From Anoxynatronum buryatiense (GTDB taxonomy: Bacteria > Bacillota > Clostridia > Peptostreptococcales > Tindalliaceae), in contig NZ_FXUF01000020.1 of the NCBI RefSeq assembly GCF_900182905.1, positions 1 through 49,481 of the forward strand: a stretch of DNA of 49,481 nucleotides. Direction: 5' to 3'. This document shows positions 1-49,481 of this stretch, piece after piece. The position numbers were made by a program, and so were the translations under genes. The notes beneath the pieces are model-generated. The model worked only from the letters and a program-made list of their open reading frames with translations, made no database searches and had not been told where the DNA came from. Position 1 is the stretch's first letter. Each line of letters begins with the position of its first letter.

Positions 1-51
<51 letters not shown>

Positions 52-123
52 ATTTTTTTCCCAAACCCAGTCTCTTTTCAGATTCTGGCTTTTTTGGTTC
101 TCTTCGCTTCTTCCTGCTGTTCA

Positions 124-137
124 GTTTTCAAAGAGCT
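124..137 (-). promoter_or_regulatory. boxA-like antitermination site in rRNA leader
   Basis: On the minus strand the leader reads GCTCTTTGAAAAC, close to the boxA sequence of Firmicute rRNA leaders (TGCTCTTT...). It lies between the rrn promoters and the 16S 5' end, where Nus-factor antitermination complexes load. Confidence 0.6.
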
Positions 138-170
138 TTTCGTTTTTCGTTGCTTCGCAGCAACTTTTTA

Positions 171-199
171 AGTATATCATCTTGCTCGTTTGTTGTCAA
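171..199 (-). promoter_or_regulatory. rRNA promoter P2 (proximal)
   Basis: A consensus sigma-A promoter on the minus strand: TTGACA at 194-199, a 17-nt spacer and TATACT at 171-176. The A/T-rich DNA just upstream could serve as an UP element. It is about 120 nt ahead of the 16S 5' end. Confidence 0.85.
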
Positions 200-286
200 C
201 CCAGTATTTGAACTTTTTTTCGTTTGTTCTTTTGAACACCTTGGGGTGACTCATTTTTTTCGCCGGCCGTTTTTGGCGGCTTATAT

Positions 287-315
287 AGAATACCATCCTC
301 TCCCCACGAAGTCAA
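287..315 (-). promoter_or_regulatory. rRNA promoter P1 (distal)
   Basis: A second sigma-A promoter on the minus strand: TTGACT at 310-315, a 17-nt spacer and TATTCT at 287-292. Tandem promoters are normal for rRNA operons. A GC-rich hairpin-forming stretch lies between the two promoters. Confidence 0.75.
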
Positions 316-337
316 GCCTTTTTTTGAAATGAAATTC

Positions 338-393
338 AAAACGCCCTTCCTCATTGGAATCATTGCGATTCATTCAATGCCGAAAGGGCGTTT
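338..393 (-). terminator. Rho-independent terminator after lysS
   Basis: The outer stem AAACGCCCTT / AAGGGCGTTT (338-347 and 384-393) encloses a second nested stem built from CATTG...CAATG and GAATC...GATTC. On the minus strand it comes directly after the lysS stop and separates that operon from the rRNA promoters. Confidence 0.75.
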
Positions 394-413
394 CTTATGC
401 GATTATCGCATTT

Positions 414-1901
414 CTATCGTTCCAGTGGTTTCATCGTGGGGAACAAAATCACATCCCGAATAGAGGGCGAGTCTGTTAACAGCATCACCAGTCGGTCAAT
501 CCCCAGCCCCATACCGCCGGTGGGGGGAAGGCCCACTTCAAGGGCATTAATGAAGTCTTCATCATAGGGATGGGTTTCTTCGTTGCCAGAGGCCTTTTGT
601 TTGACTTGTTCCACAAACCGCTGTTTTTGGTCGATGGGATCATTCAATTCTGAAAAAGCATTGGCAAGTTCCCAGGTATTCACAAAAGCTTCGAACCGAT
701 TGGTCAGCTGCGGATTGTCAGGGTTTCTTTTCGCCAGGGGTGATACCTCAACAGGATGCTGGGTGATGAACGTGGGCTGAATCAGGTTCTTCTCTGCATA
801 GGTTTCAAAAAACGCTGCAATGACCCACCCCTTCGAAAACTCTCCCTCGATTTCAACGCCCCGTTCTTTGCAAAGCGACCGCAACTCTGTTTCAGTTTCG
901 ATGGTGTCAAAATCCACGCCGGCGTACTCCCGACAGGCTTCAATCATTGTCATCCGTTTCCACGGAGGTGCAAAGTCAATTTCCTGGCCCTGATAAGTCA
1001 CCTTCGTGGTTCCCAACGCTTCCATCGTTGCATGAGCCACCAGGTTTTCAGTCAGTTCCATGATCTCTTCGTAGTCGGCATAAGCCTGGTATAATTCAAT
1101 GGAAGTAAATTCAGGGTTGTGTTTAATTGACATCCCTTCGTTACGGAAAATCCGGCCGATTTCATAGACCCGGTCAAAACCACCGACAGTCAGCCTTTTT
1201 AAATGAAGCTCTGTGGCAATCCGCAGGTACATGTCAATATCCAGTGAATTGTGGTGAGTGATGAAGGGTTTTGCGTTGGCTCCCCCGGCCAGTGTATCCA
1301 GAATTGGTGTCTCCACTTCCAGATAGTCACGCTCATCCAGGTAGGCCCGAATGGCTTTAATGATCTTACTGCGCAGTCGAAACACTTTTTTGACTTCCGG
1401 ATTCACGATAAGATCCACATAACGCTGACGGTAGCGGGTGTCTGTATCTTTAAGTCCATGCCATTTTTCCGGCAGGATCTGAAGGGATTTGGACAGCAGT
1501 CGGATCATCTGTGCTTTTAAAGATATTTCGCCTCTTTTGGTTTGAAACAACTCGCCCTGCACTTCAACGATATCACCTATATCGTAATAATGGGTAAAGT
1601 CGGCATATGCAGCTTCACCGATACGGTCTTCACGTACATAGACCTGAATTTGCCCGTCTTTGTCCTGCAGGTTGATGAACGTCGCTTTTCCATGTTCCCG
1701 GCGGGTCATGATCCGACCTGCCATGGTCATCTCAGTTCCTTCCAGGGAGTCGAAATGCTCTTTTACCTGTTGACTGTAGTGGGTCACATCAACCTTTTCC
1801 ACTGAAAATGGATCTTTGCCTGCCGATTTCAAGTGTTCCAGCTTTTCTCTGCGGATAAGCAACAGTTCATTCAGGTTTTTTTCTTCTCCTGGCCCAGTCA
1901 T
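414..1901 (-). CDS. lysS: Lysine--tRNA ligase, class II
   Basis: This enzyme charges tRNA-Lys with lysine in the cytoplasm using ATP. The 495-residue length is normal for bacterial class II LysRS. An N-terminal OB-fold anticodon-binding domain (about residues 55-145) precedes the class II catalytic core. Motif 2 with its arginine (RIFRNEGMS) is near residues 250-258, and motif 3 ([10 protein letters not shown]) lies close to the C-terminus. An AAGGTGA ribosome site precedes the ATG. It is the last gene of a dusB-greA-lysS run, 77 nt after greA, and is followed by a strong terminator and then the rRNA operon; greA-lysS adjacency is common in Firmicutes. Identification is secure. The enzyme is housekeeping and not specific to the lysine-fermentation genes found elsewhere in the window. 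Confidence 0.97.
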
Positions 1902-1978
1902 TTCGTCACCTTCTTTGGTTAGTTTCGTATGAGTGCCACTGTCACACCGGTGGTACTCCGATGGCTCCTGAGGCTTCT

Positions 1979-2467
1979 TTAAAGCACTTCTGCCTTTTCG
2001 ATGCGAATCACTTCGTAAACTGTCACACCGTCAGGGATTTGAATCTCCACCTTATCTCCCACCCGGTTTCCCAGCAGGGCTTTCCCCACCGGTGATTCGT
2101 TGGAAATCTTCAACTCGTAGGGGTCTGCTTCTGCAGAGCCGACAATGGTGTACTTGACTTCCTGAGGATCATCGTTTTCTCGCAAATAGACAGTCGATCC
2201 AACACCCACAACATCGGTGCTGATTTCATCTTCATCCAGAATGACTGCTTTTTTCAGCAGGTTTTCAAGTTTCATGATGCGCTCTTCGATTTGTGCCTGT
2301 TCATTCTTGGCTTCATCGTACTCCGAATTTTCGCTGATGTCCCCAAACTCAATGGCCTGCTTAATGCGTGCGGCAATTTCTTTTCGACGTACCGTCTTTA
2401 ACTGTTCCAGCTCAGCTTCAATCTTTTCTTTTCCTTTGATTGTCAAGATCGTTTCTTTACTCACCAT
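1979..2467 (-). CDS. greA: Transcription elongation factor GreA
   Basis: GreA binds backtracked RNA polymerase and stimulates cleavage of the transcript 3' end so that elongation resumes. From the ATG at 2467 the protein is 162 residues, the usual GreA length. Residues 1-75 form the antiparallel coiled coil, including the acidic tip segment ([17 protein letters not shown]). The remainder is the FKBP-like polymerase-binding domain with the PVGKALLG motif. The reading frame stays open further upstream to 2614, but a GGGAG ribosome site sits 8 nt or so before the 2467 ATG and family alignments begin at this MVSKE, so the extension is rejected. It lies between dusB and lysS on the same strand. 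Confidence 0.96.
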
Positions 2468-2566
2468 GGTCTTTCGCTCCCTTGCATATAATCTTCCGCT
2501 TTGAAATCTTTCATTTCTGCATTTTTTCCCACTGCTGTATTGATTTATATCTGAGCATAAAGCAAG

Positions 2567-2589
2567 AAACACTGATATGCTCAGTGTTT
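2567..2589 (-). terminator. Hairpin between dusB and greA, weak terminator candidate
   Basis: A perfect 9-bp inverted repeat (AAACACTGA / TCAGTGTTT, 5-nt loop) lies just past the dusB stop. The following minus-strand sequence (TTTCTTGCTTTAT) is only moderately T-rich, so read-through into greA is likely. The rest of this 160-nt gap shows no convincing promoter. Confidence 0.4.
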
Positions 2590-2629
2590 GGACGGGTTTC
2601 TTATTCTTACCCATTATAAGGCAGTGATA

Positions 2630-3622
2630 TCATCTTGTCAAGCAACACAAGTCCTTCAACAGATAGTCCGAAAGCAGCTTCAACATGTCAGCCGCTGTTT
2701 CTGCACGGTTAATTTGATGGCGAATCACCGCAGAGCCGGGAAGCCCCTTTGTGTACCAGGCTGCGTGCTTGCGCATTTCCTTCACTGCAATCCACTCACC
2801 TTTGTAACTGGTGACCAACTGGAGATGTTGCTTCAGCACATCATAAATTTCTGAACCATCTGGCTGTTTTCCCTCATGCTCATGCTTCAGCAAGCCCAGC
2901 ACGTCCCTGAAAATCCACGGATTACCCTGCGCTCCCCTGCCCACCATCACACCGTCACAGCCGGTTTCATCCACCATGCGCAGCACCGCCTCCGCTGAAA
3001 AAAGATCTCCGTTTCCAATAACCGGAATTTGGACGGCCTCTTTCACCTGGCGAATGATCTCCCAGTCGGCCTCTCCTGCATAAAACTGATCCCGGGTTCT
3101 ACCGTGCACCGTCACAGCCGATGCTCCATTGGCTTCGGCAATGCGAGCCATTTCCAGCGCATTCACCTCGTTCTCCTGCCAGCCTTTTCTTATTTTGACC
3201 GTCACTGGTTTGACACTGGCTTCTGCCACCGCCCGGATAATGCGGCCAGCTTTTTCAGGTTCTCTCATCAGTGCCGCACCGTCGCCATTTTTAACAATTT
3301 TAGGAGCAGGGCACCCCATGTTGATATCCAGAAAGGCATGGGGCATTTCATTCAGCTTATCTGCCGCCCAGGCCATGATTTTTTCATCGGATCCAAATAT
3401 CTGAATTCCCACCGGCGTTTCTTCAGGATGTGTCTGCATTAATTCGTGAGATTTATCATCTTTATAATAGAGGCCTTTGGCGCTGACCATTTCTGTGATA
3501 ACCATGCCGCATCCCATCTGTTTGCAGATACGCCGAAAGGCAAGGTCGGTAATGCCCGCCATCGGGGCCAGTATGACGGGAACGGGGATGATGATGTGAC
3601 CAATTGCTAAAGGGTTGAGCAC
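2630..3622 (-). CDS. dusB: tRNA-dihydrouridine synthase (DusB family)
   Basis: This flavoenzyme reduces specific uridines of tRNA to dihydrouridine using FMN and NADPH. The 330-residue protein shows the TIM-barrel FMN-binding start (APMAGITDLAFRR, residues 19-31) and the catalytic cysteine in DINMGCPAP (Cys104). Later come the VTVHGRTR and IPVIGNGD segments, the latter binding FMN phosphate, and a C-terminal helical tRNA-binding domain. The start is a GTG at 3622 with AGGAGG 8 nt upstream. It is followed at 160 nt by greA. DusB rather than DusA/C is inferred from the Firmicute dusB-greA-lysS arrangement and overall sequence character. Confidence 0.93.
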   Translation of the reverse strand: MLNPLAIGHIIIPVPVILAPMAGITDLAFRRICKQMGCGMVITEMVSAKGLYYKDDKSHELMQTHPEETPVGIQIFGSDEKIMAWAADKLNEMPHAFLDINMGCPAPKIVKNGDGAALMREPEKAGRIIRAVAEASVKPVTVKIRKGWQENEVNALEMARIAEANGASAVTVHGRTRDQFYAGEADWEIIRQVKEAVQIPVIGNGDLFSAEAVLRMVDETGCDGVMVGRGAQGNPWIFRDVLGLLKHEHEGKQPDGSEIYDVLKQHLQLVTSYKGEWIAVKEMRKHAAWYTKGLPGSAVIRHQINRAETAADMLKLLSDYLLKDLCCLTR

Positions 3623-3824
3623 GGCTTTTTCCTCCTGCTCTGTCGCATGTTACCCACCGACAGCATTGATTTTTGCCTGTCAATTGTAACCGATCCCCCT
3701 CATTTTCGCAAGTCATGCCCTCCATATGATGTTGATTTCCTCTCCGCCGGCAATCTGCATGCTTGTGAAGTCACACAAAGCCCTATCCCCGACGCATTCT
3801 TCACGACCATCGTCCTGCAGGTGT

Positions 3825-4652
3825 CTATGCGTATTGCTCTGCCTCCTGGCGAAGCTGCCTGATAATCGTGTCCAGCGACTGGATTGCTTCGTTCACCTCT
3901 GCCGACGATGCCACTTGATCCTTTGCTGTCAGCCTGATTTGTTCCACTTCCTCTGCTATCCGCCGGTTAATCTCGCGAATATCTTTCATGATCTTTTCGA
4001 TGTTTTCAACCGATTCATTGGTCGATACCGCCAGTTTGCGAATCTCATCTGCCACCACGGCAAATCCTTTGCCAGAATCGCCCGATCTGGCCGCTTCGAT
4101 GGATGCATTCAGGCCCAGCAAGTTTGACTGGCTTGATATTTTTTTAATCATTTCTGTGATTTCTTCAGTCGTATCAGCTTGCCTGAGCGCTGTTTGGGTC
4201 ATCTTCTCCAGCGTGTCTCCCGTTTCCAAAAGCTCATCTGCCTTGGTTGTCATGCGCCCGGAAGACTCTTCAAGTGTTTCGATCCCTGTTGCAATGGTTT
4301 CTGCCATCTGCAGCAACCGTTCCTGATGTTCAGTGGAGACAAGATACACCACCCCGCCCACCACTTCAGCACCTTCAAAAACCGGTGTTGCCAAAGCAAT
4401 GTACGGAAAACCGAACAATTCTTTCCCCATTCGCTGACTCATAGGTTTTCCGATTTGCATGGATTGGCTGACAACCGTTTCCTTCTTTATGGCATCTCCG
4501 GCTTTCACGGGAAAACGCAGCGCCTCACCCGGGAAAAACCCCAGGTATTTTTCTCTGTCGCACACTGCAATGGCCACATCTGTCATACTCAAATGCTTCG
4601 CATAGGGTGCCGTCTCTAAAAATGCCTGCATCATCTGCGAACTGTTCTTCAC
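3825..4652 (-). CDS. Soluble methyl-accepting chemotaxis-type signalling protein
   Basis: A 275-residue protein with an N-terminal sensor of about 110 residues that resembles a small cache/PAS-like fold ([19 protein letters not shown]; later [17 protein letters not shown]). It is followed by a coiled coil and a short MCP signalling domain. The conserved hairpin tip region is visible ([19 protein letters not shown], about residues 172-190), followed by [14 protein letters not shown]. No transmembrane segment is seen, so it should be cytoplasmic. Such proteins normally dock on CheA/CheW, but the C-terminal signalling part is short, so another partner is possible. The start is a GTG at 4652 with GGGGG 7 nt upstream. 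It stands alone between dusB and the CoA-transferase operon; the signal it senses cannot be told from sequence. Confidence 0.85.
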
Positions 4653-4727
4653 ATCAGGTCCCCCTTTTTGGACAAATGGCGTATATGTACACTTGCTTTG
4701 ATGTTTGCTGAAATGCTTTTGAATGGG

Positions 4728-4756
4728 CGAAAAGCCCCGCGCTTTTCACAGGGCTT
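4728..4756 (-). terminator. Terminator of the CoA-transferase/permease/dehydrogenase operon
   Basis: On the minus strand an AAGCCC...GGGGCTTTT stem-loop (arms at about 4731-4736 and 4750-4755) is followed by a short T-run. It lies about 150 nt after the dehydrogenase stop, beyond a long AAAG-rich tract. Confidence 0.6.
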
Positions 4757-4760
4757 CTCT

Positions 4761-4841
4761 TCCTCTTTCTTTCTTTCTTTACTTCTTTACTTCTTTACTT
4801 TCTTTCTTTCTTTCTTTACTTCTTTACTTCTTTACTTTCTT
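4761..4841 (-). repeat. Polypyrimidine microsatellite (TTTC / TTTACTTC units)
   Basis: About 80 nt made almost only of CTTT and CTTTA units, arranged as two similar blocks of TTTC followed by TTTACTTC. On the minus strand it forms an AAAG-rich 3' untranslated stretch between the dehydrogenase stop codon and the operon terminator. No gene is visible in the 4653-4900 gap. Confidence 0.85.
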
Positions 4842-4900
4842 GAAAATCTTTCAAATGATCGCCTGATCGCCACCAGCCTTATAGTTAATCACTTAAACCT

Positions 4901-5641
4901 CTACAATACAACGCCTCCGTCCACACTCAGTACGGTGCCCGTTATGAAACCCGCTTCATCAGATGCCAGCCACGCATATGCGTGAGCAATATCTTCAGGG
5001 GTGCCGAGGCGTTTCAGCGGCGACTTGTCTTTCATCATATCCAGCACATTTTCGGGCATTTTTTGTACCATAGGCGTCAGGATGAACCCTGGTGCCACCG
5101 CATTCACCCGAATGCCATTTTTCCCCAGTTCTTTTGCCCAGGTTTTTGTCATGCCGATGACACCCCACTTGGTGGCAGCGTAATTGGTTTGCCCGAAATT
5201 ACCATAAACACCCACCACAGAGGAAGCATTGAGAATCACTCCGCCGCCCTGCTCAATCATTTGCGGAATCACCAGCTGAGCGCAGTTGAACACGCCCTTC
5301 AGATTGATGTCGATCACTTTATCAAAATCTGCCTCTGCCATTTTTTTCAACTGGGCATCTGCTGTAATACCGGCGTTGTTCACCAGCACGTCGATCCGGC
5401 CCCATTGCCCAATCACATCATCCACCATTTTTTGAATGGTCTGCCGATCTGTTACATCGACTTCATACGCCAGCTTATCAGCTCCCATTTTTGTCAGTTC
5501 ATCCAACGTTTCCTGCAACATTTCCAGACTCAAATCGCACACGACGACCCGCGCGCCTTCCCGTGCATACTGATAGGCGGTTGCCTGTCCAATTCCTCTG
5601 GCTGCACCGGTGATGATACCGACTTTACCCTTTAGTTTCAT
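4901..5641 (-). CDS. SDR-family 3-oxoacyl/acetoacetyl reductase or 3-hydroxybutyrate dehydrogenase
   Basis: A 246-residue classical short-chain dehydrogenase/reductase. The cofactor motif TGAARGIG is near residues 10-17, NNAG near 88-91, the catalytic Ser in NASS near 138 and YAATK near 152-156. The sequence resembles FabG and acetoacetyl-CoA reductases. Because it is the third gene after a CoA-transferase and a GntP-type permease, a role in reducing acetoacetyl-CoA or oxidising 3-hydroxybutyrate is more likely than fatty acid synthesis; that is inference. The ATG at 5641 is chosen because AGGAGG lies 8 nt upstream; the nearer upstream ATG (5647) overlaps this site too closely. D206-like specificity residues are not diagnostic, so the substrate remains open. 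Confidence 0.88.
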   Translation of the reverse strand: MKLKGKVGIITGAARGIGQATAYQYAREGARVVVCDLSLEMLQETLDELTKMGADKLAYEVDVTDRQTIQKMVDDVIGQWGRIDVLVNNAGITADAQLKKMAEADFDKVIDINLKGVFNCAQLVIPQMIEQGGGVILNASSVVGVYGNFGQTNYAATKWGVIGMTKTWAKELGKNGIRVNAVAPGFILTPMVQKMPENVLDMMKDKSPLKRLGTPEDIAHAYAWLASDEAGFITGTVLSVDGGVVL

Positions 5642-5725
5642 GTTCATTTCCTCCTTTGGAATATTCCCTTCGGATGTGTGTTGATGATTTTGGAACAACT
5701 CTCTGATCCAAACGAATGCTGCTGT

Positions 5726-7027
5726 TTAAACTAGGCCGATGCTTGCCAGAATAATGGCAACGATAACTGCCAGAATGGGAATGGCTGTTCCCACCATGAA
5801 GATATCTTTATAGGAGTCTTTATGGGTCATGGCAGTTACGGCCAGCAGCGTCAGCACCGCACCGTTGTGCGGAAGTGTATCCAACCCGCCGCTGGAGAGG
5901 GAAGCAACTCGATGGAAAGCTTCTGGCGAAATACCCGTGGCAACGGCGATTTCCATGTATCTTTCTCCCAAGGCCGCCAAAGCGATTCCCATACCGCCGG
6001 AGGCAGAACCCGTGGCTCCTGCCAGTATATTAACCGATACTGCCTGAGAAACCAGGGGATTTCCCGGAATTCCCATCACCAGATCTGTCAGGGTTTCAAA
6101 TCCGGGTACCGCACGAACAACGGCTCCAAATCCAACTGCTGCACTGGTATTGATAATCGCCAAGACAGAGCCGGAGGCACCGGCATTGATGGTTTTGACT
6201 TTTTCAGTCAGCCGGTTATAGTTCAGGGCAATGGCCAGCAGGATTCCTGCTGTCAACGCAATGATAATGTCCACATCCCGGTCAATGATCATAGGAACCA
6301 CATTGAGAATCAGGATGACTGCCAACAGGGGAAGTGATGATAAAACAGGGCTGGGAAGACTTGTCACATCTATATCTGCCAGTTTTTCACTTGGTTCGGT
6401 GAAGCCTTCACCGGCAGCCGTCAGCTTCCGTTCTGCATAAGTCATCCACACCATGCCAACACCCAGCATCACCAGCGCACCTGCCACCCCCATAATGGGC
6501 GCTGCCGTTGGTGTGGTACCATAATATTGCATGGGAATCAGGTTTTGAATCTGCGGTGTTCCCGGAATGGCCGTCATGGTAAAGGTGAAGGAACCAAGGG
6601 CGATGGATCCGGGGATCAGCTTGCGGGACAGATTGGCTTCACGAAAGAGAGCCAGTGCCAGGGGATACATGGCAAAGACAACCACAAAGAGGGAAACACC
6701 GCCATAGGTCAGTACTGCACAACCCATGACCACAGCAAAGATCGCCCGTTTAGTTCCGATTTTGGCGGTAATCCAGTGAGCCACCGCCCGGGCTGCGCCT
6801 GAATCATCCATAATTTTGCCGAAGATCGCGCCCAGCATAAAGACAGGAAACCAGGCTTTGGCAAACCCTACAAAGCCACCCATGTAGGCTTCCCTGTAAG
6901 CTTCAATCAGGTTTAAGCCTCCTGTTAGAGCCACAATTCCGGCGCAGATGGGGGCAATCCAGATGATGGACATTCCTCGATAGGCTAAATACATCAACAA
7001 TGCCAGACCAATAATGATTCCAATCAT
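5726..7027 (-). CDS. GntP-family permease (organic acid transporter)
   Basis: A very hydrophobic 433-residue protein with about 12 predicted membrane spans, matching the GntP/gluconate-permease family (for example AKAWFPVFMLGAIFGKIMDDSGAA near residues 60-85 and GALVMLGVGMVWM). Family members import gluconate, citrate-like or short hydroxy/keto acids by ion symport. Here it sits between a CoA-transferase and a 3-hydroxyacyl-type dehydrogenase. A short-chain substrate such as 3-hydroxybutyrate, acetoacetate or butyrate is therefore the best guess; the coupling ion could be Na+ or H+. The ATG at 7027 is preceded by AAGGAGGAG; the reading frame extends six codons further but would overlap that site. 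It is 27 nt after the CoA-transferase stop and belongs to the same sigma-54-driven transcript. Confidence 0.88.
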   Translation of the reverse strand: MIGIIIGLALLMYLAYRGMSIIWIAPICAGIVALTGGLNLIEAYREAYMGGFVGFAKAWFPVFMLGAIFGKIMDDSGAARAVAHWITAKIGTKRAIFAVVMGCAVLTYGGVSLFVVVFAMYPLALALFREANLSRKLIPGSIALGSFTFTMTAIPGTPQIQNLIPMQYYGTTPTAAPIMGVAGALVMLGVGMVWMTYAERKLTAAGEGFTEPSEKLADIDVTSLPSPVLSSLPLLAVILILNVVPMIIDRDVDIIIALTAGILLAIALNYNRLTEKVKTINAGASGSVLAIINTSAAVGFGAVVRAVPGFETLTDLVMGIPGNPLVSQAVSVNILAGATGSASGGMGIALAALGERYMEIAVATGISPEAFHRVASLSSGGLDTLPHNGAVLTLLAVTAMTHKDSYKDIFMVGTAIPILAVIVAIILASIGLV

Positions 7028-7054
7028 GTTTCTCTCCTCCTTCATTTTTGTTGA

Positions 7055-8623
7055 CTATGCTTCACCATTCAATGAAAAGTTCATTTTTTCGGGTTTAAAA
7101 ATCCGTTCATCCATCAACTTGAGATCTTCCGCCACCACCGGTTTGAATTCCATGAGATCCAGAATATCCTTTTGAAGATCAACTCCCGGTGCTATTTCAA
7201 TCAGGCATAGCCCTTCGGGGCTTAGCTGGAAGACTGCCCGCTCAGTGACATATAACACCGGTTGTGCCACCTCCACTGCATACTCGCCGCTGAAAGTGAT
7301 TTGTTCCACCTGTTTCAGGAATTTGACAAACTTGCCTTCCTGTATGATATTGAGTTTACCATCAACAGCTTCCTGTTTCAGACCGCCGGCTGTAAAGGTG
7401 CCGCAAAAAACGACTTTTTTGGCATTTTGGGTGATGTTGATAAAGCCTCCAGGCCCGGTTATTTTGGGCCCAAACTTGCTGACATTGATATTCCCCGTCT
7501 CATCACACTGGGCCAGACCCAAAAATGCCACGTCGAGGCCGCCGCCATCATAAAAGTCAAACTGGTTGGGCTGGTCGATGATGGCCACAGGGTTGGTGGC
7601 TGCTCCGAAGCTGAGGCCGCCTGCGGGAATCCCCCCAATGGGGCCCGGTTCGACAGTCAGCACCATTTGATCTCCCACACCTTCTTCATTAGCTACCACT
7701 GCCACCCCTTCAGGCATTCCAATCCCCAGATTCACCACCGCGCTGGGAACCAGTTCCATGAGCGCCCTGCGGGCAATGATTTTCCGCTCATCCAACGGCA
7801 ATGGTTTGACTGAAGAAACCGGCACCTGAATGCGTCCGGTATACCCTTCGTTGAACTGCTCTGCAAAGGTTTGCATGTGGTTGCGCATATCTTCCACTTC
7901 CACGATGGTATCCACATAAATTCCCGGTATTTTCACCATCCAGGGATTAAGGCTTCCCGCCTTGACCACCTTTTCCACCTGGACAATCACCCGCCCGCCG
8001 GAGTTTTTGCACGCCTGGGCGATTGAAAGCACCTCCAGTGATCCCGCTTCCTTCTCCATGGTGACGTTGCCGTTTTCATCGGCATAGGTTCCCCGCAGCA
8101 ACGCCACATGGATGGGAAATGTTTTATACATCAGATATTCCCGTCCACCCAAATCAACCACTTCCACCAAATCTTCCGTTGTTATCTCATTTAGCTTTCC
8201 GCCTTCAATGCGCGGGTCAACAAACGTTTTTAATCCAACATGGGTAATGGTTCCCGGTTTTCCTGCCGCAATATCCCGAAAGAGATGGGCAATGACACCC
8301 TGAGGAAAGGTGTATCCTTCAATTTTGTTTTCCAGGGCCAGCTTCTGTACTTTTGGTGCCAGACCCCAGTGAGCTCCCACAACACGTTTCAAAAGACCTT
8401 CGTGACCAAAGTGGTTGACCCCCCGGTCTTTTCCATCCCCTTGCCCGGCACAATAGGTCAACGTCAAGTTTCGTGGCTCGCCCGTTTCAACAAAACGATT
8501 TTCAAGGGCAATTTCAAGTTCTTCCGGCACGGCATTGCCCACAAATCCTCCCGTCGCCACTGTACAATCCGACGGTATCAGCTTTACCGCTTCAGCTGCA
8601 CTCAGAAATTTTGGTGCCATCAT
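7055..8623 (-). CDS. Acyl-CoA:acetate/propionate CoA-transferase (family I, COG4670 type)
   Basis: The enzyme moves CoA between short-chain acyl-CoAs and free acids. At 522 residues it has the fused alpha-beta architecture of the propionate/3-ketoacid CoA-transferase group (YdiF/Pct-like). The N-terminal half holds the [12 protein letters not shown] glycine motif (about residues 24-35). The C-terminal half holds [10 protein letters not shown] and the catalytic glutamate in VEPGPIGG (Glu325), which forms the glutamyl-CoA thioester. The start chosen is the first ATG of an ATG-ATG pair at 8623, with GGAGG 7 nt upstream; the 19-codon upstream extension runs through the sigma-54 promoter and is rejected. 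First gene of the operon with the permease and dehydrogenase. It may activate propionate, acetoacetate or 3-hydroxybutyrate; which one cannot be read from sequence. Confidence 0.93.
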
Positions 8624-8655
8624 GATCCCTCCTCCATATTGATAAGGGATAAAAT

Positions 8656-8672
8656 TGCAATCTTTGTGCCAA
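8656..8672 (-). promoter_or_regulatory. Sigma-54 (-24/-12) promoter of the CoA-transferase operon
   Basis: The minus strand reads TTGGCAC-N5-TTGCA, an essentially perfect -24/-12 element with the invariant GG and GC spaced correctly. The predicted start is near 8644, giving a very short leader before the GGAGG ribosome site of the CoA-transferase. An activator gene of the sigma-54 class lies directly upstream. Confidence 0.9.
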
Positions 8673-8777
8673 TCCGGCAAAACGTCTCAAAATAATCTGT
8701 TTTACTGATCTATTTGTGCTTCCAAATATTTTCAACGCCCGTTTTAAGAAGGTGTTGAGATCATTTCACCGGCCTCA

Positions 8778-8817
8778 AAAAAGAAACAGCCACCAATATA
8801 TCGGCAGACTGTTTCTC
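8778..8817 (-). terminator. Terminator downstream of the sigma-54 activator gene
   Basis: Inverted repeat AGAAACAG / CTGTTTCT (8783-8790 and 8810-8817), extended by GCC/GGC-type pairs, with TTTTTT following on the minus strand. It lies about 200 nt after the activator stop and just ahead of the sigma-54 promoter, so it insulates the two units. Confidence 0.7.
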
Positions 8818-8952
8818 TTGATAATTTTTTGACTTTTCTTGGATGTTGCATTGTTTTGACAAATAAGCATTATTTTGTTCACTTTATGTACATTCGCAGT
8901 TATCGACAACACATCAAAGTGCTTTCCAATGAAGGTTCATCCCTTGCAGATC

Positions 8953-8969
8953 AAGGAAAACGATTCCTT
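8953..8969. promoter_or_regulatory. Candidate activator-binding palindrome (UAS)
   Basis: A 6-5-6 perfect palindrome, AAGGAA-AACGA-TTCCTT, lies roughly 285 nt upstream of the sigma-54 promoter, a plausible distance for an enhancer site. The 390-nt gap 8624-9014 otherwise holds only the sigma-54 promoter and a terminator; no gene is seen. The assignment is speculative. Confidence 0.25.
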
Positions 8970-9014
8970 TTGATGGTTCAGTGTTCCAATTGTCCATTTT
9001 TCATACACCGAACA

Positions 9015-10427
9015 TTATTTGGACACTTCAATGCCATATTTCTCCATTTTCTCATAAAGGCTTGTTCGACTGATTCCCAAAAGTCGGGCTGTTTGATATT
9101 TATTTCCCATTGTTTCGTTAAGGCAGCGCGAAATCGTTTTTCGCTCAACCGCTTCCACCGCCTCTTTCAGCGATGTTTCTGCATAAACGGCTTCCGTTTC
9201 CTGTTCTGCCACCAGATAAGTTGGCAACTGTTTCAGGGTAATCCCCGCTTCTTTGTCCACCAGATTAAACGCCCTCTCAATGACATTTTCAAGTTCACGA
9301 ATATTTCCAGGCCACTGGTATTCAACCAGGCAGCGCATGGCTGCCGGAGAAATTTCTGTTACAAAACGGTCCATTTCCTTGGCCGTCTTACGAATGAGGT
9401 AGTCTGCCAGCATAGGAATGTCTTCTTTGCGCTCACGCAGGGAAGGAATGCGAATGTTAATCACATTGAGCCGATAATACAGATCTTCACGAAAAGTCTT
9501 TTCTTTGACCATTTCTTCCAGATTGCGGTTGGTTGCGGCAATAATGCGGATGTCAACCTTTTGGCTTTTCACACCGCCGACCCGTTCAATTTCTTTTTCC
9601 TGCAACACCTTTAGTAATTTTGCCTGCATGTTCAGAGGAAGATCGCCAATTTCATCAAGAAAAATGCTGCTTTTATGCGCCAGTTCAAACTTGCCGGGTT
9701 TTCCTCCTTTTTTTGCACCGGTGAAAGCACCGCCTTCATATCCAAAAAGTTCTGATTCCAGCAGTTCAGAAGGGATAGCAGCGCAATTGACTTTGATCAG
9801 GGGATACTCTGACCGGGGGCTGGCATTGTGAATGGCACTGGCAAAAAGACCTTTACCCGTACCGCTTTCTCCCAGCAGGAGCACATTGGATTTTGTGCTG
9901 GCTACCCGTTTCGCCAGATTCATCGCCCGTTGCAGTGCCTGACTGGTACCTATGATATTGTCGAAAGTGTTATCAGTGCCCAACGCTTTTTTCAGTTCTT
10001 TTTTGTAAAAATCAAGTTCTTTCTCCATGTGGCCTACCCGCTTCACGTAGGCATCCAGTTCCACCACGTCTTTAAAAATGACAGTCCCCACAGCTCCGAT
10101 AAGTTGCCCCTTCTGATAGATGGGAATTCGGTCGGCGATCATTTTGTTGCCTTTGATTTGCTGAATATCTCCAATTTCCCTGCGTCCATTCTGGGCAACG
10201 ATGTGCATTCTGGTGTTTTCAATAATTTCTGTGACGTGCTTTCCCACCGCTTCCTGCTGTTCCACCCCCAGAAAATGACAATACCGGCTGTTGATCATTC
10301 GAATAATGCCCTGCCTGTCAACGACCACGATCCAATTATAGATAATGTCGAAAATGCTGTTATACATTTCCAGCAGCTGCTCCCGGTCTTCCAGCATCAT
10401 GGAAGACTGTTCCACCTGTTCGCCCAT
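9015..10427 (-). CDS. PAS-containing sigma-54-dependent transcriptional activator
   Basis: A 470-residue enhancer-binding protein. A PAS domain spans about residues 20-125. A short coiled coil leads into the AAA+ domain, with Walker A GESGTGKG at about 186-193, the sigma-54-contacting loop GAFTGA at 233-238 and Walker B (SSIFLDEIGDLPL) downstream. The C-terminal Fis-type helix-turn-helix is visible (YQTARLLGISRTSLYEKMEKYGI). There is no receiver domain, so it should sense a ligand through PAS rather than a histidine kinase. The ATG at 10427 has AGAGG 8 nt upstream; a GTG at 10436 overlaps that site. Its only obvious target is the adjacent CoA-transferase operon, which has a -24/-12 promoter. 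Confidence 0.94.
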   Translation of the reverse strand: MGEQVEQSSMMLEDREQLLEMYNSIFDIIYNWIVVVDRQGIIRMINSRYCHFLGVEQQEAVGKHVTEIIENTRMHIVAQNGRREIGDIQQIKGNKMIADRIPIYQKGQLIGAVGTVIFKDVVELDAYVKRVGHMEKELDFYKKELKKALGTDNTFDNIIGTSQALQRAMNLAKRVASTKSNVLLLGESGTGKGLFASAIHNASPRSEYPLIKVNCAAIPSELLESELFGYEGGAFTGAKKGGKPGKFELAHKSSIFLDEIGDLPLNMQAKLLKVLQEKEIERVGGVKSQKVDIRIIAATNRNLEEMVKEKTFREDLYYRLNVINIRIPSLRERKEDIPMLADYLIRKTAKEMDRFVTEISPAAMRCLVEYQWPGNIRELENVIERAFNLVDKEAGITLKQLPTYLVAEQETEAVYAETSLKEAVEAVERKTISRCLNETMGNKYQTARLLGISRTSLYEKMEKYGIEVSK

Positions 10428-10449
10428 TGCATTCACCTCTCTTTTTTCG

Positions 10450-10458
10450 ATTATATCA
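10450..10458 (-). promoter_or_regulatory. Extended -10 promoter for the activator gene
   Basis: The minus strand reads TGATATAAT (TGn plus consensus TATAAT at 10450-10455). No good -35 box is seen, as is typical of extended -10 promoters. It lies about 25 nt before the activator start. Confidence 0.5.
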
Positions 10459-10526
10459 CATGATCATCATCACTTAACCGGGGCATTTCTTCCCATGATT
10501 TACAGGAACAACGACTGACAGGAACC

Positions 10527-10580
10527 AAAAAAATCCCTGCTGATAGGCTAATGGATTTTCCATTAACCTGCAGGCAGGGA
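10527..10580 (-). terminator. Terminator of the thiolase gene
   Basis: Outer stem TCCCTGC / GCAGGGA (10534-10540 and 10574-10580) encloses an inner GGTTAATGG / CCATTAGCC-type stem, followed by seven T on the minus strand. Confidence 0.85.
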
Positions 10581-10641
10581 GGGACTTCAGTCAATGCTTA
10601 TTTCTCTATGCTATTTCACCAGTTGCTGACTTTCAGCCGCT

Positions 10642-11820
10642 TTACCGTTTGACCACCAGGGAGGTTCCCATCCCACCGCCAATACAAAGGGTTGCCAGAC
10701 CATAAGTCGCATCCTGTTTTTCCATTTCATGCAGCAATGTGATCAAAATGCGGGCACCGCTGGCCCCCACCGGGTGACCCAGCGCAATGGCGCCACCATT
10801 CACATTCACCTTATCAGGGTTCCATCCCAGTTCTTTTCCAACAGAAAGTGCCTGGGCTGCAAAGGCTTCGTTGGCTTCAATCAGATCCATGTCATCAATG
10901 GTCAGTCCCGCCTTTTTCAGCGCTTTCTCAGTGGCGCTGACAGGCCCAATTCCCATAATCGCCGGGTCAACACCCGCGCTGCCGTAAGAAACAATGGTGG
11001 CCAGAGGTTTCAATCCCAACTCGTCAGCTTTTTCTTTGGACATGATCACGACGGCAGCAGCACCGTCATTGATGCCGGAAGCATTACCGGCAGTAACAGT
11101 GCCCTCTTTTTTGAAGGCTGGTCGCAGTTTGGCCAGCTTTTCGGCGGTCATGCCGGTTTTCGGAAACTCATCCTGATCAAAAACCAGGGGATCGCCCTTG
11201 CGCTGCGGAATTTCAACGGGAACAATTTCATCTTTGAATTTACCGGCTGCCATGGCTGCCTCTGCTTTATTCTGGCTGGCCGCTGCAAATGCATCCTGTT
11301 CTTCTCTGGAAAGGTTGTATTTATCTGCCAGATTTTCGGCAGTCACTCCCATGTGATACTGATTGAAAGCATCTGTCAGGGCATCCGTTATCATGGTGTC
11401 CACCAGGCTGTCATTGCCCATACGTGCCCCCCAGCGAGCTTTGGGAAGAATATAAGCGGCCTGGCTCATGCTTTCGGTACCACCTGCCACCACTACGTCA
11501 TTATCTCCTGTCAGAATCGTTTGCACGCCCAGGGAAACAGCACGCAGCCCCGACCCGCAAAGCATGTTGAGCGTGGTCGCCGGCACTTCCACCGGGATGC
11601 CTGCATTCACCGATGCCTGCCGGGCAATGCCCTGGCCGGCTCCCGCCTGAAGAATGCAGCCCATGTAGACATCATCCACCTGCTCCGGGGCTACGCCGCC
11701 CCTTTTCAACGCTTCCCGTATGACAATTTCTCCCAGTTTTGCTGCCGAAACATCTTTCAGTGCACCGCCAAAATTTCCAATGGCAGTTCTGACACCGCTG
11801 ACAATTACGACTTCTTTCAT
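10642..11820 (-). CDS. thlA: Acetyl-CoA C-acetyltransferase (thiolase)
   Basis: Condenses two acetyl-CoA to acetoacetyl-CoA, or cleaves the reverse way. The 392-residue length is standard. The nucleophile is Cys88 in [11 protein letters not shown], the catalytic His349 lies in [12 protein letters not shown] and the second cysteine Cys379 in [10 protein letters not shown], so all active-site residues are intact. AGGAGG lies 9 nt before the ATG. It is a single-gene unit with its own extended -10 and terminator, placed directly upstream of the sigma-54 activator of the CoA-transferase operon. It therefore probably supplies or uses acetoacetyl-CoA from that operon and from lysine degradation. The symbol thlA reflects clostridial usage; atoB would be equivalent. 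Confidence 0.95.
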
Positions 11821-11885
11821 GATGCATTGCCTCCTTTAGTGAGTTCGGTTACTATCGGACAGGTACGTTACTATATGATGCAAGG

Positions 11886-11894
11886 ATTATACCA
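11886..11894 (-). promoter_or_regulatory. Extended -10 promoter for thiolase
   Basis: The minus strand reads TGGTATAAT, a TGn-extended consensus -10, about 65 nt before the thiolase ATG and directly after the coaX stop. No clear -35 is seen. Confidence 0.5.
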
Positions 11895-11908
11895 ATTTTG
11901 CGCTATGC

Positions 11909-12727
11909 CTATCCTTCCAGCATTTCCGGTGGAATTTCTTTTTCCCGGTCTTGACTGTTGAGATCGTAAATAATCTTCAGCCCGTCCAGTGTAATGGTTT
12001 TATCCACCATGTCAATGATCTCTGTTTCACTTGAAATCAGCGTTGACAAGCCGCCGGTCGCAATCACTTTCACTTTTTCAGGCGCGTCTGGCGACAGTTC
12101 CTTTTTCATTTTGTTCACGATGTGTTCCACCAAACCCACATAACCGTAAATGATCCCGGACTGCATGCTGTTGACTGTATTTTTGCAAATGACCTGTCCC
12201 GGCTTTACCAGATCAATGCGTGGCAGCTTTGCCGCCTTTTGAAAGAGGGCGTCACTGGAGATTTTGATGCCCGGCGCAATGGTTCCACCCAAATAGTTGC
12301 CTTTTTCTGCAATGGCGCAAAAGGTGGTGGCTGTTCCAAAATCCACCACAATCAGCGGACCGGCATATTTTTGGAAAGCAGCTACGGCATTGACAATTCG
12401 GTCAGCGCCCACCTGCTTGGGATTATCGTACTGAATATCCATTCCGGTTTTGATCCCTGGCTCCACCAGCAGCGGCATCAGTTTAAAAAGTTTTCGGATG
12501 GCATGTTCCAACGAGTACATCAGGTCAGGCACAACCGATGACACAATCACATCATCGATCATATACGGTTTAATATCCTGATACTGAAGCATTTGGCTGA
12601 TGAGGATCACATATTCATCAGACGACTTGTCTTTATCTGTTGACATTCGCCAAGAGAATGACAGCTCGTCTCCCTCAAAGGTACCCATAACAATATTGGT
12701 ATTTCCCACGTCAAAAACCAGCAGCAT
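11909..12727 (-). CDS. coaX: Type III pantothenate kinase
   Basis: Phosphorylates pantothenate in the first step of coenzyme A synthesis; type III enzymes need a monovalent cation and are not inhibited by CoA. The 272-residue protein has the ASKHA fold: an N-terminal DVGNTN phosphate motif (residues 6-11), [12 protein letters not shown] in the middle with the conserved catalytic-region Asp, and DFGTATTF. The ATG at 12727 follows AAGGAAGGTGA; the longer reading frame to 12760 has no ribosome site. It has its own promoter and lies next to birA, an arrangement common in Firmicutes (birA-coaX-dus-gre-lysS), although here the thiolase and CoA-transferase genes are inserted between coaX and dusB. 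Confidence 0.95.
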
Positions 12728-12810
12728 GCTTTCACCTTCCTTGTTAGGTTTCTGTCTCAAGACCTCAGGCAGGATATTTCATGCCGTACCCAGGAGATGA
12801 GTTAGTCATT

Positions 12811-12839
12811 ATTTTATCAATTTTACGGCTGCATGGCAA
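12811..12839 (-). promoter_or_regulatory. Sigma-A promoter of coaX
   Basis: Minus strand TTGCCA (12834-12839), 17-nt spacer, TAAAAT (12811-12816); each hexamer is one mismatch from consensus. It starts transcription about 75 nt before the coaX ATG. Confidence 0.75.
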
Positions 12840-12869
12840 ATTGAAGCAAACGGAACAGAAATGACGCCA

Positions 12870-13841
12870 TTACAGCTTCCGGCGAACCGACACCTCACCC
12901 CCGGCCAGCAGTTCACTTTGACCATCTTCATAAACAACTTCCAGACGACCATCCTCATGAATGCTCACCGCTCTTGCCGCCACCCGCTGGTCGCCGCGAA
13001 TCACATCGATGGGCTGATTCAGCAGCATGGAATGCTCTCGAACAACACGTAGCACCGCGCCGTAAGACTGATGCAAGACGTAATCATCGTAACATTTTTC
13101 GAAGATTTCCAGAAAAAGCATGAGCAGAGCGACACGGGAGACCGGCTGCTCCATCATGATTCTCAGGGAGGTGGCCACAGCGGCTATTTCACCACTAAAA
13201 GCTTGCTGGTTCACATTCACGCCAATCCCCACCAGTAAGCGTTCGATCCGGGTCAGCTCTCCCGATGCCTCTGTCAAAATACCGCAAATCTTATGGTCTC
13301 CCACCAACAAATCGTTGGGCCACTTGATTTTTACCGGCAGTCCAGTCACCCCGACAATTGCCTGATGCATGGCAGCGGCTGCCAGTTGAGTCATTTTTCC
13401 CGCATCGTGCATGGGGAGGCCGGGTTCCAACACCAGTGTCATCCAGATTCCTTCTCCTTTGGAGGATTCCCAGCTGCGCCCCAGCCGTCCTCTGCCGCCG
13501 GTCTGTTCTTCAGCCAGTACCAATGCTCCATGCTGCAGTTCATGGTGATGTTTTTTAGCCCATATATTGGTGGAATCCACTGATTCCAAATGCACCAGTT
13601 GATGTGCCAGCCACCGGGTTTTCAGTACCGATTTGATTTCTCCCGGCAAAAGGCTTTCTTCCTGAGGAAGCAGGCGGTACCCTTTTCGATGGCCTGTTTC
13701 AATCTGATATCCGGCAGCCTGAAGGGCCTTGATGTGTTTCCAGACTGCTGTGCGACTGACACCCAGTTCATCACTGATTTCCTGACCCGAAAGGTAACTG
13801 CCCGCATGGCGAAACAGCAGTTTCAAAATAGTTTCTTTCAT
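12870..13841 (-). CDS. birA: Bifunctional biotin ligase / biotin operon repressor
   Basis: Attaches biotin to a lysine of acceptor proteins via biotinyl-AMP and can repress biotin genes. The 323-residue protein begins with a winged-helix domain (SGQEISDELGVSRTAVWKHIKAL, about residues 18-40), so it is the regulatory type. The catalytic domain carries EEQTGGRGRLGRSWES with the GRGRxGR biotinyl-AMP loop and KWPNDLLV with the biotin-contacting lysine, then a small C-terminal SH3-like domain. The ATG at 13841 has AGGAG 8 nt upstream; the 42-codon extension to 13967 runs through the mmdB terminator. It lies immediately after the decarboxylase cluster, whose MmdC subunit is the obvious substrate. 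Confidence 0.95.
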   Translation of the reverse strand: MKETILKLLFRHAGSYLSGQEISDELGVSRTAVWKHIKALQAAGYQIETGHRKGYRLLPQEESLLPGEIKSVLKTRWLAHQLVHLESVDSTNIWAKKHHHELQHGALVLAEEQTGGRGRLGRSWESSKGEGIWMTLVLEPGLPMHDAGKMTQLAAAAMHQAIVGVTGLPVKIKWPNDLLVGDHKICGILTEASGELTRIERLLVGIGVNVNQQAFSGEIAAVATSLRIMMEQPVSRVALLMLFLEIFEKCYDDYVLHQSYGAVLRVVREHSMLLNQPIDVIRGDQRVAARAVSIHEDGRLEVVYEDGQSELLAGGEVSVRRKL

Positions 13842-13901
13842 TGTTGTCACTCCTGTAACTGAAGAAGAATCCCGCCTGTGGCGGTCTCTCATTGGATAGT
13901 G

Positions 13902-13929
13902 AAAAGCCCCGCGGTGACGCGGGGCTTTT
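13902..13929 (-). terminator. Terminator of the mutase-decarboxylase cluster
   Basis: Perfect 8-bp GC stem (GCCCCGCG / CGCGGGGC, 4-nt loop) flanked by AAAA and TTTT, so it can work in both directions. It lies directly after the mmdB stop. Confidence 0.9.
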
Positions 13930-13941
13930 ATTGGATGCCGA

Positions 13942-15180
13942 TTAGTTGAACAGAGAGAGGAGCACACCAGCCGCTACCGCCGAGCCGATCACGCCTGCCA
14001 CATTGGGACCCATGGCATGCATCAGCAGGAAGTTGCTGGGATTTTCTTTCTGCCCCACCACCTGTGACACACGGGCGGCCATGGGAACGGCCGAAACTCC
14101 TGCCGATCCGATAAGGGGATTGATGGCGTCTCCGCCCATCATTTTGTTCATCACTTTCGCCAGTAAGACACCGGCGGCAGTGCCCATGGCAAATGCCACG
14201 ACACCCAGTAGGATAATTTGCAGTGTCTGCACTTTTAAAAACTGTTCTGCCTGTGCGGTTGCTCCAACACTGACACCCAGGAAGATGGTGACAATATTGA
14301 TGAGTTCGTTCTGTGCTGTTTTGGAAAGACGCTCAGTCACAGTGGATTCTTTCAACAGGTTACCAAACATGAGCAGCCCCACCAGCGGGGTGGCCGAAGG
14401 CAGTAAAAGCGATACTGCAATGGTGACCATAATGGGAAATAAGATTTTCTCTGTTTTGGATACAGTACGAAGTTGCTGCATTTTAATGCGGCGTTCTCTT
14501 TTGGTGGTCAGGGCCTTCATAATTGGCGGCTGTATAATGGGAACCAGGGCCATATAGGAGTAGGCTGCCACTGCAATGGGCCCCAGCAGATGACTGGCCA
14601 TCAGGGCTGTTACAAGAATCGCCGTTGGTCCGTCGGCGCCACCAATGATACCAATGGCAGAAGCTTCCTGGGCTGTGAAACCCAGAAGAACCGCTCCGGT
14701 AAAGGTGAAGAAAATACCGAATTGAGCGGCAGCCCCCAGGAACAGGCTGCGGGGGTTCGCAATGAGTGGACCGAAGTCTGTCATGGCACCAACGCCCATG
14801 AAAATAAGCGGCGGGAAGATTCCCAGTTTATTACCGGTATACAGGTACTGAATCAGACCACCGGGAGTGCGGGTGTAGTATTCCACCGGAATGCCTTCCC
14901 GAAGCATCTCTGCAGTTGGATGGTGTAACAGTTCTGCTGCTTGCCCCGCTGCTTCCGGGCTGATGGCGCGGAGCACAGTGTCTCCAATTTCCATCACCCC
15001 AGACAAGGGCAGGTTCGTCAGCAGCATGCCGAATGCAATGGGTACCAGCAGGAGGGGTTCGAAACCCTTGCCAATGGCCAGGTAAAGCAAAATGCAGGCC
15101 ACTGTCAGCATCACCAGATGCTGCCAGGTAATATTGGCAAATCCTGTTGTTCCCCAGAATTTGATCAATACGGTTAACAT
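13942..15180 (-). CDS. mmdB: Na+-translocating decarboxylase beta subunit
   Basis: Membrane subunit that releases CO2 from carboxybiotin and exports Na+. The 412-residue hydrophobic protein has about ten predicted spans. The signature segments of OadB/MmdB/GcdB are present: [12 protein letters not shown] (about residues 180-190), with the conserved Asp in the Na+ pathway, and [19 protein letters not shown] with [17 protein letters not shown] near the C-terminus. AAAGGAG precedes the ATG by 8 nt. It is the last gene of the cluster, 40 nt after the biotin carrier. Membership in an mmdA-D set makes methylmalonyl-CoA the expected substrate; the beta subunit alone does not reveal it. Confidence 0.95.
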
Positions 15181-15219
15181 GTGGGCATCTCCTTTCGTAA
15201 TGGTGCACTGTCAAAATGG

Positions 15220-15615
15220 TTATTTCAGTGAAACCAGCAGGTCTCCACCGTTGACAGCTGCACCTTCTGCTACGTGGAGGGATGCCACCACTCCGTCGCA
15301 AGGTGCGGGAATTTCATTTTCCATCTTCATGGCTTCCAGAATAATCAGGGTTTCGCCCTCTTTCACCTGTTGGCCTTCTTTGACAATGATTTTCCATACA
15401 TTACCCGGCATGGGTGCTTCCACCGTTGTGCCGCCTGCAGGAGCTGCTGCTGCAGGAGCAGGGGCTGCCGCCTGAGCCTTGGGCGCTGCAGGAGCTGCTG
15501 CCGGAGCGGCTGTCTGTGGCCGGGGTGCGGCAGGAGCAGCAGGAACGCCGTCCTTTATTTCTTCTACATCCACTTCATAATTCACACCATTAACGGTAAT
15601 ACTGAACTTTTTCAT
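15220..15615 (-). CDS. mmdC: Biotin carboxyl carrier subunit of methylmalonyl-CoA decarboxylase
   Basis: Carries the carboxyl group from MmdA to MmdB on a biotinyl-lysine. The 131-residue protein has three parts: a short beta-rich N-terminus (MKKFSITVNGVNYEVDVEE), a flexible Ala/Pro-rich linker (about residues 25-60) and a biotinyl domain with EAMKMENE, the central Lys being the biotin site (about residue 97). AAGGAGG lies 10 nt before the ATG. It is placed between the delta and beta subunits. The linker length is typical of Na+-pump gamma/carrier subunits. Confidence 0.95.
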   Translation of the reverse strand: MKKFSITVNGVNYEVDVEEIKDGVPAAPAAPRPQTAAPAAAPAAPKAQAAAPAPAAAAPAGGTTVEAPMPGNVWKIIVKEGQQVKEGETLIILEAMKMENEIPAPCDGVVASLHVAEGAAVNGGDLLVSLK

Positions 15616-15667
15616 GTTTCCAGTTCCTCCTTAATTGAGATCAAAGAATGACCCTGTTGGTCAGGGA

Positions 15668-16081
15668 TTAGTGAAGCTGTCGGTTAATCTGCTGCATACG
15701 GCCCAACCGGTTCCAGGCAGGTGCCTGATCAGGCACTCTGACAATGTTTCGAACGATGATGTTATGGGTGGATGTATGAAGGCTTGCTGCCACTGCAGCA
15801 GCAATCACCGCCACCAGCTCACCGTCATCCTGTGCTTTTTCTGCGACCACTGGTTCAGGGGTGGGTACCGGCGCAGCGGCTGTTTTCTGTTCTTTACGTT
15901 TGGCAGAACTGCTTTCTGCCTTGTGAACAAAAGTATCCAGAATTTTGATGATGATGAAGAGCATTCCCAGGGCCACAAAGACAATGGCAACACCCAGCAG
16001 GGTTACCTGTAAACTGGCCAGGAACTTCTCCCCCATCGTCATGGTCTCAATGGAAACCTTCATTTCTTCCAGCAATGTCAT
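15668..16081 (-). CDS. mmdD: OadG/MmdD-family small subunit of the Na+-pump decarboxylase
   Basis: A small membrane-anchored assembly subunit that holds the carboxyltransferase to the membrane part. It has 137 residues, with one N-terminal transmembrane helix (about 22-46), a charged, Ala/Pro-rich linker and a conserved C-terminal tail (ELVAVIAAAVAAS...PAWNRLGR) typical of delta/OadG proteins. GAGAGGTG precedes the ATG by 8 nt. Located between mmdA and mmdC, exactly as expected. Sequence conservation in this family is low, so the call rests on architecture and context. Confidence 0.88.
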   Translation of the reverse strand: MTLLEEMKVSIETMTMGEKFLASLQVTLLGVAIVFVALGMLFIIIKILDTFVHKAESSSAKRKEQKTAAAPVPTPEPVVAEKAQDDGELVAVIAAAVAASLHTSTHNIIVRNIVRVPDQAPAWNRLGRMQQINRQLH

Positions 16082-16120
16082 GATTAATTCACCTCTCCTT
16101 CCTCCAAAGTGACTTTTTCC

Positions 16121-17668
16121 CTATACCGGAAGATTGCCATGTTTCTTCGGAGGTCTTGTTTCCCGCTTGCTTGCCAGCATATTGAGTGCATCCACCAGCC
16201 TTGGACGGGTTGCTGAAGGTTCAATGACATCATCCACGAAACCGCGTTCTGCGGCCTTGTAAGGAGTCGCAAATTCTCGCTTATAATTATCAATCAGCTC
16301 AACCCTGGTTTCCTGTGGGTTGTCGGAGTCAGAAATTTCCTTTCGGAAAATAATGTTGGCCGCCCCTTCAGGCCCCATGACTGCAATTTCTGCTGAAGGC
16401 CATGCCAATACAATGTCTGCTCCCAATTCTTTATTGCACATACCGATATACGCACCGCCATAGGCCTTGCGGATAATCAGAGTGATCTTTGGCACAGTGG
16501 CTTCACTGTAGGCATAAAGCATTTTGGCCCCATGCCTGATGATACCGCCATATTCCTGACTGGTTCCCGGCAGGAAACCGGGTACATCCACCAGGTTAAG
16601 CACCGGGATGTTAAAGCAGTCGCAGGTACGAATGAAGCGCCCTGCCTTATCGGAAGCATTAATGTCAAGGCAGCCCGCCAGTACTTTTGGCTGGTTGGCA
16701 ATGACGCCGACAGACTGGCCGTTAATCCGAATAAATCCGGTGATCATATTCGGGGCATAGTATGGCTGTACTTCAAGAAAATCTGCATCATCAGCGATGG
16801 CTGTAATGATATTTTTCATATCGTAGGGTTTGTTGGGATTCTCTGGTACAATTTCATCCAGTTCAGGAATAATCCGATTGATGTCGTTGGCCGTTTCATA
16901 AACCGGTGCATTTTCCTGGTTATTGGATGGTAAAAATCCGATGAGACGCCGGATCTCCATGAGGCAGGCCTCGTCATTGGCAGCCATAAAGTGTGCCACC
17001 CCACTGATACGGTTGTGTGTCATGGCACCGCCCAGAGCTTCTGCCGACACCTCTTCCCCTGTAACTGTCTTGATGACCTGTGGTCCGGTGATGAACATCT
17101 GGCTGGTTTTATCCACCATGAAGACAAAATCTGTCAGGGCTGGTGAATAAACAGCGCCACCGGCGCAGGGGCCCATGATGGCTGTGATTTGAGGAATGAC
17201 TCCTGAAGAAATGGTGTTTCGGTAAAAGATGTGTCCATAGCCTGAAAGGGCATCCACACCCTCCTGAATACGGGCACCACCTGAGTCATTGAGCCCCACA
17301 ATGGGAGCTCCCATTTTGAGGGCCATGTCCTGCACTTTACAAATTTTCTTGGCATGCATTTCTCCCAGTGATCCGCCAACCACAGTGAAATCCTGCGCAT
17401 AGGCATACACCAGTCGGCCGTCAACCTGACCATAGCCCGTGACAACACCTTCTCCTGGTGACTCCACCTTGTCCATGCCAAAATTAACGCATCTGTGTTT
17501 CACAAAAGCATCCAGTTCAACAAAAGAGCCTTCGTCAAACAACAGATTGATGCGTTCGCGGGCTGTCAGCTTTCCTTTTTCATGCTGACCAGCGATGCGT
17601 TTTTCGCCGCCGCCCGCTTGGATCTTTTCTTTGCGTTCGCGTAGTTCTTCAAGCTTGTTTACGCTCAT
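16121..17668 (-). CDS. mmdA: Methylmalonyl-CoA decarboxylase alpha / propionyl-CoA carboxylase-type carboxyltransferase
   Basis: Transfers the carboxyl group of methylmalonyl-CoA to biotin. The 515-residue protein has two crotonase-like halves. N-terminal landmarks include GKLTARERINLLFDEGSF and DFTVVGGSLGEMHAKK. Oxyanion-forming glycines lie in LNDSGGARIQEG, GPCAGGAVYSPALTDF and, in the second half, VDVPGFLPGTSQEYGGIIRHGAK and KAYGGAYIGM. AGGAGGG precedes the ATG. The same family includes the beta subunit of propionyl-CoA carboxylase, but there is no biotin carboxylase gene nearby while the Na+-pump subunits follow directly, so the decarboxylase role is preferred. mce lies just upstream. Confidence 0.95.
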   Translation of the reverse strand: MSVNKLEELRERKEKIQAGGGEKRIAGQHEKGKLTARERINLLFDEGSFVELDAFVKHRCVNFGMDKVESPGEGVVTGYGQVDGRLVYAYAQDFTVVGGSLGEMHAKKICKVQDMALKMGAPIVGLNDSGGARIQEGVDALSGYGHIFYRNTISSGVIPQITAIMGPCAGGAVYSPALTDFVFMVDKTSQMFITGPQVIKTVTGEEVSAEALGGAMTHNRISGVAHFMAANDEACLMEIRRLIGFLPSNNQENAPVYETANDINRIIPELDEIVPENPNKPYDMKNIITAIADDADFLEVQPYYAPNMITGFIRINGQSVGVIANQPKVLAGCLDINASDKAGRFIRTCDCFNIPVLNLVDVPGFLPGTSQEYGGIIRHGAKMLYAYSEATVPKITLIIRKAYGGAYIGMCNKELGADIVLAWPSAEIAVMGPEGAANIIFRKEISDSDNPQETRVELIDNYKREFATPYKAAERGFVDDVIEPSATRPRLVDALNMLASKRETRPPKKHGNLPV

Positions 17669-17720
17669 CCTCGTATACCCTCCTACCTTTTTTCATTGCT
17701 GTCTGCCAGTACAGGTAACT

Positions 17721-18128
17721 CTAATCTTCGCGTTCACTCAATTCAACCAGCACGCCGCCGGTACTTTTTGGATGGCAGAAAGCGATTTTGGCGCCGCCTG
17801 CTCCGTACCGGGGTGTTTCATCAATCATCCGAATGCCCTTCTCTTTCATGCTTGCGATGGCCTCATCAATGTTGTCCACCCGGAATGCAATATGCTGGAT
17901 GCCTTCCCCCTTCTTGTCAATGTATTTGGCAATGGGCCCTTCAGGATCGGTGGATTCCAGCAGTTCCACTTCGGAATCACCGACGGGAAGGAAAGCAACC
18001 CGTACCTTCTGATCTGCCACTTCTTCCTTACCGGTGCAGGTCATGCCCAGCACCTCTTCATAAAACTTCAGTGTTTCGTCCAAATTGCTGACAGCAATGC
18101 CAATATGATCAACTTTCAGTGTTTTCAT
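17721..18128 (-). CDS. mce: Methylmalonyl-CoA epimerase
   Basis: Interconverts (R)- and (S)-methylmalonyl-CoA, linking the mutase to the decarboxylase. The 135-residue protein is a VOC/glyoxalase-fold enzyme with two beta-alpha-beta-beta-beta modules. Metal ligands are visible as His8 in KVDHIGIAV, a mid-protein His in GIQHIAFRVDN and a C-terminal Glu in GGVLVELSE. AAGGAGG lies within the end of meaB, and its start overlaps the meaB stop by about 20 nt, so the two are translationally coupled. Confidence 0.95.
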   Translation of the reverse strand: MKTLKVDHIGIAVSNLDETLKFYEEVLGMTCTGKEEVADQKVRVAFLPVGDSEVELLESTDPEGPIAKYIDKKGEGIQHIAFRVDNIDEAIASMKEKGIRMIDETPRYGAGGAKIAFCHPKSTGGVLVELSERED

Positions 18129-19080
18129 GGGCTTCCTCCTTGATTGACTGCTTCATCATTTCCTGCAATACCAACCGGCTGGTGGTGTAAGGGTCTTGTT
18201 CCCTTTGTGCCACTTTTTCTGCCAAACCCCTCAACCAGTTTCGGTTGTCACTGTTACGCATCAGCTGCTTCACCAGTGCCGTCTGCGCCAAATCCATGAT
18301 TTCCAGCTCACTGTTGCGAATCCGGGTTTCTGCCAGTTTTTCTGTGGATTCCAAATACTCCCAGTGTTTTTCCAGATTGTCCACGGCTTCTTCGATACCT
18401 TCATTCTTCACTGCCACGGCTTTTGTTACCGGGGGGCGCCACTCCTGATGATTAAAATCCAGCATCATTTCGATTTCCATTTTCGTTCGGTCGGCACCGT
18501 CCCGGTCAGCCTTGTTAATCACAAAAACATCACCGATCTCCATGATGCCGGCCTTGATGGCCTGAATGTCGTCTCCCAGGCCGGGTACCATTACCATCAG
18601 TACCGAATCGGCCACTTTAACGATGTCCACCTCAGACTGTCCCACACCCACGGTTTCAATCAGCACATAATCCATTCCCAAAAGATCCAGAATTTTGACG
18701 GCACCCAGCGTTGCCTTGGAGAGCCCTCCCAGGTGACCCCGGGTTCCCATGCTGCGAATAAAAACACCCGGATCCAGGTTCAGGTCAGACATGCGAATTC
18801 TGTCTCCCAGAATAGAGCCGCCCGTGAAGGGACTGGTGGGATCCACCGCAATAACACCCACGGTGGCGCCTCTGCTTCGCAGCTGTTTCACCACTTTATC
18901 CACCAATGTGCTTTTACCTGCCCCTGGCGGGCCGGTAATGCCGATGACTCTCGCCTTCCCGGTGTGCTGATAGAGGGATGCCAGAATGGCAACAGCTTTG
19001 GGATCATCATTTTCAATGAGCGAGATCATGCGTGCAGCTGCTTTTTTATCACCCTGCAGTAATCGTTCACCCAGTTCCAT
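18109..19080 (-). CDS. meaB: MeaB/ArgK-family GTPase, methylmalonyl-CoA mutase chaperone
   Basis: A G3E-type P-loop GTPase that gates adenosylcobalamin loading and protects or reactivates methylmalonyl-CoA mutase. At 323 residues it is of family length. Walker A is GPPGAGKST (about residues 50-58), the switch/Walker B region includes VDPTSPFTGGSILGDRIRM and ETVGVGQSEVD, and the guanine-specificity motif is NKAD. AGGAG precedes the ATG. It is encoded between the mutase small subunit and the epimerase, the usual position. Confidence 0.95.
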   Translation of the reverse strand: MELGERLLQGDKKAAARMISLIENDDPKAVAILASLYQHTGKARVIGITGPPGAGKSTLVDKVVKQLRSRGATVGVIAVDPTSPFTGGSILGDRIRMSDLNLDPGVFIRSMGTRGHLGGLSKATLGAVKILDLLGMDYVLIETVGVGQSEVDIVKVADSVLMVMVPGLGDDIQAIKAGIMEIGDVFVINKADRDGADRTKMEIEMMLDFNHQEWRPPVTKAVAVKNEGIEEAVDNLEKHWEYLESTEKLAETRIRNSELEIMDLAQTALVKQLMRNSDNRNWLRGLAEKVAQREQDPYTTSRLVLQEMMKQSIKEEAHENTES

Positions 19081-19112
19081 GCCTTCATCTCCTAAAAACT
19101 CAGTTGCCTTTC

Positions 19113-19517
19113 CTATTGCTTGCGTTTCAGGTTTTCGCGAATAAAGTCAATGGTTACTGTCGTGGGAGTTCCCGGTGTAAATACTTCTGCAATCCCTTTC
19201 GATTTCAGTTCGGGAATGTCTTCTTCCGGTATCACGCCGCCGCCAAGCACCAGTATTTCATCATATACTTCTTCTTTTTTCAGTAAATCCACCACTTTTG
19301 GAAGCAAGTGACCATGGGCTCCGGAAAGAATGCTGAGAGCCACCACATCCACATCTTCCTGGATGGCTGCCTGTACAATTTGTTCCGGCGTCAGGCGCAG
19401 GCCTGTATAAATGACTTCCATGCCTGCATCCCTCAGGGCACGGGCTATGACTTTTGCGCCTCTGTCGTGGCCGTCAAGGCCGGGTTTTGCCACCAGTACA
19501 CGAATCGGTCTATCCAT
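19113..19517 (-). CDS. mcmA2: Methylmalonyl-CoA mutase, B12-binding small subunit
   Basis: A 134-residue cobalamin-binding domain that supplies the lower cobalt ligand to the mutase. The base-off motif DxHxxG is in [13 protein letters not shown] (His near residue 18), followed by the SxL segment (ALSILSGAH) and GGVIPEED. It is separate from the substrate-binding subunit, the arrangement of archaeal and many anaerobe mutases (McmA1/McmA2). AGGAGG precedes the ATG, and it starts about 30 nt after the large subunit. Confidence 0.95.
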
Positions 19518-19547
19518 TCAACTTCCTCCTCATCCTATGGCTATTGA

Positions 19548-21224
19548 TTACAAAACCACACTTTGCTGGTATTCGCCAAAAACTTCCCGAAGGGTACCGC
19601 AGATTTCGCCCAATGTGGCGTATTCCTTTACCGCATCAAGAATGAAGGGCATCAGGTTCGCTTCTGTTACAGCGGCTTCTTTTAAAGCTGCAAGGCGATC
19701 TGATACCTGCTGGTTATCACGTTCGCCACGTAATTGATCCAGTTTGGCTTTTTGCATTTCACCCACAGAGGGGTCCACTCTCAACAAGCCTTTGGGTGCA
19801 GCTTCTTTGACCTGGAATTTATTAAGACCGACAACGATGCGTTCATTTTTTTCAATTTGTTTCTGGTATTCGTAGGCGCTGTCCATGATTTCCTTTTGAA
19901 TATAGCCCTTTTCAATGGCCGCAGGTGCACCGCCCATTTCAGTGATCCGGTTAATATAGGCCATGGCCCCTGCTTCAATCCGGTTGGTCAGATCTTCCAC
20001 ATAGTAGGACCCTGCCAGGGGATCAGCTGTTTCGGCCACGCCACTCTCATGGGCCACAATCTGCTGGGTGCGAAGGGCTATGCGAACAGAATCCTCTGTG
20101 GGCAATGCCAGGGCTTCATCCTTTGAATTGGTATGCAGCGACTGAGTGCCTCCCAGTACAGCGGCCAGGGTTTGGATGGCCACGCGCACAATATTGTTAT
20201 CCGGCTGCTGCGCTGTCAGCGTCGAGCCGCCTGTTTGTGTATGGAATTTCAACATCATTGATTTTTCGCTCTTGGCACCATATTTTTCCTTCATCAGCTT
20301 CGCCCAAATTCTTCTGGCCGCCCTGAATTTGGCGACTTCTTCCAACAAGTCGTTATGGGCGTTGAAGAAGAAGCTGAGGCGGGGCGCAAAACTGTCCACT
20401 TCCAGCCCTGCTTCAATGGCGGCTTCCACATAGGCCATCCCATCGGCCAGCGTGAAAGCGACTTCCTGAACAGCCGAAGAACCGGCTTCTCGAATGTGGT
20501 AGCCGGAAATGCTGATGGTATTCCATTGGGGAACTTCTTTGGAACAGTATTCGAAAATGTTGGTGATGAGCCTCATGGAAGGTTCCACAGGGAAAATATA
20601 AGTGCCCCGGGCAATGTATTCTTTTAGAATATCATTTTGAATAGTGCCCCGAAGCTGCCCCGGAGAAACACCCTGCTTTTCTGCAACAGCAATGTACATG
20701 GCCAGCAGCACAGATGCAGGGGCGTTGATGGTCATGGAGGTACTTACCTGATCGAGGGGAATGCCGTCAAAAAGAATTTCCATGTCTTTCAGAGAGTCAA
20801 TGGCCACGCCGACTTTTCCCACTTCTCCTTCAGAAAGGGCATGGTCAGAGTCATATCCAATCTGAGTGGGAAGATCAAACGCAACCGATAGACCTGTTTG
20901 CCCCTGTTCCAGCAAATACTTGTAGCGTTTGTTGGATTCTTCTGCGGTGGCAAACCCGGCATACTGACGCATGGTCCAGAACCGCCCGCGATACATGGTC
21001 GGCTGAACACCCCTTGTAAAAGGATATTCTCCCGGCAAACCCAACTGTTCATTTTCATCAAAATCTTCCAGATCAAGGGATGTGTAGAGGCGTTCCACCG
21101 GCTCGCTGGAACCCGTCACAAATTTTTCCTTGCGTTCCGGGAATCGTTCCAGACTTTTTGCGGTTTTCTCGTCCCATTGCTGTCTTCTCATGCGGAGTGC
21201 TTCCAGCTTTTCTTTTTCGGCCAT
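19548..21224 (-). CDS. mcmA1: Methylmalonyl-CoA mutase, substrate-binding large subunit
   Basis: Catalyses the radical interconversion of succinyl-CoA and methylmalonyl-CoA together with the small B12 subunit. The 558-residue protein is the TIM-barrel part without the B12 domain. Family landmarks are [21 protein letters not shown] (about residues 67-87), [18 protein letters not shown] and the later [18 protein letters not shown] and [20 protein letters not shown] stretches. First gene of the cluster, with GGGAGG before the ATG and a sigma-A promoter about 105 nt upstream. Isobutyryl-CoA mutases look similar, but the epimerase and decarboxylase neighbours support methylmalonyl-CoA. Confidence 0.95.
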
Positions 21225-21327
21225 CTTGTTTCCTCCCTCAAATCATTTTGTACCATCATTGACCAGCACCAATCCTTGCACCCGGTTGTCTATTCCTTGT
21301 TCAGAAGCTGGTTGAATATCCAGTCTT

Positions 21328-21356
21328 ATTCTACATTTTTTTCACAGGGGGCGCAA
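21328..21356 (-). promoter_or_regulatory. Sigma-A promoter of the mutase-decarboxylase cluster
   Basis: Minus strand TTGCGC (21351-21356), 17-nt spacer, TAGAAT (21328-21333), giving a start near 21320 and a leader of about 95 nt before mcmA1. The 357-nt gap 21225-21581 contains this promoter, an inverted repeat and the ftsH terminator, and no gene. Confidence 0.7.
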
Positions 21357-21476
21357 CCTATTCTATTGATTTCCGTGAAAATCTTTGTTTTTTAGGAACT
21401 TATTGGAATAAAACCAAAAAATATAGAAGGAAAGATACGAATTGTTCAAAGCGAAATACTTCTGTCTTTTTTGCAT

Positions 21477-21511
21477 GTTTATGAAAGTTTTGATGCGAAT
21501 CTTTCATAAAC
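21477..21511. repeat. 11-bp perfect inverted repeat upstream of mcmA1
   Basis: GTTTATGAAAG and CTTTCATAAAC are separated by 13 nt. It lies about 120 nt upstream of the mcm promoter and just beyond the ftsH terminator, so it could be a regulator site or a second weak terminator. It lacks a T-run, which speaks against a terminator. Confidence 0.6.
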
Positions 21512-21521
21512 CGGATTAAAG

Positions 21522-21561
21522 AATAAAACACGAGAAGCCCTATCTGAAAATAGGGCTCTCG
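21522..21561 (-). terminator. Terminator of ftsH
   Basis: CGAGA-GCCCTAT / ATAGGGC-TCTCG-type stem (21531-21543 and 21550-21561) with TGTTTTATT following on the minus strand, directly after the ftsH stop. Confidence 0.85.
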
Positions 21562-21581
21562 CATTTTATGACTCACAGTCT

Positions 21582-23621
21582 TTAATTTTCCTGGCTCCGG
21601 GCTGGTTGGTACCCATCCTTAAGTGGCTCTCCTTTTGTGGCACCTGTTTTCTGTTCAAGTTCATTCTCCAGAGGTTGTGCCGTCTTTTCGACTGGCTCAG
21701 CCTCTTCAGTTTCAGGGATCAGGTGTTCCAGAGGCGCTTCCAGTTGTACTGAAGCAATTTTTTGACGCACTTCATCAATGTCATCTTCTTCTTCAATGGT
21801 GATATTCCCCTTGAAGATACGGATATATTCGTCCGCATTCAGGGTTTCCAGCTTCAGTAATGCATTGGCAATGGAATGGAGCAGTGCCATGTTTTCTGTC
21901 AGCAGTTTTTCTGCCTGGTGATAACCTTGATCCACCAATCGCCGAATTTCTTCATCGATCACTTTTGCCACATCTTCTGAATAATTTCTTTTGGATGTGA
22001 AGTCGCGGCCCAGAAAAACCTCATCTTCATCACTGCCAAAGGTCATGGAGCCAAGTTTTTCGCTCATGCCGTATTTGGTGACCATGGCCCGGGCAACTGC
22101 CGAGACTCGCTGAAGATCATTCTGAGCACCGGTGCTGATATCTGACAACACCAGTTTTTCAGCCACCCGGCCTCCCAGGAGATGCACAATATGCTCCTGC
22201 ATTTCGGTTTTTGTGGCGTAATACTTGTCTTCTTTGGGCAGGATCATGGTAAAGCCTCCGGCACGTCCCCGGGGAATAATACTCACCTGGTGAACCGGAT
22301 CTGTGTTGGGCAGCATGGAAGCCACCAACGCATGTCCCGCTTCATGGAAAGCTGTAATTCTTCGCTCTTTTTCGCTGATAATTCGGCTGCGTTTTTCCAT
22401 ACCGGCAATCACTTTCGTAATCGCTTCTTCAATGGTATCCATCATGATTTTCTTTTGATTTTTACGGGCAGTGAGCAGTGCTGCTTCGTTCATCAGATTC
22501 TCAATATCCGCAGGGGAAAAACCGGGTGTGCGACGGGCAAGCACTTGCAGGTCCACGTCATCTGCCAGGGGCTTGCCCCGGGCATGTACCTTCATAATCG
22601 CTTCTCGTCCCCGTAAATCGGGCAGCCCCACCATTACCTGGCGGTCAAACCGGCCTGGTCTCAGAAGCGCCGGGTCAAGGATATCGGCCCGGTTGGTGGC
22701 TGCCACCACAATCACACCTTCATTAATGCCAAACCCGTCCATTTCAACCAGCAGCTGGTTCAGGGTCTGTTCCCGCTCATCATGACCGCCGCCAAGTCCG
22801 GCACCACGCTTGCGTCCGACTGCATCTATCTCATCAATGAAAATAATGCAGGGAGCTGTTTTTTTCGCCTGGTCAAAAAGATCTCGCACACGGGAAGCCC
22901 CCACCCCGACAAACATCTCCACAAAGTCGGAACCACTGATGCTGTAGAAAGGTACGCCTGCCTCACCGGCGACGGCTTTGGTCAGGTAAGTCTTACCGGT
23001 TCCCGGCGGACCCACCATGAGAATTCCTTTGGGAATACGGGCGCCCAGTTCAATGAACTTGCGCGGGTTTTTCAGGAACTCCACCAGTTCCTGCAGTTCT
23101 TCCTTTTCTTCATCCAGTCCGGCCACATCGTTAAATGTAATCCGGTTTTTTTCATCGTCCTTGTGAAGCTTTGCCTTGCTTTTTCCAAAGGACATCACCC
23201 GATTTCCACCGCCCTGAGACTGCTGCATGAAAACAAACCACAGCACGACAAAAATCAGGATCATGAACACAGACGGCAGCAGCTGAATAAACCAGGGAGT
23301 GGTCGGCGGCGGCGCACCCTTTACCTGCAACTGCTGTTCTTCCATTAACGGCATCAGGATGGCTGTTAATTCTTCTTCGCTGAACACAACGGGCACAAAG
23401 GATTCGAAGGGAACCTCCTCACCATTTTTGATCATGGTACCTTCAACCGCCCGGTCAATGTTGGTAATCTCTTTTATCGTACCGCCCTGCAGCTCCGCAT
23501 AAAACTCCGAGAAGGGAATTTCGATGGTTTGCTGTGGTGGCTGCACAAACTGCTGTACCAGTATCAACAACACGATGAAAATAATGATATAGAAACTGGC
23601 ACCGCGGAACATTTTCCTCAA
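21582..23621 (-). CDS. ftsH: ATP-dependent zinc metalloprotease FtsH
   Basis: Membrane-bound AAA+ protease that degrades unassembled membrane proteins and regulators. From a TTG start at 23621 it has 679 residues. Two N-terminal membrane helices flank an extracytoplasmic domain (about residues 5-120). The AAA+ module has Walker A GPPGTGKT, Walker [12 protein letters not shown] and the second region of homology with [21 protein letters not shown]. The zinc site HEAGH follows. The C-terminal tail is acidic and Pro/Glu-rich. The TTG is chosen because AAGGAGG is 7 nt upstream; an upstream TTG at 23642 would overlap the ribosome site. It follows tilS, the standard Firmicute order, but hpt is missing between them. 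Confidence 0.96.
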
Positions 23622-23744
23622 GCCTTGTCCTCCTTCCGACAAAAATTCATCTTAACATCATCTCATTGTAACACAGAATAAGTCGTGAAACAACCTGAAA
23701 TCTTAGCCATTGGCAGGCGCACACAACCATTCTCCGGTGGAAAT

Positions 23745-25139
23745 TCATCCCTCCGGCCGATATTCCAGCACCAGCGTCCGCTTGGTTTCAGGGCGAAGCG
23801 CAGCCCCTTCGCTGATTCCCCAGGCAGTCACCCACAGAATGGTTTCTCCGTGGCACAGCAGCAGGCAGTTTTCACGGTCTTCTCCCTGAACTTTTGCATC
23901 CACTAAGGTTTTTTTAATGGTCTTGGACCCATTCATTCCCATTGGATTCCAACGATCCCCCGGCCGCCGGGAGCGCATCACCAGGTCCTGGGTCAAGTCG
24001 TCTGCGGCAATTACCTGGCAATGAGGATCATGTCGCTTCACCCGTGCTGAACCGGCAGCCATTTCCCGGGAAAAAACACTGCCCCGCCCCCGGGGAAGCC
24101 AGGTGACCCCGTTTCGCTTCAGCAAAACAGGCGGCATGGGTGCCGTTGTTGTTTCTGGCTTTTCTGCCTTCGGCATGAAGATTGTTTTCTTCCAGGTGAT
24201 TTTAACATAAATATCACCCGGCCAGTGAAGCCATTTCTCCTGCACGGGGTTTCGAATCATGCCCACAGCCTGTTTCACCTGGCGATAGGTAAGGGTATGG
24301 GTGGTGGTGGTCATTTGCTGCCAGGTATTGCGAAGTACCCGGGATAACAGGGCATCCGGCAACCTGTTCAAGGCTTCGTTTTCGTATTGACAGCTGCTTT
24401 CTTCCTGATACGCCTGCGTATTCATGGCTTCTTCCGCCAGCTGGTTAAGGGCCGCTTCATCTTCCCGAAGCAGGGTGGCTGTTCGTCCCAGATTGCTGAC
24501 AATTTCTGGATTGAAGACAGCAAGATGGGGCATCAGTTCCAACCGAATCTTGTTGCGGGTTGCCTCGGGCATTTCGTTGGTTTCATCCTGGCAGAAATCC
24601 AGCTGGTGATGGGCGCAGTAGGCCATTACCTCATCGCGGCTTACCTCCAGAAGCGGCCTGATCACTTTGCCATTGCAGGGCGCCATACCTCCCAATCCTT
24701 TTAGCCCGCTTCCCCTCAGCAAATTCATCAACAGGGTTTCTGCCTGATCATTCTGATGATGTGCCACTGCAATCCAGTCAGCTTCAATGCGCTCTGCCAC
24801 TTCATTGAGGAACTCATAGCGGCACAGGCGGGCAGCTGTTTCCACCGACAACCGTTTTTCCCGGGCCACCGTGCCAACATCTTCACTTTTCACCACGCAA
24901 TGAACGCCCATCTGACGGGCAAAACGCATGGCGAAGGCAGCGTCGCGATTGGCAGCCATGCCTCTTAGGTTGTGGTTCAAGTGAGCCGCATACAGGGTAA
25001 GCGGCCATTTTTTTCCCAGCATGGCCAGGGCATGGAGCAGACAGACTGAATCAGGCCCGCCGGAGAGCCCCACCAATATACGGTCTCCCGGCTGAAAAAG
25101 GGCTGATTGAAGTATTTTTTTTTCAATGGTGGTCGTCAT
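23745..25139 (-). CDS. tilS: tRNA(Ile)-lysidine synthase
   Basis: Modifies C34 of the CAU-anticodon tRNA-Ile to lysidine so that it reads AUA codons and is charged with isoleucine. The 464-residue protein has the PP-loop ATPase motif SGGPDS (about residues 25-30) and the conserved HLNHNLRG stretch. A linker domain and the C-terminal TilS domain (DLVMRSRRPGDRWNPMGMNGSKTIKK) follow. The ATG at 25139 follows a GGGGG at 8 nt; an adjacent GTG at 25142 is possible. It heads the tilS-ftsH pair. Confidence 0.95.
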   Translation of the reverse strand: MTTTIEKKILQSALFQPGDRILVGLSGGPDSVCLLHALAMLGKKWPLTLYAAHLNHNLRGMAANRDAAFAMRFARQMGVHCVVKSEDVGTVAREKRLSVETAARLCRYEFLNEVAERIEADWIAVAHHQNDQAETLLMNLLRGSGLKGLGGMAPCNGKVIRPLLEVSRDEVMAYCAHHQLDFCQDETNEMPEATRNKIRLELMPHLAVFNPEIVSNLGRTATLLREDEAALNQLAEEAMNTQAYQEESSCQYENEALNRLPDALLSRVLRNTWQQMTTTTHTLTYRQVKQAVGMIRNPVQEKWLHWPGDIYVKITWKKTIFMPKAEKPETTTAPMPPVLLKRNGVTWLPRGRGSVFSREMAAGSARVKRHDPHCQVIAADDLTQDLVMRSRRPGDRWNPMGMNGSKTIKKTLVDAKVQGEDRENCLLLCHGETILWVTAWGISEGAALRPETKRTLVLEYRPEG

Positions 25140-25235
25140 CACCTACACCCCCAATGTCACCTGCATTAACTGAAGTGGATTTGTCATGCGTTTTGATTGA
25201 TGATTCACGCTGATGATTCAGCTTTATTGTAACAT

Positions 25236-25272
25236 AAAAAGCCCGCTGCCGGTCTGATGACCGGAAACGGGC
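25236..25272 (-). terminator. Terminator of the lysine-degradation operon (after kamE)
   Basis: Nested stems GCCCG/CGGGC and CCGGTC/GACCGG with a TGAT-type loop, followed by TTTTT on the minus strand, 25 nt after the kamE stop. Confidence 0.92.
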
Positions 25273-25297
25273 AGAAAATATAAAGGAGCGACCGGCG

Positions 25298-26053
25298 TTA
25301 CACCAGCTTTCGTTCCACCATTTCGTGTACCACAAAGGCCGCCACATCTTCGGCGTAACTGCCGGATCCAAAACCGGCATCATATCCCAGTTCCTTTGCA
25401 AGTTCATGGGACAGGCGCGGACCGCCGCACACCACCACCAGCCGGTCACGAAGGTTTTCCGCTTCCAGCAGTTCAATGAGATGTGTCAGGTTTTTAATGT
25501 GGACATCTTTCTGCGTGACCACCTGAGACACCAGCAATGCATCTGCTTTCAGCTCAATGGCCTTGGCAATCAGTTCCTCGTTTTCCACCTGACTTCCCAG
25601 GTTGTACGCCTGCACACCTTTATAGCGCTCCAAACCGTAATGACCATGAAAACCCTTCATGTTCATAATGGCATCAATCCCCACCGTATGGGCATCACTG
25701 CCGGTACAGGCTCCCAATATCACCACATCCCGGCGCACCTGATGTTCAATGAACTCTTCCACTTCTTCCTTGCTCATGCGTTCCACTTCCACCTTGGGCA
25801 CTTTAATGGCATTGTAGTTAATGCTGTGCTGGCATTTGGCATAAACAATGAAATAGGTGTAACCAATACCCAGGTCCATGGCATTCACCACATTGGGTTC
25901 TTCCATCCCCATTTTCAGCACCAGTCTTCGGGCTGCTTCCCGGGCTTCTTCCCCATAGGGTACCGGCAGCGAGAAGCTTAATTGCACCATTCCGTCGTCA
26001 AGGGTATCTCCGTAAGGTTTAACATTTGCAAGATCAACCTGTTGTACCGACAT
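25298..26053 (-). CDS. kamE: Lysine 5,6-aminomutase beta subunit (B12- and PLP-binding)
   Basis: With KamD it moves the terminal amino group of beta-lysine or D-lysine from C6 to C5, using adenosylcobalamin and PLP. The 251-residue subunit has an N-terminal dimerisation domain and a Rossmann-like cobalamin domain. The base-off motif is GSDAHTVGID (His122 as cobalt ligand). Lys133 in NMKG, 11 residues later, matches the PLP-binding lysine known in the Clostridium sticklandii enzyme (His133/Lys144 there). Its ATG overlaps the kamD stop by one base (TAATG), so translation is coupled. It is the final gene of the operon and is followed by a strong terminator. Confidence 0.97.
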   Translation of the reverse strand: MSVQQVDLANVKPYGDTLDDGMVQLSFSLPVPYGEEAREAARRLVLKMGMEEPNVVNAMDLGIGYTYFIVYAKCQHSINYNAIKVPKVEVERMSKEEVEEFIEHQVRRDVVILGACTGSDAHTVGIDAIMNMKGFHGHYGLERYKGVQAYNLGSQVENEELIAKAIELKADALLVSQVVTQKDVHIKNLTHLIELLEAENLRDRLVVVCGGPRLSHELAKELGYDAGFGSGSYAEDVAAFVVHEMVERKLV

Positions 26054-27609
26054 TACCGCTCACCTCCCAGCATCAAAGCAATAAAGGGATTCATATATCC
26101 GGCACCTTTTCGGAAAACGCCCTTCAGCCCTTTACCGCCGGTGCGGGATCGCTTAACGCCGCCAAATTTTCCTTCTTCAATCGTTTTGTAAAGGCCGTCT
26201 GATTCGATTTGCGTTAAGAGCGCCACCGCGTCTGCCAGTACCTGTTGCGCCCTTCGCTGAATCATGCCGCCTTCTTTAAACTCCACTTCTTCACCGATAT
26301 CCCGGCAGTTGTTGAAAATGTACTTGGCATTTTCGATGGCTAGGGCCCGGTCATGTAGATGGGGGGTATGATTGGCTTCCGTGAGCATTCCCAGCAGCTG
26401 AATTCCCTGATGGGTCCAGATGGATGCCAGATTGAACATGGCATCCTGAATGTGTCCCTTAAAAATGTTTCCCGTCATGAACTTGGTGGGAGGCATGTAT
26501 TTCAGGGGAGCTTTGGGAAAGATCTCCCGGGCCATTTGTGCCTGGGCCAGCTCAAGAAGAAAACCATTGGGAATATCCGGGTCCATTTCGAAGGCGTGGC
26601 CCAGGGCCATCTGTTCCTCCGGAAGCCCTGCTTTTAAGGCAAACTGTTCATTGATGAACTGGGAAGCCACCACCGTGTGGGCTTCTTCCACCGCATCAGC
26701 AGTGGTCAGGTAGTTATCTTCTCCAGTGTTGATGATGATCCCGGCAAACCCGTTGATCACCCTTGAGAAAAATTGATCCACCAGTGTTCGCTGCATGTTG
26801 ATGTCCCGGAACAGAATACCGTAAAGGGCATCATTCAACATCACATCCAGCCGTTCAATGGCTCCCATGGCGGCAATTTCGGGCATGCACAAACCGCTGC
26901 AGTAATTGCACAGCCGAATGTAGCGACCCACCTGTTCACCTGTCTCATCCAGGGCTTTTCGCATAATCCTGAAGTTTTCCTGAGTGGCATAAGTGCCTCC
27001 AAATCCCTCTGTGGTGGGCCCATAGGGTACATAGTCCAGCAGGCTCTGGGCAGTGCTGCGAATCACGGCAATGATATCGGCACCCTGCCGCACCGCCGCC
27101 TGGGCCTGCACCACGTCTTCATAGATATTGCCAGAGGCCACAATCAGGTACAGGTATGGCTTTGGCCCTTCTCCCAGCTCTGTCAGCATCTGGTCCCGGG
27201 TCTGCCGGTTCTGGCGGATTCTGGTGACCATGTCACCGGCAACACGCCCCACCACCGCTTCCACTTCTGAACGGTTTTGCGCAGGAATTTCAAGTAAGTT
27301 CAGGGAACCATCACTCACCCCTTCGGCAATTTCCTGGGGGCTTTTGCCGGTGGCCACCATGGCATTCCCCAGCCAGTAGGCCACGCCTGTTTCCAGACCT
27401 CCCCCTTCACGAATGTGGTTCACCACCACATTGGGCAGGGGTTGATCCACTTCATCAATCCCGTCAATGCCCATTAATCGGGCGATGGTGCGCTCCACGG
27501 TAACCGTGGTATGATCGTCAATGAATCCCTGCACTTCCTGTGCAATAGCCTCTGCCGATGCTCTGGCTTGCTGAATGAGTGCCGGATTAAGGTTCAGTTT
27601 ACTTTTCAT
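26053..27609 (-). CDS. kamD: Lysine 5,6-aminomutase alpha subunit
   Basis: The large TIM-barrel subunit of the B12-dependent lysine 5,6-aminomutase. The 518-residue length and segments such as LIVASGNIYEDVVQAQAAVRQG, YVPYGPTTEGFGGTYATQ and IINTGEDNYLTTADAV are characteristic of KamD/OraE-type aminomutases. Ornithine 4,5-aminomutase is the alternative family, but the split KamD/KamE pair beside kamA and kdd points to lysine. The GGGAGG ribosome site lies in the end of kamC, and the start overlaps the kamC stop by 3 nt (ATGA). Confidence 0.97.
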   Translation of the reverse strand: MKSKLNLNPALIQQARASAEAIAQEVQGFIDDHTTVTVERTIARLMGIDGIDEVDQPLPNVVVNHIREGGGLETGVAYWLGNAMVATGKSPQEIAEGVSDGSLNLLEIPAQNRSEVEAVVGRVAGDMVTRIRQNRQTRDQMLTELGEGPKPYLYLIVASGNIYEDVVQAQAAVRQGADIIAVIRSTAQSLLDYVPYGPTTEGFGGTYATQENFRIMRKALDETGEQVGRYIRLCNYCSGLCMPEIAAMGAIERLDVMLNDALYGILFRDINMQRTLVDQFFSRVINGFAGIIINTGEDNYLTTADAVEEAHTVVASQFINEQFALKAGLPEEQMALGHAFEMDPDIPNGFLLELAQAQMAREIFPKAPLKYMPPTKFMTGNIFKGHIQDAMFNLASIWTHQGIQLLGMLTEANHTPHLHDRALAIENAKYIFNNCRDIGEEVEFKEGGMIQRRAQQVLADAVALLTQIESDGLYKTIEEGKFGGVKRSRTGGKGLKGVFRKGAGYMNPFIALMLGGER

Positions 27610-29279
27610 TCGCTTTCCTCCCTCTCCCCGTTAACGGGGTTTTCCACTGTTGCTTCCTGATGAAGGCACAGCCACCGTTGGGCCGCCTCCAGAATGTCAG
27701 GCTGCAATCCCATCAGCGATGCCACTGCAATGGCATCTTTCGGCACCGGCACGCCGGGTTCCCGGGGTTGCAGGCGGTAGTCCATGGCAGCTTCGAAAAG
27801 GCCTGAAGACCATCCTGTTTCCTGTACCTGATGCTTCAGCTTTTGGAGGGTTGCCCGATTAAGTCCCAGCACTTGCAGATGTCTGACTCCCGGCAGATCG
27901 CCAACACCGTCGTAATGGGTGGTGACGACTGAAATGGCTTCGCTTTGACTTAAATGTGCCACAATAGCCCTGGAAATACAGGTCCCTTCCAAAGGATTGG
28001 TGCCGCTGGCCAGCTCATCCAGCAGCAACAGTCCTGATTCATGCGTACGCTGCAGCACTTCTTTCAGTGCATATATTTCTGCTCCAAAGGTGGACAGTCC
28101 CATGGACTGAGACTGCTGGTCGCCTGTTGAAAAATAAAGCCAGTCCACCGGCTGAAAGGCGAAGTGATCCGCCGGTACCCAAAACCCCATCTGGGCCAGG
28201 GTGGTAAGGAGGGCCGTCATCTTCAGTGTCATGGTTTTACCGCCCATATTGGCTCCGGTAATCACCGTCACCCCCCGGCTCATTTCAATATCCACCGCGG
28301 TGGGCTGTCGGCGCTGTCGGCGCAGGGCTTCTTCCAGAACCGGGTGCCTTCCTCCCGTGATGCAAATGGCAGCTTCGTCTGTCAGCGCGGGGCAACAGGA
28401 CCGATATCGCCGGGCCAGTACCACCTTGCCCAGCAACAGGTCCATCTGTGCCAGGGCAAATGTATTGGCCATCAGCGGCTCCAGCGCTTCCCCGATCCTT
28501 TCACTGAGACGCTGGCGCACCCGATTTTCCGCTTCATCTTCCCTCATTAACAGCGTTTCTGTTTGTTCTGCTTCCGGTAGTCTGCGCTGCCGGTAAATCC
28601 ATTCGCCTCCCGTTTCGCCGGTCTTTTCGTACGTCCCCAGCGACTCGAGGCGATGAATGATTTCTATATGGGTTGCTGGAATAAGAAATTCACCATTCCA
28701 AAGGGGCTGTATGCCCGTTACTTCCACAGCCTGCTGCTCCTGCAGCTTTGTCTGGCGACGCAGGCCTTCCTCCAGCCTGTTTTTTTCCTGGCGAATGTGT
28801 TTCAGCTCATCATCATAACAGTCGTACACATAAAATGTTTCGATGCCTGTTCCTTCGGGATCCAGCAGATTAATGAGCCACTGAACCGGGGCCAGTTCAA
28901 CTGACGAAACCAACAGCTTCCGATTGTGCTGAAGCACTTTTCTGATTCGCTCCGTGGCAAAAGCCTGCTTTTTGATCTCAAACAGTTCAATATCTGTCAG
29001 TCGATCCCCCCGAGCTGCCAACAGCAGCGACTTGCGCAGGTTGGGCAGGCCATGAAGATGTTGCCGCAGGCTTTTCAACAGATCAGGGTTTGCCATGTCT
29101 GCTTCCAGGTAAAGACCAATCTCACGCCACGACTCTTCCAGCTGAAGCGCTTCTTCTCGGGAGAAAGGTTTCAGGGCTTCTTTTGCCAGCCGGCCGTATT
29201 CTGTTTCCAAAGGCAGGCGGGCCAGGGTTTCTGTCAGCCCTATTGCTTCGGGAATGCTGTCATTCAAAAAGAATGTCAT
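27606..29279 (-). CDS. kamC: MutS-like ATPase of the aminomutase reactivation pair (KamC)
   Basis: A 557-residue protein related to the core and ATPase parts of DNA mismatch protein MutS, without the mismatch-binding domain. Helical lever-type regions precede the ATPase, with Walker A TGANMGGKT (about residues 340-348) and Walker B LLLLDELASGTNP with a downstream THYD signature. In lysine-fermenting Clostridia this gene always sits beside kamB and kamDE and is annotated as part of a lysine 5,6-aminomutase reactivase, presumably exchanging damaged cobalamin. The ATG at 29279 overlaps the kamB stop (ATGA) and follows GGGAGG; the 23-codon upstream extension is rejected. A DNA repair role is unlikely here. 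Confidence 0.9.
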   Translation of the reverse strand: MTFFLNDSIPEAIGLTETLARLPLETEYGRLAKEALKPFSREEALQLEESWREIGLYLEADMANPDLLKSLRQHLHGLPNLRKSLLLAARGDRLTDIELFEIKKQAFATERIRKVLQHNRKLLVSSVELAPVQWLINLLDPEGTGIETFYVYDCYDDELKHIRQEKNRLEEGLRRQTKLQEQQAVEVTGIQPLWNGEFLIPATHIEIIHRLESLGTYEKTGETGGEWIYRQRRLPEAEQTETLLMREDEAENRVRQRLSERIGEALEPLMANTFALAQMDLLLGKVVLARRYRSCCPALTDEAAICITGGRHPVLEEALRRQRRQPTAVDIEMSRGVTVITGANMGGKTMTLKMTALLTTLAQMGFWVPADHFAFQPVDWLYFSTGDQQSQSMGLSTFGAEIYALKEVLQRTHESGLLLLDELASGTNPLEGTCISRAIVAHLSQSEAISVVTTHYDGVGDLPGVRHLQVLGLNRATLQKLKHQVQETGWSSGLFEAAMDYRLQPREPGVPVPKDAIAVASLMGLQPDILEAAQRWLCLHQEATVENPVNGEREESE

Positions 29280-30343
29280 GCCAGGCCCTCCCTTCCCATC
29301 ACATTGACCACCGGCACTGTCTGAACTGCTTCTCTCATCTGCCGGCAAAAATCAGTGCTCTGAAAGCGCCATCCTCCTGGTGACCAGGGATTCACAGTGA
29401 GAAATAGTAAGCGGATGGGGCGGAGCACCTGAAGCTGCAATCCCTGCTTCTGCCAAAGCCTCGCCTCCTGCCGGGAAATAAACAGGCGGGTGGCGTCCTC
29501 AAGCACCAGGGGCATGTCGCGGTATAGCGGGGTGGTATCCACCAGATCTCTGACGGTACGGTTGGTAAGGCTGCCTCTGATGAGTACTCCCTGGTGGCTG
29601 GGCTTCATCAGGCGGCCGATTTCTTTCCCCTGACTCAACGCCGTGGCGAAAGGCAGGGCTTCAATGGCGCCATCGGCATGCACCAGTCCCACGCCGCTCT
29701 CTTCAGGCAGCAAGGCTTCCATGCCTGCCATCCGGGCCTGGGTAAGATGCACAGGTGGTACCTGGGGCTGCCAGAGGGGTGTTTCCAGCACCTGTACCTG
29801 ATGGGCCGTTTCTGCCACTGCCTCCCGCAAATCCCGTGACAGTACAGCACCGGTAGCCAGAATACCGCCGTCAGCAATGGCGGGCGAGGCGCTGGTTTTA
29901 CGGTTCAGCGCTCCATCCACCAGCACCTGGCGGGCACCATACCGCAGCATTTGCCTGCAAACCCGGCGGATACCTCTGTTGGTATCAGGACCCGCCAGTT
30001 CCACCCAGCCCCGCTGTCTGACCCGCACCAGCACCACCTGACCCACTGGTGTCTTTTCCCGGGTTGTCTCCAGTATTTCCACCCGGGCATCACTGCGCCT
30101 GAGGCACAAATCAGTGGTCGCCAGCAGCGTTCCCGGTTCCACCAGTATTCCCGGCTTTTCCGTCCCTGTCACCAGGTCTTCCAGCTCGCCATCCCGGCCA
30201 ATGGAGGTCAACCCCAGCAGCCGGTTTTCCTGAGCAGCTTCGGTAATCAGACGGTTCAGTACCACGGTTTTTCCCGCATTCTTCGCCATTCCTATGACTG
30301 CCACTGTTTTCAGTTCGTCGGGAATCAGCGACCACAGGTTCAT
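29276..30343 (-). CDS. kamB: Aminomutase reactivation subunit KamB
   Basis: A 355-residue protein with an N-terminal P-loop (GMAKNAGKT, residues 18-26), followed by a region resembling SIMIBI-type NTPases ([15 protein letters not shown]). The rest has few recognisable motifs. Gene order kamA-kamB-kamC-kamD-kamE identifies it as KamB, the partner of KamC in keeping lysine 5,6-aminomutase active. No clear ribosome site precedes the ATG at 30343, but it overlaps the kamA stop in an ATGA, so it is probably made by translational coupling. An in-frame start at 30451 lies well inside kamA and is rejected. Confidence 0.88.
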
Positions 30344-31590
30344 TGGTGACTGCGACGGTGTCGTTCCAGATCTGAAGGTTCCAGTGCAATTTTTTCTCCC
30401 AAAATCAGCCCGGCCACACCGCCGACTTCTTTGTTTCTTTTGCCGTTGCATACATCGCAGGCGGGATCACTGACATAATCAGTGGGCTCAGAGTAGGTGG
30501 TGATCACGCCTTCATAGTTTCGCAGCACCACTTTACCGGCACCCTGCGAAATCATGTACTGGGGCCCCACGGGAATTTTACCGCCGCCGCCGGGGGCATC
30601 CACCACAAAGTTGGGAACTGCATAACCAGAGGTGTGTCCCCGAAGTCCTTCAATAATTTCAATGCCTTTTGCCACGGTGGTGCGGAAATGCTCAATGCCC
30701 ATGGAAAGATCGCACTGATAAATGTAATAGGGTCGCACCCGTTCTTTCACCAAGCCGTGGACCAGTTCTTTCATCACGTGAATGCAGTCGTTCACACCCC
30801 GCATCAGCACCGACTGGTTGCCCAGGGGAATGCCTGCATTGGCAAGGCGTGCCAGCGCTTCTTTGGCTTCCGGCGTCAGTTCTTTGGGATGATTAAAATG
30901 CGTATTCAGCCAGATGGGGTGGTATTTTTTCAGCATGTTCACCAGATCGTCGGTAATGCGCTGGGGCATCACCACCGGTGTGCGGCTGCCAAGACGGACT
31001 ATTTCCACATGGGGAATTTCCCGGAGTTTGGCAATGATATATTCCAGGCGGGAGTCGGAGACCAGCAGACAGTCGCCGCCGGATAACAGCACGTCACGCA
31101 CCTGGGGGGTGTTTTTAATATATTCAATGGCTGCATCAATGCGGTCCACCGGCATACCCGTATCCTTTTGGCCTGCAAAACGCCGGCGGGTGCAGTGACG
31201 GCAGTACATGGCGCACATATCGGTAATGAGCAGCAACACCCGGTCGGGGTAGCGGTGGGTCAGTCCGGGAACCGGGCTGTCCACGTCTTCATGAAGGGGG
31301 TCATCCATGTCAGAGGCACTTTTATGGAGTTCACGCATAGTGGGGACCGCCTGCATGCGCACCGGACAGCGGGGATCATCAGGGTCCATCAGCGCTGCAT
31401 AATAGGGAGTAATGCCCATACGCAGGGTTTCCAGTGCTTTTTCGATACCATTTTCTTCCTCGGGTGTCAGGTTGATGACTTTTTTCAGGTCTTCCACCTG
31501 TGTAATGCGATTTTTCACCTGCCACTCCCAGCTGTTCCACTGGTCGTCGGTGACATCCTTCCAAAGCTCAATTTCCTGATAGGAACGCAT
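30340..31590 (-). CDS. kamA: L-lysine 2,3-aminomutase (radical SAM)
   Basis: Converts L-lysine to L-beta-lysine with a 4Fe-4S cluster, SAM and PLP, the first step of lysine fermentation. In the 416-residue protein the radical SAM motif is CAMYCRHC (Cys126, Cys130, Cys133). The PLP lysine is in the PGGGGK loop near residue 340, and a C-terminal zinc-type Cys pair (CDVC) follows. GGAGGAG precedes the ATG. A strong stem-loop separates it from kdd, so it may be expressed at a different level or from an additional promoter in the 132-nt gap, where no clear sigma-A or sigma-54 site is seen. A glutamate 2,3-aminomutase is possible on fold alone, but the kam context settles the call. Confidence 0.97.
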
Positions 31591-31658
31591 TTTCTTCTCC
31601 TCCGTTCACTTTCTTGATTGGCATCAATGGCTTGCCCTCATGCCTGTTTCATTTGGCG

Positions 31659-31691
31659 TGGAAAAAATCGCCAGAAGGGCGATTTTTTCCA
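31659..31691 (-). terminator. Stem-loop between kdd and kamA (terminator or attenuator)
   Basis: Perfect 14-bp stem TGGAAAAAATCGCC / GGCGATTTTTTCCA with a 5-nt loop; the T-run is inside the stem, so it could act in either direction. It lies inside the lysine operon, 31 nt after kdd and 69 nt before kamA. Confidence 0.8.
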
Positions 31692-31722
31692 CAGGTCTTT
31701 CAACCGGCCTGTGATCCGCGGT

Positions 31723-32766
31723 TTATGCATAAAGGGCTTCAAAACGCTTGCGCAATACATCACTTTCCCGCATAATCTGAAGGGCAATGGCCGCATGGCC
31801 CTTGGTGTATCCGTTACCAATGATCATGGTGGTGTCACGTCCCACACCCTCTGCACCCAGTGCAGCTTTAGTGAAGCTGGTGGCCATGCTGAAGAAGTAA
31901 ATCAGCCCGGTATCTTTAGCCGCCAGGATGCTGCCCATTTCGGTATTGGGGATATTCACGCAGTTAATGACCACGTCGGCCATTTCGCCGTTGGTCACAT
32001 TTTTGACCGCCTCCATGAGTCCCACTGCATCGGTGGAATCAGCCAGTACATATTCGTTTGCCAGCCCCAGAGGCTTGATTTCTTCCAGCGCTTCTGCCCG
32101 TCGTCCCACACAAATGACCTTGCCGGTGACGCCAGCCCGCTTCTTCGCTTCATAGAGACACAACATGCCTGACTTGCCGTTGCCGCCGATGACCACCACT
32201 GTATCCCCCGGCTTTACCAGCTTGGCTGTCTGTGCAGGCGCACCCGCAACATCCAGCACTGACAGGGCCAGATTTTCAGGCATATCACTTGGAATCACTG
32301 CGTAGATTCCGCTTTCAAAAAGAATGGCTTTTCCTTTGATGTCCACCTGGTCGATTTCTTTGCGGATGGCTACAATTTCATCAATCACCAGGGGTGTCAG
32401 CGACAGAGACACCAAAGTGGCCAGCTTGTCGCCCACTTTCAGGTCTGTTTTCCCTTCCAGGGCGGGGCCGATGGCTTCAACGGTTCCAATGAGCATGCCG
32501 CCTGATCCGGTGACAGGGTTATGATGTTTTCCCCGTTCTGTAACGATTCCCAGCATGATTTCTTTGATTTTTTCAGGGTTACCGCCTGCCTGCTCTTTGA
32601 TCTGGGTGAAGCTGGCAGAATCCACATTCAAGGTCTGCACATTAATAAGTACCTCATTGTCATAAATTTCCATGGTGTTGTCGATGCGCTGTGCCGGTTG
32701 GGGCAGGACACCTTTTGGCTCCAATACCCGATGAGTTCCGTAGGGACATCCGATTCCTTTTGTCAT
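31723..32766 (-). CDS. kdd: L-erythro-3,5-diaminohexanoate dehydrogenase
   Basis: Oxidatively deaminates 3,5-diaminohexanoate to 3-keto-5-aminohexanoate, feeding the Kce/Kal steps of lysine fermentation. The 347-residue protein has an MDR-like fold with a Rossmann domain (VVVIGGNGKSGMLCLYEA, about residues 185-202). The conserved N-terminus GCPYGTHRVLEPKGVLPQPA is typical of Kdd. The ATG at 32766 follows AGGAGGG; a 27-codon upstream extension is rejected. It is the first gene after the sigma-54 promoter. kce and kal, the next pathway genes, are not in the window. Confidence 0.95.
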   Translation of the reverse strand: MTKGIGCPYGTHRVLEPKGVLPQPAQRIDNTMEIYDNEVLINVQTLNVDSASFTQIKEQAGGNPEKIKEIMLGIVTERGKHHNPVTGSGGMLIGTVEAIGPALEGKTDLKVGDKLATLVSLSLTPLVIDEIVAIRKEIDQVDIKGKAILFESGIYAVIPSDMPENLALSVLDVAGAPAQTAKLVKPGDTVVVIGGNGKSGMLCLYEAKKRAGVTGKVICVGRRAEALEEIKPLGLANEYVLADSTDAVGLMEAVKNVTNGEMADVVINCVNIPNTEMGSILAAKDTGLIYFFSMATSFTKAALGAEGVGRDTTMIIGNGYTKGHAAIALQIMRESDVLRKRFEALYA

Positions 32767-32922
32767 TTTTTTAACCCTCCTCTTGATTTTAAGGCCGCAC
32801 CAAGTGCTGCCATCATAACCACCAGTCAGGTGATGCGCCAGCGGCACTCACCCTCCCTCAAAAATGATCCTGATCATCCCAAAGCTTTTCTCGCTTTGAA
32901 TGATCCTCCTCTCTTATGGATA

Positions 32923-32939
32923 TGCAATCATCATGCCAA
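32923..32939 (-). promoter_or_regulatory. Sigma-54 (-24/-12) promoter of the lysine-degradation operon
   Basis: The minus strand reads TTGGCAT-N5-TTGCA, keeping the invariant GG and GC at correct spacing. The predicted start is near 32911, giving a leader of about 145 nt before kdd. The 394-nt gap 32767-33160 holds this promoter, a palindrome, the activator terminator and no gene. Confidence 0.85.
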
Positions 32940-33000
32940 CCCGATTCATGATGTCAATAAATCTCACAAATCCTTCAACCATGCGGTTTTTAGCCTATTA

Positions 33001-33017
33001 TGACTGGCTTTCAGTCA
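33001..33017. promoter_or_regulatory. Candidate activator-binding palindrome (UAS)
   Basis: TGACTG-GCTTT-CAGTCA, a perfect 6-5-6 palindrome about 65 nt upstream of the -24 box and between the activator gene and its presumed target operon. Location and symmetry fit an enhancer site; function is not shown. Confidence 0.35.
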
Positions 33018-33115
33018 GCAAAAACGGAGTTTATTGCCTCCCCATGTCATCAACCGCCGATTATTCGGCATACAACTTTGAAACTTCCACGCGAAATGAC
33101 AAGGAATGATCCCAT

Positions 33116-33157
33116 AAAAAACCGGCCAACGCTGTCTCAGTGACAGGCGTTGGCCGG
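33116..33157 (-). terminator. Terminator of the second sigma-54 activator gene
   Basis: An 11-bp GC-rich stem (CCGGCCAACGC / GCGTTGGCCGG) extended by an inner CTGTC/GACAG-type pairing, followed by six T on the minus strand, directly after the stop. Confidence 0.93.
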
Positions 33158-33160
33158 CGT

Positions 33161-34585
33161 TTACGGCGTTTTGATGCCCAGCTTTCCCAGGCGGTATTGC
33201 AGGGTTTGGCGGGGAAGTCCCAACAACCGCGCAGTTCGGGTGATATTTTCACCGGTTTGATGGTAGGTTGCCAGAATAAACTGTTTTTCCAGCCGGTTCA
33301 TGGCTCCCTTCAGCGTTTCTCCCTCCACCATCACCACACCTGCCGCCTTGCCGGCCTGGGGGCGCCGTCGCTGAAGATAGGGCGGCAGATCATCTGCCTC
33401 AATGGCATCACCTTCCATGACATTCAGCGTCCCCTCAATGATATTCTCCAACTCCCTGACATTGCCGGGCCAGTCATGCTGCTCCAGCATTCGATAGGCT
33501 TCGGGAGTGATTCCCCTCACATGCTTTCCCAGTCGTTCATTGAACTTCTCAATAAAATGTTCCAGCAGCCGGGGAAAGTCTTCCTGACGTTCTTTCAGGT
33601 CGGGCAGCCGCAATGATACCACATTCAGCCGGTAGAACAGATCTTCCCGCAGCATCTTGCTCTGAACCGCCTCAAAAGGATCCACATTCATCGCCGCGAT
33701 GATGCGGACATCCACATCCCGTGTGCGGATATCCCCCACCCGTCTGATGGATTTTTCTTCCAGCACCCGGAGCAGCTTTGCCTGCAGCTCCATGGGCATG
33801 GAGTTGATTTCATCCAAAAAAAGAGTGCCTTTGTTTGCCAGTTCAAAAAGACCAGGCCGGTGATCGGCTCCGGTAAAACTTCCCTTGACCGTTCCAAAAA
33901 GAATACTCTCCAGCAACGTGGCCGGAATTGCCGCACAGTTCTGGGCCACAAAGGGATTCTCCCGCCGCTGGCTGGCATTATGAATCGCCTGCACAATCAA
34001 CTCTTTTCCCGTTCCTGTGCTGCCGTAAACAATGACCGAAGACTGGGTCATGGCCGCTTTCATGGCCTTCTGTTTCAACCTGGCCAGCACCGTGCTCTGG
34101 CCCACCACATGGTCAAAGGTATATTTTGCCGTTCCCGTTGATTGTCGGGTGGATTGTCGGGCCGATTGCCGCTGAGTGCCGTACATTTTCTTTTGCAGAT
34201 CCACCAGCTGTTCTGACAGTTCCCGCACCCGGGTGATATCCCTGGAGATTTCCAAAGCGCCAACAATGGCTCCCTGCTCTACAATGGGAATGGTGGTGTT
34301 AATGGTGGTGATCTTACTCCCCTGGTAATTCAGAAAGGTCTGCTGATAATCGCAAATGGGCTCACCGACTTTCAGCACCTGCAGCAATGTACTTGACTCT
34401 GCTGTTAAAGAAGGATAGATCTCCAGAATATGATGGCCCACCACCTGCTCTTTATGAAGGCTGTCCAAGGTGGCTGCCGCTTCATTGCAGTACACAATGA
34501 CCCCTTGGGCGTCCACCATCTGAATCCCTTCGTTCAACAGTTCCAGAAGGTTTTCCATATTTTGCCGGTTTTTAAAGGGATCCAA
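33161..34585 (-). CDS. PAS-containing sigma-54-dependent activator of lysine degradation
   Basis: A 474-residue enhancer-binding protein resembling RocR-type amino-acid catabolism regulators. A PAS domain covers about residues 10-120, followed by a short repeat-like linker (QSARQSTRQSTG). The AAA+ domain has Walker A GSTGTGKE and the sigma-54 loop as GSFTGA, a serine variant of GAFTGA. The Fis-type helix-turn-helix lies at the C-terminus (ENITRTARLLGLPRQTLQYRLGKLGI). The start is uncertain: an AGGCGGTG site lies 6 nt before a TTG at 34585, while the GTG at 34594 overlaps that site. It is directly upstream of the sigma-54-driven kdd-kam operon, which is the inferred target; it is probably co-transcribed with the preceding methylase gene. 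Confidence 0.93.
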   Translation of the reverse strand: MDPFKNRQNMENLLELLNEGIQMVDAQGVIVYCNEAAATLDSLHKEQVVGHHILEIYPSLTAESSTLLQVLKVGEPICDYQQTFLNYQGSKITTINTTIPIVEQGAIVGALEISRDITRVRELSEQLVDLQKKMYGTQRQSARQSTRQSTGTAKYTFDHVVGQSTVLARLKQKAMKAAMTQSSVIVYGSTGTGKELIVQAIHNASQRRENPFVAQNCAAIPATLLESILFGTVKGSFTGADHRPGLFELANKGTLFLDEINSMPMELQAKLLRVLEEKSIRRVGDIRTRDVDVRIIAAMNVDPFEAVQSKMLREDLFYRLNVVSLRLPDLKERQEDFPRLLEHFIEKFNERLGKHVRGITPEAYRMLEQHDWPGNVRELENIIEGTLNVMEGDAIEADDLPPYLQRRRPQAGKAAGVVMVEGETLKGAMNRLEKQFILATYHQTGENITRTARLLGLPRQTLQYRLGKLGIKTP

Positions 34586-34616
34586 TCTTATCACCGCCTA
34601 TTTTTCGGCATAGCGC

Positions 34617-35849
34617 CTAATCTTCGGCACTTATCTCTGCATCTCTTCGCGGAGGTCGCGGACCCTGATACTGATAATACTGGCACATAATGCGGCCATT
34701 ATAGAGTTTTCGTCGCCGGTCTGCTTTTTTACCAAAAATCCGTTCCAGATCAGGGTATGCCGTCAACACATAAATGGACCAGGTATCGAGTTTGAAAAAG
34801 CGTTGGGCCATGGTCTCGTAGAGCTGGCCCAGAGCTTCCACTTCTCCCATCCTTTCCCCGTAAGGGGGGTTGGTGATGAGGCAGCCATAATGATAACGGG
34901 ATCCCAGGTCTTCCACTGCCCTGCGCTCAAAGTGAATCTCCTGGCTGTCAAGGGCCTGTTCGCCATACTGGCGTGCCATACGGATGGCCTTTTCGTCGAT
35001 ATCGTAGCCCTGAATTTGAAGAGGCCGCCGAAACTGCGCCACTTCATGGGTTTCTTTTCTGGCCTGCCGCCATAGAGCGGCATCGATCCAGGGCCATTCC
35101 TGAGCAGCAAAATCACGATTCATCCCCGGAGCGATGTTCTTTCCGATGAGTGCGGCTTCGATGGGAATTGTGCCGGAACCACAGAAGGGGTCAACCAACA
35201 CCCTGTCTGGATTCCAGTAACTGAGCATGACCAAGGCAGCCGCCAGGGTTTCTTTCAACGGTGCCTGATGGTAACTTTCCCGGTAACCACGGCGGTGCAG
35301 GCCACTGCCACTGGTGTCAAGGGTCAGGGTCACCTGGTCTTTCAGCAGGGCCACTTCGATGGCATAGTGCCCTTCATTTTCCTGAAACCAGGAGGTGCCA
35401 TAGGTGCCTTTCAAACTCTCCACCACCGCTTTTTTGACAATGGCCTGACAGTCCGGCACGCTGTACAATTTTGATTTGATGGATTTTCCTGAAACCGGGA
35501 AAATGCCTTTTTCGGGAATATAGAGGCTCCAGGGAAGCGCCTTCGTCTTCTCAAACAGTTCCTCAAAGGACATTGCCTTGAAACTGCCGATTTTCAGCAA
35601 CACCCGCTCAGCGGTACGCAGCCACAGGTTGGCGCGACAAATGGCTTCCAAAGGCCCCTGAAAGGTGATGCGGCCATTTTCAGTTTCAAGCACCTCGTAG
35701 CCCAGGGCCTTGATTTCCCTGGCAGCGATGGCTTCCAGCCCGAAGGCAGTGGTGGCAATCAACTGCACCAGCTGGCCCTGGTCAGCCCTTTGGCTGGCGG
35801 CGGCTCCCTTTTGAATCGCATTGGATTGGTTACTTTCCTGTTTTTTCAC
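34617..35849 (-). CDS. THUMP-domain class I rRNA methyltransferase (RlmL/YpsC type)
   Basis: Predicted SAM-dependent RNA guanine-N2 methyltransferase. The 410-residue protein starts with a ferredoxin-like/THUMP RNA-binding region (ATTAFGLEAIAAREIKALGYE, about residues 30-50). The methylase domain follows, with DPFCGSGTIPIEAALIG for SAM binding and the catalytic NPPYGERMG motif. The start is a GTG at 35849, adjacent to the cupin stop, with AGGAAGG 10 nt upstream. E. coli RlmL is longer and fused to RlmK; this is the short Firmicute form, whose exact rRNA target is not known from sequence. Confidence 0.92.
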   Translation of the reverse strand: MKKQESNQSNAIQKGAAASQRADQGQLVQLIATTAFGLEAIAAREIKALGYEVLETENGRITFQGPLEAICRANLWLRTAERVLLKIGSFKAMSFEELFEKTKALPWSLYIPEKGIFPVSGKSIKSKLYSVPDCQAIVKKAVVESLKGTYGTSWFQENEGHYAIEVALLKDQVTLTLDTSGSGLHRRGYRESYHQAPLKETLAAALVMLSYWNPDRVLVDPFCGSGTIPIEAALIGKNIAPGMNRDFAAQEWPWIDAALWRQARKETHEVAQFRRPLQIQGYDIDEKAIRMARQYGEQALDSQEIHFERRAVEDLGSRYHYGCLITNPPYGERMGEVEALGQLYETMAQRFFKLDTWSIYVLTAYPDLERIFGKKADRRRKLYNGRIMCQYYQYQGPRPPRRDAEISAED

Positions 35850-36197
35850 TTATTGATGTCCTTCCTCGGGCACAATGCAGATAAATTCAAAGGGTTCTTC
35901 ACCCGTATTCTGGAACTGGTGCAGGGCACCTGCCGGTACATAGGCGTAGGATCCAGGTGACAGTGGATGGTCGCTTCCATTAAGATGCAGCGTCGCATTG
36001 CCGCGAATAATGTAGTTTATGTGCGGCCAGGGGTGTTGGTGTCTGGGAGTAAACCCGCCGGGTGCCACTTCGAAAACCCGCATCACGTGGCCCTGCCAGC
36101 CTTCTTCTGGCGAGATGAGAACCTGCATGGCAGCATTTTTGGCTTCGGGGTGGGTAACCGTTTTTTTCTCCAGTTGTTGTGTATGTCCGACAATCAT
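35850..36197 (-). CDS. Small cupin-domain protein
   Basis: A 115-residue single-domain cupin. Metal-ligand motif 1 is seen as TPRHQHPWPHINYIIRG (His residues around 52-58) and motif 2 as PAGALHQFQNTGEEPFEF. Such proteins may bind a metal and a small ligand, but family members range from isomerases to sensors, so no reaction is assigned. AAGGAGG is placed well before the ATG. It lies between a small membrane protein and the rRNA methylase in a tight same-strand run. Confidence 0.85.
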   Translation of the reverse strand: MIVGHTQQLEKKTVTHPEAKNAAMQVLISPEEGWQGHVMRVFEVAPGGFTPRHQHPWPHINYIIRGNATLHLNGSDHPLSPGSYAYVPAGALHQFQNTGEEPFEFICIVPEEGHQ

Positions 36198-36248
36198 GTT
36201 TTTTTCCTCCTTATGACGGGGTGGCCGTCTATTTGTTCCTTAGCTCCT

Positions 36249-36617
36249 TTAACTCCCTTTAACTCCTTTTATTTCCCTGACGCTTTTTGATCCTTTGGGT
36301 GTCTGTTTCTTTTTTGACGTTTGCAGGGCGGCCATCTGTTTCTCAACCATTGACCAGGTGATGAGCCCCCAAAGCAATCCACCCGCCATGAAAATCAACA
36401 GCGTTCCCACTGCAGGCGCTCCGAAAACGGTCTGTTTCCAGTGACTGAAAGAAAATCCGTTCTTCCAGAGGCTGGAAAGGGTCAAAAAAATAATCCCCGT
36501 GGACAACCCCCAGCTAATCATACCATTTACCAGCAGATAGCGTTTCTTGCCCCTGGCGTACAGTCCTGCGAGGCTCATTTGCCGGGTGTCTGTTTGTTTT
36601 CCTTGCTTTTTGCCCAT
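36249..36617 (-). CDS. Hypothetical two-helix membrane protein
   Basis: Not recognised. From the ATG at 36617 it is 122 residues, with a basic N-terminus, two predicted membrane helices (about residues 27-47 and 65-88) and a Lys-rich tail (KKKQTPKGSKSV). The 36617 start is preferred because AAGGGG lies 7 nt before it and the upstream promoter would begin transcription near 36655, leaving almost no leader for the ATG at 36647. Topology suggests both ends inside the cell. It is the first gene of a run with the cupin and methylase genes. Confidence 0.65.
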   Translation of the reverse strand: MGKKQGKQTDTRQMSLAGLYARGKKRYLLVNGMISWGLSTGIIFLTLSSLWKNGFSFSHWKQTVFGAPAVGTLLIFMAGGLLWGLITWSMVEKQMAALQTSKKKQTPKGSKSVREIKGVKGS

Positions 36618-36661
36618 ACCCATACCCCTTCTTCGGCGCATTTTCATCTGCGTTTCTTCTC

Positions 36662-36690
36662 ATTATAGCAGAGTTTCTGCAATGGTTCAA
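36662..36690 (-). promoter_or_regulatory. Sigma-A promoter of the membrane protein-cupin-methylase-activator run
   Basis: Minus strand TTGAAC (36685-36690), 17-nt spacer ending in TGC (extended -10), TATAAT (36662-36667). Confidence 0.85.
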
Positions 36691-36696
36691 AGACTC

Positions 36697-36725
36697 AAAA
36701 AAACCTGTACCGGCAGTGGTACAGG
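36697..36725 (-). terminator. Terminator of the EAL-CBS gene
   Basis: Perfect 8-bp stem CCTGTACC / GGTACAGG with a 6-nt loop, followed by seven T on the minus strand. It lies between the EAL gene stop and the next promoter. Confidence 0.92.
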
Positions 36726-36772
36726 CAAGTCTGAAAGCCGCGAACTATCTCTGATGGCGAAGCTGCCGGCAG

Positions 36773-38017
36773 TTATGTCGCCGAAAACTGATTTTCTTCC
36801 TGACGGCGTGCCAGCGTATCCAGCAGCAGCGCCACTGGAATAACACCGCAATATTGCTGGTCTTCATGAATCACCAGGTAATCATACAGCTGATGTTCAC
36901 GCCGGCTCATGGCCATGCGGCACAAATCAAGAAGAGGTGTGTCACTCCCGGCCATCAACGGCTGAAGATCTGCCACATCTCCCAGGGGAAGCTCCTGGAA
37001 TCGGTGAGCATCACCGCTTTTTTCCATCTGATAATAGTATTTGCTTCGCATCACCAGACCCAATGGCCGGTTCTGTTGCAACAAGGCAATTCCCTGAAGG
37101 TTGTCATTTTCAGAAAACAGGTCGCCGGCAGCCCGGCACCGGTCTGTTAACTGCAGCGTCGCGTCCTGCCGCATGATCTCCCTGGCAGTCAGCCCTTCAG
37201 ATTTGCCCTTCAGCTGCGTCAACAGTTTTCCATGAGCCTTCATGGCCTCCACTTTTTCGGGTGCGGGAAAACCCATCACCGGAGCCGGTTTTTGGATCCA
37301 ATACCCCTGACCGTAATGCACCCCCATATCCATGAGCGCTCTGGCCTCATCCCAGGTTTCGATGCCTTCGGCGATGGTTTTAATGCCTGTCAGTTGGGCA
37401 AATCGTTGCACGCTTCGCAGCAGCTCCCGCTTCACCATGTCTTTATCCACATTACGCACCAAGTCCATGTCGATTTTCAGATAGTCTGGCCTGGTTTCTG
37501 CGATGAGTCGAAGCCCAGAATAACCACTGCCGGCATCATCAATGGCGATACGGTACCCCTGATCCAGATAATTGCGTAGCAACCTGTTGAAATGGCGGTA
37601 GTCGGTCACCGCCGTTTTTTCTGTCAGTTCAATAATAATGGTGGCTGCATCCAGCTCCACACTTTTAAGTTGTTCCCGGGTGAACCCCTTTCGAAATTTT
37701 GGATCAAGGATGCTGTCGGGGTCAACATTGATGAAAAGCTTATGCTTTCCGATGGTCTCTCTGGCATTTTGAATAGCACAGCTTCGGCACAAAAGATCCA
37801 ACTCCCACACCCGGTTGAGCCTGCGGGCATGGTCAAAAAGCCGGTCGGGCCTATAAAACCAACTTTTTTCAGGTCCACGGCTGAGAGCTTCATAGCCAAG
37901 CACTTCGCCGTCACTTAGAGAAACAATGGCCTGAAAGTGGGTGGTGATCTGCTTGTGATGCAGCAAGGATAAAAATTCCTGATTCAGTTGGTGGTTGTTC
38001 TGCGGCACAGCTGTCAT
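36773..38017 (-). CDS. c-di-GMP phosphodiesterase, EAL domain with C-terminal CBS pair
   Basis: Predicted to hydrolyse c-di-GMP to pGpG. The 414-residue protein has an EAL domain (about residues 15-255) with all catalytic signatures: ExL as YEALSRG (Glu43), the metal-binding NVDP and IIELTE, the IDDAGSGYSGL loop, YLKID with the catalytic Lys, and AEGIET. The C-terminal part (about 265-400) looks like a CBS pair that may bind a nucleotide (HQLYDYLVIHEDQQYCGVI). No membrane helix is seen. The ATG at 38017 follows GGGGAA; a longer frame to 38164 is rejected. It faces away from a paralogous EAL-CBS-GGDEF gene across a shared promoter region. Confidence 0.92.
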   Translation of the reverse strand: MTAVPQNNHQLNQEFLSLLHHKQITTHFQAIVSLSDGEVLGYEALSRGPEKSWFYRPDRLFDHARRLNRVWELDLLCRSCAIQNARETIGKHKLFINVDPDSILDPKFRKGFTREQLKSVELDAATIIIELTEKTAVTDYRHFNRLLRNYLDQGYRIAIDDAGSGYSGLRLIAETRPDYLKIDMDLVRNVDKDMVKRELLRSVQRFAQLTGIKTIAEGIETWDEARALMDMGVHYGQGYWIQKPAPVMGFPAPEKVEAMKAHGKLLTQLKGKSEGLTAREIMRQDATLQLTDRCRAAGDLFSENDNLQGIALLQQNRPLGLVMRSKYYYQMEKSGDAHRFQELPLGDVADLQPLMAGSDTPLLDLCRMAMSRREHQLYDYLVIHEDQQYCGVIPVALLLDTLARRQEENQFSAT

Positions 38018-38072
38018 AATTGTTCCCCACTTCCCCTTACACCTATGTATTTGAATGATAAATGGTGCTGTT

Positions 38073-38081
38073 ATTCTATCA
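38073..38081 (-). promoter_or_regulatory. Extended -10 promoter for the EAL-CBS gene
   Basis: The minus strand reads TGATAGAAT (TGn plus TAGAAT), about 55 nt before the EAL ATG; no good -35. Confidence 0.5.
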
Positions 38082-38167
38082 CGAGCGCGGCTTGCTTCTG
38101 TTAGTATTTTGTTAACTTCCCGTGAATTTTTGGAAAACCGGAAGCTTAACAGAATATTTACCATCCA

Positions 38168-38196
38168 TTGACATGTTCTTGATGTGACTCTGTTAC
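38168..38196 (+). promoter_or_regulatory. Promoter for the GGDEF-arsenate reductase gene
   Basis: Consensus TTGACA (38168-38173), 17-nt spacer and a weak -10 TGTTAC (38191-38196), about 90 nt before the chosen start. Confidence 0.5.
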
Positions 38197-38283
38197 GCTT
38201 TCAGTACGTTCCGTTTTCGTCATCCCCTCATGCACCTGTGTGATTCCTCGATTTCAGGGTGCGGGAAAGGAGTTCTTGGCAGT

Positions 38284-40488
38284 ATGATTTCCCGACGTCT
38301 TTATGACCAGGTGATTCAGGAAACCGGTCAGACTCTCAAAGAGCTCCATGAAATACTTCCACCTCAAACCACTTTCGAACCAATTTTCAGCACCACTTAT
38401 TTCAATGTGTGTGGCTATGAGTTGCGCTCCTCTTTCAGCCGGCGGTTTGATCCATTACTGGAAGCTTTCATGGGAGAAGCCGCTTTTTCAGCAGATGAGC
38501 TTTTTCATCTGCAACGCCGCATTCAGTTTCTTACAGAGGTTCTTTTTGTCGCTCACCTCAGTGAGACACATGCTTTGGGGCTTCCCGTCTATATTAATTT
38601 TTCCGGGTTGTTTCTTAATGATCCCCGTTTTATGGAATACATTCAGCCCCTTATTACCAACTATCGTCAGGTTAATATCCTTTTCTTGACCATTCAGGTG
38701 GATGCTTCGGTATCAATGCCTCTCCTAAACGAATGGTTGAAGCATTCAGGAGAAATGAAAGCCAGCCATTGTCTGTTGAAATGGTGTCCCGCTGACGAAA
38801 CCATGCCACATCATTCATTTTACCAGGCGTTTTCCAAATGGACAGGCGTCCCCCTTCTTCTTGGTCAGGTGGCAGATACAGCCACTCTTGAAAAGGCGGT
38901 CCATTTTGAAATCCCTTATTGCACCGGAACCCATTTCTCCCCTCCCCTTGATTGCATCACTGATCTGAAACCGCCACCGGCGGCCGTTCATCTGCAAGAG
39001 GTGGTTAACTCCAATTCGTCCACTTTTTCCACCAGACCTGCGCCGCCGGCGACGGTTCAGGTGGGAAGCATTGCCGGCAAAGTGCCCGCGGTTTCACTGA
39101 AAAGCACTGGTGCCGAAGTAAAAGAACTGTTTGCTGTCAATCCATTGACTGAAGGGCTGGTGGTTTTGTCTGATGAAGGCTGGGCCGCAGGACTCATCAT
39201 GCGGGAGCAGTTTTACCGGAACCTCAGCCGCCAGTATGGTTATGAAATCTTTATGAACCGTCCCATTGGTTTGATCATGGTCACCCATCCACTGGTGGTT
39301 CATGACCAGACTCCCATTGATGAAGTGGGTGAACTGGCCATGCGCCGCAGCCAGGATCATTTATATGATTATGTCATTGTTCAGAAGGAAGATCGTTATC
39401 ATGGGGTGGTAAGCATTCGGGAGCTGCTGATTCGCATCTCCGAGATGAATGTGAGCATTGCCAAATATACCAATCCCCTTACCGGCCTCCCCGGCAATGA
39501 ACTCATCGCCCGCCAGCTGGAGCAGGCCCTGCATTTAAATACCTGCACACTCCTTTACGTGGATGTTGACCATTTTAAAGCTTATAACGACATTTATGGA
39601 TTTGAAAAAGGAGACCGGGTGCTTCGTTCGCTGGGCAGTATCCTTCAGAAGAACCTGTTGCTCCTCAATGAACCCCATGCCTTTCTGGGCCACATTGGCG
39701 GTGATGATTTTGTCATCATCCTTCCCCATTATCACTATGAGTCCCTTTGCCAACAGGTGATCCAAGAGTTTGATTCAACCATTCGCCAGTATTATCATGC
39801 CGGTGATCTGGCCCGGGGCTTCGTAGTGGCTCAAAACCGCCGGCACGAAAAGGAAACCTTTCCACTGGTGTCTCTTTCAATTGCCGCAGTTACCAATGAA
39901 TCCAGTGATTTCGGCAGTATTGACCGACTCACTCTGGCAGCCGCTCTGGGGAAAAAGCGGTGCAAGGAAACAACCGGCAGTTCCTTTCTATCACTGACAC
40001 AAGAAGACTGGCGGCAGGTGGATGCCGCCATAAATGGAGGAGATGAATCAATGCGTCAACGAAAAGTTCTCTTTATGTGCGTGCACAATGCTGCCCGCAG
40101 CCAGATGGCCGAAGCATTTTTGAAGCATTACGGCAAAGATGCCTACCAAGTGGAAAGTGCCGGACTGGAGCCCGGCACTTTAAATCCCCTGGTGGTGGAA
40201 GTGATGCAGGAAATTGATTTCGATATTTCCGGCAACAGCACCAACAGTGTGTTTGATTTTTTTAAGGAAGGCCGTCTGTATACCCATGTCATCACTGTGT
40301 GTGATGTGCACAACTCTGAAAAATGCCCCATCTTTCCCGGAAAGGTGATGCGTCAAAACTGGAGCTTTCCGGATCCAGGGGCTGTGGAAGGTACTCATGA
40401 AGATAAACTGGCCCAGGTGAGACTCATTCGGGATCAGATCAAAACCCGGGTGCTCCAGTTCATTGAAGAGGACGCCGCTGCAATATAG
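38284..40488 (+). CDS. Fusion protein: degenerate EAL, CBS pair, GGDEF, arsenate reductase/LMW phosphatase
   Basis: A 734-residue open frame in four parts. Residues 25-225 resemble an EAL domain but have YELRSS where EAL should be and lack the other catalytic motifs, so this part is probably inactive. Residues 268-385 are a CBS pair paralogous to that of the divergent neighbour (LYDYVIVQKEDRYHGVV). Residues 395-565 are a GGDEF domain with YVDVDHFKAYND and GGDDF (472-476), a conservative change; no RxxD inhibitory site is seen. Residues 590-734 are a complete thioredoxin-coupled arsenate reductase with CVHNAARS (Cys599), CDVHNSEKC and FPDPG. The ATG at 38284 has AAAGGAG 11 nt upstream. The last part also has its own ribosome site, so either a true fusion or a recent loss of a stop is possible. 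Confidence 0.85.
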   Translation: MISRRLYDQVIQETGQTLKELHEILPPQTTFEPIFSTTYFNVCGYELRSSFSRRFDPLLEAFMGEAAFSADELFHLQRRIQFLTEVLFVAHLSETHALGLPVYINFSGLFLNDPRFMEYIQPLITNYRQVNILFLTIQVDASVSMPLLNEWLKHSGEMKASHCLLKWCPADETMPHHSFYQAFSKWTGVPLLLGQVADTATLEKAVHFEIPYCTGTHFSPPLDCITDLKPPPAAVHLQEVVNSNSSTFSTRPAPPATVQVGSIAGKVPAVSLKSTGAEVKELFAVNPLTEGLVVLSDEGWAAGLIMREQFYRNLSRQYGYEIFMNRPIGLIMVTHPLVVHDQTPIDEVGELAMRRSQDHLYDYVIVQKEDRYHGVVSIRELLIRISEMNVSIAKYTNPLTGLPGNELIARQLEQALHLNTCTLLYVDVDHFKAYNDIYGFEKGDRVLRSLGSILQKNLLLLNEPHAFLGHIGGDDFVIILPHYHYESLCQQVIQEFDSTIRQYYHAGDLARGFVVAQNRRHEKETFPLVSLSIAAVTNESSDFGSIDRLTLAAALGKKRCKETTGSSFLSLTQEDWRQVDAAINGGDESMRQRKVLFMCVHNAARSQMAEAFLKHYGKDAYQVESAGLEPGTLNPLVVEVMQEIDFDISGNSTNSVFDFFKEGRLYTHVITVCDVHNSEKCPIFPGKVMRQNWSFPDPGAVEGTHEDKLAQVRLIRDQIKTRVLQFIEEDAAAI
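40051..40488 (+). CDS. arsC: Possible independent arsenate reductase from an internal start
   Basis: An ATG at 40051 lies in frame within the GGDEF fusion gene and is preceded by GGAGGAG at 40036-40042, an 8-nt spacing as good as any start in the window. The product would be a 145-residue arsenate reductase with the nucleophile Cys10 in the CX5R loop, the two resolving cysteines in CDVHNSEKC and the acid/base Asp in FPDPG; this length and layout match stand-alone thioredoxin-dependent ArsC. It reduces arsenate to arsenite. A stop (TAA, 40031-40033) sits 2 nt before the ribosome site in the +1 frame, as if the upstream gene once ended there. No arsR, arsB or arsM is nearby. Confidence 0.6.
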   Translation: MRQRKVLFMCVHNAARSQMAEAFLKHYGKDAYQVESAGLEPGTLNPLVVEVMQEIDFDISGNSTNSVFDFFKEGRLYTHVITVCDVHNSEKCPIFPGKVMRQNWSFPDPGAVEGTHEDKLAQVRLIRDQIKTRVLQFIEEDAAAI

Positions 40489-40489
40489 A

Positions 40490-40640
40490 CCGCCTTGTCA
40501 AGATCGGCAGCGTTGACAAGATTGACAAAATCGTCAAGGATGGCACTATTGACAGGATCGATAAAGATGACAGAATCAGTAAGATTGACAGAATCGACAA
40601 CATTGGTAAAGTTGACAGCATCACTTGGGTTGACAGGATT
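40490..40640. repeat. Degenerate short tandem repeat (TTGACA-RATYG-like units)
   Basis: About 150 nt directly after the fusion gene stop consist of imperfect 9-15 bp units around TTGACARRATYG, with at least eight TTGACA/GTGACA-like copies. On the + strand one frame would read as an Ile-Asp-Arg/Lys pattern, on the minus strand as Ser-Ile-Leu. It lies between the convergent fusion gene and pyrC. Several units match a -35 hexamer, but no matching -10 boxes are seen. Confidence 0.75.
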
Positions 40641-40655
40641 TCTGTTCGGTGAAGC

Positions 40656-41945
40656 CTATTCAGCTGAAACCCGATTTTCATAGACCCGCTTTCCCCTGAC
40701 CCATGTGCCTTGCACCTGCCCCCTGAGAGCCATTCCCTCAAAGGGGGTATTGTGGCTTTTTGAAGCAAATGCAGATGAATCCACCGTCCATCGGCGGCGA
40801 AGATCCACCAACACCACATCAGCGTCAGTGCCGGTTTTCAGAGTTCCTTTTTGCGAGAGTCCCAAAATGGCAGCAGGCCGGGAGCTCATGCAGGTCACCA
40901 GCTGTTTCAGCGAAAGTGTTCCCGTATCGATTAAGTGGGTGACACCGGCAGCAAAAGCAGTTTCCAGTCCCACCACCCCGTTGGCTGCCTTCATCAGATC
41001 CTCTCCCTTGGCAGCGGCTTCATGGGGGGCGTGGTCGGTGGCAATGCAGTCCAGGGTGCCATCTGCCAGTCCCTCCCTCACCGCCCGCATATCAGCTTCC
41101 CGTCGCAGGGGCGGGCTCATTTTCGCCATGGCCCCCCGGGTCATCACAGCGTACTCCGTGAGGGCAAAATGATGGGGCGCAGCTTCAGCCGTCACAGAAA
41201 CCCCCTCGGCCTTGGCCCGGCGAATGAGCTCCACACTGGCGGCAGTACTAATATGCTGTAAGTGGACAGAGCAGCCGGTGGCACCAGCCAGATAAAGATC
41301 CCGCTGCACCATCAACTCCTCTGCCAGGGCCGGCACCCCATGAAGACCCAGTTTTTCAGATACGACTCCCTGATTCATACTTCGGTCAAACATGAGGCTT
41401 TCATCTTCGCAGTGGTTGGCCACCAACAGGCCGTATCGTTTCCCTTCCTGCAGCGCCTCCATCATCAGACGCGCCTCTGAAATGGGGCGGCCGTCATCTG
41501 TCACGCCCACCACGCCGGGAAAGTTGTATTCCTTAAAATCCACCCTTTCTCTGCCGGCCAACCCCCGGGTTACCGCTCCCATGAAAAGCATCTGGCAGGG
41601 AAGCATTGCCGCCTTCGCCAATTGCTGCCGAAGGATTTCTCCATGATCAAGAGATGGTTGGGTATTGGGCATGCAGACCACTGTCGTAAACCCACCGGCC
41701 ACCGCTGCCTTTGAGCCACTTTCAAGGGTTTCTTTCATTTCACCGCCAGGTTCCCGAAAATGAACATGCACGTCGATGAAACCCGGCAATACCCATTTGC
41801 CGTCTCCTTCCACCACTTCATGGGCATCACTGATCATGTCACCGGTGAACCCGCTGATGCAACCGTCGCTCATCACCAGGTGTCCCTGCTGTTCTCTGCC
41901 TGTATCCGGGTCCAGATAATGCACGTGTTTAATGATGGTTTTCAT
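40656..41945 (-). CDS. pyrC: Dihydroorotase
   Basis: Cyclises carbamoyl-aspartate to dihydroorotate in pyrimidine synthesis. The 429-residue protein is the amidohydrolase-fold, multifunctional-type PyrC. Zinc ligands are in DVHVHFREPG (about residues 58-67), further His in NHCEDES and HLQHISTA, and the catalytic Asp in ATDHAPH. AGGAG precedes the ATG by 8 nt. It follows the penicillin-binding protein gene by 11 nt, an unusual partner; other pyr genes are absent from the window. An allantoinase/hydantoinase is possible on fold, but the motif spacing suits dihydroorotase. Confidence 0.93.
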   Translation of the reverse strand: MKTIIKHVHYLDPDTGREQQGHLVMSDGCISGFTGDMISDAHEVVEGDGKWVLPGFIDVHVHFREPGGEMKETLESGSKAAVAGGFTTVVCMPNTQPSLDHGEILRQQLAKAAMLPCQMLFMGAVTRGLAGRERVDFKEYNFPGVVGVTDDGRPISEARLMMEALQEGKRYGLLVANHCEDESLMFDRSMNQGVVSEKLGLHGVPALAEELMVQRDLYLAGATGCSVHLQHISTAASVELIRRAKAEGVSVTAEAAPHHFALTEYAVMTRGAMAKMSPPLRREADMRAVREGLADGTLDCIATDHAPHEAAAKGEDLMKAANGVVGLETAFAAGVTHLIDTGTLSLKQLVTCMSSRPAAILGLSQKGTLKTGTDADVVLVDLRRRWTVDSSAFASKSHNTPFEGMALRGQVQGTWVRGKRVYENRVSAE

Positions 41946-41956
41946 GATTAATTCTC

Positions 41957-44422
41957 CTATTCTCCACTGGTTTCAGGTGCTTCTGTCTCAGGTGCCGGCT
42001 GGGGTGTTGATTCAGGTGCCGGCTGGGGTGACGTCGCAGGAGGAGCTTCAGGCCCCGGCTGACTTGCAGGTGCCTCCGGGCCTGGAGGCGCAGCTTGCTG
42101 ACCAGGTTCTCCCGCCGTTTCTCCCGTTTCTCCCGTTTCTTCTGCAGGTTCAGACGGCGTCACCGGCGGCGGTGCCGCATGGACCCGGCAAACACCTGTC
42201 GGCGCTGTTCCCAGGATAAAGTACTCTTTTCGGGTACTGCTGCAATAGCGATTGGCCCGCAGGCCTGACACGGTACAAATAGTGACTTCTTCAATATCTG
42301 TCGGTTGGTCAAAGTCTTTGGGTTCCAGGTTTTCATGAATGCGGATCATCATGTGCTGCCAGAGTGAGGCGGCCATGGCGCTGCCTTGCACCAGCTCTTC
42401 AGGCCGGTCGTTGCCGATCCAGAGACCGGCGGCGTAATAAGGGGTGTATCCCACAAACCAGGCGTCTTTGTTTTCAGTGGTGGTCCCCGTTTTTCCCGCA
42501 ACGGGAATCAGGCTATTGGTGGCATCCAGCTTTGCCCGGGCACCGGTTCCGTAGGTGATGCTGTGTACCAGCAAATCTGTCATAACAAAAGCTCCCTGAG
42601 GCGTGAGCACCCGCTCCCGGCGCACCGGCCGTTCCACCAGCACATTCCCGTTTCTGTCGGTGATGCGGGTGAAGGTGACCGGTTCCACATAAACCCCTTC
42701 ATTGGCCAGGGTCCCATAGGCCGCCGTCATTTCCAGGGGTGAAATCCCCAGGGTCATTCCACCCAGGGCGGTGGAATAGGTTTCATCATGATACAGGCCG
42801 CCGTCAGCACCACGGTAAGGGTCATCCCGGGAAACAAGAGTGGTGACTCCCAGTTTTTCCAGGTATTCAAACATCACTTCATAAGCCCCGGTCCGACTGC
42901 CGCCCACTTCTGCCAGTAATTTCACCGTGGCCACATTGCTGGACCACTGGAGGGCATCCCGCAGGGTGATCCATCCGAAATAGCCCTGCCGGTACCAGTT
43001 GCGGGGCCAGGCCTGGTTGGGCCGCGAGGCATCCAGGTACACCGGCGCGTCATTGATGCGGGAGGCGCCGGTCCATCCCTTGTCAATGGCGGCGGTGTAA
43101 ACAGCCAGGGGTTTAATGGCAGATCCGGGCTGCCGGGCCACCAGTGTCCGGTTCAGAATCTGCCGCCCGCCATTCACCATGCGGCCGCCCATGAGCGCTT
43201 TAATTTCACCGGTGCGATAATCCATCACCACCATGGCCGCCTGGGGCTGTACATTGCCATGACTGTCCAACAGCAGATCCCCGTTGGCGTCACGCAAAGT
43301 ACCGGGGAATAATTCCGGTGTGTCAAAGGTTTCTTCCAGTATTTGCTGCAGCTGCAAGTCCAGCGTGCTGTGAATATGTAATCCGCCCTGATACAGCAGG
43401 TGTCGGGCCTCTTCCCGGCTATATCCCCAGCTCTCCAGGCTTTTCAGTACATCCTGGCGCACCAGGTCGCCAAAATAAGTGGATATTTCGTCATTCTGCT
43501 GAAACCGGCTGGGCTGGAGCAGGGCCAGCACATCCTGATCAAGAGCCTCCTGATACTGGTTTTCACTGATCCATCCCAGTTCCCTCATTTTATGAAGCAC
43601 CAGCCGCTGGCGCTGCCGGGTTTCCGGGTTGTAAACCAACACATAACCTTCATCCTCTTGCATCAGCACCGTATGATGAGGACGTACCTGTGATTCTTCC
43701 AACGTTCTCATCAGTGCATACTGGGCGGGGTTTCGGGGAATGCCTGCCAGCAGTGCCATCTCCGCCAGGTTCAGTTCTGATACATCCTTCGAGAAATAAA
43801 CCTGTGAAGCTGCCTGAACACCATAGGCTCCCGCTCCCAGATAGATGGTGTTGAGATACACCTCCAGCACTTTTTCTTTTGGCAGTTGCTCTGCCAGCTG
43901 CATGCCATAATAGGCATCCTGAATTTTACGGGTATAGGTTTGTTCATGGGTCAGAAACAGGTTTTTTGCCAATTGCTGGTGAATGGTGCTGGCTCCCTGA
44001 CGGGACCCGGTTCGGTAATTGGTCCACCCAGCCCCCAGAATGCGGCGCAGGTCGATGCCATTATGCTGCCAGAAACGTTCGTCTTCAATGGCGACAAATG
44101 CATTTAATAGCATGGGCGGCATTTCATCGTAATCCAGAATTTCCCGGTAAAGGGGCGTTTCGATTTTCTCCAACACCTTCAATTCGCCCTGGTCCCGGTA
44201 GTAGATGAAGGAGCTCTCTTCCAGTAACCGATAAAGGTTGCCTGCTTCCAGGGGTTCCAGATCATTGATGATGCCCCTCACAATGGCCACTGCCGTTCCA
44301 GTGACAGCGCCCAGCATCACCAGCATCACCAGCACCGCCGTTAGAAAAATCGTGCGCAAAGTACGGAGCCATTTGCGTTTCTTTTTTTGTATTTTTTCTG
44401 TGCGGGGCGCTTTTTCGGCCAT
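41957..44422 (-). CDS. Class A penicillin-binding protein (PBP1A type)
   Basis: Bifunctional peptidoglycan glycosyltransferase and transpeptidase anchored in the membrane. The 821-residue protein has a basic N-terminus and one membrane helix (about residues 22-50). The GT51 domain follows, with EDERFWQHNGID (catalytic Glu near 122), GASTIHQQLAKN and RKIQDAYYGMQL. The transpeptidase motifs are all present: SxxK as SAIK (in RQPGSAIKPL), SxN as SSN and KTG as GKTGTT. A C-terminal tail of about 70 residues is rich in Pro, Glu and Ala, probably a flexible wall-facing extension. AAGGATG precedes the ATG. Confidence 0.95.
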   Translation of the reverse strand: MAEKAPRTEKIQKKKRKWLRTLRTIFLTAVLVMLVMLGAVTGTAVAIVRGIINDLEPLEAGNLYRLLEESSFIYYRDQGELKVLEKIETPLYREILDYDEMPPMLLNAFVAIEDERFWQHNGIDLRRILGAGWTNYRTGSRQGASTIHQQLAKNLFLTHEQTYTRKIQDAYYGMQLAEQLPKEKVLEVYLNTIYLGAGAYGVQAASQVYFSKDVSELNLAEMALLAGIPRNPAQYALMRTLEESQVRPHHTVLMQEDEGYVLVYNPETRQRQRLVLHKMRELGWISENQYQEALDQDVLALLQPSRFQQNDEISTYFGDLVRQDVLKSLESWGYSREEARHLLYQGGLHIHSTLDLQLQQILEETFDTPELFPGTLRDANGDLLLDSHGNVQPQAAMVVMDYRTGEIKALMGGRMVNGGRQILNRTLVARQPGSAIKPLAVYTAAIDKGWTGASRINDAPVYLDASRPNQAWPRNWYRQGYFGWITLRDALQWSSNVATVKLLAEVGGSRTGAYEVMFEYLEKLGVTTLVSRDDPYRGADGGLYHDETYSTALGGMTLGISPLEMTAAYGTLANEGVYVEPVTFTRITDRNGNVLVERPVRRERVLTPQGAFVMTDLLVHSITYGTGARAKLDATNSLIPVAGKTGTTTENKDAWFVGYTPYYAAGLWIGNDRPEELVQGSAMAASLWQHMMIRIHENLEPKDFDQPTDIEEVTICTVSGLRANRYCSSTRKEYFILGTAPTGVCRVHAAPPPVTPSEPAEETGETGETAGEPGQQAAPPGPEAPASQPGPEAPPATSPQPAPESTPQPAPETEAPETSGE

Positions 44423-44439
44423 AAGGGTTCATCCTTTAT

Positions 44440-44530
44440 GATTATTGATGCTTACTGCACTTAGCCTATTGTTGGCTGCTTAATGCTGGATGTTTACTGT
44501 TTACCACTTACTGCTTACTGCTTGATGTTA
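44440..44530. repeat. Low-complexity TTACTGC-type repeats in the gap before the PBP gene
   Basis: The 44423-44711 gap holds several imperfect copies of (T)TTACTGCTT/TTAATGCTG. No gene is seen here and no convincing promoter for the PBP gene could be picked. Confidence 0.5.
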
Positions 44531-44602
44531 AGAACCAGATATAATAACGATTCGTCTCACCTCTGTGAATCCCTGTCAAAAAACGACAGTGGCCAAAAGC
44601 GT

Positions 44603-44622
44603 GTGGAGATCAAGGTCTCCAC
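44603..44622 (-). terminator. Weak terminator candidate after the beta-hydroxyacid dehydrogenase gene
   Basis: 7-bp stem GTGGAGA / TCTCCAC with a 6-nt loop, about 90 nt past the stop; the following minus-strand sequence has only a short T-run. Confidence 0.4.
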
Positions 44623-44711
44623 CATGCTTTCAGCCTCTATTGTAAAGGATTTCTGTCATTGGTGCAACGCAACTGTTTTCTGCGGCATGTTTCGGGATCC
44701 TATCAGACACT

Positions 44712-45572
44712 TTATGCTTTGCGGAACAACTCGCTGATCACTGCAAAATCTTTCTCTGCCAGTTCAGCCGGTACTTGTGCAAAAAGGGCGCTGGCTTGTT
44801 CCAGCATGGATAAATCCAGCCCTTCTCCCTGTGCCAGGGCAATGTTCATGTCTTTCACCAAAAGCTGAAGCTGAAACCCCTGATCAAAACGGTGATTTTT
44901 CATCAGTTGAAATTTGTTTTCCAGTACTTTCGAGGCACCCGAGCTGGTGCTGATCACCTGAAAGAATGTATCAGGATCAATGCCGACAGATTCCGCCAGT
45001 GCCAGCGCCTGGGCCGCCGCTGCCATGTGGATGCCCACCAGCATTTGGTTGGCCGCTTTCATGCCTTTGCCTGCCCCAAGCGGCCCCACATGAATGATAC
45101 GGCTTGCCATGCATTCCAGTGCCGGCCTGACTTCATCAAGCACGGCAGCATCTCCCCCGACAATAAAGGTAAGGGTACCCTCCCTGGCACCGCTTATACC
45201 GCCGCTCACCGGGCTGTCCAACACCCGGATGTTTCTTTTCTGAAGTGCCTGACCAATTTCCTGCATCGCCGACATGGAGGCCGATGTCATTTCAATGACG
45301 ATGGCTTCCGGATCAATGGCTGCCATCACCTGCTCATTCAGGTAGAGCGCTTTCATCGCTTCATCAGCGGGAACAATGGAAAAGATCAGTTTAGCCCCTT
45401 TCACAGCCTCCGAAAAATCGGACGCAATGACAGCGCCTTTCTCTTTCAGCTGGCTGGCTTTTTCCAGATTGCGATGCACAGCCGTTTTCACGGGGTATCC
45501 TGCGTCAAGTAATCGGCAGGCCATGGGGAACCCCATGGCACCCAGTCCAATAAAGGCAGTTTGTGGTTTCAT
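44712..45572 (-). CDS. 3-hydroxyisobutyrate dehydrogenase / tartronate semialdehyde reductase family
   Basis: An NAD(P)-dependent beta-hydroxyacid dehydrogenase of 286 residues. The dinucleotide motif GLGAMGFPMACRLL lies at the N-terminus (about residues 7-20), the substrate motif DSPVSGGISGAREGTL near 118-133, and the catalytic Lys in GAGKGMKAANQ near 170. AAGGAGG precedes the ATG. The exact substrate (3-hydroxyisobutyrate, tartronate semialdehyde or succinic semialdehyde) cannot be decided. It is the last of three same-strand genes (glutaredoxin, reductase, dehydrogenase), but the gaps leave co-transcription open. Confidence 0.9.
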   Translation of the reverse strand: MKPQTAFIGLGAMGFPMACRLLDAGYPVKTAVHRNLEKASQLKEKGAVIASDFSEAVKGAKLIFSIVPADEAMKALYLNEQVMAAIDPEAIVIEMTSASMSAMQEIGQALQKRNIRVLDSPVSGGISGAREGTLTFIVGGDAAVLDEVRPALECMASRIIHVGPLGAGKGMKAANQMLVGIHMAAAAQALALAESVGIDPDTFFQVISTSSGASKVLENKFQLMKNHRFDQGFQLQLLVKDMNIALAQGEGLDLSMLEQASALFAQVPAELAEKDFAVISELFRKA

Positions 45573-45644
45573 GTCAGTATTCCTCCTTCGCAGAGTCCCA
45601 TCATTCAGCGGTCTGGTAAGTTCGGTTATCAGAATCGTATTCTT

Positions 45645-46223
45645 CTATTGATCTTTCACTGCAGTCGATGGATTCACGTATTGTATCTCATAATGAAGTT
45701 CAGCGAAAGCGCTTCCATACTGTTTAACAGATAACAATTTCAATGGCGCATCTGTTCTTCGGGGAAAAACCGGCGCACCCTTTCCCAACGTCACCGAAGC
45801 AACGGTAATGATGATTTCATTCAGCAGACCCGCATCATAAAACTGTGCTGCCAGATCTCCACCACCAACGATCCACCTGATTTTATCACCTGCCTCCCGG
45901 CACATGGCATCATGCACCGGTTCCACGCTGCCTGAGACAAAACGAATGTCCCTGTTTTCGATTCGGGGCATCGTCCGATTGGAGAATACCCATACAGGCA
46001 CCTTATATGGCCAGGCATCTGATGGTTTATTGGAAACACTTACCTGATGATCATAAATCCACTGATAAGTCGTGGATCCCATGGCAATAGTCCCCACCTG
46101 ATCATAAAATCTGTCAAACTCAGTATCTTCAGGATCTCCCAACTGAAACAGCCATTCCAGCGAGTTGCGGTCATCTGCTATATACCCGTCCAGGCTGGCA
46201 GCAGCATTGAAGACTGTTTTCAT
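45645..46223 (-). CDS. RibD C-terminal/DHFR-like reductase
   Basis: A 192-residue protein of the dihydrofolate-reductase-fold family related to the C-terminal domain of RibD. N-terminal NAAASLDGYIADDRNSLEWL, the AMGSTTYQWI segment, WIVGGGDLAAQF (nucleotide binding) and TLGKGAPVFP are typical of the YyaP/YwjB-like group. Members use NADPH, but the substrate is usually unknown; they are neither the main folA nor ribD. GGGAGG precedes the ATG. It starts 33 nt after the stop of the selenocysteine glutaredoxin gene, so the two may be co-transcribed. Confidence 0.88.
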   Translation of the reverse strand: MKTVFNAAASLDGYIADDRNSLEWLFQLGDPEDTEFDRFYDQVGTIAMGSTTYQWIYDHQVSVSNKPSDAWPYKVPVWVFSNRTMPRIENRDIRFVSGSVEPVHDAMCREAGDKIRWIVGGGDLAAQFYDAGLLNEIIITVASVTLGKGAPVFPRRTDAPLKLLSVKQYGSAFAELHYEIQYVNPSTAVKDQ

Positions 46224-46255
46224 TTTTTCGCCTCCCTATTGCATGGGATATGGTA

Positions 46256-46606
46256 TCAAGTAATTATTTCAAACTGATGACGGCAATGGGTGCAGGTAAT
46301 GCGTAGTTTCCCTTTATTTTTGGGTACTCGCATGCGGCTCTTGCACGCAGCACATGCAACCACGCGATAATCCAACAACGTCTCAATCCTGTTTTTGTCA
46401 AATCCAACCACCATTTCGCCGCCTACAAGAAAGGTGGGTACACCCGTGGCCCCAAGTTTCGAAAATTCGGCGTGATACAGCTGGTTCGTGTTAATATCTC
46501 TCACTTCATAAAAAAATCCACTCTGCGAAAGAAACGCTTTCGCCTGTTGACAGTAGGGTCATGTCTGGCTTGAATACATAATGATCTTTTTATACTCATG
46601 TTTCAT
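46256..46606 (-). CDS. Selenocysteine glutaredoxin with C-terminal zinc ribbon
   Basis: A 116-residue glutaredoxin-like protein read through an in-frame UGA at 46559-46561 (residue 16). The active site becomes Thr-Sec-Pro-Tyr-Cys, the place of the Cys-Pro-Tyr-Cys pair of glutaredoxins. The frame continues through a thioredoxin fold with the cis-Pro motif TGVPTF (Pro57) and VVGFDKNRIETLL. A CxxC-16-CxxC zinc-ribbon-like tail (Cys85, 88, 105, 108) ends the protein. The ATG at 46606 has AGGAGAG 8 nt upstream, whereas a plain gene caller would start at a GTG (46504) after the UGA and lose the active site. A hairpin fitting a bacterial SECIS follows the UGA. Likely role: thiol/disulfide or deglutathionylation reactions. 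Confidence 0.88.
46525..46543 (-). promoter_or_regulatory. SECIS-like hairpin for selenocysteine insertion
   Basis: On the minus strand GCGAAAG-CGTTT-CTTTCGC forms a perfect 7-bp stem with a 5-nt loop containing a GU. It starts 15 nt after the UGA, so the loop G is about 24 nt downstream, within the range of bacterial SECIS elements. Flanking CC...GG pairs may extend the stem. Confidence 0.8.
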
Positions 46607-46790
46607 CTTGTCATCTCTCCTAACATTTGTGTTTGGTGACTGGTTCTAAAAATCTCATACCCTTTTTCCCTGACAACATCTCAACTTAATCATGCTGTTA
46701 GATCTTTTCAAATCCTGACTAATCGAATCACTAACTACTGTACTGATCATCGTACAAATGATTTCTTAACACTGGTTTTATTGAAAAACC

Positions 46791-46819
46791 CGGACAACTA
46801 TGTCAAAATGTATTATAAC
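46791..46819 (+). promoter_or_regulatory. Promoter of the riboswitch-HD-GYP transcript
   Basis: CGGACA (46791-46796), 17-nt spacer, TATAAC (46814-46819). Transcription would begin about 5 nt before the riboswitch. The part of the gap between 46607 and 46790 shows no gene. Confidence 0.65.
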
Positions 46820-46830
46820 GACATCTGTGA

Positions 46831-46907
46831 AATGCAAACCCGGCGAAAGCCGGCGACGCAAAGCCAAGGGCCTAAAGCATACGCTATGGCAGCCAGTTGC
46901 CGCAACT
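46831..46907 (+). ncRNA. Cyclic di-GMP-I riboswitch (GEMM-I)
   Basis: Conserved GEMM-I features in order: GCAAACC, a P1b stem capped by a GAAA tetraloop (CCGGCGAAAGCCGG), the invariant GACGCAAAGCC, then GGGCCTAAAGCAT...ATGGCAGCCAGTTGCCG with the tetraloop receptor and ligand pocket. One G is missing from the usual GGTTGCCG. Immediately downstream AGTTG-CCG-CAACT (46895-46907) can form a hairpin that competes with the aptamer's closing stem. A short CAGG/CCTG hairpin with TTTT (46908-46924) follows and may act as expression platform. It controls the HD-GYP gene starting at 46964. Confidence 0.93.
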
Positions 46908-46963
46908 CAGGATAAACCTGTTTTCGCCAACCGATTAACAAGTTTATTGTTAGGAGAATACTC

Positions 46964-48058
46964 ATGCAGCTAACCCGCGTCTCTCAATTGGTGCCCGGCC
47001 AAATTCTGGGGCAGCCACTTTATGATGACCACTCTCAAGTTCTTGTTAAAAAAGGGACCCGTTTGACCAGTTATATTATTAACCGGCTGATAGCCATGGA
47101 CTATCATTTTATTTATATTTATGCTGAAGACAATGATTATGAGCTAAATGATGTGGTAAATCCCGAACTACGGCAAAAAATGGTTACTCAGCTGCGTCGT
47201 CTGGCTTCAGGACTGTCCTATGACAGCGATGGCACACTGAACACCATGACAAACCAACAAACAGCTGCCAACCTTCTTCAGCTGCGATCTGGCGTTGCCG
47301 AGATAGTGGATGATATTTTTCTTAAACCGGATATTGTTGTCGAAATGATGGACATAAAGCACGTCAACTCCGCACTGTTTCAACATTCTGTCAACACCAT
47401 GATTCATGCCACCATTTTGGGAAGCGCTGCCGGTCTGAGCCGGCCCGCTCTTGAAAAGCTGGCACTGGGAGCCCTGTTCCATGATATTGGGCATCTTCAA
47501 ACACCTTCAGAAATACTAAGCAAACAAGATCCGTTGACTCCTGAAGAACTATCAATTGCTCAGGCTCATACCATCAAGGGATTTGCTTTTTTAACCACTC
47601 AGCTGAATATGCCTTCCACCGTTAAAATCATGGCGCTGGAGCATCATGAAAAATTTGATGGCACCGGCTACCCCCACCAGAAATCCGGGGAAGAGATCCA
47701 CCAATTCTCCCGAATCACCGCCATCGCCAACCGCTTTGATTCTCTGTCTTCAGAAAGACCTTACCGCAAACCGGAAACTCTCAGCGAGTGCCTTGAGTAC
47801 ATTATGGGGGGCGGAGGTTCTCACTTTGATCCGGCTCTCACTAAAATCTATATGAAGCACGTGAACCCTTACCCGGTTAATACGCTGGTCAAACTGAATG
47901 ACGGCAGTGTCGCCACAGTGGTGGAAACCAACCGCAACTTTTTCTTGCGCCCCAAGGTTAAAATTCTCAAGGGATCTGATCGAGGCGAAATCATCGACCT
48001 GATGAAATCTCTCAACCGAGTGATTTTGACAGATTTAACCATGGCGGCGATCAGTTAA
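46964..48058 (+). CDS. HD-GYP domain c-di-GMP phosphodiesterase
   Basis: Predicted to degrade c-di-GMP to GMP/pGpG. In the 364-residue protein an N-terminal domain (about 1-120) of the kind often found before HD-GYP modules precedes the HD domain. The metal-binding residues are in LFHDIGH (HD at 173-174), followed by HTIKGF, the extended HHEKFDGTGYP signature (227-237) and NRFDSLSSERPYRKP. All catalytic motifs are intact. The C-terminal 70 residues form a small beta-rich extension (VNTLVKLNDGSVATVVE). TAGGAG precedes the ATG by 7 nt. It is the only gene behind the c-di-GMP-I riboswitch, so its product and its regulator share the same ligand. Confidence 0.94.
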   Translation: MQLTRVSQLVPGQILGQPLYDDHSQVLVKKGTRLTSYIINRLIAMDYHFIYIYAEDNDYELNDVVNPELRQKMVTQLRRLASGLSYDSDGTLNTMTNQQTAANLLQLRSGVAEIVDDIFLKPDIVVEMMDIKHVNSALFQHSVNTMIHATILGSAAGLSRPALEKLALGALFHDIGHLQTPSEILSKQDPLTPEELSIAQAHTIKGFAFLTTQLNMPSTVKIMALEHHEKFDGTGYPHQKSGEEIHQFSRITAIANRFDSLSSERPYRKPETLSECLEYIMGGGGSHFDPALTKIYMKHVNPYPVNTLVKLNDGSVATVVETNRNFFLRPKVKILKGSDRGEIIDLMKSLNRVILTDLTMAAIS

Positions 48059-48086
48059 ATATTGTTTTTATATTCGACGGTATGTT

Positions 48087-48140
48087 CCCCTAAGATAAGA
48101 CCCTTGAAGTAGCAAAGCTTCAAGGGTCTTATCTTAGGGG
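48087..48140 (+). terminator. Long perfect stem-loop after the HD-GYP gene
   Basis: A perfect 23-bp inverted repeat (48087-48109 and 48118-48140) with an 8-nt loop, followed by ATTATTTT. Most likely a terminator of the HD-GYP transcript, although the stem is much longer than usual. The remaining 60 nt up to the CRISPR array show no gene. Confidence 0.7.
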
Positions 48141-48203
48141 ATTATTTTAACGCGCAGCTAACAATTGTGTTGATCAATGGCACAAGCGTTTCTTATGTTA
48201 TGT

Positions 48204-49366
48204 GTTTCAATCCACGCTCCCGCACGGGGAGCGACCAGAATTGCTGGAAGAAATGCGTGATGTGATGATTGTTTCAATCCACGCTCCCGCATGGGGAGCG
48301 ACCTGATAATCAGCGGCCGCGTGTTGCCGTCTGTCTTGTTTCAATCCACGCTCCCGCACGGGGAGCGACCTGATAATCAGCGGCCGCGTGTTGCCGTCTG
48401 TCTTGTTTCAATCCACGCTCCCGCACGGGGAGCGACCAGGTTAACAGTGGCAGCATTACCTTCTTTTGATAGTTTCAATCCACGCTCCCGCACGGGGAGC
48501 GACCCGCTACGGATCCTTTCGGGAAATTGTCAAAGGAGTTTCAATCCACGCTCCCGCACGGGGAGCGACTATTGATTTATATAATTTAATTAACACCGTA
48601 TTTGTTTCAATCCACGCTCCCGCACGGGGAGCGACGATGGTTTGGTAACCGGTGGTGTGACTGACGGAATGTTTCAATCCACGCTCCCGCACGGGGAGCG
48701 ACCCGCAGGCTGTAAAGGTGTTCCTGGGAATCTCCCAGTTTCAATCCACGCTCCCGCACGGGGAGCGACTATACTCCCGATATTTGTTAGGCACCTCAGG
48801 AAGGTTTCAATCCACGCTCCCGCACGGGGAGCGACAGACTTGTCAACCGGCTTGCCGCCTTTTGCTTTGGTTTCAATCCACGCTCCCGCACGGGGAGCGA
48901 CGTTCTCCCTGGCACTGCGATCATATCAGTGTCCAGTTTCAATCCACGCTCCCGCACGGGGAGCGACAAGGGATCGAAAAGCATCTCTGCTTGATTCCTA
49001 AGTTTCAATCCACGCTCCCGCACGGGGAGCGACTCCAGATCTCCAAAGGCTTCCATTGCTTCGTCAAGTTTCAATCCACGCTCCCGCACGGGGAGCGACG
49101 GTGTGTCCATACCAGTCAGCTCTGACATCAATTGGTTTCAATCCACGCTCCCGCACGGGGAGCGACCCTGACTGGGTGATGACTCCATGTATGGTGTCTG
49201 GGTTTCAATCCACGCTCCCGCACGGGGAGCGACTAGCGTTGAAGGGGTGAACTCTCATGACTAAGGGCGTTTCAATCCACGCTCCCGCACGGGGAGCGAC
49301 CTATATTCAAAACCCAACAGCCGAGCCCCCGCTCGTTTCAATCCACGCTCCCGCACGGGGAGCGAC
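48204..49366 (-). CRISPR. CRISPR array, type I-C-like repeat, 18 repeats and 17 spacers
   Basis: Eighteen 32-nt repeats begin at 48204, 48271, 48338, 48405, 48472, 48538, 48604, 48671, 48738, 48804, 48870, 48936, 49002, 49068, 49135, 49202, 49269 and 49335. On the + strand each starts GTTTCAATCCACGCTCCC and ends GGGGAGCGAC. All are identical except the second (48271), which has ATGGGG for ACGGGG. Spacers are 34-35 nt; the spacers at 48303-48337 and 48370-48404 are identical. The repeat read on the minus strand (GTCGCTCCCC...GGATTGAAAC) matches the type I-C pattern, whose crRNA handle comes from the GATTGAAAC end. The array is therefore inferred to be transcribed leftwards, with the leader beyond 49366 and the oldest spacers on the left. 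No cas gene is in the window. Confidence 0.98.
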
Positions 49367-49417
49367 ATAAAGTTCTCCAAGAGTAATGATGTTAGAATGA
49401 AAATAGGACATGTTGAA

Positions 49418-49446
49418 TTGAGACTTTCCGATGTCAAAGATATAAT
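49418..49446 (+). promoter_or_regulatory. Sigma-A promoter pointing out of the window
   Basis: TTGAGA (49418-49423), 17-nt spacer, consensus TATAAT (49441-49446), directed rightwards, away from the CRISPR array. Confidence 0.75.
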
Positions 49447-49470
49447 GAAATGACAAAGGAGACGATACAA

Positions 49471-49481
49471 ATGGGATCAAG
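49471..49481 (+). CDS. Start of an unidentified gene, cut by the window edge
   Basis: An ATG at 49471 is preceded by AAAGGAG at 9 nt and by a consensus promoter about 25 nt further up. Only Met-Gly-Ser is visible, so the product cannot be named. Its direction is opposite to the inferred transcription of the CRISPR array. Confidence 0.5.

Follow-up and report, generated by a model that had tools for sequence, protein, structure and literature searches.

Several fusions of the arsenate reductase ArsC with other proteins are listed in the available part of one paper (PMC6205960), namely ArsR-ArsC, Acr3-ArsC (498 aa, M. tuberculosis), AqpS-ArsC (Salinispora), and ArsN-ArsC, and a view quoted there is that ArsC "seems predestined" for such fusions. 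A GGDEF-ArsC protein was found neither in that part of the paper nor in the rest of the open literature searched, which was covered mostly by titles and the openings of abstracts. Here, we describe a reading frame of Anoxynatronum buryatiense (Clostridia) in which a protein with CBS and GGDEF domains continues in frame into ArsC. The window, i.e., the whole stretch of DNA analyzed, comprises 49,481 nucleotides of contig NZ_FXUF01000020.1 (assembly GCF_900182905.1). The genome of the window (G000) was compared with one genome of the same genus (G002) and two of a sister genus in the same family (G005 and G003). With a probability of roughly 0.7, the frame represents a natural, probably recent, and private stop-loss fusion of two tandem genes, which would yield a protein of ~83 kDa in addition to free ArsC of ~16 kDa.

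Domain organization of the fused reading frame

A preliminary description of this DNA had claimed that one uninterrupted frame joins degenerate EAL, CBS, and GGDEF domains to a low-molecular-weight phosphatase with all of its catalytic cysteines. The frame is indeed stop-free from 38230 or 38284 to 40488, the claimed domain content agrees with Pfam, the fold match and the relatives (Table 1), and the three ArsC cysteines are found at residues 599, 673, and 681 of the fusion. Counted from stop to stop, the frame spans 766 aa. The ATG at 38284 is most likely the start of the fused gene, because AAAGGAG lies upstream of it and MISRRLYDQVIQ resembles MISRNIYDQVIQ of the G002 relative; the upstream alternative, ATG 38230, has no Shine-Dalgarno sequence. 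The mass computed for the 734-aa product is 82.9 kDa, and a tryptic peptide crossing the junction, QVDAAINGGDESMR, is specific to the read-through protein.

Table 1. Features of the fused gene, its junction and the divergent partner gene (window coordinates).
Feature	Coordinates	Strand	Basis
Divergent partner gene, well-scoring EAL	36773..38164	-	PF00563 169.7 bits; relatives in G002, G005
Shine-Dalgarno AAAGGAG of fused gene	38266..38272	+	sequence
Fused ORF, 734 aa: degenerate EAL - CBS pair - GGDEF - ArsC	38284..40488	+	ATG 38284, TAG 40486-40488
Degenerate EAL domain	38284..39033	+	PF00563 15.7 bits, below cut-off 31.3; YkuI fold match
CBS pair	39055..39447	+	one Pfam CBS match; model residues 258-388 match CBS-pair structures
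GGDEF domain, motif GGDDF at 39697	39472..39987	+	PF00990 and TIGR00254 above cut-off
Linker; GGDEF stop codon of relatives falls here	39988..40050	+	comparison with relatives
Perfect 8-bp inverted repeat, directly 5' of arsC ribosome-binding site	40009..40030	+	once in genome
Internal Shine-Dalgarno GGAGGAG, 8 nt before arsC ATG	40036..40042	+	sequence
Out-of-frame TGA, likely ancestral GGDEF stop (short match)	40044..40046	+	in-frame TGA in G005, G003
ArsC-type LMWPc domain / internally startable arsC, Cys 10, 84, 92	40051..40488	+	Pfam, alignment, model

In a Pfam run on a longer frame of 752 aa, the GGDEF (PF00990, 62.6 bits; cut-off 23.8), CBS (27.0 bits) and LMWPc (PF01451, 52.3 bits; cut-off 23.2) domains all scored above their respective cut-offs. 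The N-terminal part stayed below the PF00563 cut-off of 31.3 bits, as did its G002 relative (23.5 bits). We call it a degenerate EAL domain on the basis of these weak scores, of three outgroup proteins that share its layout (L137, L139, and L152) and whose EAL domains reach 149.7-182.4 bits, and of the similarity that Foldseek detects between the model and the EAL protein YkuI (2bas, E 2.4e-7), given without the part of the model that aligned. The GGDEF domain also exceeds the TIGR00254 cut-off (55.7 versus 37.4). Active diguanylate cyclases carry the motif GG(D/E)EF. The motif here reads GGDDF instead of GGDEF; the consensus of alignment A1 likewise has GGDDF as its majority form. No RxxD is present at its usual distance.

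Started at its own ATG, ArsC comprises 145 aa (16.5 kDa). Its cysteines align with C10, C82, and C89 of Bacillus subtilis ArsC, the redox cysteines of that enzyme. In the AlphaFold2 prediction, the ArsC part is well modelled (Foldseek TM by target 0.91 to 8p5n) and is preceded by a stretch of low confidence; it superposes on ArsC2 of D. indicus (8p5n) with Z 21.9 and rmsd 1.7 over 138 residues. The GGDEF part is of low confidence, and GGDEF-ArsC contacts are thus unreadable from the model. Downstream, a degenerate 18-nt tandem repeat (ATTGACAGAATCGATAAA) was observed at 40548-40605, between arsC and a dihydroorotase-like gene.

The divergent partner gene had no Pfam CBS match listed at E 0.1. 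With 27% identity to residues 280-386, the C-terminal portion of its product is similar to the CBS region of the fused protein. A well-scoring EAL protein (36773-38164, minus strand) faces a degenerate-EAL-CBS-GGDEF protein (38284-39990, plus strand), and the three outgroup counterparts are single EAL-CBS-GGDEF proteins; the divergent pair looks like the result of a duplication followed by division of labour. Elsewhere in the window, an aminomutase cluster (25298-31590, minus strand) encodes D-ornithine 4,5-aminomutase-like subunits and a lysine-2,3-aminomutase-like protein, and a MutS domain V protein is encoded inside it.

The same locus in relatives

In G005, GGDEF and arsC lie in tandem and in the same frame, split by a single in-frame TGA that sits between the Shine-Dalgarno sequence and the arsC ATG, the latter beginning 9 nt after the start of the TGA. 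A gene for a methyl-accepting chemotaxis protein lies between the EAL gene and this tandem (L038 1960-3942). In G003 (L166 5900-7270), the GGDEF gene is broken; a matching GGATGA closes its last fragment, and an arsC remnant of ~20 residues comes directly after it (tblastn of G005 ArsC, E 1e-6, in two short stretches with filters off). In G002, GGDEF has its own stop and arsC is located on the opposite flank, behind the EAL gene; no arsC relic was found after GGDEF in this genome, and a single inversion of the divergent pair of EAL and GGDEF genes could account for the different gene order. The preliminary description had held that a stop codon between GGDEF and ArsC in all related loci would refute the fusion, and such stops are largely what the relatives have, as an intact separation in G005 and within a broken gene in G003, while the arsC of G002 stands on the other side of the EAL/GGDEF pair.

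Among the seven genomes of the family, arsC of the window kind (E up to 1e-25) was detected in G000, G002, and G005 and was absent at this threshold from G001 (75% complete), G003, G004, and G006. In all three carriers it lies beside the EAL/GGDEF locus, to which the relic in G003 is added. Judged by these loci, the linkage of arsC, EAL, and CBS-GGDEF is inherited, older than the fusion, and the more durable oddity. Outside the family, linkage of ArsC to c-di-GMP genes was not seen in a survey of 56 loci, 55 of them with ArsC, several from the same genome and 45 with 1.5 kb flanks, GGDEF/EAL neighbours occurring only in G000, G002, and G005; the survey omits 10 of the 39 phylum-scan ArsC matches other than the window's own, for which there was no locus. 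ArsC might be a standing third member of the c-di-GMP locus of this family (EAL, CBS-GGDEF, ArsC) that reports the arsenate or thiol redox state to c-di-GMP signalling and whose link has now become covalent in this species, a reading that we regard as rather improbable.

In the ArsC tree, G000, G002, and G005 form a clade (support 99/94) with G000 and G002 grouped inside it (98/83), and the G000 branch (0.23) is as long as the G005 branch and shorter than the G002 branch (0.51). The nested clade argues for vertical inheritance of arsC, and G000 has no long branch. The tree gives no support to an independent horizontal acquisition of arsC by G000, which was considered because the ArsC of G000 is more similar to that of G005 (72% identity) than to that of G002 (67%). 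The ArsC part of the fusion shows no decay in this tree. These branch lengths also bear on the idea that the fused frame is real and yet irrelevant, in which case the internal start would supply nearly all ArsC and the fusion would be unstable or on its way to being lost. Decay of the locus is possible, as both genes are broken in G003, and the internal Shine-Dalgarno sequence is strong; however, the G000 branch is no longer than that of G005, and neither part of the fusion has a stop or a missing domain, which makes this idea hardly credible.

Distribution of the fused frame

Genomes of the order (393), class (391), and phylum (398) were scanned as overlapping sets, with one genome per species and larger groups sampled. 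The order scan detected ArsC relatives (E up to 1e-25) at 11 places in 10 genomes, and ten of these places have unfused frames of 107-184 aa, the remaining one being the window. GGDEF-CBS relatives (E up to 1e-30), with at most three candidates scored per genome, occupied at least 62 places in 59 of the 393 genomes, and the other 61 frames listed are at most 658 aa long and unfused. The class and phylum scans added 5 and 39 ArsC places, none of which (0 of 44) has a GGDEF-ArsC fusion; their longest frame, of 340 aa, joins the end of an SBF/Acr3-type permease in frame with ArsC (G1033, L178 898-1917), a known kind of fusion, and the rest reach at most 184 aa. Thus, a GGDEF-ArsC frame in more than one genome was not found in the order (1 of 11 ArsC places and 1 of 62 scored GGDEF places), and a widespread fusion is ruled out by these overlapping samples.

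By these scans, the fusion is private to G000 among the genomes searched, and it appears derived, because the relatives keep GGDEF and arsC separate. A derived and private state does not show that the fusion is absent from the cell. The preliminary description knew of no established fusion between c-di-GMP proteins and arsenate reductase; the combination is undescribed as far as the literature was searched, but the relatives in the order are unfused, so that an established architecture it is not.

Arsenic context

A separate ars cluster on contig C1 of the same genome encodes a further ArsC together with an ArsP_1 permease and Acr3, and the fused ArsC is therefore a second, different copy. In two genomes (G116 and G320), relatives of the window ArsC have ArsP_1 or ArsR-like genes at a distance of up to about 5 kb, and a third genome (G129) has similar arsenic genes by its likeness to G116. 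These neighbours suggest an arsenic origin of the window-type ArsC. The other genes tested near ArsC in these three genomes are unrelated to arsenic, as are two in G029 and one in G039.

The junction and the probable origin of the fused frame

The TGA at 40044 lies between GGAGGAG and the arsC ATG, in a frame that differs from the fused one, and is 7 nt from the start codon, a spacing shared with a TGA in the G002 arsC leader. It is likely the ancestral GGDEF stop, by a match of a few bases. Upstream, the inverted repeat was marked by a scan as terminator-like on the minus strand, and its region folds little better than shuffled sequences (z -1.19; 27 of 200 shuffles equally good). A mobile repeat was considered for this hairpin and discarded, because the 22-mer has no second copy in this genome when as many as 3 mismatches are allowed.

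A codon-usage model trained on 28 genes of the window favours the fused frame over the frame of TGA 40044 by about 6.5 nats across 39988-40041, of which 0.2 nats come from 39988-40014 and 6.3 from 40015-40041. This value over 18 codons is low compared with real coding sequence here (median 15.1 for 21 codons) and gives moderate support to the linker being coding. A single switch between the two frames would cost 4.5-8.9 nats at positions up to 40021, which argues against a frame change early in the linker, 3.7 nats at 40024, and 0-3.8 nats at 40027-40042. As the costs are lowest in the last interval, the frame change most probably lies in the arsC ribosome-binding site or immediately upstream of it.

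The main rival explanation, which we consider unlikely, is a sequencing or assembly error, in which an indel call near GGAGGAG hides a real stop and the genes are an ordinary adjacent pair. Codon usage leaves this undecided because the site of such an error would be the ribosome-binding site itself, and it permits a frame change at 40027-40042. The stop stands there in G005 and G003, the TGA exists here in another frame, slippage at the short GGA repeat is plausible, and the finding was selected for looking odd. Besides, the fused frame occurs in a single genome, and one small indel accounts for the whole difference between the fused and unfused states, as it would in a base-call or assembly error. 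On the other hand, the site contains no long homopolymer, the assembly reaches 99.81% completeness with 47 contigs, all 31 matches of the fused protein in this genome (the fusion itself included) are stop-free inside, and 16 of the 20 neighbour proteins tested cover at least 85% of a Pfam profile, with two covering one partly and two having no match. Genome quality and intact neighbours lower the chance of an error and do not remove it, as they do not address the specific base.

In the stop-loss fusion that we prefer, a CBS-GGDEF gene and arsC would have been inherited in tandem as neighbours, and a small indel, or a small number of substitutions, in the arsC ribosome-binding site or immediately upstream of it would have left the ancestral TGA in another frame. 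One base gained or two bases lost (net) ahead of TGA 40044 would suffice to remove the in-frame stop, as would a few substitutions. Ribosomes starting at 38284 would then produce the fusion of ~83 kDa, whereas the retained internal Shine-Dalgarno sequence and ATG 40051 would still allow free ArsC of ~16 kDa to be made. We infer that the two enzymes are most likely independent modules joined by a short flexible linker. A selected bifunctional protein, in which CBS/GGDEF signalling and arsenate reduction cross-regulate in one polypeptide, could be expected from the position of arsC by EAL/GGDEF genes in three genomes with a relic in a fourth, from the intact ArsC cysteines, and from the ArsC fusions with arsenic proteins named in the available part of PMC6205960. 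Nevertheless, no second genome with the fusion was found in the scans, the internal ribosome-binding site is retained, the linker is of low confidence in the AlphaFold2 model, and GGDDF together with the missing RxxD leaves cyclase activity unproven, so that this explanation appears very improbable.

If the fused frame is real, it would offer a snapshot of a two-gene operon turning into a two-domain protein, in which the stop kept by the relatives is still visible as an out-of-frame TGA together with the old ribosome-binding site, and it would be the first c-di-GMP/ArsC polypeptide found in the literature searched. The fusion also points to an inherited arsC/EAL/GGDEF locus with a testable logic.

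Comparison with known systems

The window ArsC has the fold and the cysteine triad in common with thioredoxin-coupled ArsC of the pI258/B. subtilis type and with D. indicus ArsC2 (8p5n), and differs from B. subtilis ArsC by one extra residue between the second and third cysteines. In addition, the ArsC part alone scores 114.7 with TIGR02691, below the equivalog cut-off of 174.3; although outside this equivalog, it may work like a thioredoxin-type arsenate reductase. Up to the end of GGDEF, the fused protein has the same domain order as, and a length similar to, the EAL-CBS-GGDEF proteins of the three outgroup loci, which belong to the same taxonomic order, whereas in the latter the EAL domain scores far above the cut-off and no ArsC follows in frame; the window has a degenerate EAL domain in the fused frame and a separate EAL gene facing it. 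Similar to the ArsC fusions described in the available part of PMC6205960, a small arsenate reductase is joined here in frame to another protein; the partners described there come from arsenic regulation, transport, and resistance, whereas the partner in the window is a c-di-GMP protein.
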